Under the pieces are notes generated by a model. That model did no database searches and had not been told where the DNA came from. It worked only from the letters and a program-made list of their open reading frames with translations. Of a stretch of DNA of 64,000 bases, positions 1 through 64,000 are shown in pieces. A program made the translations under genes and the position numbers. Position 1 is the first letter of the stretch. Every line of letters begins with the position of its first letter. Where the stretch lies: assembly GCF_032051675.1 (NCBI RefSeq), contig NZ_CP116968.1:248001-312000 (forward strand), read 5' to 3'. This stretch comes from Candidatus Nitrospira neomarina. GTDB taxonomy: Bacteria > Nitrospirota > Nitrospiria > Nitrospirales > UBA8639.

Positions 1-329
1 GTTGAAACATTTATAGCGATTAGTGAAGTATAAAAAACAACCTCAACAAGCCGTAAATCATTATCCTTTCGCAAATTGGCGATTTTGCTGAGATTGTTCC
101 TAATTTCATGTTTGTTTCTTTTCCCCAGTCGCTTATTGCATCACAGAAAGAAGTTGTGTCCTCCTCTACCCAATGTATAATTTCTTTCTCGATTGGAGCA
201 CCCCTTTTTTAAATCGCTGGATACATTCGGGTCTCGACTGAGACGGTGTTTGTACTTTTCCGGAGTGGTCCGGCAACCTGTTAGTCGGACCCTCAATGAA
301 TTAGTCAAAGATGGGAAGGACAGGATGTA
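1..329. other. intergenic or upstream region, no gene seen
   Basis: I see no convincing reading frame here. The stretch is A/T-rich at first and becomes more balanced near the MscS gene. It presumably holds the promoter of that gene, but no clear -35/-10 pair stood out. A short perfect inverted repeat, GTCTC-GACT-GAGAC, lies near 232-245; its role is unknown. Confidence 0.4.
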
Positions 330-1712
330 ATGTTAATGCACTTCAGATTTTATCCAGTAATCCTCGTATTCCTCAGCATTGTCTTTTGGAGTGCGCGGGT
401 TGAACCGGTCTGGTCCCAGGAGCCTGTGGATAATACAGAGGCTCCCACAGAGTCACGACCCACCGATACACCAGAGGAAATTGCGGTTGGAGCAGACAAG
501 GTTGAAGACAGCCTCATCACACAACGGCTTGCGGAGGTTTTTCAGAATTTGCCGGAGCTTGCCAATGTCGACATCGCTGTGAAGGCGGGGGTGGTACGGC
601 TGACGGGGCATACTTCCACCAAAGAAGCCCACCAACAGGCTCTTGAACTTGCCGAACGCGTAGATGGTGTGGTCAGCGTGACAGATGAAATCACACAAAA
701 ACGGGAAGTCCGTGAACGGTTGACCGTCGTGCAGGAAAAAATGGTTGACCAACTCAATAATTTTATCTCCTATTTGCCACTCCTGATCATCGGCTTCACG
801 GTATTTCTTCTATTCTGGTTCCTCGCATCCTTTTTGACCAAATGGGATAACCTGTATGAAAGAATTACTCCACATGCGTTTTTACAATCCTTAGCCAAAC
901 AAATCGTCAAAGGGACCGTCATATTTATAGGCTTTGTGGCCATGCTGGAAATCCTGGACGCCACAGCTCTTTTGGGAACAATCGTTGGTGTCGCGGGAGT
1001 CATGGGCCTGGCCGTCGGTTTTGCCCTCCGAGATACGGTGGAGAACTACATTGCCAGCATTCTGCTGAGTATCAGACAGCCCTTTCGGCCACTGGACCAA
1101 ATTGTCCTGGAAAATTATGAAGGCTTGGTCATGAAACTGACATCGCGGGAGACCATTCTCATGACGCTGGATGGAAATCATGTACGCATACCCAATGCGA
1201 CGGTATACAAAGGCATTATTCTCAATTATTCCCGGAATCCCAAACGGCGTTTTTCCTTTGAGGTCGGTATCGACACCGCTGTCAAAATTGAGGCGGCGTT
1301 GCAACTGGCTATAAAAACTTTAGAGCAAACCGTCGGGGTGATTGCTGATCCTCCGGTCCGGTGTACGGTAGAGAAATTAGGCGATTCGAATGTGATCCTA
1401 AAAATGTTCGCATGGACGACACAGGATCAATACGATTTCGGAAAGGTCAAAAGTGAAGCGATTCGGGCGGTGAAAGAGGCCTTTGATCTGGCCAATTATG
1501 AAATGCCCGAACCCATCTATCGTCTGAAAATGCAGGGAGCTTCCCCTCCCGATGACCAGCCCGTATTTGACCATTCCGAGCAAAAACGGGATGCTCCAGC
1601 ACCTGCTGTGCAGTCAGGTTCTCAGGCCGATGTTACCAAAGATAATCATATTGTTGAGCAAATTTCGAAAGATCGAGCAGACATTAAGGAAAGGGATTTA
1701 CTGAAATCATAG
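330..1712 (+). CDS. BON-domain mechanosensitive channel of the MscS family
   Basis: Small-conductance mechanosensitive channel that would release solutes across the inner membrane on osmotic down-shock. The N-terminus is a signal-peptide-like hydrophobic stretch (residues about 5-28). A BON domain of the transport/osmoticum-binding type follows (about 60-125), then transmembrane helices near 148-168, 193-213 and 215-240. The last carries the glycine/alanine-rich pore helix and the MscS signature (GLAVGFALRDTVENYIA). The beta and alpha/beta vestibule domains follow, and the C-terminal 50 residues are charged and low-complexity. An in-frame ATG lies two codons downstream of the chosen start; an AGGA element precedes both. 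Fusion of a periplasmic BON domain to MscS is a known minor architecture. The gene stands alone. The osmolyte operon at 14.8 kb makes osmotic release a sensible role, but that link is inference. Confidence 0.9.
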   Translation: MLMHFRFYPVILVFLSIVFWSARVEPVWSQEPVDNTEAPTESRPTDTPEEIAVGADKVEDSLITQRLAEVFQNLPELANVDIAVKAGVVRLTGHTSTKEAHQQALELAERVDGVVSVTDEITQKREVRERLTVVQEKMVDQLNNFISYLPLLIIGFTVFLLFWFLASFLTKWDNLYERITPHAFLQSLAKQIVKGTVIFIGFVAMLEILDATALLGTIVGVAGVMGLAVGFALRDTVENYIASILLSIRQPFRPLDQIVLENYEGLVMKLTSRETILMTLDGNHVRIPNATVYKGIILNYSRNPKRRFSFEVGIDTAVKIEAALQLAIKTLEQTVGVIADPPVRCTVEKLGDSNVILKMFAWTTQDQYDFGKVKSEAIRAVKEAFDLANYEMPEPIYRLKMQGASPPDDQPVFDHSEQKRDAPAPAVQSGSQADVTKDNHIVEQISKDRADIKERDLLKS

Positions 1713-1807
1713 ATTCGAAAAACATTCTGCCCGCCACACTGGCGGGAGCAATTACTATATGGTCCACTTTTTTATTTCATTGCGCTTGAAACACATGAGG
1801 AAAAAAT

Positions 1808-2833
1808 ATGAACAAAAATCGGCAACCAGAAGTTGTGGTCATCACAGGGGCTTCTGCAGGAATCGGTCGGGCTACCGTGCGGGCTTTTGCTCAACGGGGT
1901 GCGCATCTGGGTTTGTTGGCTCGTGGTCAGGAGGGGTTGGAAGGAGCTCGTCAGGAAGCCGAAAAGCTTGGGGGACAGGCGATCGTGATTCCCACGGATG
2001 TTGCCGACCACGATCAAGTTGAGCGAGCCGCCATCACCATTGAGGAAACCTTTGGGCCGATCGACATTTGGATAAATAACGCCATGGTCTCAGTGCTGTC
2101 ACCGGTAAAGGACATGACCGCCGAAGAATTTCAGCGGGTGACGAACGTCACCTATCTCGGATATGTGTATGGAACCTTAACGGCACTCCGGCGTATGCTG
2201 CCCAGGAATCGTGGGGTCATTATTCAAGTTGGCTCCGCTCTGTCTTATCGTGCGATCCCGCTTCAATCGGCCTATTGCGGGGCCAAGCATGCAGTAAAAG
2301 GATTTACAGAGTCGCTCCGATCGGAACTGATTCATGATAAGAGCAAAGTCCGCATCACCATGGTGCACCTGCCGGGAGTGAATACCACACAATTTGGATG
2401 GATTAAAAGTCGAATGCCCTATCATCCTCAGCCGGTTCCACCGATGTATCAGCCGGAGGTGATGGCGAGGGCCATTGTTTGGGCGGCGGATCACGATCGT
2501 CGTGAATTATGGGTTGGCATGCCGACGGTCAAAACCATTGTCGGAGAAAAATTCATTCCGGGACTCCTGGATCATTATCTCGCCGACGTGGCCTATAGTG
2601 GACAACAGACAAATGTTCCCGTTGATCCCCATCGTCCCAATAATTTATTGACACCTGTTGCGGAGGACAGAGGTGCTCACGGCCCATTCGATCATCGTTC
2701 GAGGTCATCCAGTCTTCAGCTCTGGGCTTCCATGAACCGGGGGTGGTTGGCGGTGGCGGGGGTCGGATGTCTTCTTTCCCTGGGATGGGCCCGAATGCAG
2801 TCACAGGTGAATCGATCGCGACTGAATGATTGA
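1808..2833 (+). CDS. SDR-family oxidoreductase with C-terminal membrane helix
   Basis: Classical short-chain dehydrogenase/reductase that would use NAD(P)(H) to interconvert an alcohol and a ketone; the substrate is unknown. The Rossmann nucleotide motif TGASAGIG lies near residues 14-21, the structural NNA-like segment appears as NNAM near 93, and the catalytic YxxxK is YCGAK near residue 156. At 341 residues it is longer than the usual 250. The extra C-terminal part ends in one hydrophobic helix (about 312-330), suggesting membrane tethering, as in other SDRs with this long tail. The start is supported by GAGG seven bases upstream. It follows the MscS gene by 95 bases with a small hairpin (1730-1746) between them, so it is probably a separate unit. 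The next gene is convergent. Confidence 0.88.
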   Translation: MNKNRQPEVVVITGASAGIGRATVRAFAQRGAHLGLLARGQEGLEGARQEAEKLGGQAIVIPTDVADHDQVERAAITIEETFGPIDIWINNAMVSVLSPVKDMTAEEFQRVTNVTYLGYVYGTLTALRRMLPRNRGVIIQVGSALSYRAIPLQSAYCGAKHAVKGFTESLRSELIHDKSKVRITMVHLPGVNTTQFGWIKSRMPYHPQPVPPMYQPEVMARAIVWAADHDRRELWVGMPTVKTIVGEKFIPGLLDHYLADVAYSGQQTNVPVDPHRPNNLLTPVAEDRGAHGPFDHRSRSSSLQLWASMNRGWLAVAGVGCLLSLGWARMQSQVNRSRLND

Positions 2834-2928
2834 TCCTCAATACAGCCGGTCGGAAAGCTGATCTGCCTGATGCAAGAACAGCCTCCCGACCTGAAGGCCC
2901 CATCCCTGGGCATTGACGATGACAAAGA

Positions 2929-3372
2929 TTAGCCTGCCGCGGCCTGCTTTTTTGCCTCCTGAAACTCTTTTCCCATCTTTTGTATTTCTTCCTTATCCAA
3001 GATCTCCTTGGCCTTTTTAAAGATTTCGCCTTCTTCCTCCTTCACATGGTGCAGAACGCTTTTTTTGAGCTCCGCAAGTTTTGAGCTCCATTCCTCGGAT
3101 TCTGCCCCCATCGCCTCAAGGTCTTCCAAAAGGTTTTCGACTTCGGCATGCTCTTCCGTGGCTTCATTAATCAGGTCTACCATCTCTGCATTTTCTCTGA
3201 GGGCAGGATAGAAGACGGCCTCCTCCCCATGGGAGTGAGCTTCAAGGTCATCTTTTAACTGAGAAAATAATTTTTCACGGCTTTTCGTCGCACGTGGACC
3301 GGTGGTTTCCAATTTTTTGAATAAGTCCTTTGCCGTTTGGTGATCCTTCTTTAAAATTTGAAAAATGTCCAT
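2929..3372 (-). CDS. hemerythrin/HHE domain protein
   Basis: Four-helix-bundle protein of the hemerythrin HHE cation-binding family, 147 residues, soluble, about the length of the bare domain. The expected ligands are visible in order: His in KKDHQTAK, HSHGEE with the HxxxE pattern, EHAEVE, and HHVKEEE near residue 112. A di-iron site is therefore likely intact. Family members bind oxygen, sense oxygen or iron, or repair iron-sulfur centres; which applies cannot be told from sequence. The start is preceded by a purine-rich AAGGAAG element. It is divergently oriented from ada with about 270 bases between them, so the two promoters share that gap. The C-terminus is lysine/alanine-rich, without a membrane segment. 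Confidence 0.9.
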   Translation of the reverse strand: MDIFQILKKDHQTAKDLFKKLETTGPRATKSREKLFSQLKDDLEAHSHGEEAVFYPALRENAEMVDLINEATEEHAEVENLLEDLEAMGAESEEWSSKLAELKKSVLHHVKEEEGEIFKKAKEILDKEEIQKMGKEFQEAKKQAAAG

Positions 3373-3646
3373 TCCCTGCTTCCTTTCCGGTCAATGACCG
3401 ATGATGACTCTCTGAAAAAAAATGATCACTTCGATTGCTTGATGAAGAATAATCCTGTTCCTTCACACACTGAACTAGTAAGAACCCTGGAACGGGCAGG
3501 GAATTGCGAATTGAAAAGCAAGAAACGGAGTGCACTCTGTCCCCGACTTTTGAAAAGATAGGCATCCGGAAAAGAGCCATGTCAGGAGGGGAGATTTTTT
3601 GGTAAATTATGCTTTCAATTTTAGCAGTTTGTCACAGGTAGTGGTC

Positions 3647-4726
3647 ATGAGGAATACAGCAAACCAGGAAAAATGTTCCGTTACAACGCGCCATGATCCC
3701 CGGTGGACAAGCGTGGCTTCCCGGGACCCAACAGCCGACGGTACCTTTTATTATTCCGTCACCACCACCGGAGTGTACTGCCGCCCGTCCTGCCCATCTC
3801 GCGTGCCGCGGCCTGAAAATGTCCGGTTCCATGCTTCATGGGAAGATGCCGAGAAGGCTGGATTTCGTCCCTGTAAGCGTTGCACGCCTCACCAGCCCGG
3901 ATTACAGGAACGGTATGCGGAGAAAGTCGAAGCCGCTTGCCGACTCATCGAGAATTCGCACCATGTGCCAGGCCTCAAAGAGTTATCCAATCATGCAGGA
4001 CTAAGCCGGTATCACTTTCATCGGGTGTTCAAGGCGGTAACGGGATTGACCCCGAAAGGATACACGGCGGCGCATCTGGCAAAACGGGTGAGGTCGCACC
4101 TCAATCATAAAGACACGGTGACGGAGGCTATTTACGAAGCCGGGTTCAATTCCAACGGCAGGTTTTATGACACATCCGATGCTGTTCTGGGTATGACACC
4201 TTCCTCATATCGTGCCGGTGGTTCCGGAATAGATATCCGATTCGCCGTGGGGAAATGTTCTCTCGGGGCTATCCTCGTTGCCAGAAGTGAGCGCGGTGTG
4301 TGTGCGATTCTTCTGGGAGATGACCCTGAGCAACTGACGCGCGATTTGCAGAAGCAGTTCTCTCAGGCTCATTTCATCGAGGGTGATGGTGACTTCGAAC
4401 ACCTGGTTGCCACAGTGATCGGTTTTGTCGAAGCGCCGGAGCGGGGGTTAAACCTGCCGTTGGACGTGCAAGGTACGGCGTTTCAACAACGGGTCTGGAA
4501 GGCATTGCAAAACATTCCCGCCGGCTCGATGGTAAGTTATGCTGACATCGCCGCGAGCATCGGTGCACCGAAAGCGATTCGAGCGGTCGCCATGGCCTGC
4601 GGCAGCAATGCAATTGCTGTGGCGATTCCTTGTCATCGTGTGGTGCGCACGAATGGCGAACTGTCGGGCTATCGTTGGGGCATCGAACGGAAACGAGCGT
4701 TGCTTGAACGTGAGTCACACACATGA
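3647..4726 (+). CDS. ada: Ada: methyl-sensing regulator and O6-methylguanine-DNA methyltransferase
   Basis: Bifunctional adaptive-response protein. The N-terminal Ada domain carries all four zinc cysteines (C45, C49, C76, C79 with this start); C45 is the expected acceptor of methyl groups from phosphotriesters. An AraC-type helix-turn-helix follows (about 85-185). The C-terminal methyltransferase domain ends with the PCHRV active site (acceptor C329), which repairs O6-methylguanine. The frame stays open upstream to a TTG at 3599. I chose the ATG at 3647 because homology begins only shortly after it; it has only a weak AGG upstream, so the start is uncertain. The downstream oxygenase overlaps it by four bases (ATGA), implying translational coupling and a shared alkylation response. 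Ada normally activates its own promoter after methylation. Confidence 0.93.
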   Translation: MRNTANQEKCSVTTRHDPRWTSVASRDPTADGTFYYSVTTTGVYCRPSCPSRVPRPENVRFHASWEDAEKAGFRPCKRCTPHQPGLQERYAEKVEAACRLIENSHHVPGLKELSNHAGLSRYHFHRVFKAVTGLTPKGYTAAHLAKRVRSHLNHKDTVTEAIYEAGFNSNGRFYDTSDAVLGMTPSSYRAGGSGIDIRFAVGKCSLGAILVARSERGVCAILLGDDPEQLTRDLQKQFSQAHFIEGDGDFEHLVATVIGFVEAPERGLNLPLDVQGTAFQQRVWKALQNIPAGSMVSYADIAASIGAPKAIRAVAMACGSNAIAVAIPCHRVVRTNGELSGYRWGIERKRALLERESHT

Positions 4727-5472
4727 ATGAGAGCGGGCAGTCAACATCTCCCGTCGCGTTGCCTGCGACTATACTGGAACGGGTCAACGCGATTGATTGG
4801 GGACAGGTTTCAAGCGATCTTGACGCTGAAGGCAGTGCCGTGACCGAGAGGCTCCTCACTTCGAAAGAATGTGAGAACTTGGCCATGGTGTATTCCCGCC
4901 CTGAGATATTTCGTAGCCGCATCGTGATGAGCCGTCATAATTTTGGCCGTGGAGAATATCAGTACTTCCGGTATCCGCTTCCTGATCTCATCGAACAACT
5001 TCGAAATGCGACATACCCCCATCTTGTGCCGGTTGCAAACCGGTGGAATGCGGCCATGGGCATTGAGATTCGCTTTCCAAAGAGGCATGAAGATTTTCTG
5101 GCCCGCTGTCATCACTCCGGTCAGGATAAGCCAACACCATTAATGCTCAAATATGAAACTGACGATTACAACTGCCTGCATCAGGACCTCTACGGCGAAC
5201 ACGTGTTTCCGCTTCAGCTTGCCATTCTTTTATCTGACCCTCAGAAAGACTTCACGGGTGGTGAATTTGTTATGACCGAGCAGCGGCCACGTATGCAATC
5301 CCGGCCGATTGTGGTACCGATCCGACAGGGCGATGGTCTCATTTTTGCGGTACATCATCGCCCTGTGCGAGGAGGAAGGGGCTGGTATCGTGTGACCCTC
5401 CGGCATGGGGTTAGCCGCGTTCGCTCCGGGCAACGCTATACGGTGGGGATTATATTCCACGACGCCAAATAA
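4723..5472 (+). CDS. 2-oxoglutarate/Fe(II)-dependent oxygenase, coupled to ada
   Basis: Non-haem iron dioxygenase of the prolyl-4-hydroxylase-like 2OG-Fe(II) fold, 249 residues. The iron-binding triad is visible as H153 and D155 (HQDLYGEH) and a distal H228 (LRHGVSRV). R234 or R238 is placed to hold the 2-oxoglutarate carboxylate. The start ATG overlaps the ada stop codon (ATGA), so it is translated with Ada. That context points to oxidative removal of alkyl damage, the job AlkB does elsewhere. It does not resemble the short AlkB sequence signature, however, so it is better seen as an Ada-associated oxygenase with an untested substrate. No signal peptide or membrane segment. Confidence 0.85.
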   Translation: MNESGQSTSPVALPATILERVNAIDWGQVSSDLDAEGSAVTERLLTSKECENLAMVYSRPEIFRSRIVMSRHNFGRGEYQYFRYPLPDLIEQLRNATYPHLVPVANRWNAAMGIEIRFPKRHEDFLARCHHSGQDKPTPLMLKYETDDYNCLHQDLYGEHVFPLQLAILLSDPQKDFTGGEFVMTEQRPRMQSRPIVVPIRQGDGLIFAVHHRPVRGGRGWYRVTLRHGVSRVRSGQRYTVGIIFHDAK

Positions 5473-5538
5473 ACCGGATGGAGAATCCCCAGCAAAACGG
5501 GATTCTTTGGCCCGGACAGGGAATATCCTTGCCGGTTC

Positions 5539-5841
5539 TTAGCCGCCGGCCATGGCCCCGACAATCAGAAACGGTTCTTCTCCGGTTGTGATCGCGTCGG
5601 GTAACCGGGCGTCCGGTGGTTCATGGGACAGATCCTGCCCGCAGGCAAAGTACCTGATGAATGGTCGGCGTTGTTGTGTCACCTGGTCACGAATTGTCCC
5701 CCGCAACATCGGGTAACGGGTTTCCAGCGCGTTGAGCACGGCGTGTGGGGTGGAAGGACCCTCCATCTCCAGGTTCACCTCACCGTCGATACGTGCAAGT
5801 GTCCGCAAATGGGCCGGAAGGATCACTCGAATCGTGCTCAC
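5539..5841 (-). CDS. MoaD/ThiS-family ubiquitin-like protein
   Basis: Small beta-grasp sulfur-carrier-like protein of 100 residues ending in Gly-Gly (GAMAGG), the feature that E1-like enzymes adenylate and thiocarboxylate in MoaD, ThiS and relatives. It starts with GTG at 5841, inside the last codons of the upstream BNR protein, overlapping its stop by four bases (GTGA); this fixes the start and implies coupled translation. A longer frame runs further upstream but is only the shadow of the BNR gene. Its N-terminus fits the family pattern of a short strand, a hydrophobic loop and PHAVLNALE. No moaE, thiG or E1-like gene is nearby, so classical molybdopterin or thiazole synthesis is not indicated. 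To my knowledge the pairing with a BNR propeller recurs in other bacteria, without an assigned function. Confidence 0.82.
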
Positions 5842-7025
5842 GGTAACGCCTGGACTTCGACTGATAAGACGGGTGGAAGATCCCGGACGATGGGCATCCA
5901 GCTGTCTCCCGAATCGGCCGAGGCATACACCTGTCCACCGGTGGTGCCCACATAGATCCCGCAGGGTTCGAGCGAGTCGACAGCCATGGCGTCTCGCAAG
6001 ATATTGACGTAGCAGTTCTGTTGCGGCAATCCTTTTGTCAGCCCTTCCCATTCGTTCCCGCCTGTTCGACTGCGGTAGACGCGAAGTTTCCCCTCCGGCG
6101 GATAATGCTCAGAGTCGCTCTTGATCGGTACTACATAGATGGTCTCCGGCTCATGGGCATGCACGGCAATGGGGAATCCGAAATCGGAGGGCAAGTCTCC
6201 ACTGATTTCATGCCATGACTCGCCTGCGTCATCGCTACGCATCACATCCCAGTGCTTCTGCATGAAGAGCACATTCGGGCGCGACGGGTGTTTGGCGATG
6301 CAATGCACACAGTGGCCGACTTCTGCGGTTGGGTCGGGAAGTTCATACGGGGATTTCAGTCCGCGGTTGACCGGCTGCCATGTCTTGCCTCCGTCCTCGG
6401 TTCGAAACGTGCCGGCTGCCGAAATGGCGACGAATATGCTTTCCGGATTGCCAGGATCCAGAAGGATGGTATGCAGGCACATTCCCCCGGCACCCGGTTG
6501 CCACAGATGCCCTTTAGCGTTGCGCAGGCCGGGAAGCTCCTGCCATGTCTGTCCGCCATCGGTGGAACGGAAAATGGCCGCATCCTCAACGCCCGCGTAA
6601 ATCGTGTCTGGATCGGTCAGCGATGGTTCCAGATGCCAGACACGCTTGAACTCCCAGGGGTGTTGCGTGCCATCGTACCATTGATGGGTGGTGAGTGGTT
6701 GTCCCGTTTCCGTTGAGCTGTCATACACGAACTTGTTGCTCTCCCCCTTGGGCGTGCCGTCCGTGGCGGTGGTCGGCTCGCCGGGTGGTGTTCCCGGTTG
6801 AAACCAGGTTTTGCCGCCATCATCCGAGCGTTGAATGATTTGCCCGAACCAGCTGCTCGATTGTGATGCATATAACCGATTCGGATCGGCTGGAGATCCC
6901 TTTACATGATACAGCTCCCATCCGCCAAAGTGGGGACCATGAACGTCCCATTTCTTGCGTGTGCCATCCGATGTCAGCACGAACGCACCTTTGCGTGTTC
7001 CAACAAGCACTCGTACTCCACTCAT
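5838..7025 (-). CDS. BNR/Asp-box beta-propeller protein (sialidase-like fold)
   Basis: A 395-residue beta-propeller carrying at least five Asp-box repeats of the S-x-D-x-G-x-T-W type, for example [27 protein letters not shown] and RSDDAGESW, spaced 45-90 residues apart. Databases label such proteins exo-alpha-sialidase or VPS10-like. I see no arginine triad typical of real sialidases and no signal peptide, so a cytoplasmic binding or scaffolding propeller is at least as likely. The start (ATG at 7025) has AAGGAG six bases upstream. It is translationally coupled to the downstream MoaD-like protein, and is the last but one gene of the minus-strand run that begins at the RidA gene. Confidence 0.85.
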
Positions 7026-7143
7026 ACCTCACTCCTTTCGGAAAGTTAAAGCAATCAACGTATCAATTTTTCACTATTCGTGAGGGGCAATTCCGTCCCT
7101 ATATCAATCGCGTTTACCGTTGTGATCGAGGCGTCGTGACCTA

Positions 7144-7629
7144 CTATTGTTCGTAAGCCTCCTGTAGGCGTTTGATGTCAAGTTTCTTCATTTGAAGGAG
7201 AGAACTCATGACTCTATTATTTTGTTTTGAATCGTGGCTTTGCATCATTTCGCTCAGCACAGTGGGAACAATTTTCCATGACAGCCCATACTTGTCTTTC
7301 AGCCAACCGCATTGACCTTTTTCACCACCTTCTGAGAGTTTTTCCCATAGCTCGTTTACCTCTTCTTGCGACGCGCAATTGATAATAAAGGATATGGCTT
7401 CCGTAAATGTGAAGTGCGGTCCTCCATTTAAGGCCAAAAATTCTTGCCCGTCGAGCTGGAATGTGATGGTCATCACTGATCCCTTGGGTCTACCCGAAAC
7501 CTTTGCGCCTTCCTCCTCATAATGGGTGATATCTCCTATCTTGGTATTCTTGAAAATCGACACATAAAATTTCACCGCCTCTTCAGCCTGGTGATCGAAC
7601 CACAAACACGGGGTAATTTTCTGCATCAT
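7144..7629 (-). CDS. PhnB-like VOC-family protein
   Basis: Vicinal-oxygen-chelate fold protein of the PhnB/3-demethylubiquinone-methyltransferase-like group, 161 residues from the ATG at 7629, which has GAAGG eight bases upstream; a longer frame upstream has no such support. Recognisable family segments are ITPCLWFDHQAEEAVKFYVS at the N-terminus, a central LNGGPHFTFTEAIS-like strand and a W-x-L-x-KYGLSW segment typical of this group. Enzymatic activity is not established for most members. It sits downstream of a DGPF/YciI gene in the sigma-factor cluster. PhnB-like, DUF899 and DUF1579 proteins are among the genes commonly found with ECF42 sigma factors. Confidence 0.9.
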   Translation of the reverse strand: MMQKITPCLWFDHQAEEAVKFYVSIFKNTKIGDITHYEEEGAKVSGRPKGSVMTITFQLDGQEFLALNGGPHFTFTEAISFIINCASQEEVNELWEKLSEGGEKGQCGWLKDKYGLSWKIVPTVLSEMMQSHDSKQNNRVMSSLLQMKKLDIKRLQEAYEQ

Positions 7630-7715
7630 GGTTTGCGCCTTCGCTGAGCGTGAATACGATCTGTTTGTCAATTTCGTGACCTGCCGGATGCCATTGTACT
7701 CTTACCGGAATGTCC

Positions 7716-8072
7716 CTATTCCGTTGGCAAACCACCGATCTCTAAAACCGGTCGGATTTCGACCGTGCCCACCCGGGCACCCGGGATTTGTGCGGCGATG
7801 TTCATTGCCTCATCCAAATCCCTGGCTTCGATAAGAAAGTAGCCGCCCAGTTGTTCTCGTGTTTCTGCAAACGGACCATCGGTGATGAGCCGTTTGCCGT
7901 CTCGTATACGGATGCTGGTCGCCATCGTGACAGGATGCAGAGGAGCGGCCGCCAGAAAATTCCCTTCAGCTTTGAGCCGGTGTGCAAGCTCCGTAGATTC
8001 TTTGTAACACTTCTCACGTCCGGCCTCGTCCCATGCCTGATCGGTTCCGTAAATTAACAGCATGTATTTCAT
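7716..8072 (-). CDS. DGPF/YciI-family protein, copy 1
   Basis: A 118-residue YciI-like protein with the DGPF signature (TDGPFAETREQLGGYF), a small alpha/beta dimeric fold related to muconolactone isomerases. The start at 8072 (MKYMLLIYG) has GGAGG at a good distance; the frame continues upstream without merit. Family members near ECF sigma factors have no proven reaction. The protein is closely related in layout to the copy at 10662-11018 (shared pattern of SLTDGPFAETKEQ, then FLIEARD, then a conserved VEIRP/MEVRPV end). It lies between the PhnB-like and DUF1579 genes in the same orientation. Confidence 0.92.
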   Translation of the reverse strand: MKYMLLIYGTDQAWDEAGREKCYKESTELAHRLKAEGNFLAAAPLHPVTMATSIRIRDGKRLITDGPFAETREQLGGYFLIEARDLDEAMNIAAQIPGARVGTVEIRPVLEIGGLPTE

Positions 8073-8196
8073 ATGAATGCCTCCACTAGAACGAATGAGT
8101 ATTAATGTTCCAATGACCCTCAAGCCGTACTAGACAAAATGGCGACCGATGCGACAGATCGCAACGGAAGGTTTTTTCGTCCCGCTATCTGTTCCG

Positions 8197-8790
8197 CTAC
8201 TGCTTTCTGGTATAGGTGATCTCCATGATCTTCATTTCTTTGCCGCCGTGATGAGTCCCATACATATCAAACGTCTGGGTGTTTTGGTCGATAATTTTCC
8301 AGACCGCCCGATGCGACATCTGTCCACCGCCCGGCTCAGGATGCGATCCTTTCAGCGTAATGGTCTTACCATCGTCGCTCGCCGTCCCTTCCATGATGAA
8401 AATCCCCGTCCCCATCGTATCCATCCAGGCCGTGACATATTTCTTCGTGATGTTGTCGTAGGCGTCGATGCCAATCCCTGAGAATGGTTGGCCCATCATT
8501 TGACCAGTGTAGGCTTGGTAGAGAAAGCGTCCGTCCAGCAACATTTTCATCTCTGCCGTGCCGGTCGATTCTGTGGGAGGCTTGCCCGGATCCATCCATT
8601 CTTTTAATTTGGTCGTCCAGCTCCCGGCAAGGCTGGCAAATAACTTGTGCGGTTCTCCGGGAGTGGCCAGCTTCTTGTACATCTCCATCATGGCTTGTGG
8701 GTCCATCTGCTTTTCTTTGTCTGTGGCGATTACTGGAAGGGCCGTCAGGACCATACAGAGACAGGTGAATGTGAAGGTTGTAAAACGCAT
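8197..8790 (-). CDS. DUF1579 family secreted protein
   Basis: A 197-residue protein with an N-terminal signal peptide (about residues 1-22, cleavage after a VIA motif) and a DUF1579 lipocalin-like beta domain: LAGSWTTKLKEW, LLDGRFLYQAYTGQMMGQPF and GIGIDAYDN. Function is unknown. Relatives occur beside DGPF proteins and ECF sigma factors, as here. The start is supported by a GGAGG-type element seven to eight bases upstream. The mature protein is methionine-rich (MMEMYKK, QMMGQ, MGTGIFIMEG), which might make it an oxidation target, though that is speculative. It would be exported to the periplasm, unlike its cytoplasmic neighbours. Confidence 0.88.
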   Translation of the reverse strand: MRFTTFTFTCLCMVLTALPVIATDKEKQMDPQAMMEMYKKLATPGEPHKLFASLAGSWTTKLKEWMDPGKPPTESTGTAEMKMLLDGRFLYQAYTGQMMGQPFSGIGIDAYDNITKKYVTAWMDTMGTGIFIMEGTASDDGKTITLKGSHPEPGGGQMSHRAVWKIIDQNTQTFDMYGTHHGGKEMKIMEITYTRKQ

Positions 8791-8869
8791 AGATGCCTCC
8801 TTGTGGTTTGATCATGAACACGGTTGAGATAAGTATGTCATGCTGTGAGTGACTGTTCACAGGTTACTT

Positions 8870-9295
8870 TTATGAAGACAATTGTTTACGCAGGTGCTCC
8901 TCTTGCTCCTTCAGCTCAGGCGTGAACTCCGGTCCGAAGTCCTCCGCTTCGAAGAGTCGACGAATCTCAATCTCGCCTTCTTTGTCATCACCTGCAGGAT
9001 TCGGACAACGCCTGACCCATTCGATCGCCTCTTCTTTCGAATTCACCTGCCAGACCCAATAGCCGGCGATCAGTTCCTTGGTCTCGGCAAAGGGTCCGTC
9101 GATCACTGTCCGCTTGTTTCCTGAAAACTGTACCCGTGCGCCTGTTGAACTCGGGTGGAGCCCATCTCCTGCCAGCATGACGCCGGCGTTTATCAGTTCT
9201 TCGTTGAATTTGCCCATGTCAGTAAGAAGTTGCTCGCTCGGCATCACGCCGGCTTCTGAGTCCTTGGTGGCTTTGACAATAATCATGAATCGCAT
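8870..9295 (-). CDS. DGPF/YciI-family protein, copy 2
   Basis: A 141-residue YciI-like protein with the DGPF signature (VIDGPFAETKELIAGYW) and the acidic C-terminal extension seen in the longer DGPF subgroup (residues about 105-141, rich in Glu/Lys). ATG at 9295 is preferred over the adjacent GTG at 9298 because AGGAGG lies seven bases from it. It belongs to a different DGPF subgroup from copies 1 and 3: its WVWQVNSKEEAIEWVRRCPNP segment is typical of the longer form. A candidate ECF42-type promoter lies 71 bases upstream (9366-9392). Confidence 0.92.
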   Translation of the reverse strand: MRFMIIVKATKDSEAGVMPSEQLLTDMGKFNEELINAGVMLAGDGLHPSSTGARVQFSGNKRTVIDGPFAETKELIAGYWVWQVNSKEEAIEWVRRCPNPAGDDKEGEIEIRRLFEAEDFGPEFTPELKEQEEHLRKQLSS

Positions 9296-9331
9296 CACCC
9301 AACCTCCTTGGCTTTATTACATGGAACTGAA

Positions 9332-9580
9332 TTAAAAAATAGACTTATCCGGATTTTCTTTATTTGTCGAACTGGGGCTGGTGAAATCGACATATGGAAA
9401 TACCCTTTCGTTGTCGCTCTGCCACCATGTGTTTCTGATCCTAGAGCCACAAGGCAGCTTGTTCAGAATTGAAGCGGGGCCTTTCCTGATCATCAAACAT
9501 TCCTCAGTCGGCGGGCCGGAAATCTCATTCATTTTGCTGAATGCGTCCTCGTCATGGTGAACCAACAACAAAGATTTCAT
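9332..9580 (-). pseudogene. remnant of a DGPF/YciI gene
   Basis: A reading frame of 82 codons beginning MKSLLLVHHDEDAFSKMNE, which resembles the start of DGPF proteins, in particular copy 3 (MKSLLFCCMEEKKWDSLSKSE). The DNA around the start is also alike: both carry agatttcatggctNccgNcctcc (plus-strand reading). After about 20 residues the similarity stops. The DGPF motif is absent and the rest looks non-coding. A candidate promoter for the next gene lies inside the frame. I read this as the 5' end of a duplicated YciI gene whose body was lost. It could also be an unrelated short gene. Confidence 0.35.
9366..9392 (-). promoter_or_regulatory. candidate ECF42-type promoter for DGPF copy 2
   Basis: Read on the minus strand: TGTCGA, 17 bases, CGAC. 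It ends 71 bases upstream of the start of copy 2. As I recall the ECF42 literature, the target consensus has TGTCGA at -35 and CGA/TC at -10. The match was found by eye, and a chance match cannot be excluded. Confidence 0.4.
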
Positions 9581-9761
9581 GGCTCCCGGCCTCCGATTAA
9601 GATTAAATGCTATCGACATAACTCCGGGGGATGGCCAAAATTGGCGACCAACCTACTGTGTGGGAATCGTCCAACCCCCGATCCGGCAGTTCCCCAACTG
9701 TGGCACTCCGCCGCTCCGGGCGATGGCGTTGTCGGCCAATAGAGTTTGTCGGCTCCGTGAG

Positions 9762-10493
9762 CTAATCGGTACCATAACGATCGTGGTGGCGGACCCATTC
9801 CATCGTGTACTCCAGGTGGTCCTCGTCGCGGCCCTTCGGTGTGAGGTCGAGCAGGTTATAGGTGCCCAACATCACCTCCACACCGCGTCTGTAAGTCGAG
9901 TACGTGTGGAAGACATTGTCCGCGTCGTCCTTGAAGAACACGCTGATACCGGGTAATTCCTCACACTCAAAAGGCTGCATGACGTAGTTGTAATAAACCT
10001 GTCCCTTGGCCTCTTCTTCCGGGGTGAAGCTCACGTGAAAGTCATGGTTGAAGTCGCTGCCGTATGACGACACCCACCTGAACCGCCAACCCATACGTCT
10101 GCGGAAGCGTTCGATCTCGACCAGCGGCGCGCGCGAGACAGCCACCAGCGTGACATCGCGATGTGCCAGGTGCACGTTCATGCCGTCGGTGTGATCGGCC
10201 ATGAATGAGCAGCTGGGGCAACCTTGCTCCCACTCCGGCCCAAACATAAAGTGCTGTACCACCAGTTGATGTCGGCCCTCGAATAGTTCAATGAGCGTTT
10301 CCTTGCCGTGAGGTCCGTCGAACATGTAGTGCTTCTCGACTTTCACCCAGGGTAGTCTGCGCCGTTCGGCGCTCAACTGGTCTCGCAACCGGGTGTATTC
10401 CTTCTCTTTTCTCAGCAACTCCTTCCGGGCCACTATCCATTCTTCCCGCGATACGATCTTGTGGTTTGGTATTGATGTTTCGATTATGTTCAT
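9762..10493 (-). CDS. DUF899 thioredoxin-like family protein
   Basis: A 243-residue protein of the DUF899 family, a thioredoxin-fold group often named dithiol-disulfide isomerase-like. The hallmark CPSC pair appears in WEQGCPSCSFMADH (about residues 93-104). Other family segments are the N-terminal REEWIVARKELLRKEKE, LAHRDVTLVAVSRAPL, and the WVSSYGSDFNHDF segment. The spacing of the two cysteines (CxxC) is compatible with redox chemistry, but activity has not been shown for the family. The start at 10493 has AGGAGG upstream. It is cytoplasmic by sequence and lies in the run of genes downstream of the ECF sigma factor, where DUF899 members are commonly found. Confidence 0.92.
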   Translation of the reverse strand: MNIIETSIPNHKIVSREEWIVARKELLRKEKEYTRLRDQLSAERRRLPWVKVEKHYMFDGPHGKETLIELFEGRHQLVVQHFMFGPEWEQGCPSCSFMADHTDGMNVHLAHRDVTLVAVSRAPLVEIERFRRRMGWRFRWVSSYGSDFNHDFHVSFTPEEEAKGQVYYNYVMQPFECEELPGISVFFKDDADNVFHTYSTYRRGVEVMLGTYNLLDLTPKGRDEDHLEYTMEWVRHHDRYGTD

Positions 10494-10661
10494 GGCTTGA
10501 CCTCCTTTGATTCGGGTTGTCGATTGATACGATTCTTATGGAGCTTCTTCATGACGAGTGCGGTCACCCCTCCCGTCGACGTCGCGCTGGCCGAAATCAG
10601 TGCAAAAGTTGTAAGGCATGCTGGACACATGACTGACTCTTCACTTGCAGCGGCTGGCCGG

Positions 10662-11018
10662 CTACTGCCGGTGCAGGTCTCTCACCGGCCGAACCTCCAT
10701 ACTCCCGAGACGCACTGATGGAAACTTGGAAGCGATCTGAACAGCCTGGTTGATGTCTCTGGCCTCGATCAGAAAGAATCCGCCGATCTGTTCCTTCGTT
10801 TCGGCGAAAGGGCCATCGGTGAGAGACACTCCGCCGTTGCGGACCCGCACGGTCATGGCCAACTCGACCGGTTCGAGGGGGTTGGCCAAAAGGAGTTGGC
10901 CGTTCTGGCGCAGTTCCTCGCAATACACCATGGTTGCCTGTATAAGATTATCCCCCTCGCTCTTTGATAGGGAGTCCCACTTTTTTTCTTCCATGCAACA
11001 AAAGAGAAGAGATTTCAT
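10662..11018 (-). CDS. DGPF/YciI-family protein, copy 3
   Basis: A 118-residue YciI-like protein with the DGPF signature (SLTDGPFAETKEQIGGFF) and a C-terminal MEVRPVRDL end, closest to copy 1. It is the first gene downstream of the ECF sigma factor, the position in which DGPF genes are most often found beside ECF42 factors. The start is supported by a GGAGG element (ggaggtcggcagcc before ATG, minus strand). A candidate promoter of the form TGTCGA-N16-CGAC lies 49 bases upstream, and the 225-base gap to the sigma gene suggests it is transcribed from its own promoter. Confidence 0.92.
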   Translation of the reverse strand: MKSLLFCCMEEKKWDSLSKSEGDNLIQATMVYCEELRQNGQLLLANPLEPVELAMTVRVRNGGVSLTDGPFAETKEQIGGFFLIEARDINQAVQIASKFPSVRLGSMEVRPVRDLHRQ

Positions 11019-11066
11019 GGCTGCCGACCTCCAAACTAGGTGATGAATTGGTTTTGTTATCAGTTA

Positions 11067-11092
11067 GTCGTTCGGGGGGATCAAATTCGACA
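11067..11092 (-). promoter_or_regulatory. candidate ECF42-type promoter for DGPF copy 3
   Basis: Read on the minus strand: TGTCGA, 16 bases, CGAC, 49 bases upstream of the start of copy 3. It has the same form as the site at 9366-9392 but a spacer one base shorter. The agreement with the recalled ECF42 consensus and the shared position before two DGPF genes are the only support. Confidence 0.4.
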
Positions 11093-11243
11093 ACGGTCAT
11101 GATGAATTTCGGCGGCGCGTTGTGCACGCTAGGAATTGAGATCTTCCCAATGTTCCCAACAAGATATTGTGGGTGCCCATTGATCTGTCACAAAAAATCG
11201 GAAAAACTCTGGTGGTACCTATTGGTACAGAAAGGGAGGGGGA

Positions 11244-12503
11244 TTACTTGCGATCCTGCAACCCGGCCAGCCGTTGTTCAAGAAATCGCCGTTCGGGCTT
11301 CTGCTGAGTGAGGCCGAGAGCCTGTTTGTATGCGGCCTTGGCTTCTGCAATTCGGCCCAATCGCCGGCAAAGCTCCGCCTTCGCCGAATGTGCCAGGTAA
11401 TAATTCGTGAGATCCCCCCGTGCGAAAATTGCGTCGATGAGGGCAAGACCTGCCAGAGGACCGTCACGCATGGCCACAGCGACAGCGCGATTCAGTTCCA
11501 CCACAGGGGAAGGAGACGCCTGCATCAACAGATCGTAGAGTGACACGATTTGAGGCCAGTCCGTGGATGTGGGATGTGTGGCTTGGGAATGGAATCCGGA
11601 AATCGCGGCCTGAATGGTATAAGGGCCGATCTGGCGTGAAGCAAACGCTTTTCCTACCAGGGCAACCCCCTCCGCGATCTGGTCCCGGTTCCACAACGAA
11701 CGATCCTGGTCCTCAAGCAGAATCAGATCTCCCGTCCGGGAGATGCGTGCGGCGCGGCGGGAGTCATGGAGCAGCATTAAGGCCAAAAGTCCCATCGCTT
11801 CCGCGTCCGGTAATAATTCCATTAATAATCGCCCCAGTCGGATAGCCTCAGCCGAGAGGTCACGGCGTGTGAGAGATTCCCCCGAAGAGGCAGAGTATCC
11901 TTCGTTAAACACGAGGTAAATCACCCGCAGCACCGCATCCAGACGGTCGGGTAATGCGGTCTCAGAAGGCACCTCATAGGGTATGCGTGCTTTTCGAATC
12001 TTCGCCTTGGCGCGAACGATCCGCTGAGCCACTGTGGGCGGGGATGTGAGAAAGGCTTTCGCGATTTCTTCCGTCGTCAGGCCACAAACCTCCCGGAGTG
12101 TCATCGCCACCTGAGCTTCTGATGAAAGAGCCGGGTGGCAACAGGTAAAGATCAGACGCAGCCGGTCGTCGTCGATACTTTCATCCGGATTTTCTTGAGC
12201 ATCATTAATGCGGGTTTCCAATTGCGTGGCGAGTTCTGCGAGAGAGGCATCAAACCTGGTCCGTCGCCGCATCCCATCGATGGCTTTGAAACGGCCGGTC
12301 GACACGAGCCAGGCTCGCGGATTGTCCGGGATCCCATCCCTGGTCCATTGTTCGACTGCGACGGCAAACGCCTCGTGCAACGCTTCTTCAGCCGCATCAA
12401 AGTCGCCGAGCAGGCGGATTAATGTCGCGAGAATCCGACGCGATTCAGTGCGGTACACTTCTTCCACCACCTCCCGCACCTGTTTGGCCGGTCTGTCACT
12501 CAT
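11244..12503 (-). CDS. ECF42-type RNA polymerase sigma factor
   Basis: Sigma factor of 419 residues. Region 2 (about 10-75) contains EALHEAFAVAVEQW and NPRAWLVSTGRFKAIDGMRR. Region 4 (about 125-185) contains LTTEEIAKAFLTSPPTVAQRIVRAKAKI. A long C-terminal extension (about 190-419, DUF6596 and a TPR-like part) carries LIYLVFNEGYSAS-type and VVELNRAVAVA segments. This architecture is that of ECF42, a group known to be controlled through its C-terminal extension rather than by an anti-sigma factor, and to neighbour DGPF proteins. All of that fits here: no anti-sigma gene is present and three DGPF genes follow on the same strand. The inducing signal is unknown. The start ATG at 12503 has only a weak upstream purine stretch. 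Confidence 0.93.
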   Translation of the reverse strand: MSDRPAKQVREVVEEVYRTESRRILATLIRLLGDFDAAEEALHEAFAVAVEQWTRDGIPDNPRAWLVSTGRFKAIDGMRRRTRFDASLAELATQLETRINDAQENPDESIDDDRLRLIFTCCHPALSSEAQVAMTLREVCGLTTEEIAKAFLTSPPTVAQRIVRAKAKIRKARIPYEVPSETALPDRLDAVLRVIYLVFNEGYSASSGESLTRRDLSAEAIRLGRLLMELLPDAEAMGLLALMLLHDSRRAARISRTGDLILLEDQDRSLWNRDQIAEGVALVGKAFASRQIGPYTIQAAISGFHSQATHPTSTDWPQIVSLYDLLMQASPSPVVELNRAVAVAMRDGPLAGLALIDAIFARGDLTNYYLAHSAKAELCRRLGRIAEAKAAYKQALGLTQQKPERRFLEQRLAGLQDRK

Positions 12504-12613
12504 GATGGAGAGGGCCTCACATTGAGAGGCACGGAGAGACTGCCGAGGTATGAGGCACGCGTTCGGGGTAGCGATCGCCTCTGCGGAGGGATGATGAGAG
12601 AGGATGTTGTCCG

Positions 12614-13063
12614 TTATTCTGCTTCAACCGTGACCTCTGTTGTCACCGAATTGGCAATAAAACATTCGCTGTGAGCGTGCTCATGGAGAGCGTGTATCTG
12701 TTCCTGGGTCGGTAGAGTCGACCCCCCGAATATCACTCGAGGATGTAAGATGACACGTGTCATCGCCAGCTTTTTGTTCTGATTTTTTTCCAACAATCCA
12801 ACAGCATGATCACTATAGCGATCGACAACGAACCGTTTCTTGGCTGCCATCGCCAGGAAAGTCAGCATATGACAACTCGACAGGGCCGCCACGAAGGCTT
12901 CCTCAGGATTCACATGAGCGGGATTCCCCCGATAGGCCGGTGCGGCGGATGCCGGCACGTGAACACCACCTTCAAAGACCAACTCGTGGTCTCGAGTATA
13001 CGACTCGTACGAAAAGTCCTCTGATTCCCTCTTCCATTCCAGCGTGATCTTATGCTCAGACAT
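12614..13063 (-). CDS. OsmC/Ohr-family peroxiredoxin-like protein
   Basis: OsmC-fold thiol peroxidase-like protein, 149 residues, expected to reduce organic hydroperoxides. The two family cysteines are visible: one in AALSSCHMLTFLAMAA on the central helix and one in HSECFIANSV near the C-terminus. The GNPAHVNPEEAFVAA segment places it in the broader OsmC group rather than Ohr. The ATG at 13063 is preceded by AAGGGG. It lies upstream of the ECF42 gene in the same orientation with 110 bases between them, so co-transcription is possible but not shown. Confidence 0.9.
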   Translation of the reverse strand: MSEHKITLEWKRESEDFSYESYTRDHELVFEGGVHVPASAAPAYRGNPAHVNPEEAFVAALSSCHMLTFLAMAAKKRFVVDRYSDHAVGLLEKNQNKKLAMTRVILHPRVIFGGSTLPTQEQIHALHEHAHSECFIANSVTTEVTVEAE

Positions 13064-13150
13064 TGATCAACCCCTTTCGAAAACGTGACAATCTTTGCTT
13101 AATGAAGCGAACATACCTGTGCGCGGACGATCGCAAAGGCATCCGGGAAC

Positions 13151-13531
13151 TTATGCGCATTCGCGGTAACAGATTTCAAGGCGATTGCCGCTGGGATCTT
13201 CAAAGAAAACAGCATAATAGCCATGGTCTTCGTAAACCGGCCCTTCGACATTTCGTGCGCCGGCCTGGATGGCAATCGCAGCCAGCTGATCGACCTTGCG
13301 GTGGCTGTCGGCCCAAAACGCGATCCTATTTTCATTGGGAACGTGTTGTGGCGATTCCGTCACCCCGAAAAATTCGGTGACCCCATCCGTTCCGGCCGCC
13401 TCATACGTCACCCATCCCTCAATGCCGGTCTCTTGCGTGAACCCGAGCGCCGGCAAAAGTATTTCATAAAACAGTTTAGCCTCGGCGAGGTTCCGTACGC
13501 GAAGATCCACATGATCAAAACAGCGTCTCAT
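13151..13531 (-). CDS. VOC-family (glyoxalase-like) protein
   Basis: Single-domain vicinal-oxygen-chelate protein, 126 residues. It starts with MRRCFDHVDLRVRNLAEAKLFY and ends with FEDPSGNRLEICYRE. H7 and the glutamate in the C-terminal NRLEI are in the usual metal-binding positions of this fold. Relatives include glyoxalases, fosfomycin-resistance proteins and many uncharacterised enzymes; nothing here decides between them. It lies between RidA and OsmC in the same orientation, in a neighbourhood of small detoxification-type proteins. Confidence 0.9.
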   Translation of the reverse strand: MRRCFDHVDLRVRNLAEAKLFYEILLPALGFTQETGIEGWVTYEAAGTDGVTEFFGVTESPQHVPNENRIAFWADSHRKVDQLAAIAIQAGARNVEGPVYEDHGYYAVFFEDPSGNRLEICYRECA

Positions 13532-13792
13532 TAACCTACACCCTTCATTTCGCAGTAATTGCCGCCGTTTTCCGCACTCGGGTATTTTTCCTTATTCATC
13601 GATCAACTATTAATGATGTGTAATTTGTGCATCCAAATATGAGGCCGTCCGTCTGAAGAACGTGTCCGCCAGACAATCTTTTCATTGTACCGCTGCCTGG
13701 AGGTTCCATGGGTAGCTTGTCGGGTTCTCGCAAGCGAGCCGCTGGCTCTGTTTTCAAGAATGCATTCATAGTTTATTTTACCCGAATGATGC

Positions 13793-14197
13793 TTACTTCC
13801 GCTCAGCCGCAGAGTCGGCAACGGCAATCGCTTCAATCTCAATCATCGCATCGGGAGAATAGAGTGAGCGGACTTCCACGATGGTGTCTGCCGGATATGG
13901 AGCCGTAAACCGTTGACCGCGAAGTTCAACAATTTTATCGAAATGGGTCATGTCGGTCAGGAAGATCGTCACTTTGATGACGTTCCGTAGGCTTGATCCT
14001 CCCGCATGCAATACCCGCTCGAGATTATCAAAAGTTTGTTTGGCCTGGACATCAAAGTTGCCTGCGCCGACGATTCGACCGCTCGTATCGATGGCAGTCT
14101 GACCTGAGATAAAGAGCAGATCCCCGACCCGATACCCCTGTGAAAGCCGATAGGGCTCGTAGGGATCCGGATCGATCCGGATTTGTGTGATGTTCAT
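13793..14197 (-). CDS. RidA-family enamine/imine deaminase
   Basis: YjgF/YER057c/UK114 family protein, 134 residues, about the normal length. Members hydrolyse reactive 2-aminoacrylate and related enamines released by PLP enzymes. Family segments: GDLLFISGQTAID, QAKQTFDNLERVL, VIKVTIFLTDM and IEIEAIAV at the end. The catalytic arginine region reads TIVEVRSLYSPDAMIEIEA, one residue longer than E. coli RidA, with Arg close to the expected position. The start ATG has an AGGAGG-type element upstream. It is the first gene of the long minus-strand series; 624 bases separate it from the divergent NAGGN operon. Confidence 0.9.
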   Translation of the reverse strand: MNITQIRIDPDPYEPYRLSQGYRVGDLLFISGQTAIDTSGRIVGAGNFDVQAKQTFDNLERVLHAGGSSLRNVIKVTIFLTDMTHFDKIVELRGQRFTAPYPADTIVEVRSLYSPDAMIEIEAIAVADSAAERK

Positions 14198-14821
14198 CGT
14201 ACCACCTCCTTATTGCTGTCGAAAAAGACCTCAAAAAACGCCCTGGCGCTGTGATTGCCCGTTCATGACACACGAAGATGGTTCAGTATATCTAATCGGA
14301 GGCTATTCATTTGGCCTGGTATCGGTGCGTCGAATCCTCTCACAGTTGAAGACAAATCCAGAATTTCTAAACCGACCTGATTATCCCTCGAGACGTCCGA
14401 GACCGAGAGGTCTGTGAGTTGTTGTTGAGGGTCACTCGTTGCTCCTTGATCCAACACCTGCTAGGTGTGTGTCAAAATTCTTTGTTCAAACGAGTTTTAT
14501 CGGGAGCCTCGCAAATATGATTCCTTAAATGATTGAAAATATCACGCAGAAGACCCCTTTCGCATAGTGTATTTTCAGTCCTCTGATGCGTGCAGGTCCA
14601 TTGGATTTGTTTGACAAAGCCGAGATTAATTATTAGGGTAAGTTTTCCTATCCTCTGGACATTATCCCCGTTCACAATGGGCCAATTCTTAAAAAGATTA
14701 TCCCTGGTGAAGATTTCCTTTTCAAAGGGGATGAGCCAGGGATGCTCGTATTTGTATGTGATCGTCGACAATCACATGTGCGATAAAAACATTTCAAGAT
14801 AATAAAAAGGTTGATGAGCAG
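14198..14821. other. divergent intergenic region between ridA-like and NAGGN operon
   Basis: No convincing gene in 624 bases. A 99-codon minus-strand frame at 14472-14771 has no recognisable similarity and a composition unlike its neighbours, so I do not call it. The region must carry promoters in both directions. The clearest motif is the palindrome at 14756-14777, reported separately. The first 250 bases show nothing notable. Confidence 0.5.
14756..14777. promoter_or_regulatory. palindromic candidate operator before the NAGGN operon
   Basis: ATGTGAT-N8-ATCACAT, a perfect 7-base inverted repeat, ending 44 bases before the start codon of the amidotransferase gene. The arms recall CRP/FNR-family half sites (TGTGA/TCACA), but the spacer is 10 between those cores rather than the canonical 6. 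A regulator-binding role is inferred from symmetry and position. Confidence 0.4.
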
Positions 14822-16594
14822 ATGTGCGGAATTCTTGGACAAATAAATTTCTCAGGGTGTCCTGTGGACCCCAAAGACTTGATGGCCATGAATGCGACTA
14901 TGGGCAGTCGTGGTCCTGATGGCGAGGGGTTGTACGTCCAAGGGCGATTGGGATTCGGGCATCGACGCCTCAAAGTCATTGACTTGACCCAGGCGTCCCA
15001 GCAACCCATGGTGGATTCCACTTTAGGGCTTGGTATTGTGTTTAATGGGGCGATATACAACTACAAGGAATTGCGACATGAGCTGGAAGGGAAAGGCTAT
15101 ACCTTTTTTTCCCAGGGAGATACGGAAGTCATTCTCAAGGCCTACCATGCGTGGGGAGAAGGCTTTATTCACCGCTTAAATGGGATGTTTGCGTTTGCCA
15201 TTTGGGAAAGAGATTCAGAGCGGGTTGTGCTGGCGCGTGATCGATTGGGAATTAAACCGCTCTATTTTACTGAGACATCTCAGCAGTTTCGATTCGCATC
15301 GACCTTACCGGCTCTCTTAGCGGGGGGAAACGTCTCCACGGAGTTGGATCCCGTGGCGCTTCATCACTATTTCATGTTTCACGCCGTCGTTCCTGCCCCT
15401 CATACCTTGCTGAAAGGCATTCGAAAATTAGCGCCCGGCACCATGATGGTCATCGAGCCAACCGGAGCACGACGACATCATCACTATTGGCAACTCTCTT
15501 TCGAACCGCGTGATGATGAAAGGGGATGGAAGGAACGGGACTGGCAAGACCGGCTATATGAAGTCCTGCGTTTGGCTGTCCGCCGACGGTTGATTGCGGA
15601 TGTGCCCGTCGGGGTCCTCTTGTCCGGTGGGCTGGATTCGAGCCTTATCGTGGGCCTGCTAGCGGCTGAAGGCGCCACAGGCCTGAATACCTTTTCCATT
15701 GGGTTTGAAACGGTGGGAGAGGAAAAGGGGGACGAATTCTTTTACTCCGATATCATTGCCAACGAATTTTCCACCCGTCACCACAAGCTGCCCGTTGATA
15801 CGACGCACGTTCTGCCTAACCTGCCGGGTTGTATTCATGCCATGTCTGAGCCAATGGTCAGTCACGATGCCATCGGATTTTATTTGCTCTCTAAAGAAGT
15901 GTCCAAGCATGTCACGGTGGTCCAAAGTGGACAGGGAGCCGATGAAATTTTCGCCGGTTATCACTGGTATCCCCCACTGTTGAACAGTCAACATCCGGTT
16001 GAGGAATATCGCCAGGTGTTTTTCGATCGCGACCAGAAAGAATTTCTTCGAGTCATTCATCCACGGTTTCACGGAGACGATCATAGTCAGCGTTTTGTGG
16101 AGACGCATTTTTCCCAACCGGGCGCTTCGCGACCGATTGATAAGGCCCTCCGGCTTGATACAACTATTATGTTAGTCGATGATCCTGTCAAGCGTGTCGA
16201 TAACATGACGATGGCGTGGAGCCTGGAAGCGCGAGTGCCGTTCTTAGATCATGAAGTCGTCGAATTAGCGGCACGAGTGCCGGCGGAAATGAAAATTGCG
16301 CAAGGGGGGAAAGGTATCCTCAAAGAAGTGGCCCGCCGGGTCATTCCTTCAGAGGTCATTGACCGGCCCAAAGGGTACTTCCCCGTCCCCGCCTTGAAAT
16401 ATCTGCGGGGCCCTTATCTGGGCATGGTGAAAGAGGCGCTTTTGTCACAGACCGGTCAGAACCGCGAGATCTTTCAGCGGGACTATATTGATGAATTACT
16501 AAAGAATCCGGATGACCATCTTACGCCTTTACGTGGGTCAAAGCTTTGGCAGCTTGGGTTATTGGAACTGTGGCTTCAGTCCCATGGCATCTAA
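14822..16594 (+). CDS. asnO: N-acetylglutaminylglutamine amidotransferase
   Basis: Asparagine-synthetase-like enzyme that amidates N-acetylglutaminylglutamine to give the osmolyte NAGGN, using glutamine and ATP. Of its 590 residues, about 2-185 form the class II glutaminase domain starting with the nucleophile Cys2 (MCGILGQINF). Residues about 240-560 form the synthetase domain with the PP-loop SGGLDSS near 264-270. AsnB itself is similar, but the adjacent GNAT-ATP-grasp protein and M42 peptidase make up the conserved NAGGN trio, which decides the call. The start is fixed by the need for Cys2; an AAAAAGG element lies about 11 bases upstream. The next gene overlaps its end by 11 bases. A palindrome 45-66 bases upstream may be a control site. 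Confidence 0.94.
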   Translation: MCGILGQINFSGCPVDPKDLMAMNATMGSRGPDGEGLYVQGRLGFGHRRLKVIDLTQASQQPMVDSTLGLGIVFNGAIYNYKELRHELEGKGYTFFSQGDTEVILKAYHAWGEGFIHRLNGMFAFAIWERDSERVVLARDRLGIKPLYFTETSQQFRFASTLPALLAGGNVSTELDPVALHHYFMFHAVVPAPHTLLKGIRKLAPGTMMVIEPTGARRHHHYWQLSFEPRDDERGWKERDWQDRLYEVLRLAVRRRLIADVPVGVLLSGGLDSSLIVGLLAAEGATGLNTFSIGFETVGEEKGDEFFYSDIIANEFSTRHHKLPVDTTHVLPNLPGCIHAMSEPMVSHDAIGFYLLSKEVSKHVTVVQSGQGADEIFAGYHWYPPLLNSQHPVEEYRQVFFDRDQKEFLRVIHPRFHGDDHSQRFVETHFSQPGASRPIDKALRLDTTIMLVDDPVKRVDNMTMAWSLEARVPFLDHEVVELAARVPAEMKIAQGGKGILKEVARRVIPSEVIDRPKGYFPVPALKYLRGPYLGMVKEALLSQTGQNREIFQRDYIDELLKNPDDHLTPLRGSKLWQLGLLELWLQSHGI

Positions 16595-18368
16595 GGATCG
16601 CGATGTTTTGAAGGCCACGCAAGCTCTCCACATGACGAGCCCCCGCCAACGACCGATCGGGCCGACGGTTAAAAACTGGGAAGTCGGGCCGGCGACCTAC
16701 CAGGGCCGGCGAGTGAAGCCAAAAGTGGTCCTGGATTGCGGTTGGGGGCGCCTCATTTTTGCCCACACTTTTACAGGGCCCGAAGAGGTGGCTTCCACGC
16801 TGATGCAAGAATGTCCCGGGCACCGGGATATTGCCTTTTATTTACGGGATCCTCATGTGGTCCTGGCCCTGCGCCCCCACAAACTGTTTCTGGATCCATC
16901 CCATACATTTCGATTGTGGTTGAGTGATTATCAATCCGTTGCCAATCAGAAATCAGGCATGGTGATCACTCCTATCCAGTCGGAGGCTGATGTCACGGCT
17001 TTGAATCGGATCTATGCGGCACGGGGCATGGTTACGGCCGACAGCGATCTCCTTATGAGGAATCGCCGTTCCAAAAAAATCTGCTATTTTCTTGCGAAAG
17101 ACCAGGCCACGAATGAAGTGATCGGCGTCATCTTAGCTGTGAATCATCGCCTGATTTTTGACGACCCCGAAAAAGGCAGTAGCATCTGGAGTCTGGCCGT
17201 TGACCCTCAAACCCACTATCCCGGAGTGGGGGAAGCGTTGATTCGTCATGCGGCCGAACGGATGAAGGCCCGGGGGTGCAACTATGTGGATCTCTCGGTG
17301 CTGCATGACAACTATGAAGCCATTGCGCTGTATCGGAAACTGGGATTTGAACGAATTCCTGTGTTTGCGGTGAAAACGCGAAATACCATTAATGAAAAAC
17401 TGTTTGCCGGCCCCTCACCGGATCAGCGACTCAACCCCTATGCCACCATTATTGTCAATGAGGCCAGACGCCGAGGCATCGACGTGGATGTGCTGGATGC
17501 CGAGAATGCCTACTTCCGCTTGACGTTCGGGGGCCGGTCCATTACCTGTCGAGAATCGTTGTCCGAATTGACCTCCGCGATTGCGATGAGCCGTTGTGCG
17601 GATAAGACGCTCACCCGGCGCGTCTTGAAAGAAGCCGGCTTATCCGTTCCAGCTCAGATGGTGGCCGATGGGCGGAAACTTAATGGACAATTTCTTGAGC
17701 AGTATCGATCTATTGTTGTCAAGCCGGTCATGGGAGAACAGGGAGCTGGTGTGAGTGTGGATGTGCGTCGGGTTAAGGAAATGGAGTCCGCAATTAGCCT
17801 TGCCGGCAAATATGGTGGTCACGTTATTCTGGAACAATATGTGAAGGGCGAGGATTTACGCATTGTGTTGATCAATTATGAAGTGGTTGCCGCTGCCGTT
17901 CGACGACCACCTCGGATCACGGGGACAGGACATCATACGATTGCCGAATTGATTGATCGGCAGAGTCAGCGACGGGCACGATTGACCGGCGGGGAGAGTC
18001 GTATTCCTCTGGACGGAGAAACCAAGAGATGTGTTAAGGAAGGTGGCTATACTCTCACAGAGGTTTTGCCCAAAGGCAAAACCATCACGGTGCGAAAGAC
18101 GGCCAATTTGCATACCGGAGGAACGATTCATGACGTGACAGGAAAACTTCATCCTGATTTAGCCACTGCGGCGGTGGTTGGTGCCAAGGCGCTCGCTATT
18201 CCGGTGGTGGGATTCGATTTTATCGTCACGACGGGTTCTAATCCACACTATGTCATTATTGAAGCCAATGAGCGACCCGGTCTCGCCAATCATGAACCGC
18301 AACCGACGGCGGAACGATTTATTGACCTGTTGTTTCCTCAAACCAAAACGCCCACAAAATTGAAGTAA
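16584..18368 (+). CDS. ngg: N-acetylglutaminylglutamine synthetase (GNAT plus ATP-grasp)
   Basis: Two-domain enzyme that acetylates and joins two glutamines to make N-acetylglutaminylglutamine, the NAGGN precursor. An N-terminal GNAT acetyltransferase domain (about residues 125-270) contains LAVDPQTHYPGVGEALIRHA, the acetyl-CoA loop region, and LSVLHDNYEAIALYRKLGFE. The C-terminal half (about 310-590) is an ATP-grasp ligase related to cyanophycin synthetase and GshAB, with SIVVKPVMGEQGAGVSV and VIIEANERPGL metal-binding segments. I chose the ATG at 16584, overlapping asnO by 11 bases; the frame is open to 16512, and an ATG at 16632 is an alternative, since no clear ribosome site marks either. 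It is the second gene of the trio and surely co-transcribed. Confidence 0.92.
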   Translation: MASKDRDVLKATQALHMTSPRQRPIGPTVKNWEVGPATYQGRRVKPKVVLDCGWGRLIFAHTFTGPEEVASTLMQECPGHRDIAFYLRDPHVVLALRPHKLFLDPSHTFRLWLSDYQSVANQKSGMVITPIQSEADVTALNRIYAARGMVTADSDLLMRNRRSKKICYFLAKDQATNEVIGVILAVNHRLIFDDPEKGSSIWSLAVDPQTHYPGVGEALIRHAAERMKARGCNYVDLSVLHDNYEAIALYRKLGFERIPVFAVKTRNTINEKLFAGPSPDQRLNPYATIIVNEARRRGIDVDVLDAENAYFRLTFGGRSITCRESLSELTSAIAMSRCADKTLTRRVLKEAGLSVPAQMVADGRKLNGQFLEQYRSIVVKPVMGEQGAGVSVDVRRVKEMESAISLAGKYGGHVILEQYVKGEDLRIVLINYEVVAAAVRRPPRITGTGHHTIAELIDRQSQRRARLTGGESRIPLDGETKRCVKEGGYTLTEVLPKGKTITVRKTANLHTGGTIHDVTGKLHPDLATAAVVGAKALAIPVVGFDFIVTTGSNPHYVIIEANERPGLANHEPQPTAERFIDLLFPQTKTPTKLK

Positions 18369-18393
18369 TCTTTATGGGGTGATAAGGGATTGT

Positions 18394-19602
18394 ATGATCG
18401 ATTCAAAAATTGACACTCAGTACCTCCTTCATATTCTCCAAAAACTATTGGCGATTCCGAGTCCGACCGGCTATACCGATCAAATTGTCCATGCGGTGTC
18501 CGGTGAACTGAAACAATTAGGGATTCCCTTCGAACTCACGCGGCGCGGAGCCATTCGAGCCACCATGGCAGGAAAAGTCAGTACGCCCGATCGAGCCATT
18601 GTGGCTCATCTGGATACGCTGGGGGCTCTGGTCAAATGGCTCAAAACCAACGGCCGGCTGGACATTGTGCCAATCGGAACCTGGTCCAGCCGATTTGCCG
18701 AGGGTGCCCGTGTGACCGTCTTTTCGGATACCAGTATGCATCGTGGCACCATCCTGCCCCTGAAAGCTTCCGGGCACACCTATGGTGACGAAATCAATAC
18801 GCAACCGGTGTCGTGGAAAAATCTGGAAATTCGACTTGATGAAACTGTGACGGACGTCAAGGGACGTATCCAACCCTTATCGACCGAGCAGGATCTCCAG
18901 CGCCTCGGGATTCATATTGGTGATTTCATTGCCATTGACCCCGCGCCTGAAATCGGACCCAATGGATTTATCAACTCGCGGCATCTGGACGATAAAGCCG
19001 GAGTGGCCACCATCCTGGCTGCTGCGAAATCCATTCTTGAGTCAGGGGCCACGCTTCCTGTGGATTGCCATTTACTGTTTACGATATCCGAAGAGGTTGG
19101 GTCAGGGGCCTCGGCTGTCTTGCATGGTGATGTGGCAGAAATGATCACAATTGATAACGGCACTCCCGCGCCCTTTCAAGCCTCGAGCGAATTTGGTGCG
19201 ACGATTGCCATGGCCGATTCAGCCGGGCCTTTTGATTATCACTTGGTCAGGCGGCTCATCGCCTTATGCGTGGAACATGACATTCCGTTTCAGCGCGACA
19301 TTTTTTGCGACTACCGAAGTGATAGTGCGTCGGCCGTAGAGGCCGGGAACGACATTCGGACCGCTCTTCTTACATTTGGGGTCGATTCTTCTCATGGCTA
19401 TGAGCGAACTCATTTGAATGGACTCGAGGCCATTGCGAAGTTATTGGTCGTATATATGCAAAATGAACCGGTGTTTTGGAGAGATCGCGATACGTTAGGG
19501 TCCGATAATGATTTTCCTACTCAACCGATTGAAGAAACGTCTTTCCCTCACACCCTCGAGGACATGGTCCGACGCCATGGTGAACCCCAAGATAACCCAT
19601 AG
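18394..19602 (+). CDS. NAGGN-operon M42-family peptidase
   Basis: Metal-dependent M42 aminopeptidase-like protein, 402 residues, third member of the NAGGN trio. Expected di-metal ligands are visible: H in VAHLDTLGA, D in NSRHLDDKAGVA, the catalytic EE pair in FTISEEVGSGAS, D in MITIDNGTP and H near the end in DSSHGYERTH. The start ATG at 18394 has AAGGG five bases upstream; a GTG five codons earlier lacks this. In the trio the peptidase is thought to take part in turnover or trimming of the osmolyte; its exact reaction is not settled. It is separated from ngg by 25 bases and followed after 81 bases by a peptide transporter gene. Confidence 0.92.
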   Translation: MIDSKIDTQYLLHILQKLLAIPSPTGYTDQIVHAVSGELKQLGIPFELTRRGAIRATMAGKVSTPDRAIVAHLDTLGALVKWLKTNGRLDIVPIGTWSSRFAEGARVTVFSDTSMHRGTILPLKASGHTYGDEINTQPVSWKNLEIRLDETVTDVKGRIQPLSTEQDLQRLGIHIGDFIAIDPAPEIGPNGFINSRHLDDKAGVATILAAAKSILESGATLPVDCHLLFTISEEVGSGASAVLHGDVAEMITIDNGTPAPFQASSEFGATIAMADSAGPFDYHLVRRLIALCVEHDIPFQRDIFCDYRSDSASAVEAGNDIRTALLTFGVDSSHGYERTHLNGLEAIAKLLVVYMQNEPVFWRDRDTLGSDNDFPTQPIEETSFPHTLEDMVRRHGEPQDNP

Positions 19603-19683
19603 CGCTGCTCCGTTAAGGATAGACGACAGGATGTTCGATGCACCCCCTCTGGGGATGTTCTCATCATTTCTCTGTCTGGTTTG

Positions 19684-21501
19684 ATGTCGTCTCATCCTCC
19701 CACCTCTGCTTTTCCCCCACCCAATACGACTCATCCACAGTTGACGCTTCGTGCCATTGCCACGGGGATGGTCTTAGGAGCGCTCCTCACCCCCTGCAAT
19801 ATCTATAGCGGGTTGAAGATTGGCTGGACATTTAATATGTCCATCACGGCAGCCTTGCTCAGTTATGCGTTTTGGAAAATATTCGAAACCACCGCTCAAA
19901 CCGAGCGCTGGGGGCTTCTCGAAAATAATATCAATCAAACTACGGCCTCTTCGGCTGCATCCATTATCTCGTCAGGGCTGGTGGCCCCGGTTCCCGCCTT
20001 GGCCATTTTGACGGGCGAGCAGTTACCTTGGTCCCTGCTTTCTGTCTGGGTCTTTTCTGTCAGCCTGATTGGTATTGTGGTCGCGGTCGGTCTCCGGCAA
20101 CAAATGCTTATTCGTGACCGATTGCCGTTTCCCGCCGGCGTGGCCACAGCGGAAACCGTGAGGGAAATCTATGGGAAAGGGGGGGAAGCCCTGGCTCGCG
20201 TGAAAGTTCTCCTCACTGCTGGCGGGATTGCCGGAATCATAAAAATTGTCAACGAAACTTTTCTGCCCATCCCTAAAATGGCAACGGGTCTGGCCATTCC
20301 ACTTAAGGGAGCGCTCAACAAGGCCGGGTTATCCACTGTGTCTTTTTCAAATCTTGGATTTGTTCTCGATCCCTCGCTTTTGATGGTGGGCTTTGGGGCC
20401 ATTATCGGGCTTCGCGCCGGACTCTCCCTGCTGATAGGAGCGATCCTTGCCTGGGGCATCATTGGTCCATGGGTCTTAACGCAAGGCTGGATTCCTGCGA
20501 AAAATCTGACGCCGGACGGCTATTGGTTCGGACCCCTGGTGGAGTGGTTGCTCTGGCCGGGGGTGACCCTGATGGTCATGGCCTCGCTCACGTCGTTTGC
20601 CTGCTCCTGGGGGACAATGGTGACCGGCACCATGCTTTCTCGAAAATCCCCGTCATCCGTTTTTACCCCGAATGATCCCTTTGTCATTCCACGTCAATGG
20701 TTTGTGATTGGGCTGTGTATTGCTTTGGTCTTTGCGGTGGTGACGCAGATGACGTTATTCAACATTTCAATGGGGATTGCGATTCTCGCGGTCCTTCTCT
20801 CCTTTGTGTTGGCCATCGTGGCGGGACGAGTCTCGGGAGAAACCGGGATTACGCCAATCGGCGCTATGGGGAAAGTTACACAACTCACGTTTGGTTTTCT
20901 CATTCCGGGGAATGTCACGAACAATTTGATGGCGGCCAACGTCACAGGTGGAGCGGCCGGTCAATGCGCAGATCTCCTCCACGACCTGAAGACTGGTCTG
21001 CTCCTGGGCGCCTCGCCGCGCTTTCAAGCTCTGGCGCAAATTTTCGGAGTGTTAACCGGCTCTCTTGTGGGTAGTGCAGTGTATCTGGTGCTCATCCCTG
21101 ATCCTCAATCCATGTTGTTAACCACCGAATGGCCGGCGCCTGCCGTGGCAACTTGGAAGGCTGTCGCGGAAGTCTTTCAACTCGGTACCGAGGCTATTCC
21201 TCCAGGAAGTCTCTTAGCCATGAGCATTGCGGGTTTTCTAGGCGTGGGAATGGTGGTTCTTGGTCAATCTGTCCCACCATCCATCAGCCGATGGATCCCC
21301 AGCGCCTCGACGATGGGACTGGCGTTTGTCATTCCTGCCTGGAACTCTCTGTCCCTTTTTCTTGGTGCCCTTCTGGGAGCCTTTTTGATGAGGTATGCGA
21401 AAACCTGGGCGGAACGATTTGTGATGGCACTGGCCGCCGGGCTTGTTGCTGGGGAAAGTCTCGCAGGTGTCGCCAGTGTTCTGGTTAAAATATTATTTTG
21501 A
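19684..21501 (+). CDS. OPT-family oligopeptide transporter
   Basis: Polytopic membrane protein of about 605 residues with some 14-16 hydrophobic helices, of the OPT/YSL family, which moves small peptides or metal chelates in symport with protons. Family segments include TPCNIYSGLKIGWTFNMSI near the N-terminus, NNINQTTASSAASI and the ETGITPIGAMGKVTQL region. A TTG codon precedes the ATG, and neither has a strong ribosome site, so the start is only likely. It follows the NAGGN peptidase by 81 bases on the same strand. Because NAGGN is a modified dipeptide, uptake or recovery of it is an attractive role, but this is inference from position only. Confidence 0.9.
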   Translation: MSSHPPTSAFPPPNTTHPQLTLRAIATGMVLGALLTPCNIYSGLKIGWTFNMSITAALLSYAFWKIFETTAQTERWGLLENNINQTTASSAASIISSGLVAPVPALAILTGEQLPWSLLSVWVFSVSLIGIVVAVGLRQQMLIRDRLPFPAGVATAETVREIYGKGGEALARVKVLLTAGGIAGIIKIVNETFLPIPKMATGLAIPLKGALNKAGLSTVSFSNLGFVLDPSLLMVGFGAIIGLRAGLSLLIGAILAWGIIGPWVLTQGWIPAKNLTPDGYWFGPLVEWLLWPGVTLMVMASLTSFACSWGTMVTGTMLSRKSPSSVFTPNDPFVIPRQWFVIGLCIALVFAVVTQMTLFNISMGIAILAVLLSFVLAIVAGRVSGETGITPIGAMGKVTQLTFGFLIPGNVTNNLMAANVTGGAAGQCADLLHDLKTGLLLGASPRFQALAQIFGVLTGSLVGSAVYLVLIPDPQSMLLTTEWPAPAVATWKAVAEVFQLGTEAIPPGSLLAMSIAGFLGVGMVVLGQSVPPSISRWIPSASTMGLAFVIPAWNSLSLFLGALLGAFLMRYAKTWAERFVMALAAGLVAGESLAGVASVLVKILF

Positions 21502-21648
21502 CCTGATCCAAATAAAAAGCCAATTGAGATGTTTAAAAGTCGTTATGCCCTAGGTGTGGTCCTACAACCTCCAAGCAGCCTTCTCATTTTTCTCCAAAAA
21601 CCAAACCTGGTCATGTCTGAACATCCCCGGCGGATATCTGACCTCCTT

Positions 21649-21840
21649 CTATTCCTCTGGACAGGTTCTGTCGAGAACAAAATAGACAGGGCAAAATCCA
21701 GTGAATCCGCTTTGCAACAGTGTGACTCCAAGGATTCCCGGAAGTAACAACCATAAAGGATTCACGTAGTATCCGAGTGCGACGCCTGCCGTAATGAGCG
21801 CGCCGGCGATTCCGTCATGGAGTTGGCGTTTTCGCTTCAT
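21649..21840 (-). CDS. YgaP-like membrane protein, DUF2892
   Basis: Small membrane protein of 63 residues from the ATG at 21840, which has AGGAGG seven bases upstream; a longer frame upstream is not supported. Two hydrophobic helices (about 11-30 and 33-50) and the LLQSGFTGFCPVY segment place it in the DUF2892 group, the membrane part of YgaP-type rhodanese proteins, here without the rhodanese domain. The conserved FCPVY cysteine is followed by a second cysteine at DRTCPEE. Function is unknown. It is convergent with the OPT transporter gene. Confidence 0.85.
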   Translation of the reverse strand: MKRKRQLHDGIAGALITAGVALGYYVNPLWLLLPGILGVTLLQSGFTGFCPVYFVLDRTCPEE

Positions 21841-22190
21841 CTTCTCTCCTCCTGTTTTGGTGAAACATTCGTCTATGGTTTTCCGAGTTTTTTTTACCGG
21901 AGAAGATTTTTTCCGGGTGGTTATCAATTCGTCTCTTTTTTAGTCGTTATGGTTCTTGAAATAAGAGCGCATGGGAGGAGTTTAACTCCGTGTGCTTTTT
22001 TGAAAAATACGTATTTTAATCTACTTTTTCTCGTGAATTTAAAGTTGATTAATTGGTAGGCAATTCATTGTAAATAATGAAGAATTTCATCATTTACCTC
22101 AGTAGATCTCCCGTCTTTTCCGGCAGGTTCAAGGGGTGCTACTCTTTGGGGTGCTTTTAGACCTTCACTAAGCAGAATGGAGACCAAGAC
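21841..22190. other. AT-rich intergenic region with a 14-base palindrome
   Basis: 350 bases between divergently read genes. No gene is seen. At 22004-22017 there is a perfect palindrome AAAATACGTATTTT, the shape of a dimeric regulator site. A weak TTGATT-N17-TGTAAA promoter-like pair lies near 22045-22075 and points toward the HExxH protein gene. Both are unproven. Confidence 0.35.
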
Positions 22191-22748
22191 ATGCCTTTCG
22201 GCTATTATCACCAGCTCAACGCCAAGGCGAAGCGGATCTATCGGGCAAGCGACAAGGTGTCGGATTTTCAATTGCCCAATGTCTCTGTCGTTCGACCGGT
22301 CCTACGAAAAATATTTGAAGCTTTACAGGCCGAGAGTCATTTGCGCACGCAAAAATGGACTCAACGCCTTCTGAATAGGTTAACGAGCCAACTCCATATT
22401 CGGCCCATTCGATTTGAATTGTTGGATATCCGACCTTCCAATCCCAGGATGGAACTGTATGGCTTGTATTATCCCATGGAAGGACGGCGGATCCCGCGTA
22501 TTCAAGTGTGGATGCGCACGGCCAAGCGGCATCAAGTCGTCGCTTTTCGCACGTTTTTGCGCACGTTGCTGCATGAACTGTGTCATCATTTGGATTATGA
22601 TTGTTTAGGTCTGAAAGACTCTTTTCATACCAAGGGCTTTTATGGTCGTGAAGCCAGTTTAGCCTCTCAAGTCTTATCGTTGGTCGATACTGCCGCTTGG
22701 GGAGCAGGTCACCCGTCCAAGATGGGTAAAACAAAACGAAAGATCTGA
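22191..22748 (+). CDS. putative zinc metallopeptidase with HExxH motif
   Basis: A 185-residue soluble protein with a clear zincin motif in LLHELCHHLDYD (about residues 124-135), preceded by a helix RTFLRTLL. The N-terminal 60 residues are basic. The rest resembles no family I can name with certainty; SprT-like and Zn-dependent peptidases of similar size are the nearest idea. A possible third ligand is the histidine or glutamate in SFHTKGFYGREASLA. No signal peptide, so action inside the cell is expected. ATGGAG lies about nine bases before the start. It precedes the tRNA-thiolation gene ttcA by 225 bases, without evident relation. Confidence 0.75.
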   Translation: MPFGYYHQLNAKAKRIYRASDKVSDFQLPNVSVVRPVLRKIFEALQAESHLRTQKWTQRLLNRLTSQLHIRPIRFELLDIRPSNPRMELYGLYYPMEGRRIPRIQVWMRTAKRHQVVAFRTFLRTLLHELCHHLDYDCLGLKDSFHTKGFYGREASLASQVLSLVDTAAWGAGHPSKMGKTKRKI

Positions 22749-22973
22749 CGATGCCTGGTCCCTCTTCAGCCGGTCCCACTTCCCTCACCCCATCCGTTGC
22801 CTGAACAGGTCTTCATCTGTTCTTTCCCGCATTCGTCCCGCCTCTAACTGTCTATCTCTTTTACGGTTTACGAGGGTAGAATGGGGTAATCGGGCCGATT
22901 GCAGAGGTGTTGCACGTCCCTCTAAATTATAACGAATACATCTTTTTCAGCAATGAGGAGTAGAGACGAAGCT

Positions 22974-23795
22974 ATGTTGCAGGATATTCAACCCATTCAA
23001 CCCTTGTCCCATCTCACCGGATCCAGCGAGAAGCTTCATACCCGTTTGTGCCGAATGGTAGGACAGGCCGTGGCCGATTTCAACATGATTGAAGCAGGTG
23101 ATACGGTCATGGTGTGCCTTTCCGGTGGGAAGGATAGTTACGCAATGTTGGACGTGTTGATGTCCATGCAGTCTCGTGCTCCGGTGTCCTATAAACTGAT
23201 TGCGGTGAATTTGGATCAGAAACAACCGGGGTTTCCTGAACATGTGCTTCCGGATTATCTTACGAGGCTTGGTGTACCGTTTCATATTGAGGAACGCGAT
23301 ACGTATTCGGTGGTGAAACGGCTGATTCCCGAAGGCGAGACGACCTGCTCGCTTTGTTCACGGTTGCGTCGTGGCATCCTGTACGGTTTGGCGGAACGGT
23401 TGGGCGCGAACAAGATTGCTCTTGGCCATCATCGCAACGATATGATGGAGACCTTGTTGTTGAACATGTTATTCAACGGAACCCTCAAAAGCATGCCGCC
23501 CAAACTGAGATCTGATGACGGACAACATGTGGTGATCCGCCCATTGGCATATGTGAAGGAATCCGAACTGGCCCGCTATGCGGAATTGAGAAACTTTCCC
23601 ATCATTCCCTGCGACCTGTGCGGTTCACAGGAGAATTTGAAACGCAAAGAAGTGAAGGCCCTGCTTCAGGAATGGGATACCCGGTATCCCGGCTCGGGTG
23701 ACAGTGTGTTTGCGGCCTTGTCAAAGGTCATACCCAGTCATCTCCTCGATCGGCGAATATTTGATTTTGAGACTTTTCGCGAGCCCGAATCGTAG
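22974..23795 (+). CDS. ttcA: tRNA 2-thiocytidine biosynthesis protein TtcA
   Basis: ATP-dependent enzyme that thiolates cytidine 32 in certain tRNAs. The PP-loop SGGKDS (about residues 50-55) activates the base. Cysteines in [12 protein letters not shown] and the later CDLCGSQ are the family's iron-sulfur ligands, and the [16 protein letters not shown] segment is typical. About 273 residues, somewhat shorter than E. coli TtcA. ATG at 22974 is chosen because GAGGAG lies upstream, though at a long 13 bases; an ATG at 22953 without a ribosome site is the alternative. Sulfur comes from cysteine desulfurases encoded elsewhere. Confidence 0.93.
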
Positions 23796-23905
23796 ATGGG
23801 CCTGACAATGGTTCCTGTGCGGATGATGAGACCCCTGCCAGATCCCATTCCATCGTGTGTCTTTCCTCGCCTTTCCTGTGTGTGCGGTTTTTGCCGGACA
23901 TCATA

Positions 23906-24385
23906 ATGGTCTATCTCCAGGCTTTTTTGTTAATTATGGCGGCCAATGCCGCCCCGATCTTTGGGCGACTGCTTATGAAAGGGCGTTGGAGTGCTCCTCT
24001 TGATGGGGGAGCGACCTTCTTCGATGGGCAGCCGTTGTTGGGGCCATCGAAAACCTATCGAGGTGTGGCTTTCTCATTGGTGGGCACGGTTCTGGCGGCG
24101 GATGTTCTGGCTATGCCATGGGAAATAGGCCTGCTGACTGGAGGGTTAGCGATGACCGGCGACTGCCTCTCCAGTTTTATTAAGCGACGGTTGGGTTATG
24201 CCTCAGGAGGGATGGCCCTGGGCTTGGATCAAATTCCGGAAAGCCTTTTTCCCCTGTTGGGGCTATGGGGACCCCTGTCGTTATCGGCGATTGGCATAAT
24301 GGCCACTGCGGGTGCGTTTATGGTGATCGAACTGTTTATTTCTCCGATTTTATACAGATTCCGGATTCGTAAAAATCCGCATTGA
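23906..24385 (+). CDS. CDP-archaeol synthase (CarS)-like membrane protein
   Basis: Integral membrane protein of about 159 residues with four or five helices. It matches the CarS/DUF46 family, whose archaeal members activate unsaturated archaeol with CTP. Hallmarks: DGG then FFDGQPLLGPSKTYRG (about residues 35-55), TGDCLSSFIKRRLGY (about 82-96) and GLDQIPESLFP (about 105-115), which carry the Mg-CTP-binding residues of the related CdsA. Bacterial copies exist, and their lipid substrate is unknown. I used the ATG at 23906, where the conserved part begins; an upstream ATG at 23855 adds 17 unremarkable residues. It follows ttcA by 110 bases on the same strand. Confidence 0.85.
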   Translation: MVYLQAFLLIMAANAAPIFGRLLMKGRWSAPLDGGATFFDGQPLLGPSKTYRGVAFSLVGTVLAADVLAMPWEIGLLTGGLAMTGDCLSSFIKRRLGYASGGMALGLDQIPESLFPLLGLWGPLSLSAIGIMATAGAFMVIELFISPILYRFRIRKNPH

Positions 24386-24411
24386 TTCATTCTGTGTTCC
24401 CGCTGCAGAGT

Positions 24412-24729
24412 TTATTCCTTGGAAAGATTTTTGGTCTTGGGGAGGGTAATTCCCAATTGACCAAGTTTCCGGTTAAAGCCGGAAGGTGTGTTGAGGGTAT
24501 GGATTAAGCGTCCATCCGGCTGTTCGTAGGTAATAAGGCCACCATCTTGTAGCGGCCAGACGAGTACTCGATCTTTGGCCTGATGGCTGGAAAAGGCTTG
24601 AGGGGAACATGGCATGCCGAGTAGCATTTCGAAGGAAACGGGAGGCTCCAACCTGGGGAGGACAAGCCGCCCCGGACAATTTCGAATGGGCCGCCAATGC
24701 CAACGGGTTCGTAATTCCTCAAAGGTCAT
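24412..24729 (-). CDS. conserved hypothetical protein
   Basis: A 105-residue soluble protein that I do not recognise by name. It begins MTFEELRTRWHWRPIRNCPGRL, a W-x-x-RPI-x-NCPGR pattern that looks like a real conserved motif. It ends in a basic lysine-rich tail. The composition and the absence of a strong frame on the other strand support it as a gene. The start at 24729 is the first methionine after the upstream frame loses plausibility. It is convergent with the CarS-like gene. Confidence 0.6.
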   Translation of the reverse strand: MTFEELRTRWHWRPIRNCPGRLVLPRLEPPVSFEMLLGMPCSPQAFSSHQAKDRVLVWPLQDGGLITYEQPDGRLIHTLNTPSGFNRKLGQLGITLPKTKNLSKE

Positions 24730-24894
24730 AGGAGCGCTTCCTTGACGAACTCCTTCCACTGCGAGATGGACGTATTTGGCAATCTTAGTGGAAGAGAGGA
24801 TGGCTCCGGTATATGCTTCATGTCATGGTCCATGGAATGAGGCCTGGATGTATCAGTGACAGCGAGGCCACCGTACTGAGATCCCGGTGTGGAA

Positions 24895-25335
24895 ATGAAT
24901 GTAGATCCCTCATCTGAAGAAGCATCTTCAGGCAATTCCCGAACACCCCTCATGTCGATCGGATTCGCGGTTTTCGCCGTTCTCATCGTGCCGGTTTTTC
25001 TCTATTCCATGGGCCCGGATGGGCCTGCCAAAGTTGGTGACGTGGTGTTTGCCACGGATCGCCATCGTGTACGGATAATGGGTTCCGGAAATGAGGAGAT
25101 TGGAACGTATTCGGCGATGTGTGTTCTCGAGCCACGGGTACAATTAGTGGTTCAGCAAATGGGCCCTCCCTCAGAGGGGGGTATGATTGCGGAACCGGTT
25201 GGCCTTGAGAAGACTGGTCCACCCTTTTGCGTTCCGGGGAAACCGGTTATGGTGTATTCCCATCAGGTGACCTTACAACCGGACCTGTGGGGTGGCCTGC
25301 AGGACACACTTTTGCAGCTCTCCTCTGGTCGCTGA
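24895..25335 (+). CDS. hypothetical single-pass membrane protein
   Basis: About 146 residues: a short polar N-terminus rich in serine and glutamate, one hydrophobic helix (about residues 20-40), then a soluble, presumably periplasmic domain with GDVVFATDRHRVRIMG and two cysteines (CVLEPR and PPFCVPG) that could pair. I do not recognise a family. The frame opens with GTG at 24889 and ATG at 24895. The gene lies between a minus-strand hypothetical gene and convergent msrA; only 35 bases separate its stop from the msrA stop. Confidence 0.6.
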   Translation: MNVDPSSEEASSGNSRTPLMSIGFAVFAVLIVPVFLYSMGPDGPAKVGDVVFATDRHRVRIMGSGNEEIGTYSAMCVLEPRVQLVVQQMGPPSEGGMIAEPVGLEKTGPPFCVPGKPVMVYSHQVTLQPDLWGGLQDTLLQLSSGR

Positions 25336-25370
25336 GCAGGACGACCCCTACGCCGTTTATCTCCAGGCGC

Positions 25371-25937
25371 TCAGGAGGGTTTGAGCTTGTCTGAAAAGCG
25401 TTGCCGGAACTTTGCCACTTTGGGGTTAATGAGGTAGGCACAGTAAGGTTGTGACGGGTTCTGCACAAAATATTCCTGGTGATAGGCTTCGGCCATGTAA
25501 AAGGGTGACGCAGGTTCCACCTGGGTCACAATGGGATCGTCGAACAACTTGGCTTCCGTCAGGGTGCGAATGACCTCGTGTGCGATCGTGTCTTGTGCTG
25601 AGGAATGGGTGAAAATGGCGGAGCGATATTGGGTGCCCGCATCATTCCCTTGTCGGTTGAGGGTGGTGGGGTCATGGATGCCAAAAAAGATTTCCAGGAG
25701 TTCCCGGTAGGTGATGATGCCGGGATTAAAGGTAATTTGTATCACTTCGGCATGCCCCGTGTTTCCGCTGCAAACAGCCTCATAAGTTGGATTGGGACGA
25801 CTACCGCCCATATAGCCGGATTCTACGGACTCGACACCCTTTACCTGATCGAATACGGCTTCGAGGCACCAGAAGCAGCCGCCACCGAATGTGGCGAGTT
25901 CTTTTCCTGTTGAGGAGGCTATGGCCGAGTCAGACAT
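25371..25937 (-). CDS. msrA: peptide-methionine (S)-S-oxide reductase MsrA
   Basis: Repairs methionine-S-sulfoxide in proteins with electrons from thioredoxin. The catalytic cysteine lies in GGGCFWCLEAVFDQVKGV (about residue 21), followed by the usual GYMGG, YEAVCSGNTGHAEV and FFGIHDPTTLNRQGND segments. 188 residues, full length. A cysteine in QPYCAYLINPK may act in resolution. No fused MsrB domain, and no msrB gene is in the window. The start is supported by AGGAG five bases upstream. Confidence 0.96.
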   Translation of the reverse strand: MSDSAIASSTGKELATFGGGCFWCLEAVFDQVKGVESVESGYMGGSRPNPTYEAVCSGNTGHAEVIQITFNPGIITYRELLEIFFGIHDPTTLNRQGNDAGTQYRSAIFTHSSAQDTIAHEVIRTLTEAKLFDDPIVTQVEPASPFYMAEAYHQEYFVQNPSQPYCAYLINPKVAKFRQRFSDKLKPS

Positions 25938-26251
25938 GCGTTACTCCTTTAAATGAGTCGTCATATAAGTAAGAAGAGAATTTTTCTCCCACAATTTCCA
26001 AATCTGGTAGATTTTCTGCGACAGCTTGATAGTTGGTACAAGAAGCAAAAGACTGAAGCCGTGCGATCGATCTGTCCGGTCACAGAGTTTATACCATGCC
26101 CTGTTTTTTTGGGCCACTGCTGGTTGGACTGGTGGCTAGGTGAGAGTGGATTTTTCCCCTGAAATTTTCGCTTTACTTTTTGTTCGGCCCCTTTATAGGC
26201 TTGGAGGATTTTCTTTTAGACTGTTGAGTGGTGTGGAGAGGAGCAAGTTAT
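25938..26251. other. intergenic region without recognised features
   Basis: 313 bases between divergent msrA and the phosphoesterase gene. I see no gene, strong promoter pair or notable repeat apart from short A/T and G/T runs. Confidence 0.4.
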
Positions 26252-27115
26252 ATGCGGGTAGTGTGGGCCACGGACATTCACTTGAATTTTCTGGATGTCG
26301 AGGGACGGGACGTATTTTTTTCGTCCGTTCGTGCTCAACAGCCGGACGTCGTGTTTGTGACCGGAGACATTGCTGAGGCTCCATCGTTAACCCAACTGCT
26401 CCATGAAATGCATCAAGCCATTCATGTGCCGTTGTATTTCGTCCTGGGGAATCATGATTTTTACTATGGTTCGATTTCCCAAATTCGAAATGATGTGGAA
26501 TGCTGGCGTCAGAGTCAGCCTGGACTCACCTATCTTTCGACATCGGGGTTGGTCGAATTGACGCCGACGACGGCGATGGTGGGGCATGACGGATGGGGAG
26601 ACGGGCGCTATGGGAACTATCATCTGTCCCCGGTTAGGCTCAGTGATCAGGAGTTGATCGCGGATTTTCAGGATTTAGATCGGGAGGCGGTGTTACGCAA
26701 ACTCCGTGCGTTGGGAGATGAGGCGGCTTGCTATTTACGGGATCGATTGGATGAGGCCTTGTCATCATATCAGCGCGTCATTTGCCTGACGCATGTCCCG
26801 CCATTTAAAGAAGCCTGCTGGTATCAGGGGAAAATGGGAAACGATGATTGGCTTCCATATTTTGCCTGCCAGGCAGTTGGCGAGGTGTTACTTGACGCAT
26901 CACGGGAACGGCCGGATTGTCAAATCACCGTCTTGTGTGGTCACACCCATCATGCGGGGACCGTTCACCTGCGGCCAAATCTGCGGGTTCTGACGGGTTC
27001 TGCCGAATATGGTGCTCCGTGTATTCAAGAGAGCCTCGACCTTGAGGAACTGTTTCCCCAATCAATGTTGGTAGAAGGCGGTGAGGGTGAGGGAGGAGCG
27101 GTCGGTAGCAACTGA
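26252..27115 (+). CDS. metallophosphoesterase
   Basis: Calcineurin-like phosphoesterase of 287 residues with all five metal-binding motifs in order: ATDIHLNF (D and H), VTGDIAE, LGNHDFYYG, CLTHVPPF and GHTHHAG. The substrate is unknown; members range from nucleotide phosphodiesterases to protein phosphatases. The ATG at 26252 has AGGAG eight bases upstream and begins exactly at the first conserved strand; eight codons upstream of it are unsupported. No signal peptide, so cytoplasmic. Its stop lies only 26 bases from the stop of the convergent DCC1-family gene. Confidence 0.93.
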   Translation: MRVVWATDIHLNFLDVEGRDVFFSSVRAQQPDVVFVTGDIAEAPSLTQLLHEMHQAIHVPLYFVLGNHDFYYGSISQIRNDVECWRQSQPGLTYLSTSGLVELTPTTAMVGHDGWGDGRYGNYHLSPVRLSDQELIADFQDLDREAVLRKLRALGDEAACYLRDRLDEALSSYQRVICLTHVPPFKEACWYQGKMGNDDWLPYFACQAVGEVLLDASRERPDCQITVLCGHTHHAGTVHLRPNLRVLTGSAEYGAPCIQESLDLEELFPQSMLVEGGEGEGGAVGSN

Positions 27116-27141
27116 TGCCTCCGGAAGGCCATCAGGTCCCG

Positions 27142-27576
27142 CTAAATAAATCTGGTCCGTTCGTTTGGAGTGGGTACGCGGCACGAGTCGGATTTTCCCA
27201 TCCACTGATAGCGATGCCGGGCGATGAAACTGTACACCATATCGCGAAGTGGCCGGGGAATGATGATGAAGGCATACAGCCAGGGCCAAGCTCCGGGAAG
27301 GCTGCGAAAAATTTTGAGAGCTGCAGTGGATTTTGTGAAGACCTTCCCGTGTTCCAGCATTAAAAAGGTTTCATAATCCTGAGTCGAAAGATGAAGGTGA
27401 GACAGAATGTCCTGCGCCGGTTGGGATTGAAGCGTTCCGAACTTAAATAATCCTCGGGAATCCCGCTCGAGGACAAAATTGACAAACGCATTACAAAAAT
27501 TACACACCCCATCAAAGACAATCACCTTTTCGTGCTTGTCCCAGTCATGGGATGGTAAGGAAGATCCTTGTTTCAC
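27142..27576 (-). CDS. DCC1-like thiol-disulfide oxidoreductase family protein (DUF393)
   Basis: A 144-residue protein with the family's D-x-x-C-x-x-C motif near the start (VFDGVCNFCNAFVNFVLERD, about residues 20-39) and the thioredoxin-like remainder, including TKSTAALKIFRSLPGAW. Reactions are unproven, but the paired cysteines suggest thiol redox work. It is the last gene of a minus-strand set with an HTTM-domain membrane protein and a single-pass membrane protein. DCC1 and HTTM domains are frequently neighbours or fused in bacteria, which makes a shared pathway likely. A gap of 114 bases to the HTTM gene leaves room for a separate promoter. Confidence 0.88.
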   Translation of the reverse strand: MKQGSSLPSHDWDKHEKVIVFDGVCNFCNAFVNFVLERDSRGLFKFGTLQSQPAQDILSHLHLSTQDYETFLMLEHGKVFTKSTAALKIFRSLPGAWPWLYAFIIIPRPLRDMVYSFIARHRYQWMGKSDSCRVPTPNERTRFI

Positions 27577-27690
27577 GTACGTGCTCTTTTCTCTAATTGC
27601 GCTTTACGTTGTGTCGGCCAGGCGGCAATGAAAAGCTTTCCTTCCATTATAATACATGAGAACCATACCGGTTTTCTAAGGTGGTAGTGC

Positions 27691-28650
27691 CTAACCAGCC
27701 ATGGAAGGCCGACGTTTGAAGAATCGCCATGCATGGACTTGGAGCCATTGATGGATGGGAACAAGATCGAAAAAAATGAGGTAGACAAACGGGATTAACA
27801 AAAAATTGACATCCATGAGGATAAAGGAGGATATGTGGAAAATGACGACGCCGGACAGAAAGAAGGCCCGCAGCTTGACCGATTGAATGAAGAGGATCAA
27901 TGGGAATCCGAGTTCGAACGCGAGTACCAGATGGGAGAAAATCTGAATAAGGTCTGGGCGTTGGGCCAGCTCGAAGCTTAAGCTGTTTTTGACCAGTTCC
28001 CCTTCGCCTGTCATGCCCCATCGGACAGAGCGTTTGATCAGCACCTCCTGGATTCGGCCTTCCCCGGAAAACCATTCCCATCCGCTGACCCGCACTTTGG
28101 CAATGACACTCCAAAAATAAAACAGAGCGACATAGAGTTGCATCATTTTAATGGGCCAACTGGCCTCCCATTCCTTGAGGGGAGGGTAAGTGTGATGGCG
28201 TGAGTCACGAGAATGGACTTCTCCGCACCTGGAAAGCAGAAATAGGAAAAGCATTTGCATGGGAATGATATAACGATGATGGACGTCGCCGCTAAAACTA
28301 TCTCTCACGCCCTTTAAATAAAAAATACAGAGGATAACGACAAGAATGGATGTTCGGGTCCATTTTCCCATGATCATACCGACTGTGGCGGTCATCAGGA
28401 GTGCATAGACGATAAACGACAGGGCAGGGATATGGTATTGAATCCCAAGCAGATGAAAATACCAAATGGGGTCCAGGAAATAATTTCTGGAGCCGATGGG
28501 GTTGAGGGTCAGGACTGTGGCGAATTGATAGGTGTGGAAAAACAGCAGCCCGCATCCAATATACATCCGCAACAAACCAAGGCTTTCTCCAGAAAATCCT
28601 CTAAAGAAAAATTGATTCCAGCCCCGGCTGATGAGGTTACAGAATGCCAT
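27691..28650 (-). CDS. HTTM-domain membrane protein (vitamin K-dependent carboxylase-like)
   Basis: Polytopic membrane protein of about 319 residues with the HTTM domain, a multi-helix fold shared with the animal vitamin K-dependent gamma-carboxylase. Visible features: an N-terminal amphipathic segment with GESLGLLRMYIGCGLLFFH, a loop YFLDPIWYFHLLG, then VHHRYIIPMQMLFLF, a lumenal-type loop with VSGWEWFSGEGRIQEVL, and four further helices. Bacterial members have no proven reaction. The ATG at 28650 overlaps the upstream gene by 14 bases; an upstream ATG at 28677 would overlap by 41. Close coupling to the 236-residue membrane protein before it suggests a complex. Confidence 0.85.
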   Translation of the reverse strand: MAFCNLISRGWNQFFFRGFSGESLGLLRMYIGCGLLFFHTYQFATVLTLNPIGSRNYFLDPIWYFHLLGIQYHIPALSFIVYALLMTATVGMIMGKWTRTSILVVILCIFYLKGVRDSFSGDVHHRYIIPMQMLFLFLLSRCGEVHSRDSRHHTYPPLKEWEASWPIKMMQLYVALFYFWSVIAKVRVSGWEWFSGEGRIQEVLIKRSVRWGMTGEGELVKNSLSFELAQRPDLIQIFSHLVLAFELGFPLILFIQSVKLRAFFLSGVVIFHISSFILMDVNFLLIPFVYLIFFDLVPIHQWLQVHAWRFFKRRPSMAG

Positions 28651-29347
28651 GTTCCCACTTTGGCAGCCATTCGTCATGCCATTCGATCAAGGACTTTCGA
28701 GTGTCAATTTGAATGTTGTTAAGGTCCTTACGCAGTAAATCTTTCTTTCGATACACACGTTTCTGATGGTCGGCCTCTATCCGAATGATAAATTTAGGGT
28801 CGGAAGGTTCATGCCCTAAAGTTTTGTTGAGGGTCCAAAACATTCGCCATTCCCAATCAACCTCAAACCGAGGCTCATCTTCCTCTAATCCGCGGACCCA
28901 TTGGTTGAGCGTTCCCAATTCAATATTTCCCTGTTTATGTTTAGGGGGGGCGGTGCCAAACATTCTCGAATAATATAATCGTCGAAAATTCGGTTTGGGA
29001 ATATTGAGATCCTTATAGGATACGTAACCGGTTGATCCGTCCCGATAAGTTACTTTGAGGCCTTTTCGATATTTGTCTTTGTCCCATACTTTGACTGAAA
29101 TGGTTTCGCGGGGTTCGTACACGCTATACATGGGGACCCAGGTTAATGGAAAGTAATCGATTCGAAAGATGACTGCTGCCCAAATGATGATCAAGTAGAC
29201 AACAAGAATCAGGGTGATGGTCCGCTTGCTCACGCAAACCTTCCATGCGAGTTCTTGAGCGGGGTATTCATGTGGGTGTCTCCCCCTTGAGGTGAAGGTC
29301 CAAGTGACGGGCAAGCCCATTATCTTAAGAAAGGTGAGAGAACTCAA
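28637..29347 (-). CDS. hypothetical single-pass membrane protein coupled to HTTM protein
   Basis: A 236-residue protein with one transmembrane helix (about residues 44-62) after a 40-residue N-terminal segment. A soluble domain rich in charged and aromatic residues follows (YRDGSTGYVSYKDLNIPKP, RRLYYSRMFG, DWEWRMFWTLNKTLGHEP). I do not recognise a named family. Its first methionines are close together, and the true start may be a later one nearer the helix. The overlap with the HTTM gene argues that the two are made together. The orientation of the soluble part (periplasmic or cytoplasmic) is not evident. Confidence 0.7.
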   Translation of the reverse strand: MSSLTFLKIMGLPVTWTFTSRGRHPHEYPAQELAWKVCVSKRTITLILVVYLIIIWAAVIFRIDYFPLTWVPMYSVYEPRETISVKVWDKDKYRKGLKVTYRDGSTGYVSYKDLNIPKPNFRRLYYSRMFGTAPPKHKQGNIELGTLNQWVRGLEEDEPRFEVDWEWRMFWTLNKTLGHEPSDPKFIIRIEADHQKRVYRKKDLLRKDLNNIQIDTRKSLIEWHDEWLPKWEHGIL

Positions 29348-29827
29348 TAGTGAGAAGTTACGAAAAAATTTTTGTCCGTGTGATTAGCGAATGGAGAGGG
29401 AAGGGGATTGTTGTCGATTTTCTCGGTGTATAAAAAGAAAGAAGCGCTAATCCTCAGATAGTCTGGAATCGAACGGTTGAGCAGTAGGAAATTCGCGAGT
29501 CCTGCTGTCCGGATTTCTATCGCGCTGGAGTCGGTTGGCTCATTTTTAGTGTGGTCTTTAAGGTTGGGATTCGAAATTGAACGATTTGGGACTGTGTCTT
29601 GGTTGACTTGTGCCGTTGGCGATTTCTATGTTAAAGACGTTATATCGCAGGAAGATGGTGCGTCCTCGGTGATCTGCTCTAGTTGTTCCTGTCGCAATGT
29701 TTTCTCTAGTTAAGTGGTGCTTCACCTCAGGTTGGCCATGGATCCAATGTGTGGATTGAAGTGGGGCTTTGCCCTCGAAGCGTCCAGATGTGCGGCCAAA
29801 CTCACAAAATAGAAGGAGTGAGACTTT
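29348..29827. other. intergenic region of 480 bases, no gene seen
   Basis: Lies between two divergent genes. Frames of 78 and 104 codons occur but have no start signals, recognisable domains or plausible composition. The stretch should contain promoters for the membrane-protein operon (leftward) and the hypothetical gene at 29828 (rightward). Confidence 0.4.
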
Positions 29828-30433
29828 ATGACAGTAGGTGTGTTCATTGATCGTCTCGAAGAATTTCGACACGGGGTTCTCCAGTATAGGGAGATATCCG
29901 GGCCGGATCAGGACCTGACTCGCAACGGCTCGGTTGGGTTGGAATCATCACCGTCAAATGCCTTACGGGATACCCTTTGCCGGCAGTTTCATTTCATAGA
30001 TGAGTCTGTAGGGAATTTTAGCAGAGGTCGCTATCGCATTCATTTAGATTCCAGGGGTCGAGAAGATATTTATGTTCGTGCGTTATCTGAAGAATGTCAG
30101 GCAGAGCATCTTGACCTTATTCTGAGTGATCTTGAGCACATGCTGGCTGAGCTACAACAACGGCCTCGTCATTCTCTTCTGGGCGCACAGAAGGAATGGC
30201 CGGATAATTCGGGCGCCAATTCTCAGCCTTCCTTCGGCTCGTTGGGACACCTCGGCTCTTCTTCATCTGCCGCATCCTCTCAAACGCTGCACGCCGCGTT
30301 GAATACGGTGGCATGCGTCATTCATCAACGAGTTGATCGATCCCCAGACCAGGAGGAGCTTTTGGCCCATGTGCAGGCCATCCTAGATCATCCTAAAATC
30401 ACCCACCTCCTCTCCTTCTCCCCTTCCCACTAA
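29828..30433 (+). CDS. hypothetical protein
   Basis: A 201-residue soluble protein with AAGGAG eight to nine bases before its ATG, which argues for a real gene. I do not recognise a family. The N-terminal half is acidic (FIDRLEEFRHGVLQYREISG); the middle has a helical stretch EECQAEHLDLILSDLEHMLAELQQ; a serine/glycine-rich linker (about residues 133-150) follows; and the C-terminus is a short helical part. It stands alone, with 250 bases of empty sequence and a repeat element after it. Confidence 0.6.
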   Translation: MTVGVFIDRLEEFRHGVLQYREISGPDQDLTRNGSVGLESSPSNALRDTLCRQFHFIDESVGNFSRGRYRIHLDSRGREDIYVRALSEECQAEHLDLILSDLEHMLAELQQRPRHSLLGAQKEWPDNSGANSQPSFGSLGHLGSSSSAASSQTLHAALNTVACVIHQRVDRSPDQEELLAHVQAILDHPKITHLLSFSPSH

Positions 30434-30684
30434 CTGTAATCCTCGGTTTCATTCAAGCCCTGGGGGTTCCACCTCCCGATCATGATGTGGTGGTTTCAGA
30501 AAACCCTGAAGGGTATTGTGAAAGATCGTTTCTGAGCTTTCCTATTGATGGCGATCACTGCGATTCCTCTCCCTTGTAAGTCCCATTTCCCTTTTTCTTG
30601 AAATCTATTGATGGGAATCAAAAACGCATGGTTGGGCGATGGGAGTTGCGGTGCCTGAAGACTCTCAGGACGGCATTCGTCATA
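30434..30684. other. intergenic stretch before the first hairpin repeat
   Basis: Together with the repeat at 30685-30877 this forms a gap of about 500 bases without a gene. I see nothing beyond short T-rich runs. Frames here that reach into the repeat are artefacts of the repeat. Confidence 0.4.
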
Positions 30685-30877
30685 ATGGGTCTGTTGAAAA
30701 AAGCCGCCAGCGGCGTTCTCGCCATTTTTCCGTGCTCACGTACTCAGGATACGCTCCGCGCGAAAAAACGGCTGCGGCCTTGCTGGGCCGACTTTTTTGA
30801 ACCGACCCGGAGCCTTTGATGAGTCATCTTATCCTGGGTAAATTTGCCCTTGAAAATCTTAATTGTTCAACACTCCC
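30685..30877. repeat. dispersed hairpin repeat, copy A
   Basis: About 193 bases, matching copy B at 35679-35895. The first 122 bases (30687-30808) form a long imperfect palindrome: GGGTCTGTTGAAAAAAGCCG at one end pairs with the complement of cttttttgaaccgaccc at the other. A second inner pair (catttttccgtg against cgcgaaaaaac) surrounds the centre near cgtactcaggatacg. A non-palindromic tail ends in ttaattgttcaacactccc. It lies 55 bases upstream of a transporter gene. The form suggests a non-autonomous mobile hairpin. A short frame reading MGLLKKAASGVLAIF comes from the repeat and is not a gene. Confidence 0.85.
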
Positions 30878-30932
30878 ATAATGTACCCATCAATGCGCCT
30901 CAGTTATAGTGTCCAAGACGAATTTCTACAGA

Positions 30933-32237
30933 ATGGCGAAATCTTCTAAACAGTTTCTTCACTGGTCGATCAGCCGGGTGGTGCCGGTTGACCGGGATGA
31001 ACTCCCTGCGCTCCTCTGGTCGTTTGTCTATTTTTTTTGTGTGCTGGCGGCCTACTACATTCTGCGACCGGTTCGCGATGAAATGGGAGTGCTCTCGGGG
31101 GCTCATAATCTCCCGTGGTTGTTCTCAATGGTGTTCATCACCATGCTAGCCGTGATCCCGATGTTTGGATGGGTCGCGGGGCAACTTCCGATTCGTCGAT
31201 TATTGCCAACGGTCTATGTGTTTTTCATCCTGAATCTTTTGGCATTTTTTGTGGCTTTGCAAAGTGGAGTCGGGTTGCAAGCCTTTGGGCCCATCTTTTT
31301 TGTATGGTTGAGTGTGTTTAATTTATTCGTCGTGTCGGTGTTTTGGAGTTTTATGGCCGATGTGTTTTCCACTGATGCGGCTCGGCGACTCTTTGGTTGT
31401 ATTTCCGCAGGAGGCAGTCTTGGCGCCATGACAGGGCCGTTTATCACCGCCATGGCGGTAAAAGGGGTCGGGGTTTCCGGGTTACTCTTGGTGTCAGCGA
31501 TCTTCTTATTGATCGCGGTGGGATGCATTATGGCGTTGTTAAAATGGTATCACGTCCATCACGGGATTGATCTGGGAAACCGACACCTTTCTTCCATCAG
31601 GAATCCTGAAGGCACTCCTCCCAGCTTATGGGTAGGAGTGGTATGCATTGTTCGCTCGCCCTATTTGAAAGGGATTGCCCTCTATCTCATGTGTTATTCC
31701 ATTCTGTCCACCTTCCTGTATTCGCAGCAAACCATATTAATTCCGCAAGTCATGCCGAGTTCGGAGGATCGCATGCAATTGTTTGCATCGGTGGATCTTG
31801 GGATCAATGTGTTCGCGTTCACGCTCCAGTTTTTCGCGACAGGCTGGCTGTTGACGCGGTTTGGCGTCGTGATCATGTTGGCTGTCATGCCCCTGGTATC
31901 ATTGATTGGATTTGGGGTGTTTGGTTTAGTGACCGTCCTGCCGGTCTTGATCGGATTTGGTGTCCTGCGGCGTGCGGGAGAATTTTCCATCACCAAGCCG
32001 ACGCGAGAAACCCTGTTTACCGTCGTTTCCCGTGAAGAAAAATATCAGGCGAAAAACGTGATTGATACGGTCGTTCATCGAGGTGCCGATATGGCGGGGA
32101 CCGGGATTGTCTCCGTCTTTCATACCTGGGGAATGACTTTGTCCCACATGGCATTTGCGGCTCTGCCCATTGCGGGTCTATGGTTTGCCACGGGTGTGTG
32201 GCTTGGGCGACGACACGAAGCGATCCGGCGACGATGA
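30933..32237 (+). CDS. major-facilitator-like transporter, Npt1/Npt2 nucleotide-transporter related
   Basis: Membrane protein of about 434 residues with some 12 hydrophobic helices. The segment AAYYILRPVRDEMG near the first helix is characteristic of the Npt1/Npt2 (ATP:ADP antiporter-like) family. Intracellular bacteria use these to take up nucleotides, but free-living bacteria also have relatives of unknown substrate. Further family-like segments are VFNLFVVSVFWSFMADVFS and RAGEFSITKPTRETLFTVV. ATG at 30933 is chosen; an in-frame GTG at 30909 lacks a ribosome site, as does the ATG, so the start is uncertain. It begins 55 bases after the hairpin repeat. Confidence 0.8.
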   Translation: MAKSSKQFLHWSISRVVPVDRDELPALLWSFVYFFCVLAAYYILRPVRDEMGVLSGAHNLPWLFSMVFITMLAVIPMFGWVAGQLPIRRLLPTVYVFFILNLLAFFVALQSGVGLQAFGPIFFVWLSVFNLFVVSVFWSFMADVFSTDAARRLFGCISAGGSLGAMTGPFITAMAVKGVGVSGLLLVSAIFLLIAVGCIMALLKWYHVHHGIDLGNRHLSSIRNPEGTPPSLWVGVVCIVRSPYLKGIALYLMCYSILSTFLYSQQTILIPQVMPSSEDRMQLFASVDLGINVFAFTLQFFATGWLLTRFGVVIMLAVMPLVSLIGFGVFGLVTVLPVLIGFGVLRRAGEFSITKPTRETLFTVVSREEKYQAKNVIDTVVHRGADMAGTGIVSVFHTWGMTLSHMAFAALPIAGLWFATGVWLGRRHEAIRRR

Positions 32238-32303
32238 GGTTTGTAATGAAAGAAAGCCCTACCTTAGACCGATCATCAGAGTTCATTCGATTGGAGTCAT
32301 GAG

Positions 32304-32798
32304 ATGAGTGATGCCTTGTTTACCTATGGGACGTTGCAATTTCCCGAAGTGATGGAAGCGGTGACGGGCCTGGCATTGCCATGGGTGGAAGCGGAAGCGA
32401 CGGGGTTCGCCCAGTTTCGGTTTAGGGGCCGCATTTATCCGGGAATGGTGGCCCGGGAAGGCGCTCTGACACAGGGTCGCGTATATACCTCACTGAGTCA
32501 TCAAATTTGGGAGCTTCTGGACCGGTTTGAAGACCCGGTCTATCGCAGAGAATTGCTTGAGGTTTACCGTGCAGATGGCTCTAAAATAACGGCTCATGCC
32601 TATGTCTTACCGGTCGCACAGCAACATTTGCTTTCTTCAGAACTGTGGCAGATGGATTGGTTTAGCGATGTCCATTTGGATGGATATGTGAGTCGGTGTC
32701 GCGTGTTTTATGAAACGATCACTTCCCAGGGCTTACCGGAACGCTCTAAGCAAACGTTGTGGAAGTTGACGGATTCTTCGCAGAACTCTCAGGCATGA
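32304..32798 (+). CDS. gamma-glutamylcyclotransferase-family (AIG2-like) protein
   Basis: A 164-residue protein of the gamma-glutamylcyclotransferase/AIG2 fold. The N-terminal YGTL motif (FTYGTLQFPEVM) forms the substrate-binding loop. The glutamate in DRFEDPVYRRELLEV is the likely catalytic acid, and a G-x-V-Y-T segment follows as in the family. Possible reactions are release of 5-oxoproline from gamma-glutamyl compounds or a related amine-lyase step. The following membrane protein overlaps its stop by four bases (ATGA), so the two are translated together. Confidence 0.86.
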   Translation: MSDALFTYGTLQFPEVMEAVTGLALPWVEAEATGFAQFRFRGRIYPGMVAREGALTQGRVYTSLSHQIWELLDRFEDPVYRRELLEVYRADGSKITAHAYVLPVAQQHLLSSELWQMDWFSDVHLDGYVSRCRVFYETITSQGLPERSKQTLWKLTDSSQNSQA

Positions 32799-33208
32799 TG
32801 AAGTATTCCAATCGACCGTTCCTGCTAATGATGCTGGTGACATTGGTTGTGTTTGGCGGGGCCTTGGTCTATTTCACAATGGAGTATCTCTCACAGGTCA
32901 CCAAGCCGGATATCACACTTGCGGAATCCACGGGTCCTCAACTCAGGATGTTGCTGTTGGTCGTGACCATGCTGGCAGGAATGCCTGCAGTGGGAATGGG
33001 CGCCTATGTTATGTACCTTGGGTCACGAATTCGTGTCACTCAGCAGTGGCCTCCAGCGGGGATGGGATTTGGGGCAGAGACGCCGGTCATGTTAGGCGAT
33101 CGGGCCACGTTCGTCGGATGGGCTGTGACGGGGCTTGGATTTGTTCTTGTGGTATGTGGAGTAACGTTGCCGGTGGTTGGTTGGAAGTTCGGGAACCTTG
33201 TTCAATAG
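32795..33208 (+). CDS. hypothetical three-helix membrane protein
   Basis: About 137 residues with three hydrophobic helices (about 8-28, 52-75 and 108-130) and no recognisable domain. The start ATG overlaps the stop of the cyclotransferase-like gene (ATGA); a second ATG follows immediately. The longer frame beginning at 32759 merely reads through the upstream gene. Its stop lies 51 bases before the sodium:solute symporter gene, so the four genes from 30.9 to 35.2 kb may be one transcription unit. Confidence 0.7.
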   Translation: MMKYSNRPFLLMMLVTLVVFGGALVYFTMEYLSQVTKPDITLAESTGPQLRMLLLVVTMLAGMPAVGMGAYVMYLGSRIRVTQQWPPAGMGFGAETPVMLGDRATFVGWAVTGLGFVLVVCGVTLPVVGWKFGNLVQ

Positions 33209-33259
33209 ACTGAATGCATCTTTTTTGACAGCACACCCAATCATGATGAGCCATAAATT

Positions 33260-35182
33260 ATGACTGGATGGGATTGGGCGATTCTTGCCGTTTTTATTCT
33301 CTATGCCCTGCAAGCAGGGTTTCGAGAGCGAGCGGTCGCATCCCAAAATCTGGAAGAATATTTTCTTGCAGGACGCAGTCTTTCAGGATGGAAGGCCGGA
33401 TTAAGCATGGCGGCCACGCAGTTTGCGGCTGACACTCCACTTCTTGTTACAGGGTTGGTGGCTACGGCCGGCATTTTCGCGTTGTGGCGCTTGTGGATTT
33501 TTGCCTTGGCCTTTCTCCTGATGGGGTTTCTCCTGGCTCCGAGCTGGCGGCGGGTAGGGGTGCTCACCGATGCCGAGCTGACGGAGGTGCGATATGGGCA
33601 CGGTGCGGCGTCGGCGCTCCGGGGCATCAAAGCCATTTATTTCGGCACCATCGTCAATTGCACGGTGCTCGCTATGGTGCTGTTGGCGGCCACTCGCCTC
33701 GCTGAACCATTTCTTCTTTGGGATCAATGGCTTCCTGCCGGCTTTTTTGATGTGTTCGTTCACATGGTGAAATGGGGAGGGGTACCTTTTACCGTCGGCG
33801 GATTGGAGGCGGACAATGTGTGGGTGCGTTCGGCCAATAACCTTCTGTCGATCGGGGCTATTGTGTCCGTGACGGTGTTGTATTCCACCACCGGCGGGCT
33901 ACGAAGCGTCGTCGCTACGGATCTGGTGCAATTTGGAATCGGGATCATTGCCAGCGGGGCATTTGCCTGGGTAGTGGTGGATCACGTAGGAGGCCTGGCG
34001 TCCTTGACTCAACACATTCAAAAAAAGTTTTCGGTGGCGGTTGGGTATCCACTAACCGGGAATGAGATTCTGGCTTTTACTCCCTTTGGTGCCAGGGATG
34101 CGACCATGATGGTGTTGTTGGTCTATGGATTTCAATGGCTCTTACAAATGAATGCGGATGGGACAGGATATTTGGCTCAACGGTCCATGGCATGCCGTAC
34201 CGATCACGATGCGCGAGTCGCTTCGGTGGTGTTTACCGTGGCCCAAGTTGGGCTTCGGAGTTTGATCTGGTTGCCATTGGCCCTGGGATTACTGGTGATT
34301 TTTCCACCCCCACCGGGAATGATAGGCCCTCAGTTCATTGCGGCTCGCGAATTTACCTTTGTGCAAGGCATTCATGAACTGTTACCGCCAGGAATTAAAG
34401 GGTTGATGGTCGTCGGAATGTTGGCGGCCTTGGCCTCCACCGTCGATACGCATTTGAATTGGGGGGCGTCTTATTGGACTAATGATATTTATCGCCGGTT
34501 TATTTGTGAGGGTTGGCTCAAGCGCGAACCTTCGCAACGTGCCCTGGTTTGGGTTGCACGTATCAGTAACCTGCTGATTCTCTTGATTGCCCTTTGTATT
34601 CTTCCGTGGTTGTCATCGATTCAAACTGCTTGGCAAATCAGTTTGTTGCTGGGAGCGGGAATGGGCGTAGTGTTGGTGCTTCGGTGGATCTGGTGGCGAA
34701 TTACGGCATGGGGCGAATTAGCCTGCATTGCGGCTTCTGTGCTTATGGCCCCCCTGTTACTGTGGGCACTTCCAGGACAGCAAGAGGAAATGCGGTTGTT
34801 GATCATGGGTCTAGGAGCCGGTGCCATTGGTGTCGTCGTGTCCTGGTTCACCGGCCCAGAAGATCTCGATCGTTTGGAGACCTTTTACCGGCGTGCACGT
34901 CCTCCGGGATTTTGGGGACCCATCGAACTGCGGGTTCAATCTGGGCAGCGAAATGGAGTTCGGCGATTTTGGCGGGCGATTATGGCCATGGGGCTTACGG
35001 CATTGTCCATCTTCTGTTTGCTCACCGGTATCGGAACCTGGCTGGTGGGAAGTCCTGCCCCCGGATGGATGCCCTGGCGTGAGGCGTGGATTACCGGACT
35101 CTTGCTGCTGGGAATCCTCTTAATTCCCATTTGGATCAGGGTTGGTTTTCGTCAATCTGATTCTGTGACGCAGACCCAATAG
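33260..35182 (+). CDS. sodium:solute symporter family transporter
   Basis: Membrane protein of 640 residues, about 14 helices, of the sodium:solute symporter (SSS) family. Typical features are NLEEYFLAGRSLSGWKAGLSM at the beginning, AELTEVRYG, VLYSTTGGLRSVVATDLVQF in the family core, and the DTHLNWGASYWTNDIYRRF region. The substrate is unknown. In a cell that makes osmolytes it may take up organic solutes, but no specific evidence exists. It belongs to a co-directional block of four genes flanked by the two hairpin repeats. The ATG lies close to the preceding gene without a strong ribosome site. Confidence 0.9.
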   Translation: MTGWDWAILAVFILYALQAGFRERAVASQNLEEYFLAGRSLSGWKAGLSMAATQFAADTPLLVTGLVATAGIFALWRLWIFALAFLLMGFLLAPSWRRVGVLTDAELTEVRYGHGAASALRGIKAIYFGTIVNCTVLAMVLLAATRLAEPFLLWDQWLPAGFFDVFVHMVKWGGVPFTVGGLEADNVWVRSANNLLSIGAIVSVTVLYSTTGGLRSVVATDLVQFGIGIIASGAFAWVVVDHVGGLASLTQHIQKKFSVAVGYPLTGNEILAFTPFGARDATMMVLLVYGFQWLLQMNADGTGYLAQRSMACRTDHDARVASVVFTVAQVGLRSLIWLPLALGLLVIFPPPPGMIGPQFIAAREFTFVQGIHELLPPGIKGLMVVGMLAALASTVDTHLNWGASYWTNDIYRRFICEGWLKREPSQRALVWVARISNLLILLIALCILPWLSSIQTAWQISLLLGAGMGVVLVLRWIWWRITAWGELACIAASVLMAPLLLWALPGQQEEMRLLIMGLGAGAIGVVVSWFTGPEDLDRLETFYRRARPPGFWGPIELRVQSGQRNGVRRFWRAIMAMGLTALSIFCLLTGIGTWLVGSPAPGWMPWREAWITGLLLLGILLIPIWIRVGFRQSDSVTQTQ

Positions 35183-35370
35183 AGTATGCAGAGGAGCAAT
35201 CCATAGTTGTGGCTTCGAACGACATGAAATAACGATCGTAGTCCGTATTCCGGTGAGTGGCAGATGGAGGATAACTCGTGTTCTGAAGGAACAGCTATGC
35301 CGGTTGAAATTGCAGAAGGGGTTGATGGTACCAGAGAAAAATGGGATCTCTGGCCGGACGAAGCGAAGAG

Positions 35371-35395
35371 AAAAGAAAAGAAAAGAAAAGAAAAG
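35371..35395. repeat. pentanucleotide repeat (AAAAG)5
   Basis: Five perfect copies of AAAAG, with further partial copies on both sides, just beyond the stop of the small minus-strand gene at 35400-35582. Five-base units change reading frame when copy number changes. The repeat lies inside a 40-codon plus-strand frame (35297-35419) that has an AAGGA site but no other support. Confidence 0.8.
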
Positions 35396-35399
35396 AATG

Positions 35400-35582
35400 T
35401 TATAGGGAGTCTTCAATGAGGGTTTGAGCATCCGCCCATACCATCCCATCTGGAAGTCCCTTCATCCAATCTCCGGTTTCATTTGCTGGACGGTACGAAT
35501 ATTCTCTGCCAATTTTTTTGAGGATAATTTCTTCGCCATTCACCCAGGTTTGAATCGTATCCATTTCATCTATCCACATCAC
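35400..35582 (-). CDS. small hypothetical protein
   Basis: A 60-residue protein beginning MMWIDEMDTIQTWVNGEEI, with GGAGG seven bases upstream of the start, which supports it as a gene. It has a mixed acidic composition with four tryptophans and no membrane helix. I do not recognise it. Its 3' end is followed at once by the AAAAG tandem repeat. Confidence 0.55.
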   Translation of the reverse strand: MMWIDEMDTIQTWVNGEEIILKKIGREYSYRPANETGDWMKGLPDGMVWADAQTLIEDSL

Positions 35583-35678
35583 TGCCTCCCGGTTTAATAT
35601 TGGTTATTTGCCAGATTACTGTGGCGGAGGGATGCGCTCCATTCCTCAAAAGTCGTGTCCAATATTTCTAGATGGCTT

Positions 35679-35895
35679 ATGGGTCTGTTGAAAAAAGCCG
35701 CCAGCGGCGTTCTCGCCATTTTTCCGTGCTCACGTACTAAGCGTACGCTCCGCACGAAAAAACGGCTGCGGCCTTTCTGGACGGACCCTTCGGGAAGACT
35801 CAGGGAATGCTTTTTTGAACCGACCCGGAGCCCTCGAGGAGTAATCTAATCTTGGGCAATTTTGTCCTTGAAAATCTTAATTATTCAACACTCCC
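35679..35895. repeat. dispersed hairpin repeat, copy B
   Basis: Second copy of the repeat at 30685-30877, same orientation, about 217 bases. It carries about 27 extra bases (ggacccttcgggaagactcaggga and neighbours) in the right arm, and its centre is the tidy palindrome CGTAC-TAAGC-GTACG. The tail ends in ttaattattcaacactccc, as in copy A. The two copies bracket the four transporter-related genes. The following 200 bases to 36102 show no gene. Confidence 0.85.
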
Positions 35896-36102
35896 CTTAT
35901 ATCCAACCGGGTGAATAACGGCACCTATCCAGAAAGGATGTCCAGCGACGTTGAAGGATTTCATGCAACGGACAGCAGGAAAGGTAGGGATGTCGTAGTT
36001 AGCAGCTAAAGCGGACTTTTGTCTTTTGTGACGTGGGGAATTTTTGACGCTCTCCTGGAGGAGGCAGAAGCACTTTTTTAATTGTTGGCCCTCTGGATGT
36101 TT

Positions 36103-36387
36103 TTATGGAGTGGGAGTTTTCATGTCTGGGTTTTCTGTAGAAACGGGAGGTTCAATGATTGTCCCTCTGAGTAGATCCGGAGGATCGGTTTTATAGCGCT
36201 GTTCGATGGTGTGAGTCACGCAGAATTGTAGCTGCCTGAGTTGCATTTCATTAAGAGATTCTGGATTTTCTGAAAATTCATGCGCTAATTTTTGGCACTT
36301 CGGCTCCATGTTTTCACCACCCTGGGCCAGAGCAAATACCGGGAAAAGAATTAGTCCGAAGAATGTTAAAAGGATTCCTGATTTCAT
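36103..36387 (-). CDS. small secreted hypothetical protein
   Basis: A 94-residue protein with a clear N-terminal signal peptide (MKSGILLTFFGLILFPVFAL, then AQ as a likely cleavage site) and AGGAGG six bases before the ATG at 36387. The mature part has two cysteines (PKCQKL and LQFCVTH), perhaps a disulfide, and a proline-rich tail. No family is recognised. A frame extending upstream adds residues without support. It lies just downstream of the tRNA-Leu gene on the same strand. Confidence 0.7.
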   Translation of the reverse strand: MKSGILLTFFGLILFPVFALAQGGENMEPKCQKLAHEFSENPESLNEMQLRQLQFCVTHTIEQRYKTDPPDLLRGTIIEPPVSTENPDMKTPTP

Positions 36388-36512
36388 ACTGTTCCTCCTA
36401 TATATAACGGAATTCTTTTGCAAATCTCATACTCTTGGGTTTGAACATATCAAGCAAGGTGTTGCAGAAGGATTGCTGTTAGGAAACCCGTACAAACGAA
36501 AAATATAAGAGA

Positions 36513-36599
36513 TGGTGCCGAAGGCGGGATTTGAACCCGCACACCCCGGAGGGCGCTAGACCCTGAATCTAGTGCGTCTGCCAGTTCCGCCACTTCGGC
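36513..36599 (-). tRNA. tRNA-Leu (anticodon CAG)
   Basis: A long-variable-arm tRNA on the minus strand. The acceptor stem pairs GCCGAAG with CTTCGGC. The D-loop region is GGCGGAACTGGCAGACGC. The anticodon loop TT-CAG-GG is held by a stem of the CTAGA type, a large variable arm follows, and the T arm is GCGGG-TTCAAAT-CCCGC. The discriminator is A, and the 3' CCA is encoded in the DNA (TGG at 36513-36515 on the plus strand). It decodes CUG. A good promoter lies just upstream. Confidence 0.97.
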
Positions 36600-36610
36600 A
36601 CGTGAGTGCG

Positions 36611-36639
36611 ATTATCATCTTTTATAGAAATGCGGTCAA
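36611..36639 (-). promoter_or_regulatory. sigma-70-type promoter of tRNA-Leu
   Basis: On the minus strand: TTGACC (-35), 17 bases, GATAAT (-10). The -10 ends 11 bases before the first base of the tRNA, so the transcript would have only a few leader bases. Five of six bases agree with each consensus box. Confidence 0.7.
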
Positions 36640-36734
36640 GTTGTCGCTATTCCGTTGTTGAGGTTCTTTTGTGGGAAGCCGACCCGAGCCATTCTTCCTG
36701 AATGAGACCTCAGTGGAAAGTATTCTTTGTAGAG

Positions 36735-38246
36735 CTATCCCACGCTGGTAGGTTGGGGTGAAGGACCCAGAAGGGTTTCCAGAAAGGCTTGTGGCCAGCG
36801 GCCAGGAGAAGATTTCGTCCCTGGTTCTCCAGGTAGCAGGTCGGAGGTGTCACCACTGAGAATGATTCGCTCACGAATGGTACCAGTGGCAGCAAGCAAA
36901 AGAGATGCAGGGATGCGTGGGGCATCATCAATAACCAGTAAATCAAACGGGACTTTTCGGAAGAGCGGGTCGGTAAGGATGCGGCCCGGGGTGCAGGTCA
37001 TGATACGTTTGTTTTGTGCGAAGGCTTGGCGGTTGGTGCCTTCTCCAGCGGCCAGCATTTCCCGAATTTTTTTAGTGCCGCCCAATCGTTTGATTTCTTC
37101 TTTTAGTTCATCGTATTCCGGTCGCAGATTTTTAGGAACGGTCGCTTCGGGGATTAATTCTTTAATTCGCGTTTGGGCTATTTCGACTTCTTTCATGAGT
37201 CCAAGGATTTTGCCTTGGTAAATTTCCCGGTATTCGGCCAGAGTCTCGATATTCTTGCCCGCCACCTGCATACTCATCCGTGTCCAAATGGGAAGTGCCT
37301 CATAGTCCCGGACAGTTTTATCGATATTTTTGACTTTCCCTTGCCAGTCACTGAGCTGTGTGAGTAATCGCCATTCCAACAATTTTACTTCGTTCAGATC
37401 TTTTTGCTTGTCGCGTTTGTAGGCCAGAATTGGAGTTAGTTCCCTGAACCGGTCATATTTTTTTCGTAAGGAGACTTTTTTGGCGTTGGCCTTGGCAAAA
37501 AAATGGGACATCTGTGCTTCAAAGCCAAAGTCCTGGAGAAGCATCCCTCCCGCATCTTTTACTAAAGGTAGTTCATACCGGCAGAGCAAACTTCGGTAGG
37601 GCAAGGCCGCCATTTTTAAGGCGTGTGCAACCGCACCAGTTAATTCATCAACTGTGTGATGATCCGGAGCCACCAAGAGAATTCGTTTATTTTTCCGAAC
37701 CTGATCGACGATTAACGTTGTCAACTTTGTCCAGCGTGTTTGCCGTGTGTCTCCCCAGATAGTCGTCAGCACTGTAGTCGGAATGCTGTCTCTTGCTGCC
37801 GTTTGATGGGAGAGCGGTTCAGGGTCCAGCCAGGGCACCAATCGTTCGGCAGGCCCAAGTGTAAAGGAATCAGGTTTGCTGGCCATGTCGGCCAACCGTG
37901 TGGCCCCGGTTTCGAGGAAACCCGATGTGTCGGGAATGAGGGTACACCGATTGAGGGTATGGCCGACGTGATCAAATGTTTGGAGTATGAGCGATCCATT
38001 TTGCCACCCCAGAAGATAGCCTTCGGTCGGTTCCATATCGTTACCCGGCAACAACGTCACCGGGATGTCGGGTAGGAATGTACTTCCAGGGGGAACATCA
38101 CAACTATAGAGGTGAAGGGAGCCTACCGTGCGGAGGTGTCGGGCTTGGGCAATCTCCAACGGTGCGTCTAATCCACGGCTCATGGCGACTTCCCGTTCGC
38201 TGTTGAGTTGGACTGTGACTAAATTGAGAAGATCGTAAAGTTTCAT
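36735..38246 (-). CDS. helicase-like protein with degenerate P-loop
   Basis: A 503-residue soluble protein resembling the first RecA domain of superfamily-1 helicases of the Upf1/DNA2 type. RILLVAPDHHTVDELTGAVA (about 188-207) fits motif Ia; LLVIDDAPRIPASLLLAA (about 437-454) fits motif II with DD; RIILSGDTSDLLP fits motif III (LxGDxxQL). The place of the Walker A loop reads TTIWGDTRQTRWTK (about 161-174), without the GxGKT. A long charged helical region (about 230-400) separates the parts, and there is no second RecA domain. ATP binding is therefore doubtful. The start ATG at 38246 has a weak upstream site and lies five bases after the stop of the upstream membrane-anchored protein. Confidence 0.65.
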   Translation of the reverse strand: MKLYDLLNLVTVQLNSEREVAMSRGLDAPLEIAQARHLRTVGSLHLYSCDVPPGSTFLPDIPVTLLPGNDMEPTEGYLLGWQNGSLILQTFDHVGHTLNRCTLIPDTSGFLETGATRLADMASKPDSFTLGPAERLVPWLDPEPLSHQTAARDSIPTTVLTTIWGDTRQTRWTKLTTLIVDQVRKNKRILLVAPDHHTVDELTGAVAHALKMAALPYRSLLCRYELPLVKDAGGMLLQDFGFEAQMSHFFAKANAKKVSLRKKYDRFRELTPILAYKRDKQKDLNEVKLLEWRLLTQLSDWQGKVKNIDKTVRDYEALPIWTRMSMQVAGKNIETLAEYREIYQGKILGLMKEVEIAQTRIKELIPEATVPKNLRPEYDELKEEIKRLGGTKKIREMLAAGEGTNRQAFAQNKRIMTCTPGRILTDPLFRKVPFDLLVIDDAPRIPASLLLAATGTIRERIILSGDTSDLLPGEPGTKSSPGRWPQAFLETLLGPSPQPTSVG

Positions 38247-38251
38247 GAAAA

Positions 38252-38764
38252 TTATTGATTGAGTGCTGACAGTTCCAGGAGTTCCTTGATACAGAGGGCG
38301 AGACATCCCAACCCTCCGGTAAGTGGAGTTCGATCAGCCTCACACCCTCGATTGTGTGCACATTCAAACAGGGCGGGTAGCTTGGGATCAAGAGGGAGAG
38401 GCTCAAGTAAATAGAGGATGAGCGCCCCGGAGGTATCGGTCGAGAGGACGGCGACCCGTTGTCGGTGATCATCCTCAAAAATTACCGCTTGTGGGCTCGG
38501 AGCGACAAATGGGCGGGCGACAGAGAGTCCTGTGAGTGGAATGGTTTGGACAATGAGTGAGTCAGGTGGGGTGAGCGGCCGATTGGAAAAGCGAAGGTTG
38601 AGATCCGAGAATGGTTGGAGTGCGAGTCCTTCTTTGTCCTTCATTCCTTCTTCGGCAATGGTTAATGGAGGAAAGACTAAAAGACCAAGGGCAAATAGGG
38701 TGAGAAGGAGAAGGTTGAAAAGTATGTTGGTTCGAAGCTGACGTGGGTTAAGGTGGTTCATCAT
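38252..38764 (-). CDS. hypothetical membrane-anchored protein
   Basis: About 170 residues: a basic N-terminus, one hydrophobic helix (about 15-36) that may be a signal anchor or uncleaved signal, and a soluble domain with four cysteines near the end (ALFECAHNRGCEA and GCLALCIKELLEL) plus two central beta-strand-like segments (VIFEDDHRQRVAVLSTD). No family is recognised. Two adjacent ATGs (38764 and 38761) could start it. The downstream helicase-like gene begins five bases after its stop, so the two are very probably one transcript; they would nevertheless seem to act in different compartments. Confidence 0.6.
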   Translation of the reverse strand: MMNHLNPRQLRTNILFNLLLLTLFALGLLVFPPLTIAEEGMKDKEGLALQPFSDLNLRFSNRPLTPPDSLIVQTIPLTGLSVARPFVAPSPQAVIFEDDHRQRVAVLSTDTSGALILYLLEPLPLDPKLPALFECAHNRGCEADRTPLTGGLGCLALCIKELLELSALNQ

Positions 38765-39100
38765 CTCACTATTCCGACGCCGAGAGTATGGCAAATGAAA
38801 AACCAATCTGATCGTTTACCTTGGCTGTGATGTGTCGATTAGGGTCAGTTTTGAGCCTGAACAATCATGGTAATGCTTAAGTGTTAATGTTTAGTAAGTA
38901 TGGAGGAGCATAGCATATTTTCGAACGGGTTGTTTCAAAATTCTCTATGGAATTGTCTGGTTATCGTAAGCATGTCTGTTGGTTGACCACCGATTATGAA
39001 GTAGAAGCATATTCTATGATATATCCGGCAATTACATTGACTTTTTCTACACCCAGTCTTAAGATGTTTCCCTTATTCGCAGGCTAAGGAGACGTGTTTT
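38765..39100. other. divergent intergenic region before rplI
   Basis: 336 bases between the membrane-anchored gene (leftward) and rplI (rightward). No gene seen. It contains a strong rplI promoter at 39037-39065, reported separately; the middle part is A/T-rich. Confidence 0.5.
39037..39065 (+). promoter_or_regulatory. sigma-70-type promoter of rplI-glyA-nrdR
   Basis: TTGACT (-35), exactly 17 bases, TAAGAT (-10), so transcription would start near 39072 and leave a leader of about 29 bases containing AAGGAG before the rplI start. It is among the best promoter matches in the window. Confidence 0.7.
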
Positions 39101-39610
39101 ATGAAGGTTATTTTGCAGGAAAATGTAGAAGGTTTAGGGTATTTGGGTGATGTGTTGACGGTGGCCAAAGGGTATGCACGGAATTATTTGCTCCCGAGGA
39201 AAAAAGCGGTCGTAGCTGAAGAGCGACAGGTCAAATTGTTGCAGCATATCAAGCGGCAGATCGACCAAAAGGCCAAAAAAGAATTGGAGTCTTTAGGCGA
39301 GTCGGGGAAGAATCTTTCAAAAATCTCCCTGACATTTGAAGTGCAGACCGGAAAGGATGACAAGCTGTTCGGGTCTGTGACATCCAAAGATGTGGCCGAA
39401 CGATTGGCTGCTCAAGGCGTTGAGGTGGACCGAAGAAAAATTCACTTGCCACAGCCTCTCAAGGAGTTGGGGACCTTTTCGGTTGCCATTAAGCTTCATC
39501 GGGATGTGGTTCCCAAGATTAATGTGACCCTGGTGAAGAAAGCTGCAGAAGAGGCTACCCCTGAAGGGGGATCAGAGAAAGATCAGGCCGATGAAGCGGT
39601 CGACGAGTAA
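39101..39610 (+). CDS. rplI: 50S ribosomal protein L9
   Basis: Large-subunit ribosomal protein that binds 23S rRNA at the base of the L1 stalk and affects reading-frame maintenance. The N-domain starts MKVILQENVEGLGYLGDV with the conserved GYARNYLLPRKKAV helix entry. A long connecting helix and the C-domain (about 75-150, with TSKDVAERL) follow. At 169 residues it is about 20 longer than usual because of an acidic tail rich in Glu/Asp. An AAGGAG site lies ten bases before the ATG. The usual partners rpsF, ssb and rpsR are not upstream; glyA follows after three bases. Confidence 0.97.
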   Translation: MKVILQENVEGLGYLGDVLTVAKGYARNYLLPRKKAVVAEERQVKLLQHIKRQIDQKAKKELESLGESGKNLSKISLTFEVQTGKDDKLFGSVTSKDVAERLAAQGVEVDRRKIHLPQPLKELGTFSVAIKLHRDVVPKINVTLVKKAAEEATPEGGSEKDQADEAVDE

Positions 39611-39613
39611 GCG

Positions 39614-40876
39614 ATGAGACATTCCGTCGGAACACTCAAAGCGATCCGTGACACTGATTATGAGGTGTATGCGGCTATTCGGGCTGAAGAAAAAAGGCAG
39701 CGGGAAAACTTAGTTCTTATTGCCTCAGAAAATTACGCTAGTCCCGCAGTCCTGGGTGCCCAAGGCTGTTTGATGACCAACAAATACGCGGAAGGGTACT
39801 CCGGCCGGCGATATTACGGCGGATGCCAACATGTGGATACGGTCGAAGATTTAGCCATTGCGAGAGCCAAAGAAATCTTCGGGTGTGAGCATGTGAATGT
39901 TCAACCCCACTCGGGTTCTCAAGCCAATATGGCGGCGTATCTTTCGGTTCTAAAAACAGGAGATACCATCTTAGGGATGGATCTGGCTCATGGTGGGCAT
40001 CTTACCCACGGTAGCCGTGTAAGTTTTTCAGGAAAACTGTTTCAGGCGTTTTCCTATGGAGTAGATCGGGAAACTGAGGAAATCAATTATGATGTGGTAG
40101 AGCAGCAGGCTCAGGAGGTCCGTCCTCGTATGATTGTTGTCGGGGCCAGCGCGTATTCCAAAATTATTGACTTCCCTCGTTTTCAGGCCATAGCGAAATC
40201 GGTTGGTGCGTATCTTCTTGTTGATATTGCCCACATAGCGGGTTTGATTGCAGTCGGGTTGCATCCAAGCCCGGTTCCCTATGCTGACTTTGTCACCACC
40301 ACGACCCATAAAACATTGCGGGGCCCACGCTCCGGCATGATTATGTGCAAAGAAGAGCATGCCAAAGCTGTTGACAAAATGGTGTTCCCTGGAACGCAGG
40401 GTGGGCCGCTTATGCATGTCATTGCAGCCAAAGCGGTGGCTTTTAAAGAAGCCCTGTCACCGGGATTTAAAACCTATCAACAACAAGTGCTGGCGAACGC
40501 CAAGGAGTTGGCTGAGGGCTTTTTGAAGCGGGGATATCGAGTGGTGTCTGGTGGGACCGAAAATCATTTGTTCCTCTTGAATCTGACATCCAAAGGCGTG
40601 ACAGGGAAAGAAGCCGAAGCCGCACTCAATGCCTCCGGCATTGTGGTCAATAAGAATGCGGTGCCGTTTGATGAAAAACCACCGGCTGTTGCAAGCGGCA
40701 TTCGTATTGGCACGCCGACGGTCTCAACTCGTGGCATGCAGAAACCCGAGATGGAGCAGATTCTCTCCTGGATGGATGAGGTCATCCAACATTCTCAGGA
40801 AGCGTCCCTTCATAAACGGATTTTGCGGGATGTCAAAGACCTGTGCTCACGATTTCCGATCTTTCATCCATACTAA
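39614..40876 (+). CDS. glyA: serine hydroxymethyltransferase
   Basis: PLP enzyme converting serine and tetrahydrofolate to glycine and 5,10-methylenetetrahydrofolate, the cell's main one-carbon source. 420 residues, full length. Conserved features: [24 protein letters not shown] near the N-terminus, [11 protein letters not shown] for cofactor binding, DIAHIAGL, and the Schiff-base lysine in [14 protein letters not shown] (about residue 235). It starts three bases after rplI and precedes nrdR by 45 bases, so one transcript is likely. No glycine riboswitch or other leader is present because the gene is internal. Confidence 0.98.
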
Positions 40877-40921
40877 CCTTCCTCCACCGCCTTCCATCCT
40901 TAAGGTAAGGGCCGCTCTTTC

Positions 40922-41386
40922 GTGAAATGTCCTTTTTGTGACCAATTAGAAGATAAGGTCATTGATTCGCGGACCGCACGTGAAGGAGAAGTGATCAGGC
41001 GTCGTCGCGAATGCTTAGGCTGTAAGCGGCGGTTCACCACCTACGAACGAATCGAAGAAAATTTGCCGATGGTGGTCAAAAAAGACAATCGGCGAGAGCC
41101 GTTTGATCGGGCCAAAATTCTAGCAGGACTCAAAAAGGCCTGCGAAAAACGGCCGGTCAGTATTGGAGCGTTAGGTGCGGCGGTTGATCGGATTGAAAAA
41201 CGTATTCAGGACCTTGGAGAAACAGAAGTTCCAAGCCGAACCGTCGGAGAGGAAGTCATGCGGGCCTTAAAAGAATTGGATCCCGTCGCGTATGTTCGAT
41301 TTGCCTCGGTGTATCGGGAATTTAAAGACATTGATCAATTTATGGATACCATACGGGCTTTAACCCAAGACACCAGGATGTCCTGA
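40922..41386 (+). CDS. nrdR: transcriptional repressor NrdR
   Basis: Zinc-ribbon and ATP-cone repressor of ribonucleotide reductase genes, 154 residues. The zinc ribbon is complete (CPFCDQLEDKVIDSR and CLGCKRRFTTYERIE). The ATP-cone occupies about residues 49-139 and begins VVKKDNRREPFDRAKILAGL. It starts with GTG, required by the position of the first cysteine pair. No nrd gene lies in the window. The order glyA-nrdR is common in bacteria, and dNTP/one-carbon supply gives it sense. Confidence 0.97.
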   Translation: MKCPFCDQLEDKVIDSRTAREGEVIRRRRECLGCKRRFTTYERIEENLPMVVKKDNRREPFDRAKILAGLKKACEKRPVSIGALGAAVDRIEKRIQDLGETEVPSRTVGEEVMRALKELDPVAYVRFASVYREFKDIDQFMDTIRALTQDTRMS

Positions 41387-41512
41387 GTTATGCTCATTTG
41401 TCTGTGGCGGATAGCGAGTCCCCCTGTTTTGTCCGCGTCATAACGTGACAAGGGTAGGGATCTTCTCTTCGAAAAGATCTTCAACCTATTCCGATCATGA
41501 AAGTGGATATCT

Positions 41513-42649
41513 ATGCCATCCCCCAAGCCCTCCTCCCGTTCCCCACGCATCACCAAACGTAGTCCACGGCGACCAAAGGCAAAAGTGACCTCCAGCCGGG
41601 TGGCGATTATTGGTGGGGGCCATGGTGGTACTGCACTCATGGAGATTTTTGCGGAGGATCCCTTGGTTACCGTGGTGGGGTTGAGTGAAATCCGTCCGCA
41701 TACCATGGGCGTTCGTCTCGCTAAAAAAATCGGGATTCCTGTCCTTCGCCGCTATCAAGATTTGCTCAAGATCAAAGACGTGGATCTGGTGATTGACGTA
41801 ACGGGCGATCCCGAAGTGGAGAAGACCCTGCTTGAGTCGCATGCCCCACACTTGGCGTTGGTGGGAGGCGCAAGCGCCAAGTTTATGTGGCAACTGATTG
41901 AAGCCCGGATCCGGGCCTCTGCCGAAATTGAAAATACCCTCACCCGGTATCAATCGCTGTTTCGTTTGTATGTCAAAGAGGAAGCCGAAGGAGCGGTGGA
42001 TGAGGAACGGACGCGCATTGCCTGTGAGATCCATGATGGTCTGGTGCAAACCCTGGTGGGAGTGAGCCTGAAGATGGAGCGTGTCCGTGAATTGGTGGCA
42101 GAGGATCCCCCCAAATGTTTGACGATGCTCAATCAGACGACCGTGCAATTGAAGCATGCCATTCAGGAGGCCAGGGAGGTGGTTTATAATCTTCGCCCGG
42201 GTCAATATGATCATTTAGCCTTTATTCCCGCGTTGTCAAATTATCTGAAGGCCTATGAAAGGGAGCACCGGATACGGACTGAGTTTGATGGGAGTGGGGA
42301 TGAATCCCAACTTGATCCGAAAGCGAAAGTCTTTGTTTTTCGCATGGTCCAGGAAGCATTAAGCAATGTGGCCAAACATGCCGGAGCGACCAAGGTGATT
42401 GTAAAAGTCGCGCTCAAGAAAGATGTCTTGAAAGCCACCGTTTCTGATAATGGCCAGGGCTTTGACGTCAAGGCAGAGGGGCAGAATCCTGAAAAATGGG
42501 ATCATTTCGGAGTAAGAAGTATGACGGAACGGGCGAGAATGTTAGGTGGAAACGTGCAGTGGGTGTCGAAACCCGGCACCGGCACGAAAGTTGAAATTTT
42601 CATTCCTCTGGTATTAAAGGAAAAGGTGCCTTATGCCCAAAACGACTAA
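41513..42649 (+). CDS. histidine kinase fused to an N-terminal NAD-binding Rossmann domain
   Basis: A 378-residue sensor kinase without membrane segments. Residues about 27-125 form a Rossmann-like domain with GGGHGG (34-39) and DLVIDVTGDPE (91-101), as in NAD(P)-binding proteins. A HisKA_3-type dimerisation helix follows with EERTRIACEIHDGLVQTL (phosphorylated His about 174), then an HATPase with FVFRMVQEALSNVAKHAG and DNGQGFDV. This is the NarL/DegS class of kinase. The partner response regulator overlaps by 17 bases. The sensor is probably cytoplasmic and might read the NAD(H) or a nucleotide-linked metabolite; that is inference. An AGTGG site lies a few bases before the ATG. Confidence 0.9.
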   Translation: MPSPKPSSRSPRITKRSPRRPKAKVTSSRVAIIGGGHGGTALMEIFAEDPLVTVVGLSEIRPHTMGVRLAKKIGIPVLRRYQDLLKIKDVDLVIDVTGDPEVEKTLLESHAPHLALVGGASAKFMWQLIEARIRASAEIENTLTRYQSLFRLYVKEEAEGAVDEERTRIACEIHDGLVQTLVGVSLKMERVRELVAEDPPKCLTMLNQTTVQLKHAIQEAREVVYNLRPGQYDHLAFIPALSNYLKAYEREHRIRTEFDGSGDESQLDPKAKVFVFRMVQEALSNVAKHAGATKVIVKVALKKDVLKATVSDNGQGFDVKAEGQNPEKWDHFGVRSMTERARMLGGNVQWVSKPGTGTKVEIFIPLVLKEKVPYAQND

Positions 42650-43310
42650 AGTCCTCATTGTTGATGATCATCGTGTGGTGCGTGAAGGATTATGTGCGAT
42701 TCTGGAAACAAAGGACGATATCCAGGTGGTGGGGGAAGCGAAAGATGGAGGAGAGGCCGTCGAACAGACCCGACAGCTTATGCCGGATGTGATTCTCATG
42801 GATGTCAGTATGCCCGGAATGACGGGGGTGGAAGCCACGCGAATCATTAAACGGGAATTTCCTCACATCGGGGTGGTGGCCCTGACGATGTACGAAGAAC
42901 AGCAATACATTTTTGATCTGGTGCGAGCCGGAGCCACTGGATATTTACTTAAAGATAGTGATTCGGCGCAAATTGTGGCTGCTATTCGAACTATTGCCCG
43001 TGGCGAGTCTCTTATACATCCATCGGTCGCCAGTAAGATTCTGGTCGAGTTTTCTTTGTTGTCTGAAGGCAAAGGCAAAAAACGGGGAATTTTGGAACAC
43101 GATCTCACCGACCGTGAAATCACCGTGTTGCAATTAGTGGCGGATGGAAAAACCAATAAGGAGATTGCGAACGTCCTGGATCTCAGTGAAAAGACGGTCA
43201 AAAATCATGTCCGCAATATCTTTCATAAATTGCATGTGTTTGATCGAACTCAAGCGGCCATCCTGGCCATTCGCAAAGGCATCATCGAACTCGAACCTCG
43301 CAAAATGTAA
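42633..43310 (+). CDS. NarL/LuxR-family response regulator
   Basis: A 225-residue DNA-binding response regulator. The receiver domain (about residues 5-120) has the acidic pair in LIVDDHRVVREGL, phospho-acceptor Asp in VILMDVSMPGMTG (about 57) and Lys in GYLLKDSDS (about 108). The C-terminal LuxR helix-turn-helix (about 150-215) has LTDREITVLQLVADGKTNKEIANVL. It overlaps the kinase gene by 17 bases and has AAGG upstream of the ATG inside that gene. It should be the kinase's direct output; its targets are unknown. The insertion EGKGKKRGILEHD between domains is a normal linker. Confidence 0.95.
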   Translation: MPKTTKVLIVDDHRVVREGLCAILETKDDIQVVGEAKDGGEAVEQTRQLMPDVILMDVSMPGMTGVEATRIIKREFPHIGVVALTMYEEQQYIFDLVRAGATGYLLKDSDSAQIVAAIRTIARGESLIHPSVASKILVEFSLLSEGKGKKRGILEHDLTDREITVLQLVADGKTNKEIANVLDLSEKTVKNHVRNIFHKLHVFDRTQAAILAIRKGIIELEPRKM

Positions 43311-43312
43311 GG

Positions 43313-43365
43313 CGCGCCGCACGTCCATCCTGTTGTCTTCTTTCACGTTGTCCTCTCGCGGCGCG
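43313..43365. other. inverted repeat after the response regulator gene
   Basis: CGCGCCGC (43313-43320) and GCGGCGCG (43358-43365) are perfect 8-base inverted repeats separated by 37 bases, beginning just after the stop codon. No T-run follows, so it is not a typical terminator; it could form an mRNA 3' stem. Confidence 0.4.
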
Positions 43366-43458
43366 TGAATCGCGGTTTCTTCGTTTTACCTTGCCCGCCT
43401 ATTTTCTTCAGTGCTAACATGCCATCATTGGGAAGATTATCAAGGAGGAGTGAATGCA

Positions 43459-43743
43459 ATGGCGAATGTGACCTTGTTGGTGTCCAAATCCTGTTCGGCC
43501 TGTCCTAATGCGAAAACGCTGTGGAAGGGCATGCGGGTCAAATATAGTTTCAGTTACCGGGAGATTGATATCACATCGGAGGCCGGTCAAGAACTCGCGG
43601 AGCGACATGCTATTCGTGCCGTGCCCGCCACCCTGATCAATGGACGGTTGACCTTTATCGGAGTTCCACCACGGGAGAGTGCGGAGAAAGCGCTGCAAGC
43701 GAAGGCGAAGCCAAAACCTAAAAAAGAGGAAACTGAGGAATAA
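43459..43743 (+). CDS. thioredoxin/glutaredoxin-like protein
   Basis: A 94-residue thioredoxin-fold protein with an S-C-S-A-C-P active site (KSCSACPNAKTLWKG, cysteines about 9 and 12) and the cis-proline region AVPATLINGR. The C-terminal 15 residues are lysine/glutamate-rich and flexible. It probably reduces disulfides or transfers electrons in the cytoplasm; the partner is unknown. The ATG at 43459 has AGGAGG about ten bases upstream; a GTG three codons earlier would sit only one base from that site. Confidence 0.85.
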   Translation: MANVTLLVSKSCSACPNAKTLWKGMRVKYSFSYREIDITSEAGQELAERHAIRAVPATLINGRLTFIGVPPRESAEKALQAKAKPKPKKEETEE

Positions 43744-43829
43744 TCTCAGGATTTTATCACTATTAATATAGCTCCTCATATACATGTTCTGAGGAGATAT
43801 CCACCGCGAAGGATACACGAGGTTCACAC

Positions 43830-44006
43830 ATGCCCAATGAAGATGAAGACGAAATAGAATTAGATATCGAGTTGCCCGTCCTTCCCAGGGTTCCTTCCGG
43901 ACCTCCTCCGGAATGTTCCTTCTGTGGTGATCCCATGTCCCTGATTGACGGGGATTGGAGTTGCCCTGATTGTAATGGCGAGCTCATAGGACCGGAAACC
44001 GGCTAG
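43830..44006 (+). CDS. small zinc-ribbon protein
   Basis: A 58-residue protein starting ATG after GAGG at seven bases. The N-terminus is very acidic (MPNEDEDEIELDIE), a proline-rich hinge follows, then a four-cysteine zinc ribbon: CSFCGDP and CPDCNGE, 15 residues apart. Its frame is well defined by the cysteine spacing and its stop. No domain name is certain. The gene lies between the thioredoxin-like gene and addB, and may be the first gene of the recombination operon. Confidence 0.75.
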   Translation: MPNEDEDEIELDIELPVLPRVPSGPPPECSFCGDPMSLIDGDWSCPDCNGELIGPETG

Positions 44007-44060
44007 AAATCGGCAGGAATCGGTCTTATAGCCTACCTCCGATCGAACGCAAAAGTCCGG

Positions 44061-47000
44061 ATGTTCACGCTTGTCAGCGGCCCATTCTCTCCTTACCTCG
44101 AATCAGCTCTTGTTGAAACGGTCCAGCAGATCAAAGCGGCCGATTCCCGTGCGCCGCTGGCCATTCTGGTGCCTTCGGATTCATTGCGAAGGAGACTCCA
44201 GTGGTTATTATGCGCCGAGCATTCCTGTGCGCTCTTCGATCTCCATGTTCTGACGTTCCATCAGTTCGCTCTCCATCTTCATGCCGAGCAAGCAGCATTG
44301 GGTTCACTGGAAACGAAGGTGTCTTCGGTCGAACTTGTCGGCGACTTTTTCTATGAATATCTTCTAGCCGTAATTTTTGAAAAGAGTGGGCAAACTGTCG
44401 GACCCTTTGCCGATCTTCAAAGTTCATCAGGTCTCAGGCAGGCCGTGTGGCGGAGCATTCGGGATTTGCTTGAAGCGCAAGTTGAGCCACGCCTGGCTCT
44501 CCGTGCGGTGGAAGAGGGGCTGTTCGATGAGATTGCAGTCACTCGCCTAGCGGGCTTACTGAAACTTCAGGAGGCCATCGTGAATGTGAGCCGACAACTA
44601 GGGGTGGGATTGCCTGAAGATTTGGCCAATTCCGTGATTCCCTGGGTTGGGGCGTCACCGTTTGTTGCCAAATTCCCGACGATCATCTATTACGGTTTTT
44701 ACGACATCACGCAAGTTCAGCTTTCGCTGTTAGAGGAAGTGGCTCGTACGAATTCCGTGAAGGTGTTCTTTCCCCTGACTGATCAACCTGCCTATCAATT
44801 TGCGCAACGATTTCTCGATCGACATTTATTAAAAGCCGGAGTGGTGTATCAACCTCATCAGGTTGGGCACAAAGCGTTGGAATTAGGGAATCCGACGGTA
44901 TCATCCCCCTCCGTGCAGGTGGTAAACGTGATCGGGGGTCAAGGGGAGCTGGTTTTTACCTGCAAAGCCATTCTGCATGCGGTGGAAACGACAGGGCACA
45001 CGTTTCATGAGATTGGGGTGGTGGCCAGAACTCTCGAGCCATATGGGCTCTTTCTGCGGCGGGTGTTTGCGGAGCATCGAATTCCCTTTTGCACCACAGC
45101 GACCTTGCCTCTGTTGGAAGAACCGTACGCTAAGCTTTGGTGGCAGCTTGCCGGCTTGAGGGAAGAGCGGTACCCCTGGCAGGCACTGCTGAATGTCGTG
45201 ACCTCTCCTTATTATCGAAACCCGTCGGTCAACGGATGTTCCACTCATGCACAAAAGCCAATCTGGAGCCAGGCCATTCGTCATTGGCGTCTTATGCAAG
45301 GTCGGGATGATTGGGAACGTCTTGCAGCGGTGGCGAAAGACCCGGAAGCAATTGCTGCCTGGCAGCAGAAGATCGGAATGCCTCTGGAAGAGGCCTCTTT
45401 CGCTATACAAGAGTGCGCGGACGTCGTGGGCCGACTGGTGGCCGATTGTCAGGCTCTTCCGGAATCAGGCTCGATTGGTGAGCTAACCCTCGCCTTTGAA
45501 GCACTCGTGAATACGCATCTTTCCTTGCTTCAAGAAGAGACATCTTCTCACATGGAAGAGCGGGATCAGGCGCATCGGGCAAGTCTTGCACAAGCCTTTG
45601 AACAGGTCATGACGCAGTTAAAGCAACTGGATCGGGTCGGTTCTCAAGTAACCTGGGGTGCATGGGTGGAGGTGTGTCGAGGAGCCCTGGAAGGAACAAG
45701 AATGCCTATTCCTGGGCAAAGCCCCTTAGGCGTGCAGGTATTCGATGCTATGGCGGCGCGAGGCCAATCCTTTAAAACCGTGTTTATTCTTGGAATGAAT
45801 GATCAGGTTTTTCCACGAGTGGTTCGGGAGGATGCATTTTTACGTGACGGGGATCGAAGGGTGTTGGCGGAAAGCCTTGGATATAAAATTGATGAAAAAA
45901 TGCATGGGTTTGATGAAGAGGCTTTGTTGTTTGCGTTGCTTCGGCACTCAGCCAGTGACCGGGTGTATCTCGTCTATCAACGTGCCGATCACAAGGGGCG
46001 TCCGCTGTTGCCGTCTCCTCTCCTAACGGAATACGTGAGAGATGTCCCGGGCTGTTCTGAAGAGGTGATGAGTGTGCCATTGCGTGTGGCTGAGCGGGTG
46101 AGGCTCCCATACTTTTCCCCTGGTGAAGAGACCGGACAGGAAACGCGCCTGCGGTATCTGCTTCAGGGGCGGGCGATCCAAACAGCTTCTTTGGAGCCAT
46201 CGTTCTGGTGGATATTGTTTCGCCATGGATTCAGGTCCGTGGCTGCTCTTGAAAAAACGTCCACAGGGGCAGGATCGCATGATGGAATGATGGCCGTCGA
46301 AGGGGCCCATTGGCAGGAGCTCTTGTCCCGGGGGTTGTCACCGACAGCGTTGGAACGCTATGCCCAATGTCCTTGCCGGTATTGGATGGAACATGCCCTG
46401 CATACACGGAATGTTCGAGAGCCTATTTCGCGGGAAATGCCAAGCCGGGTTTGGGGAGAGTTGGGGCATACCATTCTTCGACACGTCTATCGCTATCTCA
46501 TCGATCATCAATGGCCGGTCTGTCCAATAGAGTCCGTTTATCTCTCTTCCTTGATTGCTTCGACCATTGATCAGGTATGCGATACATATGCGACGCACTA
46601 TGGCAAAGGGTATGTGGTCCTGTGGGAAAGAATGAAAACGCAATTAGGTGCCGTGGTAGTTGCGATGATCGAGCATGATCAACAGGAGTACGTCGATCAG
46701 GCTATGGTGCCGGTGGATTGTGAGATAGGGGCCGAGGGAGAAATTGGAAGCGGGGTGCCGGGAGACTCGACCTTGCTGAAGATTCATGGACGAATGGATC
46801 GCGTGGACCGGCAGTCGGATGGCCTAAGGACTCGTATTGTGGATTATAAATTTTCTGGTGGTTTGGCGACTCGAACAGACCACCCCGATCTCGTCAATGA
46901 AGCCCTGCGTGGTCGACGGTTACAACCTCCTTTATATTCACTGATGTCTTCCTTGAGCCTGGCCGGCCATTCCGGAGAACATTCCAAAGAAATGATGTCG

Positions 47001-47312
47001 CCACATCCTGCGATGCATTCCGTGGAATTCCGGTTTATCCGTCCATTGCATCCTGCTCCTCTCACCTTCTCATCGTTTCCCAGTTCGATCTGGGCAACGC
47101 AAACGGGTGACCAATTATTGCGGACCATTCGTCGTTGGATCGAAGGCATCCGCACAGGGCAGTTCTTTATTCTACCTGGTTCCTATTGTCGTGACTGTGC
47201 GTGGTCGGTGGCCTGTCGGTTTCAGCATCATCCCTCGTGGGTGAGGGCGTATGGAATTCCCTTGGCGAAGGAATTTCGGCAAGGGCGAAAGCAACGGGCC
47301 ACCCATGAGTAA
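44061..47312 (+). CDS. addB: AddB-like subunit of a recombination helicase-nuclease
   Basis: A 1083-residue protein of the AddB/RexB group, which forms with AddA a helicase-nuclease that processes double-strand breaks for RecA. The C-terminal PD-(D/E)XK nuclease part is marked by SPTALERYAQCPCRYWMEHAL and IVDYKFSGG. The iron-sulfur cluster cysteines are present: CPCRYW plus the CxxCx5C string in YCRDCAWSVACRF near the end. The N-terminus has GPFSPYLESA in place of a P-loop, so it would not bind ATP by a Walker motif. Its stop overlaps the start of the AddA gene by eight bases, giving coupled synthesis. Alternative name: PD-(D/E)XK nuclease family protein. Confidence 0.88.
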   Translation: MFTLVSGPFSPYLESALVETVQQIKAADSRAPLAILVPSDSLRRRLQWLLCAEHSCALFDLHVLTFHQFALHLHAEQAALGSLETKVSSVELVGDFFYEYLLAVIFEKSGQTVGPFADLQSSSGLRQAVWRSIRDLLEAQVEPRLALRAVEEGLFDEIAVTRLAGLLKLQEAIVNVSRQLGVGLPEDLANSVIPWVGASPFVAKFPTIIYYGFYDITQVQLSLLEEVARTNSVKVFFPLTDQPAYQFAQRFLDRHLLKAGVVYQPHQVGHKALELGNPTVSSPSVQVVNVIGGQGELVFTCKAILHAVETTGHTFHEIGVVARTLEPYGLFLRRVFAEHRIPFCTTATLPLLEEPYAKLWWQLAGLREERYPWQALLNVVTSPYYRNPSVNGCSTHAQKPIWSQAIRHWRLMQGRDDWERLAAVAKDPEAIAAWQQKIGMPLEEASFAIQECADVVGRLVADCQALPESGSIGELTLAFEALVNTHLSLLQEETSSHMEERDQAHRASLAQAFEQVMTQLKQLDRVGSQVTWGAWVEVCRGALEGTRMPIPGQSPLGVQVFDAMAARGQSFKTVFILGMNDQVFPRVVREDAFLRDGDRRVLAESLGYKIDEKMHGFDEEALLFALLRHSASDRVYLVYQRADHKGRPLLPSPLLTEYVRDVPGCSEEVMSVPLRVAERVRLPYFSPGEETGQETRLRYLLQGRAIQTASLEPSFWWILFRHGFRSVAALEKTSTGAGSHDGMMAVEGAHWQELLSRGLSPTALERYAQCPCRYWMEHALHTRNVREPISREMPSRVWGELGHTILRHVYRYLIDHQWPVCPIESVYLSSLIASTIDQVCDTYATHYGKGYVVLWERMKTQLGAVVVAMIEHDQQEYVDQAMVPVDCEIGAEGEIGSGVPGDSTLLKIHGRMDRVDRQSDGLRTRIVDYKFSGGLATRTDHPDLVNEALRGRRLQPPLYSLMSSLSLAGHSGEHSKEMMSPHPAMHSVEFRFIRPLHPAPLTFSSFPSSIWATQTGDQLLRTIRRWIEGIRTGQFFILPGSYCRDCAWSVACRFQHHPSWVRAYGIPLAKEFRQGRKQRATHE

Positions 47313-50300
47313 TCTCGAACGTCTTCCCGATGCCGATGCGCGACTGATGGCGGAAACCACGTTTGATCGTAATGTCGTTGTGCTGGCCGGGGCCGGTACG
47401 GGTAAAACAACGCTGTTGGTGAATCGATTGGTTCATGCGCTTCTGAGGGAACCACACCCGTTACGCGTGACCGACATGTTGGCTCTGACCTTCACGAATA
47501 AAGCGGCTAATGAAATGAAATCGCGGCTCCGCGACCGGTTGCATGCGTTGCTGGCTGCTTGTGAGGCGGAAGCCGGAAGTGAAGATTCCGATGGCACAGG
47601 CCTGGAGGAGATCAAACAACGCTATCATGTGTCCACGGCGCATGTGAGAGGGAAAATTCAGGTCGCCTTGCGTGATCTGGAGAAATCGCAAATTGCCACG
47701 CTCCATAGTTTTGCCGCTCATGTTCTTCGTCTGTATCCCCTAGAAGCCAGGGTCGATCCTCATTTCCATGAGGATGAAGGGATGCAATTTCTTGAGACAT
47801 TTCAACATGCGTGGGATGCCTGGTTGGAACAGGAATTAGGTAGGCAAGGTTCGGCGCATGCCCAGTGGCAGGACCTGCTCAATCACATGGGTTTGCATGA
47901 AATTCGATCCTTTGCCTTTTCGCTCTGCCAGGATCAGATTTCTATTCCTGAATTAGATCAACAAGTGTGTGCCGAAGGTTCCTCTCCGGCCTTTCTGAAG
48001 TGGCTACAGAGTAAACAGCATCAGGTCCGATCATTGCTATCAAAATACGATCGCGCCAAACCTCGAAAAGTTGAGAAGCTCTTATCTCTTGCTGAACGCG
48101 TATTTGATCGGGTGGCCGATGGGGAACCACCAATGGACTGTCATTTATCTGACGAGGAGAAAGACCTGGTTGATAGCACCATTGGCAAGGCCCCGGGAGA
48201 GTGGGATGCGTCGGATTTTCAAGATGCCAGGCGGGCGATTCAAGCTGCGCAACAGCTGTTGCAGGTCAATGAAGTCCTGTTGGGAAAGGTCCTTCATGTG
48301 CTTGGGCCATTTGTCGAACGAGTTCGCCAGGATTTTTCGGCGAAGGGATGGATTCGATTTGATGGGCTCTTGATCCTGGTCAGAGATCTCTTACGGGATC
48401 ATCCCATGGTCAGAGAACAATTGAAGGGGACCTATGCGGCCATAATGGTTGATGAATTTCAGGATACTGATCCGGTTCAATATGAAATTTTACTTTATCT
48501 AGGTGAATGCACAAATGAGTGCGGGAGGTATTGGCGGGATATCCGGCTTATGCCGGGGAAGCTGTTTATTGTGGGTGATCCCAAACAATCGATCTATGCC
48601 TTCCGGCGAGCTGATATCGAGGCGTTTGATCAGGTCGTGGAGAAAGTGACGCAGGATGGAGGGATCGTATGTACTCTTCTGACCAATTTTCGTAGTGATG
48701 GGACCATTCTTGAAGCCGTCAATGCGGTGTTTGATCGGTTATTCATTCCTCAAGCCAATGTCCAACCCCCCAATGTCCCCCTGGCGGTTGGACGGATGCG
48801 AGAGCCGGGCTCCGGCTCGACAGGAATGGAGATCTGTGTCATGGCCAATCCTCAAGGGGAGGACGAATGGGATGCTGAGGGGGCCACACGGGTGGAAGCC
48901 GAATGGTTAGCGGGGTGGATTGAGGAACAATTGCTGCCGGGAAGTCAGTGGATCATGGAGAAGGGAGGGAGAACCTCCTTGCGTCCCGGGCATATCGCGG
49001 TGTTGTTAAGAAAATTTACCAATGCGCAGGTGTATCTCGAAGCGTTGCAGCGCCACAATATTCCCTGCATGGCCGATGGTGAGCGGCATTTTTACCGGCG
49101 TCAGGAAGTGATTGATGTGGTGAATGTGCTTCGCGTCCTGGATGACCCCACCGATGCTCTGGCCCTTGTGGGCATTCTCCGTTCTTCATTAGGCGGGCTG
49201 ACGGATCGGGAGATTATGGATGTGATGAAGCTTGGCCCGTTGGATATCCGGCAGGCTCAGAGACTTGATACATGGGAGAGTGCCCGAAAGGCAGTCATTC
49301 AAGGCCTTTTTCAGCGGCTGGCCTGGCTTCATGCCCAGGCAAATCGACTCCCTCTCCCGGAATTGCTTGATCATTTGTTTCAGCAACTTCCTCTCGTGGA
49401 ATTGGCCGCCGCCTCGAGCCATGGTGAGCAGGCGGTGGTGAATGTCTGGAAGCTTCGCGACCTTATGAGTGAACAGGCGGCCATCCCTTCTCTATCGTTT
49501 TCTGCCTGGGTGGAACGATTGGCCGATTCCCTTATGACCCATCCTTCAGAGCCGGAGGCCCCTTTGGCCGAAGAGACGTTAGACGCCGTCCGTGTCCTAA
49601 CGATTCATAAGGCCAAGGGGCTCGAATTTCCCGTGGTGCTGTTACCCGGGTTGCATCAGAAGGCTACGGGACTGGATCGCGGGGCACAGATTACATTTGA
49701 CTGGATTAGCGGCTTATACGGTTGTACGTTGCCACCTGTATGGAATGCAGGCCAGGTGCCTCTGTGGGAAAAGCAACGGATCCGGGAAGCTGCCGAACAG
49801 CGACGTCTGCTCTATGTGGGAATGACCAGGGCCAGGGAGCGGTTAATTTTATCAGGGGGCATACTCCCGAAAGTGGGGGGGGAGAGCCTGTTGAGTCTTA
49901 TTCAGGGGATTGTTGAAGGAGAGTTCGGGAATCCGGAACTGGATATTGTGCGAGTGGGAGGAGTCTCCATTCCTCACACCGTCGTGACGCCCGCGGTGTT
50001 AAAATCCTGGAACCCCCCACAGCACCATTCTGATCCTGAAGGTAGCGGTGAGGTGATGATCTCCACGCCACAGTGGGACACACGTGAAATGAGATGGCAA
50101 CAGACCAATCAGGCGGAGGCGTACGTCAATCCCTCCATGCTGCATCAGGCGAAATCGGCCCAGGAGCCGGAAAAGAGGGGGCAAGGTTCACGTGGGACCG
50201 GGCAGCGCCTTGGGATTTTGATGCATCGGGTGCTTCAACGGTGGAATTTTCAGAGTGAACCTGGAAGGGTACAAAGTGCGCTTGTCGATTTTTGCGAACG

Positions 50301-50748
50301 CCAGTTACCAGGCCGGTCAGGGTTGGACAAGAGTGAGGTAGTCAAAGAACTTGAAACGCTCTTTGATCACTTTCTCGGTTCACCGGGCTATCGGGAATTG
50401 CAGAGGGCAACTATTCTTGGTCGGGAGGTTCCATTTACGATGCCATGGCCTGTCGGGCAACATGAGTCTTCCTTGCCACGGACCTGCGTGATGGAAGGGG
50501 TGATGGATGTGGTCTATGAAATCGATGGCGACGTATGGGTTGGCGATTATAAAACGGATCGCGTATCCTCTCGCATGGTGGAGCAGCGCGCGGAGACTTA
50601 CCGGGCACAAGCGCAGGCCTATGCGCGGGCCGCACGCCAATGCTTGGGTCCTGCGGTCAAAGGGTGTAAACTCTTTTTTCTTCGTCTCGGTGAAGTGGTC
50701 ACGGTGACTGTAGGAACCGAGGAAACGATGTTTCAACACGAACAATAA
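47305..50748 (+). CDS. addA: AddA-like helicase-nuclease subunit
   Basis: UvrD/RecB-type protein of 1147 residues. Walker A is AGAGTGKT (about 28-35). Further helicase motifs are LALTFTNKAANEM, IMVDEFQDTDPVQYE, VGDPKQSIYAFRRADI, TIHKAKGLEFPVVLLPG and LLYVGMTRARERLIL. The C-terminal nuclease has VMEGVMDVVYEIDGD, then WVGDYKTDRV, then QAQAYARAA, the motif set of the RecB/AddA nuclease. The start ATG at 47305 lies within the last codons of addB (eight-base overlap). Together the two make a complete AddAB machine; the window has no recB, recC or recD. TTG or ATG codons further upstream in frame are part of addB. Confidence 0.94.
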   Translation: MSNLERLPDADARLMAETTFDRNVVVLAGAGTGKTTLLVNRLVHALLREPHPLRVTDMLALTFTNKAANEMKSRLRDRLHALLAACEAEAGSEDSDGTGLEEIKQRYHVSTAHVRGKIQVALRDLEKSQIATLHSFAAHVLRLYPLEARVDPHFHEDEGMQFLETFQHAWDAWLEQELGRQGSAHAQWQDLLNHMGLHEIRSFAFSLCQDQISIPELDQQVCAEGSSPAFLKWLQSKQHQVRSLLSKYDRAKPRKVEKLLSLAERVFDRVADGEPPMDCHLSDEEKDLVDSTIGKAPGEWDASDFQDARRAIQAAQQLLQVNEVLLGKVLHVLGPFVERVRQDFSAKGWIRFDGLLILVRDLLRDHPMVREQLKGTYAAIMVDEFQDTDPVQYEILLYLGECTNECGRYWRDIRLMPGKLFIVGDPKQSIYAFRRADIEAFDQVVEKVTQDGGIVCTLLTNFRSDGTILEAVNAVFDRLFIPQANVQPPNVPLAVGRMREPGSGSTGMEICVMANPQGEDEWDAEGATRVEAEWLAGWIEEQLLPGSQWIMEKGGRTSLRPGHIAVLLRKFTNAQVYLEALQRHNIPCMADGERHFYRRQEVIDVVNVLRVLDDPTDALALVGILRSSLGGLTDREIMDVMKLGPLDIRQAQRLDTWESARKAVIQGLFQRLAWLHAQANRLPLPELLDHLFQQLPLVELAAASSHGEQAVVNVWKLRDLMSEQAAIPSLSFSAWVERLADSLMTHPSEPEAPLAEETLDAVRVLTIHKAKGLEFPVVLLPGLHQKATGLDRGAQITFDWISGLYGCTLPPVWNAGQVPLWEKQRIREAAEQRRLLYVGMTRARERLILSGGILPKVGGESLLSLIQGIVEGEFGNPELDIVRVGGVSIPHTVVTPAVLKSWNPPQHHSDPEGSGEVMISTPQWDTREMRWQQTNQAEAYVNPSMLHQAKSAQEPEKRGQGSRGTGQRLGILMHRVLQRWNFQSEPGRVQSALVDFCERQLPGRSGLDKSEVVKELETLFDHFLGSPGYRELQRATILGREVPFTMPWPVGQHESSLPRTCVMEGVMDVVYEIDGDVWVGDYKTDRVSSRMVEQRAETYRAQAQAYARAARQCLGPAVKGCKLFFLRLGEVVTVTVGTEETMFQHEQ

Positions 50749-50768
50749 ATGACAAGAAGGAGGGAGCG

Positions 50769-51233
50769 ATGAGGAATTGGAGGATGAAGGTATGCGTTGG
50801 GGTCTATTTCGTCATGATGGCGGCAGGAGGGTGCGCATCGGACAAACCCGCGCCGTTGACAGCCTTGGCCCCTCCTTCAAATGTGGATACCCAGGTGCTG
50901 CAGGTGATGACCGAAGGCAAGCGCTTATTTGACGAAGGCCGGTGGGAAGCGGCACGTCAACAATTTCAGGTTGCCGTCCAACAACAAGCCGATCTGGCGG
51001 AAGCCCACTATAATCTCGCGTTGTGCATGGACAAAATGGGCGATCAAGCCGGCGCAAAGAAACATTTCATTGAGGCTGCCAACCTTGCTCCCGGTCATAA
51101 GGTCATTTGGAATTCCCCGCCGCTTCGACGGTATGGCAATGTTCCCGATGCCCCTGCGCAAGCTACCTCGGCTCCGGTCATGCCGGGATTCGGTGGGGGA
51201 GCGACTCCGGGCGGCGGGGGTAGGGGGTTTTAA
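50769..51233 (+). CDS. TPR-repeat lipoprotein
   Basis: A 154-residue outer-membrane-type lipoprotein. The signal sequence ends in AAGGC, a lipobox with Cys at about residue 22. The mature part contains two to three tetratricopeptide helices (EGKRLFDEGRWEAARQQFQ and AEAHYNLALCMDKMGDQAGA, about 45-110). The C-terminus is a glycine-rich low-complexity tail. It probably mediates protein contacts at the envelope. AAGGAGGGAG precedes the start closely. It follows addA by 20 bases and may be co-transcribed, without functional relation that I can see. Confidence 0.85.
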   Translation: MRNWRMKVCVGVYFVMMAAGGCASDKPAPLTALAPPSNVDTQVLQVMTEGKRLFDEGRWEAARQQFQVAVQQQADLAEAHYNLALCMDKMGDQAGAKKHFIEAANLAPGHKVIWNSPPLRRYGNVPDAPAQATSAPVMPGFGGGATPGGGGRGF

Positions 51234-51288
51234 GCTGCTTGATCGGGATTTCTGGGAATCTGATAAGCATGCGTGAAGTGGGGGAGGG

Positions 51289-52107
51289 TTATGCTTGTTT
51301 GTAGCCCCGGACAATCATGAAGACGCCGACCGCAACCATCGGGATACAGAGTAACTGGCCCATCGTAATCCACTGGAAAATAAACCCTAAATGACTATCC
51401 GGTTCACGGAAAAATTCTACAATAAATCGAGCTACTCCATATCCGCAGATGAAGGTCCAAAACATGGTTCCCGGTGGAGTTGACCGGCGGTTGATGACCC
51501 ATAAAAGAACAAAGAGTGCAACGCCTTCCAGGCCTGCCTCATAGAGTTGCGAAGGGTGTCGGCACTCCGGGCCACCATGGGGGAATACCATGCACCATTC
51601 GACGTCGGTCGGCCGCCCGAATAATTCTCCGTTGATAAAATTCCCCATCCGTCCAAAGCCCAACCCGATTGGAGCCGCTCCTGCGGCTAAGTCGGCGATG
51701 GGCCAAACAGGAAACCCGCGGGTTTTGCAAAAGATCCAGATCGCGATACATGTGCCGATCAGCCCGCCGTGAAATGACATTCCCCCTTCCCATACCGCAA
51801 AAATTTTGAGGGGATGGTCCAGATAAAAGGGAAGGTTATAAAACAACACATATCCCAAGCGCCCCCCGAGAAAGACGCCAAAGGCGGCATAAACAATAAG
51901 ATCGGATAATTGTTGTGGTGGGAGAGAGACATTCCTTGTGGCGGCCCTGGACTTGATCAGCCAATAGGCTCCTGCCAAACCCAGGAGGTACATAAGACCA
52001 TACCATCGAAGTGCCAGGGGCCCGATACGAAAGAAGACCGGATCAATGTCCGGATAGGGGAGCCGCGCAAGATCCGCCAAAATGGAGACAGGATCGAGGG
52101 CCATCAT
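51289..52107 (-). CDS. lgt: prolipoprotein diacylglyceryl transferase
   Basis: Inner-membrane enzyme that transfers diacylglycerol from phosphatidylglycerol to the lipobox cysteine of prolipoproteins. 272 residues, seven predicted helices. The Lgt signature GRMGNFINGELFGRPTD (about 135-151) is complete, and the MSFHGGLIG segment with its conserved His lies upstream. Two adjacent ATGs are possible starts. It sits beside a lipoprotein gene on the opposite strand, a coincidence of theme rather than an operon. Confidence 0.97.
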   Translation of the reverse strand: MMALDPVSILADLARLPYPDIDPVFFRIGPLALRWYGLMYLLGLAGAYWLIKSRAATRNVSLPPQQLSDLIVYAAFGVFLGGRLGYVLFYNLPFYLDHPLKIFAVWEGGMSFHGGLIGTCIAIWIFCKTRGFPVWPIADLAAGAAPIGLGFGRMGNFINGELFGRPTDVEWCMVFPHGGPECRHPSQLYEAGLEGVALFVLLWVINRRSTPPGTMFWTFICGYGVARFIVEFFREPDSHLGFIFQWITMGQLLCIPMVAVGVFMIVRGYKQA

Positions 52108-52444
52108 CCGGTAATGTGCTTCACTTTACGACCGAGGTGCCCGGAAGACGTTTGTGGTCCATCTAAAGGGGAACCCTCATTTGGGAACCAAATGGGAAGA
52201 TGGCGTACCGCATGCTTCATCATGGGCGAGCCAGTTGGGAAAACCTCGTTCTTCTTGGAAAGTGGCAAAATGTCTATCGGCAAGGGTTTGTGGAGCAGAA
52301 TAGGGTTGCCTTACACTAACAGGGACGGGTCCGGTCACATTGTTCGGAAGACTTCACATCATCTTCCTACCATAAATGCGGATGAAAGAAAAGGCGTGTT
52401 GGCTGTAATCGGAAGTCGGTATCTTGACGAGAGGCATAGACATC

Positions 52445-53824
52445 ATGGCTGAAATGGGATCATTGTCTCGTTCGAATGGTGCAGAAATCATTCTGGATTG
52501 CATTAGTGACGGAGTGATTACGATTGACCTGCAGAAACGTGTGACCTTTTTAAACCGGGCGATGCAGAAGATGCTGGGCTACAACGTCGATGCGGCGGGG
52601 ACACTTTTGGCCTGCGATGTCCTGATCCAAAGCAATATCTGCTCGACTAAGGAATGTGTTTTGGAGCGGGCGCTTCAGGGGGAGCGGGTGTCGAATTTTG
52701 AAGCGATGGTTCGTCGACGTGATGGCGTACATATTCCGGTGAGCATCAATACCGACTTTTTATTGGACAAGGAAGGCAAGCTGATCGGGTTAATCGAAGT
52801 TATCCGTGATATCTCGCTGGTTCGCGAGTTGAGTGCCAAGGTGGAAGAAGTGTCGGAGCTCAAGCATCGGCTGGGAGAGCAGACTAAGCTGGATAATATG
52901 GTAGGTCGATGTCCTCGCATGCAGGACATCATGGCGAAATTGCCGATCATTGCCGCTTCGAAATCCTCCGTTCTCATCACCGGAGAAAGTGGAACGGGCA
53001 AGGAATTAATTGCCTGTGCGTTACACGCCCACAGCCCGAGAAAGGATGCCCCTTTCGTCGTGGTGAATTGCTCAAGTCTATCTGAGGGTATTCTGGAGAG
53101 TGAAATATTCGGTCATGTCAAAGGGGCATTTACCAATGCGTATTTTGATAAACCGGGCCGGTTTGAAATTGCGAATGGTGGGACGATCTTTCTTGATGAA
53201 ATCGGGGAGATGAGTGTCGCCACCCAGGTGAAATTATTGGGAGTGCTTGAGCGGGGACAGTTTGAGCGGGTTGGGTCCAATGATACGGTTTCGGTGGATG
53301 TGAGGGTGGTCGCGGCCACGAATCGGAATTTGGAAGAAGCCGTTCAACAAGGACGGTTTCGGGAAGATTTGTATTTTCGTATACGAGTGATTCCGGTTGT
53401 GCTGCCCCCCCTACGGGAGCGAACGGGAGATATTCCCCTGCTCGTGAATCACTTTCTCGAAAAATTTAATCGCGAAATGGGCAAGCATATTGTCAGCTTG
53501 TCTCCGCAATGTTTAGCGGCACTCAGCCGGTATCCATTTCCCGGCAATATCAGGGAACTGCAGAATATGATTGAGCATGCCTTTGTGTGCTGTGAGGAGG
53601 ATACGATTCAATTTGAGCATCTTCCAGCCGACCTCCATCGGTACTGTTGGGAGCATCGGGAATGGACCGACTCTGAATCACTGGAGGCCCTGGAACGACA
53701 AGCCATTTGCCGGGCGTTAGAAAAGTCGGGTTGGCGGCTGAAGGAAGCTTCTCAACAGTTAGGGATTGGTCGATCGACCTTATGGCGGAAGGTCAAACTA
53801 TTTGGAATAACTCAAACAACTTAA
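52445..53824 (+). CDS. PAS-domain sigma-54-dependent transcriptional activator
   Basis: A 459-residue bacterial enhancer-binding protein. An N-terminal PAS domain (about 12-125) contains cysteines C57, C66 and C71 in [19 protein letters not shown], possibly redox- or metal-sensitive. The AAA+ domain has Walker A GESGTGKE (180-187) and Walker [11 protein letters not shown] (246-255). The sigma-54-contacting loop reads GAFTNA (227-232) where GAFTGA is usual. The C-terminal Fis-type helix-turn-helix has [17 protein letters not shown]. There is no receiver domain, so sensing is probably direct. The ATG at 52445 is chosen over an upstream alternative frame start (52424). It is divergent from lgt. 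Confidence 0.92.
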
Positions 53825-54087
53825 AAGCGTTTCATTTTGGGCTACATTGTTACCTAATTGTGCTATTTGCATTAAAATGATATATTTTCAATATCTTATG
53901 TATCTTTAATTCATGATATCTAATTTAATTGGTTTCATTTTGAAACATTTGCGGAGGGTGCTTTATATTAATTCCTTATTTATCAGGTGCTTGTGCGAGA
54001 TTTATTACGGCATATGGATTGCTTTTCATAGACAATTAGATACGCATTGATTTTATTATTTTTTTCCCGGGAGAAGGAGTGCTTGAT
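53825..54087. promoter_or_regulatory. AT-rich region with GTTTCA-N3-TGAAAC palindrome
   Basis: This 263-base region between the activator and a zinc-ribbon gene is very A/T-rich, unlike its surroundings. The perfect inverted repeat GTTTCA-TTT-TGAAAC (53932-53946) lies within it, and half-site gtttcatttt recurs at 53829. I found no -24/-12 sigma-54 promoter. It may serve as an operator for the activator or another regulator. Confidence 0.35.
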
Positions 54088-54291
54088 ATGGATTGTCCGC
54101 GTTGTCAGGGAATCATGATTCAAGATAAGTTTGGTGATGTGGCTGATGAATCCGGGGCCATATATTTTTCGGGTTGGCGGTGTATTACCTGTGGGGAAAT
54201 TTTGGATCCGGTGATTTCTGAAAATCGCCGGCACCATCATGAACCCCTCATCGGTCGATCGCGTAAAAAGTTTGCCACGCAACTAGGGTAG
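54088..54291 (+). CDS. small zinc-ribbon protein
   Basis: A 67-residue protein with two CxxC pairs (MDCPRCQG and WRCITCGEILDP, 22 residues apart between inner cysteines), followed by a histidine-rich basic tail (NRRHHHEPL). GAAGGAG lies eight bases before the ATG at 54088, fixing the start; three codons upstream (GTG) are not needed. It resembles the zinc-ribbon group that I associate with Nitrospira, function unknown. It shares its general plan with the 58-residue protein at 43830 but not its sequence. A terminator lies 63 bases after the stop. Confidence 0.78.
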   Translation: MDCPRCQGIMIQDKFGDVADESGAIYFSGWRCITCGEILDPVISENRRHHHEPLIGRSRKKFATQLG

Positions 54292-54354
54292 GTGTTGCTG
54301 CCCGTCGTTCTGCTTTTCGTACCCCCTATCCCAATTGTGAAGGTGTGGTGAGAG

Positions 54355-54397
54355 ACCCGAAATCCTCTTCAGTCCATGAGGGTTTCGGGTTTTCTTT
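54355..54397 (+). terminator. Rho-independent terminator after the zinc-ribbon gene
   Basis: Stem ACCCGAAATCCTC (54355-54367) pairs with GAGGGTTTCGGGT (54378-54390), 13 base pairs including one G-U wobble, with a ten-base loop, followed by TTTCTTT. It separates the small zinc-ribbon gene from the mrp gene. Confidence 0.85.
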
Positions 54398-54493
54398 GAT
54401 TCATGGTCTAATGTTATGGTGAGGAGAGGTACTGGTATCGCGTCGCATATGTGAAATTTATTATGAGTGTCTGTGACATAAGGAGATTATTGA

Positions 54494-55390
54494 ATGGCTG
54501 CAGAACAAAACCCGGCCGGTCCCGCGACCCCACCCAATCAACCTGAAGGCAATCCATTGCCGGGCGTGAAACACATCATCGCAGTGAGCAGTGGCAAAGG
54601 CGGAGTCGGCAAATCCACGGTCACCGTGAACTTGGCGGTCGCGCTTAAGCAACAAGGTTATGCGGTAGGATTAATGGATGCGGATGTGTATGGACCGAAT
54701 ATTCCTCTGATGATTGGGGTATCCAAAGAGCCGGGAAAGGATGGGGACAAAATTCTGCCCGCCGAGGGACAGGGAGTGAAAGTCATTTCTATGGGATTTT
54801 TCGTGCCGGAAGACACACCGGTGGTGTGGCGGGGACCCATGGTCCATTCGGCGATCCAGCAATTTTTTCGTGATGTGGTCTGGGGGGAACTCGATTATTT
54901 ACTGATCGATTTACCGCCCGGGACGGGAGATGTGCCCTTGACGTTGTCGCAATTAGTGCCGTTGACCGGAGCGATTACCGTGACCACTCCGCAGGAAGTG
55001 GCTCTACAGGATGTGAGAAAAGGCATGACGATGTTCAAAAAGGTGAATGTCCCGTTGCTCGGGGTGATTGAAAATATGAGTTATTTTGTCTGCGGGCATT
55101 GTCACGAACGGACAGAAATTTTTTCGACAGGCGGTGGGGAACGTGCCGCTCAGAAATTTGAGATTCCATTTTTGGGACGAATTCCGATTGATCCGGCCAT
55201 CCGCGAGGGGGGAGATAAGGGTACTCCAATTGTCAGCAATGATCCCTCGTCGCCCCAGGCCCAGGCCTTTCTTCAGATTGCAAAAACCCTGACGGACAAT
55301 GTTGACCAGGCGGAAAAAGGTAACGGGGACGCTGCGCCCTCCGTATCCAGTTTACTCAAAAAAATTACCGATCCTTTGAAGAAAACTTAA
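54494..55390 (+). CDS. Mrp/NBP35-family iron-sulfur carrier (ApbC-like)
   Basis: Cytoplasmic P-loop ATPase of 298 residues that carries or assembles iron-sulfur clusters. The deviant Walker A SSGKGGVGKST (about 33-43) is followed by GLMDADVYGPNIPLM, and the CxxC pair in FVCGHCHERTE (about residue 197) binds the bridging cluster. The C-terminal 30 residues are variable and lysine-rich. AAGGAG lies ten bases upstream of the ATG. The Rieske-type protein immediately downstream is an iron-sulfur protein, so a functional link is attractive. Confidence 0.93.
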   Translation: MAAEQNPAGPATPPNQPEGNPLPGVKHIIAVSSGKGGVGKSTVTVNLAVALKQQGYAVGLMDADVYGPNIPLMIGVSKEPGKDGDKILPAEGQGVKVISMGFFVPEDTPVVWRGPMVHSAIQQFFRDVVWGELDYLLIDLPPGTGDVPLTLSQLVPLTGAITVTTPQEVALQDVRKGMTMFKKVNVPLLGVIENMSYFVCGHCHERTEIFSTGGGERAAQKFEIPFLGRIPIDPAIREGGDKGTPIVSNDPSSPQAQAFLQIAKTLTDNVDQAEKGNGDAAPSVSSLLKKITDPLKKT

Positions 55391-55420
55391 ATAAAAGCAT
55401 ATTCATGTTGAGGAGAACCT

Positions 55421-55729
55421 ATGTCGGAGTTAGTGTGTATCGCGAAAATCGATGAAGTGGAAGAGGGAAAGGGAATGGTGGTGGAAGCCGGTGAGAAATG
55501 CTTGGCCGTCTTTAAACTGGATGGAGCCTTTCATGTTATCGATAATACCTGTCTCCATAGAGGCGGTCCTTTAGGTGAGGGAGATGTCGAAGGGGAAACG
55601 GTGTCCTGCCCCTGGCATGGGTGGGAGTACAATGTGAAAACCGGACATTGTCTGACGAATCCCTCCAGTCATGTGAGATCCTACCCGACCGTGGTTGAAG
55701 ATGGAGAAGTGAAAGTCGATCTGTCCTAG
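55421..55729 (+). CDS. Rieske-type [2Fe-2S] ferredoxin
   Basis: A 102-residue soluble Rieske domain with the two ligand pairs CLHRGGPLGEG (C-x-H) and CPWHGWEYNV (C-x-x-H), 17-18 residues between them. It is the size of a stand-alone Rieske ferredoxin, like those serving nitrite reductase (NirD) or dioxygenases, but no partner enzyme is adjacent. It lies 31 bases after the Mrp gene with a GAGGAG site, so the two are probably one operon. No signal peptide. Confidence 0.93.
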   Translation: MSELVCIAKIDEVEEGKGMVVEAGEKCLAVFKLDGAFHVIDNTCLHRGGPLGEGDVEGETVSCPWHGWEYNVKTGHCLTNPSSHVRSYPTVVEDGEVKVDLS

Positions 55730-56083
55730 GCATAGAAAAGGCCATCTTATAGTCGGCACGGTGACCATGAGCGGCTAAATGGCGGGAAACTTGCGGGTTG
55801 TAGTGAGGCCTCATGCGCCCACATCTCCATCATGTGTTGCATTCTCCTCATGAATCAATACGATCTTTTTTCATGCCTTCCTGGCCCGGTCAGATCCACT
55901 CATCCGAACGTCTGGTCCTGACCACCATTTCGTATTTCTTCCCCTTTCCCATGTTAGATTTTAGAAAGCACTTTTCACCTCCGGTGTCATGATTTTTGGT
56001 TTACAATCAATCAGGCATAGCATCCCCTTTGGGTTCTTGATAACATTGAGTCATTACACTGTGTTGTGTTGATGTAGACTTCT
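55730..56083. other. intergenic region before the peptide importer operon
   Basis: 354 bases, no gene seen. The last 50 bases contain TTGATA without a convincing -10 box at the right distance, so the importer's promoter is not identified. No terminator of the Rho-independent type was found after the Rieske gene. Confidence 0.4.
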
Positions 56084-58228
56084 ATGTTTGTCAAACGTCT
56101 TTTGCTGTTCATCCCGCTGACCCTGATTATTTTTCTGGTTCAATCCTATTTTTGGGTCCCAACCTATGAGCACCAGGCCGCCGGTAATCCGGATCGCTTA
56201 GTGACATACATTGAGGCTTCCAGTGGGGATGCCAAGATTCTCAATCCCATCCTTAATGCAGATTCAGCTAGCTCCAATATTGTGAGCCACGTGTTTGAGG
56301 GGCTGCTGGATTTAGATGAAGACTTGAAGCTTCGAAGCCGGTTGGCCACCGATTGGCAGATCACCGAACGGGCCTATGTGCTGGTCAACCCGTATCACCG
56401 TTTTCCGGATGGAACGGAAGTAACAGGGGATAGGCTCTTTCGGAAGATTCATGAGGCTTGGAAGGCTGGAACCATTGAGGGGTTGCAAGAGAGGGTGGAA
56501 TCCATTGAATTATTACCTTCCAGCCAACGATTGGAATCCATCTCACTCCTGCTGCCCAATGCGGAAGGCAAGCCTCAGCTCGAAGACATATCCGTGACCA
56601 TTGACGTACCGGAGCGAGTGGCGTTGACGCTCTCGGAGGTGGACCAGGATTTATTCGACCGCTTAAAGGCGGTTATCGGTGAGCGGTACTTTGAGCACTT
56701 CCCTTATGACGAACTGATTCATCCTCAAGAACCGGTTCCTAAAGAATTGGAAGAACCCCTCCGTGCGAAATTCCCGGATATCCTTCCCGTTGGCGAGCAT
56801 AATCCCACCATTCTGTTCCATCTTCGTCAGGGGGTGCAATTCCATGATGGGCATGTGTTCGATGCCGGAGATGTCAAGTTTACCTATGAAGCCATCATGA
56901 ATCCCAAAAATTTGTCTCCACGGACTCCGGACTTCGAGCCAATTAAAACGGTAGAGACCGTGGATCCTTATACGGTCAAAATTATTTACAAACGGCTCTA
57001 CTCCCCGGCCATCAATGCGTGGACAATGGGGATCCTTCCCGAGCATCTTCTCAATGAGGGGGCTTTAACCCGGGAGAAGCAGGAGCGTGGATTGTCGGAG
57101 GAGGCTCAAAAGACATTCGGGATGCGAGAGAGCCGCTTTAATCGGCATCCGATCGGCAGCGGGCGTTTTCAGTTTGTCGAATGGCAGGGAGATGAATTTA
57201 TTCATCTTCGACGGTATGAGGACTATTGGGAACGCTTGGCTGAATACCATGAATATTATATGCGTATCATTCCCGAACTGTTTACGCAGGAGGTAGAGTT
57301 TCGCACAGGCGCGGTCGATTTCTATGCCGCTCAGCCCCATCAGGTTGACCGGTATAAAAGTGATCCGACCTACCAGTGGTTTAGCAGTCCGACGTTCGCA
57401 TACACCTACATCGGGTACAATAATCGAAAACCGCTCTTTACGGAGCCGAAGATTAGAGCGGCGCTGGGGATGGCGGTGAATGTTGATGAAATTATTCAGT
57501 ATCTCGTGTATGGAGAGGGCCAACGGACCACCGGCCCCTATCCCAAAAACACAGAATGGTATGATCAATCCATTCAACCCTTACCCTACGACCCTCAAGG
57601 TGCCCTCGCCATCCTGGAAAGTGCCGGATGGAAAATGAACAAGGACGGTTGGCTCGAAAAAGATGGGAAAATTTTTGAATTTAATCTCATCACCAACAAC
57701 GGAAATCCCATCAGAAAAAATCTCATGACCATCGCGCAGAACGCCTGGAAAAAAATCGGCGTCAAAGTCAACACTCAGGTATTTGAATGGGCGGTGTTTC
57801 TGGGTGATTTTGTGAATACCGGTGACTTTGATGCGGTCGTGTTGGGATGGAGTATGGGCATTGATCCCGATCTCTATCAGATCTGGCATTCCAGCCAGGC
57901 CGGCCCCCAGCAGCTGAATTTTGTGGGATTCGACAATTCCCAGGCGGACGAACTGATTGTGCGGATCCGCCAGGAATACAATCGTGATCGCCAGAAAGAA
58001 TTGACGCACCAACTCCATCAGTTGATTCATCAGGAGCAACCCTATACGTTCCTGTATGCGCCGCTCAGTACACGAGTCCTGGACAAAAAAATCGTGCTGG
58101 TGGAAAAGGGGCCGGACGGGAAAGAAAAGTATGAAAAAATCTATCCCACCAAAAGTGGCGACATTACGTTTTATTTCCATAAATGGCGGAAGCTCGAATC
58201 CACGCCGAAATTTTCACTTGATGGGTAA
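56084..58228 (+). CDS. peptide ABC transporter substrate-binding protein (SBP family 5)
   Basis: Extracytoplasmic solute-binding protein of 714 residues for peptides or related compounds. The N-terminus is a hydrophobic helix (about 5-25, LLLFIPLTLIIFLVQSYFW) with no cysteine lipobox and no clear cleavage site, so it is probably membrane-anchored rather than a lipoprotein. Family features: HVFEGLLDLDEDLKLRSRLA, LRQGVQFHDGHVFDAGDVKFTYEA, and the late YTFLYAPLS segment. An insert of about 120 residues between the N-terminal lobe and the rest (around 120-230) makes it longer than DppA. It is the first gene of the importer and lacks a good ribosome site at its ATG. Confidence 0.92.
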   Translation: MFVKRLLLFIPLTLIIFLVQSYFWVPTYEHQAAGNPDRLVTYIEASSGDAKILNPILNADSASSNIVSHVFEGLLDLDEDLKLRSRLATDWQITERAYVLVNPYHRFPDGTEVTGDRLFRKIHEAWKAGTIEGLQERVESIELLPSSQRLESISLLLPNAEGKPQLEDISVTIDVPERVALTLSEVDQDLFDRLKAVIGERYFEHFPYDELIHPQEPVPKELEEPLRAKFPDILPVGEHNPTILFHLRQGVQFHDGHVFDAGDVKFTYEAIMNPKNLSPRTPDFEPIKTVETVDPYTVKIIYKRLYSPAINAWTMGILPEHLLNEGALTREKQERGLSEEAQKTFGMRESRFNRHPIGSGRFQFVEWQGDEFIHLRRYEDYWERLAEYHEYYMRIIPELFTQEVEFRTGAVDFYAAQPHQVDRYKSDPTYQWFSSPTFAYTYIGYNNRKPLFTEPKIRAALGMAVNVDEIIQYLVYGEGQRTTGPYPKNTEWYDQSIQPLPYDPQGALAILESAGWKMNKDGWLEKDGKIFEFNLITNNGNPIRKNLMTIAQNAWKKIGVKVNTQVFEWAVFLGDFVNTGDFDAVVLGWSMGIDPDLYQIWHSSQAGPQQLNFVGFDNSQADELIVRIRQEYNRDRQKELTHQLHQLIHQEQPYTFLYAPLSTRVLDKKIVLVEKGPDGKEKYEKIYPTKSGDITFYFHKWRKLESTPKFSLDG

Positions 58229-58256
58229 CGACCCCATATTCTGACGGCTGGTCACT

Positions 58257-59219
58257 ATGTGGAATTTTATTGTCCGTAATGTAGCGCAACGGCTGGTGCT
58301 GCTGATCATTGTGTCCTTTCTGGCGCACTCGTTTATTCATCTGGCGCCAGGGGAGCCCAGCGAGGTGGATCCCATGAATCCCCGGATGAAACCGGAAGAT
58401 ATCGCCAAGATTCGGGCCGCCTTTCATCTGGACGATCCGCTGTATGTGCAATATGCCTATTGGATTCGCGACCTGTTCACCGGGGAATTGAAATCGTTCA
58501 AGGACAGTCAGCCCGTCCTTCCGAAAATCTGGGACCGGTTTTTAAATTCACTGCCCTTATTTATTATGGGTACCATTTTGGTGTGGACGTGGGCCTTTCC
58601 TACCGGGATTTATGGGGCGGTCCATCGAGGAAAGGGGTATGACCGGATAACCATATTTTTGTCCTATGCCCTCATTTCAGTTCCAGGGTTTTTCCTGTCG
58701 TTTTTAGCCATCTTATGGGTGGTGGGGTGGCTGGGAGTTCCGGTTATCAGTATTAAAACCTTCGGAATGGAACATGCTCAGCCTGTCTATCAGATGATGG
58801 ACCGCGTCTGGCATTTAGTCATCCCGTCCATCATGACCGCGATTGGCGGCATAGCCATCTTATCCCGTTATGTCAGGTCCCAAATGCTGGAAGTGTTGGG
58901 TCAGGACTATGTCCGGACCGCCCGGGCGAAAGGGCTTGAGGAAGATACCGTGATTTATGGCCATGCGTTGGGGAATGCTCTGTTGCCCTTTGTGACCATG
59001 TTCGGCCTTCTGCTCCCGGGATTGATCGGCGCGTCCGTCATCTTTGAACAGATATTCGCCTGGCCGGGCTTAGGGCGTTTAGGGTATGAAGCGATCCTTT
59101 CACGGGACTTTCCAATTATTATGACACTGAATTTTATCGCCGCAGTGTTGACCCTCTTGGGCACCTTACTTTCGGATATTTTATATGCGGTCGTGGATCC
59201 GAGGATCCGTTTGCATTAG
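58257..59219 (+). CDS. peptide ABC transporter permease (DppB type)
   Basis: Inner-membrane permease of 320 residues with six helices. The binding-protein-dependent transport signature follows the EAA-type loop, with RTARAKGLEEDTVIYGHALGNA near residues 220-240. The N-terminal part has RLVLLIIVSFLAHSFIHLAPG, normal for DppB/OppB. It begins 28 bases after the binding-protein gene. Confidence 0.95.
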   Translation: MWNFIVRNVAQRLVLLIIVSFLAHSFIHLAPGEPSEVDPMNPRMKPEDIAKIRAAFHLDDPLYVQYAYWIRDLFTGELKSFKDSQPVLPKIWDRFLNSLPLFIMGTILVWTWAFPTGIYGAVHRGKGYDRITIFLSYALISVPGFFLSFLAILWVVGWLGVPVISIKTFGMEHAQPVYQMMDRVWHLVIPSIMTAIGGIAILSRYVRSQMLEVLGQDYVRTARAKGLEEDTVIYGHALGNALLPFVTMFGLLLPGLIGASVIFEQIFAWPGLGRLGYEAILSRDFPIIMTLNFIAAVLTLLGTLLSDILYAVVDPRIRLH

Positions 59220-59239
59220 TTGAATGAAGTGACAAAGCC

Positions 59240-60232
59240 ATGAATCAATCGAAGGCGGGAGTTCCACTCAGCGTAGGGCAGGTCAATCTGGACACGGAAG
59301 GCCTGCCTCCGCCGGAGACGCCGTGGGAAGAATTCCTTCGGATTTTTAAAAAAGACTACCAGGCCGTGTTTGGATTCTGGGTGCTGGTGTTTTTATTAAT
59401 CACGGCCTTGGCCGGTAAAGTCTTCACGGAATGGTGGATCTTGTTTGACCCGGAAGTGGTTCGGCTCACGGACAAATTTCTTCCTCCCTTTTCTCAGCCC
59501 TCTCCCGACAGTCTTCCACAGGATCAGCCGTTTCTGGGATTCTATCTTATGGGGACCGACGAATTGGGACGGGATGTGTTCGCCAGAATGTTTCAAGGCT
59601 CTTTTGTGTCGTTATCCATTGGATTTGTGGCAGTCGCCATTATGCTGGGTATTGGTATCTTATTAGGAGGGCTCTCTGGTTTTTACGGGCACGTGAAATT
59701 ATGGTTTATCACAGTGGATACCCTGATCATGCGATTTACGGATGCGATGCTGTGTTTTCCAGTATTTTTTCTCATTTTGACAGCCGTTGCCCTTTTCCCT
59801 CCAAGTATTTATAACATCATGATCATCATCGGATTGTTCAGCTGGATGGGAACCGCCCGTTTTGTCCGGGCTGAATTATTGGCCATTCGAGAGCAGGATT
59901 ATGTGACAGCTGCCAAAGCCCTGGGCATACCAGAAGGGCGGATTATTTTTCGTCATATGGTGCCGAATGCTCTGGCACCCGTGTTTGTCTCCGCCACCAT
60001 CGGCGTCGCTTCCGCTATCTTAGCCGAATCGGGGTTGAGTTTTTTGGGTTTCGGCGTGCCTCCTCCTGACGCCACCTGGGGCAATATCCTTTCGGATGGC
60101 AAAGGATTCGTATTTGATGCGCCCTGGTTATTTTTTATTCCCGGGATGGCGATCTTCATTGTGGTGCTGGCCTTTAATCTTGTGGGAGAAGGCTTGCGTG
60201 AAGCATTAAACCCGAAACTGCGAAGCCGGTAG
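59240..60232 (+). CDS. peptide ABC transporter permease (DppC type)
   Basis: Second permease subunit, 330 residues, with an N-terminal cytoplasmic segment of about 45 residues and six helices. The DppC segment TDELGRDVFARMFQGSFVSL is present near residue 110, and the EAA loop TAAKALGIPEGRIIFRHMVPNA near 230. Its stop is directly followed by the start of the ATPase gene with no gap, so tight translational coupling is expected. Confidence 0.95.
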   Translation: MNQSKAGVPLSVGQVNLDTEGLPPPETPWEEFLRIFKKDYQAVFGFWVLVFLLITALAGKVFTEWWILFDPEVVRLTDKFLPPFSQPSPDSLPQDQPFLGFYLMGTDELGRDVFARMFQGSFVSLSIGFVAVAIMLGIGILLGGLSGFYGHVKLWFITVDTLIMRFTDAMLCFPVFFLILTAVALFPPSIYNIMIIIGLFSWMGTARFVRAELLAIREQDYVTAAKALGIPEGRIIFRHMVPNALAPVFVSATIGVASAILAESGLSFLGFGVPPPDATWGNILSDGKGFVFDAPWLFFIPGMAIFIVVLAFNLVGEGLREALNPKLRSR

Positions 60233-61264
60233 ATGGAATCTCGCGTCCACCCACTCTTACAGGTATCCAACCTCCGTACCTCATTCTTTACCGACAAAGG
60301 AGAAATCAAAGCCGTCGATGATGTGAGCTTTTCCATTCGAGGCGGGCAGACGCTGGCCTTAGTGGGAGAGTCCGGTTGTGGAAAATCCGTGGCGGCACTA
60401 TCGATTATGCGACTCATCTCTTCTCCGGGGCGTGTGATTGGTGGCACGATTCATTTCAAAGGTCAAAACCTGTTGGAACTGCCTGAAAAGGAAATGCGGA
60501 AAATTCGGGGGAAATCCATCGGGATGGTCTTTCAGGAACCGATGACCTCGCTCAACCCGGTGATGTCGGTCGGTAATCAAATCGGCGAGGTGTTAAAAAT
60601 CCACACGACACTCTCGGATCGTGAAATCCGGAAAGAAGTCATCGGATTGTTGGAAAAGGTTCGCATTTCAGCTCCTGAGCGCCGTATCGATCAATATCCC
60701 CATGAAATGTCAGGCGGGATGAAACAACGTGTCATGATTGCCATGGCCCTGGCATGTAATCCCGACCTGTTGATTGCGGACGAACCCACGACGGCTCTGG
60801 ATGTGACCATCCAGGCACAAATCCTCGACCTGTTGGCTGCGCTCCAGAAGGATATGGGTATGGCCATTCTCCTGATTACGCATAATTTGGGGGTCGTGGC
60901 CCAGTTTTCCAAGGATGTCATCGTCATGTACGCGAGTAAAATCGCCGAACGGGCGCCGGTTAAAGAATTATTTCGCAATCCCAGTCATCCGTATACCAGC
61001 GCGCTTTTAAATTCACTGCCCCGGCCGGGAGAACGGCAGGTTCGATTGGAAGCGATTCCCGGAACCGTTCCTTCTCCCTTACAGTATCCACCCGGTTGCC
61101 ATTTTTCTTCACGGTGTCCGGAAGTGATGGAGCATTGTCCCATTCAACATCCTCCGACCATTCAGGTAGGAGAATCCCATGAAACTGTGTGCTGGTTATA
61201 TGACGATCACAAGGCATCAGGCAAAAAACTGAGGCCTCGTGAGAGTCAGTCAGGAGAATCGTAA
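60233..61264 (+). CDS. peptide ABC transporter ATPase (DppD type)
   Basis: Nucleotide-binding subunit, 343 residues. Walker [10 protein letters not shown]-loop region, signature MSGGMKQRV and Walker [13 protein letters not shown] are all intact. The C-terminal oligopeptide/dipeptide extension has the cysteine set [20 protein letters not shown], which in some relatives binds an iron-sulfur cluster. The gene begins at the base after the permease stop and lies 26 bases before the second ATPase gene. Confidence 0.96.
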
Positions 61265-61290
61265 GACTTCGGAAGAATTCGCCGTTCAGC

Positions 61291-62277
61291 ATGAATGACT
61301 CCACCACACCATTAGTCGATGTCCGGGGATTAAAAAAATATTTTCCCGTTCGAAGCGGTCTGTTCTCAAAGGTTACGGCCTGGGTGAAAGCCGTCGACGA
61401 TGTGTCGTTCCACCTTGGTCATGGAGAAACCCTGGGGTTGGTAGGGGAGTCCGGCTGCGGGAAAACCACTGTGGGCCGGTCCATTCTCAGATTGATGGAA
61501 CCCACAGCAGGATCCGTAACGTTCGAAGGTAAGAATGTCCTGGCCTTATCATCGAAAGAGTTGCGGCAGACACGTCGTCGAATGCAGGTTATTTTCCAGG
61601 ATCCTTATAGCAGCCTCAATCCCCGCATGACCATCGGGTCCATCGTCTCAGAGCCGTTGAAGATTCACAAGATTGCCAAAGGGAAAGAATTGCAGGACCA
61701 GGTTGATCAATTATTCAAGCGGGTGGGTTTGCGGCCGGAGCATCAATCACGATATCCACATGAATTTTCGGGTGGTCAGCGCCAGCGAGTGGGCATTGCC
61801 CGTGCCTTGGCCCTCAATCCGAAGTTTATTGTGTGTGATGAAGCCGTATCTGCGTTGGATGTGTCCATCCAAGCGCAAATTCTGAATCTCCTGCGCGATC
61901 TGCAGCAGGAGTTTCATCTGTCCTATCTTTTTATCACACACGATTTGAACGTCGTGCAATATCTTGCCGACCGCATCGCGGTCATGTACCTGGGGAAACT
62001 GGCTGAAGTGGCTTCGGCCAAGGATTTATTCAACGATCCAAAACATCCGTATACTCAGGCCCTGCTCTCCGCCAATCCGGTTCCCGACCCGACGGCCCCG
62101 TCCAAGCGAATCATCATTCCCGGCGATGTTCCCTCGCCGCTCAATCCGCCCAGCGGATGCCGGTTTCATACACGTTGCCCGCACGTCATGGACGTTTGCA
62201 AGACGGTGGAACCCCACCTGACCCAGATCGGCCCTCCCGAAAAAGGCCAACAAGTCTGGTGCCATCTGTATCCTTAA
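61291..62277 (+). CDS. peptide ABC transporter ATPase (DppF type)
   Basis: Second nucleotide-binding subunit, 328 residues. Walker [10 protein letters not shown], signature [15 protein letters not shown] and Walker [13 protein letters not shown] are intact, as is the C-terminal oligopeptide/dipeptide extension with its [14 protein letters not shown] cysteines. It closes the importer operon. After the stop no terminator hairpin was seen; repeat remnants begin about 50 bases further on. Confidence 0.96.
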
Positions 62278-62324
62278 TCAGGCACCGGCTCAGTAGTTTC
62301 CAGTCTACTCAACCTCCCGATGTG

Positions 62325-62361
62325 TGAAAATTTATACTTCAACACTCCGACATTGAACCCA
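62325..62361. repeat. tail fragment of the dispersed hairpin repeat
   Basis: TGAAAAT...TTCAACACTCC matches the tail module of copies A and B. The match to copy A continues into the flanking bases (cactccNacattgaacccat against cactcccataatgtacccat). The palindromic head is absent. This suggests that the tail can exist on its own or that a copy was eroded here. Confidence 0.5.
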
Positions 62362-62391
62362 TACGTGATGACTCATTGAAGCCTTCTCCAA

Positions 62392-62537
62392 GTTGTCATC
62401 CTGAGCTCATAGCGAAGGATCTGTGCCCAGGTAAAGCAGCCAGGATTATCTTTTTCATCATTCCCGACATTTTTATCGGGAATCTATCTGGGTTTTGGGG
62501 GGATGGATCCCAATTACCAACCGGCGGGGATGACAAC
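62392..62537. mobile_element. MITE-like element with terminal inverted repeats
   Basis: About 146 bases bounded by perfect 10-base terminal inverted repeats, GTTGTCATCC (62392-62401) and GGATGACAAC (62528-62537). An internal hairpin ATTCCCGA-N8-TCGGGAAT lies at 62461-62484. The left part contains cctgagc...gaaggatctgtgcccagg, a wording typical of dispersed bacterial repeats. It has no coding capacity. No target-site duplication is obvious from the flanking bases. Confidence 0.6.
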
Positions 62538-62861
62538 ACCGAGAGGATGTCAGCCTATAACGCCGGCATGACACCTGATGTTCATTGGGCTTAGACACAA
62601 TGTTATCTGACAATGTGTGGTAACGGATGCACGCGGTGTGACAATGTGGGATGAGCCTCCCGCCATCCGCTGCCCCAGGGACTCATCATTCTCAGCTAAC
62701 ATGAAACTATGCCGTTCCGTATAGCACGCCGCCGCTGCGCAGTTGTTGATAGCGTTGACAATGCCAAAAATCAATACGACAATCAGACAGAAATTTGCAG
62801 GTCGGGACCTGCAAGCAATGCGGATCCATATACTCAATAGTTTGACGGACAAAGAAGAGCT
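62538..62861. other. non-coding junction with short direct repeats
   Basis: No gene. GACAATGTG occurs twice (62609-62617 and 62640-62648, 31 bases apart), with a related acacaatg at 62595. The stretch may be the worn end of a mobile element; evidence is slight. Confidence 0.35.
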
Positions 62862-63503
62862 ATGGCAGACGACCAGCAGCAGCGTGACAGGCTTCTCACG
62901 CTTGGTTTCGTAGGTCCAATTAAACGTTCCACATTTCAGCTCCATGTACCAGACCTCGAAGCCGAGGCCCTTAACGATGTTTTCCATTGGTCATCGGCCA
63001 CCCGCTTCCAGGCCGACCGCCTGAGGAATGACGTAGCCGAGGAACTCGCCACCCTTGGTCGGAAACGGCGGCATGCTGCGCGCCGTATGTTCACTCTTAC
63101 TTCCACTGATGAGCATCTATTTTTAGTTGCAGGGGCTAACCTTCGTCGCGTTCTTATTAAGGTCCCCAGACACCTGCGAAAGCGGTTATGCGTCACCAAG
63201 GATTTCTATCGTGTCGTGGTGCTTCTTAGAAATATCTACGAGCACTGGAATGAATTAAGACCTCATATTCGGGCTGGCACCAACGACAGCAAGGGCACTA
63301 TTGCTAAGCTGCGCAAGGAGTTTCCGGCGGCGGAACCCTGGTCCTTCACCATTGATCGTGACCAGAACGAGATCATTCTTGCGAATGTCGTTAACCTCCG
63401 CTCCTTCACCCATGACCTGAGACGACTCGAATCGCGTGTACTCCGTATTGAGCGTTCCCGTGGTCGCGCCTCGACCACTATGACCTCCCAGAAACCTTTT
63501 TAG
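62862..63503 (+). CDS. orphan hypothetical protein
   Basis: A 213-residue soluble, strongly basic protein (RKRRHAARRMF, RRLESRVLRIERSRGRAS). No membrane helix, signal or known domain is recognised. It starts MADDQQQRDR after a GAAGAG element, six or so bases upstream. It has no close neighbour on its strand, lies 300 bases from a MITE-like element, and its wording differs from surrounding genes, so recent arrival is plausible. Confidence 0.6.
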   Translation: MADDQQQRDRLLTLGFVGPIKRSTFQLHVPDLEAEALNDVFHWSSATRFQADRLRNDVAEELATLGRKRRHAARRMFTLTSTDEHLFLVAGANLRRVLIKVPRHLRKRLCVTKDFYRVVVLLRNIYEHWNELRPHIRAGTNDSKGTIAKLRKEFPAAEPWSFTIDRDQNEIILANVVNLRSFTHDLRRLESRVLRIERSRGRASTTMTSQKPF

Positions 63504-63599
63504 GGCACAGAGGGATGAGTAAATCGCCTAAAAACTTGATCCGACTGCTCGGCATCGGCCACTCAGTCGCAGACTTAATAAATGGAAGGGAATGATGAG

Positions 63600-64000
63600 A
63601 TGAAAAAAGTCATTTTAACTACTTTTTGGGTCATCTTCTTTACGGGAACCGCGTTAGCACAATCAGTGGAAAGTCAAATTCGAGAGTTCGCCATACGGGA
63701 ACATCCTAACGACCCGAGCATGCAACAATTTACCTATGAAAGGCAGTTTGCGGCATACAGATTTATGCTTTCGGTCGAGGATGGGGATGTGAAACAAATA
63801 GCCATTCAAGAATATCCTAGTGATTATGCAATGCAAAAGTATACCTTCTCCAAACAGCTTTCGGCCAAGCATTATATGGAAGCCGTTACTGATCAGGAGG
63901 TGAAACAAATTGCCATTCGGGAATACCCGAATGATTACGCGATGCAAAAGTATACTTTCGACAAACAGCTTTCGGCCAAGCGCTATATGGATAATGTTAT
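63600..64000 (+). CDS. secreted protein with 37-residue tandem repeats (partial)
   Basis: The gene runs off the window at 64000; about 133 codons are visible. A signal peptide is present (MKKVILTTFWVIFFTGTALA, then Q), and GGAAGGG lies nine bases upstream of the ATG. The mature part is made of units of 37 residues: the second (from 63786) and third (from 63897) begin VKQIAI and share EYPxDYAMQKYTFxKQLSA, and the first is a diverged version (IREFAIREHPNDPSMQQFT). The exact 111-base period is clear in the DNA. I recognise no family. The protein is presumably exported to the periplasm or surface. A frame on the opposite strand here is a shadow. Confidence 0.8.
   Translation, partial: MKKVILTTFWVIFFTGTALAQSVESQIREFAIREHPNDPSMQQFTYERQFAAYRFMLSVEDGDVKQIAIQEYPSDYAMQKYTFSKQLSAKHYMEAVTDQEVKQIAIREYPNDYAMQKYTFDKQLSAKRYMDNV

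Follow-up and report, generated by a model that had tools for sequence, protein, structure and literature searches.

The gene examined here, which we name psH, encodes half of a UPF1-type helicase as a short protein of its own. This protein is strongly conserved and belongs to the core set of the entire order Nitrospirales, nitrifying bacteria that include major nitrite oxidisers. It is probably an ex-motor serving, with an important function, as a static nucleic-acid-binding or scaffold protein, and it raises the question of what a RecA1-1B-1C module does without ATP and why an arginine is fixed at the place of the Walker lysine. The gene lies in the window, i.e. the whole stretch of 64,000 nucleotides that was analysed, taken from the closed 4.80-Mb genome of Candidatus Nitrospira neomarina. 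The features on which the argument is built are the following (numbering of the window):

36735..38246, minus strand: psH, helicase-like protein of the SF1B type lacking P-loop and RecA2, 503 aa
37806..38246, minus strand: psH residues 1-147, N-terminal (stalk) helix, subdomain 1B beta-barrel and second stalk helix with the invariant R117
37722..37757, minus strand: psH residues 164-175, WGDTRQTRWTKL, the former Walker A, aligning without gaps to WGPPGTGKTTTL
37734-37736, minus strand: codon of psH R171, at the Walker lysine position
37647..37691, minus strand: psH residues 186-200, NKRILLVAPDHHTVD, the motif Ia region, largely retained
37032..37544, minus strand: psH residues 235-405, long helical insert in place of subdomain 1C (prong)
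36837..37010, minus strand: psH residues 413-470, motif Ic-like T419, F-D435, degenerate motif II (IDDAP) and motif III-like SGD
38252..38764, minus strand: partner gene directly upstream of psH; its product (170 aa) begins like a signal peptide and carries four conserved cysteines
39101..39610, plus strand: rplI, divergent neighbour of psH in most loci, followed by glyA and nrdR

Both reading frames were found on the minus strand where an earlier note on this DNA had placed them, with the ATG of psH five bases past the stop codon of the partner gene. An alternative, longer psH frame from the ATG at 38306 would overlap the partner gene; relatives align from the 38246 start. From this start the protein runs through stalk helix, 1B barrel, second stalk helix, RecA1, long helical insert and motifs II and III, with no visible export signal.

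psH is related to the SF1B UPF1-like helicases. The helicase similarity suspected by the earlier note was recovered by profile methods: Pfam AAA_11 matched the window psH at 3.6e-5, just short of the curated cut-off, and all 22 orthologs scanned (best 3.4e-7), and a broader psH family profile retrieved DNA2 (8.9e-6) and SMUBP-2/IGHMBP2 (0.024) among solved structures; the libraries searched gave no above-threshold family name. Structure prediction, likewise proposed at the outset, agreed with the profiles. Foldseek searches with the AlphaFold model of psH (22 input sequences, pLDDT 81.5, pTM 0.70) returned SETX, IGHMBP2, UPF1, DNA2 and spliceosomal entries with E-values of 6e-13 and up, and VIA-align filled the upper ranks of its list with UPF1-like SF1B helicases, with a Z of 22.1 against IGHMBP2 (rmsd 4.7, 303 aligned) and of up to 19.1 against UPF1. 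The model contains a RecA1 fold with the 1B stalk/barrel and a 1C helical insertion, the barrel being missing in family f2 (f1 to f4 are our working labels for families of Nitrospirales); psH is thereby modelled to fold like the RecA1, 1B and 1C parts of these helicases, whose stalk, barrel and prong have been described (PMC5452015).

The motor elements of this fold are lost or rewritten. At the Walker A position the window psH reads WGDTRQTRWTK, as originally quoted, and GxxxxGK[ST] occurs in none of 106 distinct orthologs, anywhere in the protein; relatives with an intact GxGKT, which the earlier note had regarded as a counter-argument, were thus not among them, intact P-loops being confined to longer paralogous helicases. 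The site is rewritten rather than deleted, as TIWGDTRQTRWTKL matches FLWGPPGTGKTTTL of intact helicases without a gap and the replacement segment stands in register with the WGPPGTGKT of intact relatives. Ten such intact helicases from Nitrospirales, between 666 and 1209 aa long and some of them truncated at contig ends, score 43 to 78 bits against the psH profile, and in 10/10 their P-loop lysine falls on R171; the alignment with SMUBP-2, read by eye as printed, gives the same register. This arginine is present in 106/106 psH orthologs, accompanied by an acidic residue (D/E) at position 166 in 91 and at position 167 in 94 of them, while W164, a residue of WGPPGTGKT-type P-loops, is retained in 103/106. 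The SF1 motifs Ia, II and III noticed earlier are indeed visible, as a largely kept motif Ia, in which the Asn of active helicases is mostly His, and as a degenerate motif II (IDDAP) and a motif III-like SGD in the window psH, motif II varying in relatives: position 440 is D in 80, E in 24 and A in one ortholog, i.e. acidic in 104/105, and position 441 is E in 54, D in 36, N in 13 and G in two. G465 is kept in 104 of 105.

Similarly, the second RecA domain is missing, as had been claimed: homology stops after motif III, beyond which intact helicases align no further, and no RecA2 remnant follows psH in the window. A split helicase, with its RecA2 encoded nearby or alone in the genome, was considered and rejected, there being no sign of it in the window or in the genome, whose sole AAA_12 match is a separate 1145-aa helicase. 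With Walker A and RecA2 gone and motif II degenerate, psH is presumably no motor, and the consistency of these losses in relatives bears out the term pseudo-helicase; together with the dN/dS values given below, the lost motifs predict a fold devoid of ATPase activity.

psH is under strong purifying selection and is a near-universal core gene of the Nitrospirales. It was present in 40/40 good genomes from a sample of 59 Nitrospirales relatives and in 96 of 295 phylum-wide genomes, all 96 belonging to the order; two Nitrospirales genomes of this larger set were listed without it, and one of these two absences coincides with a contig start. In G267 rplI lies 543 bases from the start of the contig, where psH would be expected; G002, G006 and G012 had neither psH nor rplI, and psH was not found in G005 and G294. 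These absences are apparent and not demonstrated losses. Outside the order, the profile search of the 295 phylum genomes added only full-length helicases. Other phyla were scanned by short peptide patterns only, which retrieved 24 loci, most of them labelled Nitrospirales, Nitrospira or Nitrospirota and two of them Nitrospinota, and tblastn gave no match to psH in either the phage or the plasmid collection. The reading frame is intact in essentially all orthologs, and pairwise dN/dS against six close relatives was 0.08-0.12 overall and 0-0.10 at residues 158-182, the P-loop site.

The genomic context of psH indicates no single pathway. A functional link to ribosomal genes through rplI was discarded, given that psH sits elsewhere in part of f3 and that all f4 loci examined are also devoid of this neighbour; the linkage is therefore ancestral at best. 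In f4 (genus g13; L072, L073 and L074) psH overlaps the start codon of ftsK, which is followed by lolA and a SPOR-domain gene, and a link to FtsK was also dismissed since it is confined to that genus, ftsK being far from psH in the other genomes checked. Several observations on the surroundings deserve mention in their own right. A tRNA-Leu (CAG) gene (36513-36599, minus strand) lies directly downstream of psH, and in the f3 loci L056, L058 and L060 psH is followed by a long integrase-looking ORF, so this tRNA gene may be an island integration site. A 106-aa ORF with a signal-peptide-like start (36103-36423, minus strand) is found downstream of psH in the nearest relatives only. Further away, 41513-42649 (plus strand) encodes a histidine kinase (HisKA_3, HATPase_c), followed by a response regulator and conserved beside nrdR in Nitrospirales, whose N-terminal ~130 residues resemble a Rossmann-type dinucleotide-binding domain replacing the usual sensor. 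The product of 30909-32237 (plus strand) is matched at 2.1e-13 by the family of TLC ATP/ADP transporters, whose best-known members occur in plastids and intracellular bacteria, and 44061-47312 encodes a separate PD-(D/E)XK protein, AddB-like in its context.

As to what such a protein does, we give about an even chance to psH being a static clamp or recognition module for nucleic acid, with RecA1 locked in one conformation by R171 and the acidic pair. On this view psH derives from a UPF1-like helicase of which the RecA1-1B-1C half remains; the capacity to bind ATP and the second motor domain would have gone before the families of the order diverged, and the remainder would have been kept as a core gene. 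Presumably unable to hydrolyse ATP or to translocate, psH may use Arg171 and the adjacent acidic pair (166/167) to fill the vacant nucleotide pocket and to hold RecA1 in one shape, leaving the stalk Arg, the motif Ia/Ic face and the enlarged insert to clamp single-stranded nucleic acid or a nucleoprotein partner statically, in a manner that would resemble how the inactivated domains of AddB and RecC hold a sequence in the old tracking groove.

The distribution of constraint bears on this proposal. In a 25-sequence alignment with identities down to 24%, R117, K187, R188, T419 and D435 are invariant, and 18 of the 32 invariant columns fall within the helical insert 235-405, which is among the most conserved parts of the protein (mean pairwise identity 0.60); the C-terminal tail (471-503) is freer of constraint. 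Judging from its position in the second stalk helix, R117 is the putative counterpart of the stalk Arg of UPF1, in which RNA is contacted by a stalk Arg and Thr and by the motif Ia Asn (PMC5452015). The long helical insert had been correctly recognised in the earlier note, although not as what it is: it sits at the position of the UPF1-like subdomain 1C and is therefore an enlarged standard element, not a foreign one. The RecA1 parts and the insert are basic in the window psH (pI above 9), and the 1B barrel, which is acidic, shows the lowest conservation of all parts (mean pairwise identity 0.36). In f2 psH the barrel is absent, a GTG start and VKAFDLLPALL (the counterpart of MKLYDLLNLV) leading directly into the second stalk helix; this clean loss, a natural deletion that joins the stalk helices, can be seen e.g. 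in L066:4403-5728 and L069. Since the barrel is variable and missing in f2, the shared function of psH rests on RecA1 and the insert, and part of the ancestral binding platform, acidic and deleted in this family, is therefore dispensable.

Two findings count against a clamp: without RecA2 half of the groove is missing, and the barrel, which touches RNA in UPF1, is here the acidic part that f2 has deleted. The conservation pattern in fact fits equally well with the strongest rival, a possible, if somewhat unlikely, scaffold for proteins alone that has the insert at its centre: a conserved cellular machine would dock onto the insert and RecA1 would be its structural support, with no nucleic acid bound. 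The density of invariant columns in the insert, the dispensability of the barrel in f2 and the overlap of psH with ftsK in f4 all speak for such a scaffold; however, it would render needless the kept R117, motif Ia and T419, which are nucleic-acid-facing elements in UPF1-like helicases, and the positive charge of RecA1 and the insert argues against it as well.

The upstream partner has to be weighed next. Its four cysteines, already counted in the earlier note (C135, C141, C154 and C158), are invariant or nearly so, and a domain of about 115 residues is confidently predicted, for which Pfam, PDB profile, Foldseek (best E 0.28) and VIA-align (best Z 4.0) searches gave no fold or family. The membrane anchor attributed to this protein has to be revised: the hydrophobic N terminus is followed in most relatives by AxA-like sites (e.g. 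SMAQ, TLAQ, ARAE) and looks more like a signal peptide than a permanent anchor, so that export is the more likely fate. Conservation of the pair is partial. In f1 and f2 the partner is immediately upstream of psH, separated in the loci examined by a few bases or joined to it by a 4-nt stop-start overlap (the case in many f1/f2 loci), a spacing that speaks for translational coupling; it is lacking throughout the sampled f3 and f4 genomes, where psH is nevertheless present. The coupling is therefore real but not needed for psH retention, and the general function does not lie in a membrane complex of the two proteins. The suggestion that the pseudo-helicase works at the membrane thus finds little support and is unsupported as a generalisation; moreover, with a signal-peptide-like partner and psH devoid of export signal the two proteins would reside in different compartments, the cysteine domain in the periplasm. 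A two-gene envelope system, in which the exported four-cysteine partner would cooperate with psH at the inner membrane or across it, draws on that coupling and, faced with the partner-free families and the separate compartments, is improbable.

It is very unlikely that psH is a nucleotide sensor in which binding no longer depends on a P-loop and R171 and the acidic pair have become the new ligands. The invariance of R171 and the near-invariance of the acid at 440 and of G465 would suit such a role, and the acidic residue at D440 makes some nucleotide or metal contact formally possible; yet the glycines that cradle the phosphates have gone, the second acidic position of motif II is occupied by E, D, N or G, and neither RecA2 nor a linker to it is present. 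Finally, that psH is a decayed enzyme heading for loss, the other option raised in the earlier note and one for which the missing motor motifs alone speak, is scarcely credible because dN/dS stays near 0.1, at the P-loop site as well, the frame is intact and the gene is conserved across the order.

Our preferred reading of psH as a static clamp is best judged against known systems. With the UPF1-like SF1B helicases (IGHMBP2/SMUBP-2, UPF1, Sen1/SETX, DNA2) psH shares RecA1, the stalk and 1B barrel, a helical 1C, motif Ia and the stretch from motif Ic through II to III; unlike them, it lacks Walker A and RecA2 and has a degenerate motif II and an enlarged insert. The closest sequence relatives found are three intact Nitrospirales helicases that were scanned further (L098, L099 and L157), which combine AAA_11, AAA_12 and PLD domains and score as Mokosh-type. 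They have the barrel-RecA1 order of psH and a WGPPGTGKT in register with its WGDTRQTRW, and L098 can be aligned along almost the entire psH profile (77.7 bits); in contrast to psH, they are 1092-1209 aa long and possess an intact P-loop, RecA2 and a PLD nuclease domain. Descent of psH from a Mokosh protein in particular is not established, because other SF1B helicases score only slightly lower. Mokosh type II unites helicase and PLD in one gene (PMC11672841), and assignment of psH to this type (MkoC) was rejected, as it has no P-loop and a PLD domain was found in 0/22 members scanned; its PADLOC matches to MkoA reflect the shared RecA1. It is nonetheless tempting to speculate, doubtful as the idea is, that a defence-type (anti-phage) SF1B helicase was domesticated early in the Nitrospirales, its pocket sealed by the Lys-to-Arg exchange and the acids, and turned into a housekeeping nucleic-acid clamp of the core genome, organised around the 1C insert, thereby founding a class of half-helicases that stand alone.

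Inactivated SF1 helicases are known, and a separate, order-wide SF1B half with an invariant Lys-to-Arg rewrite of the P-loop is absent from the named families in the libraries searched; literature searches for such a protein in Nitrospira or for 'pseudo-helicase' returned nothing relevant. Inactivated helicase domains are known mainly within larger machines such as AddB and RecC. There, inactivated SF1 domains bind Chi in the groove for single-stranded DNA (PMC4824097), and psH would be alike in being an SF1 helicase fold that has lost its catalytic motifs and been reused for binding, binding by psH being our proposal. The AddB and RecC domains belong to the UvrD-like (SF1A) type, have retained the two RecA domains and work inside a helicase-nuclease complex, whereas psH comes from the SF1B group, matches SF1B structures and is a separate short protein with a single RecA domain, for which reasons it was not classed as an AddB/RecC-type domain. 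The parallel is thus one of working principle and not of membership: like those domains, psH may hold its ligand where an active helicase would track along it.
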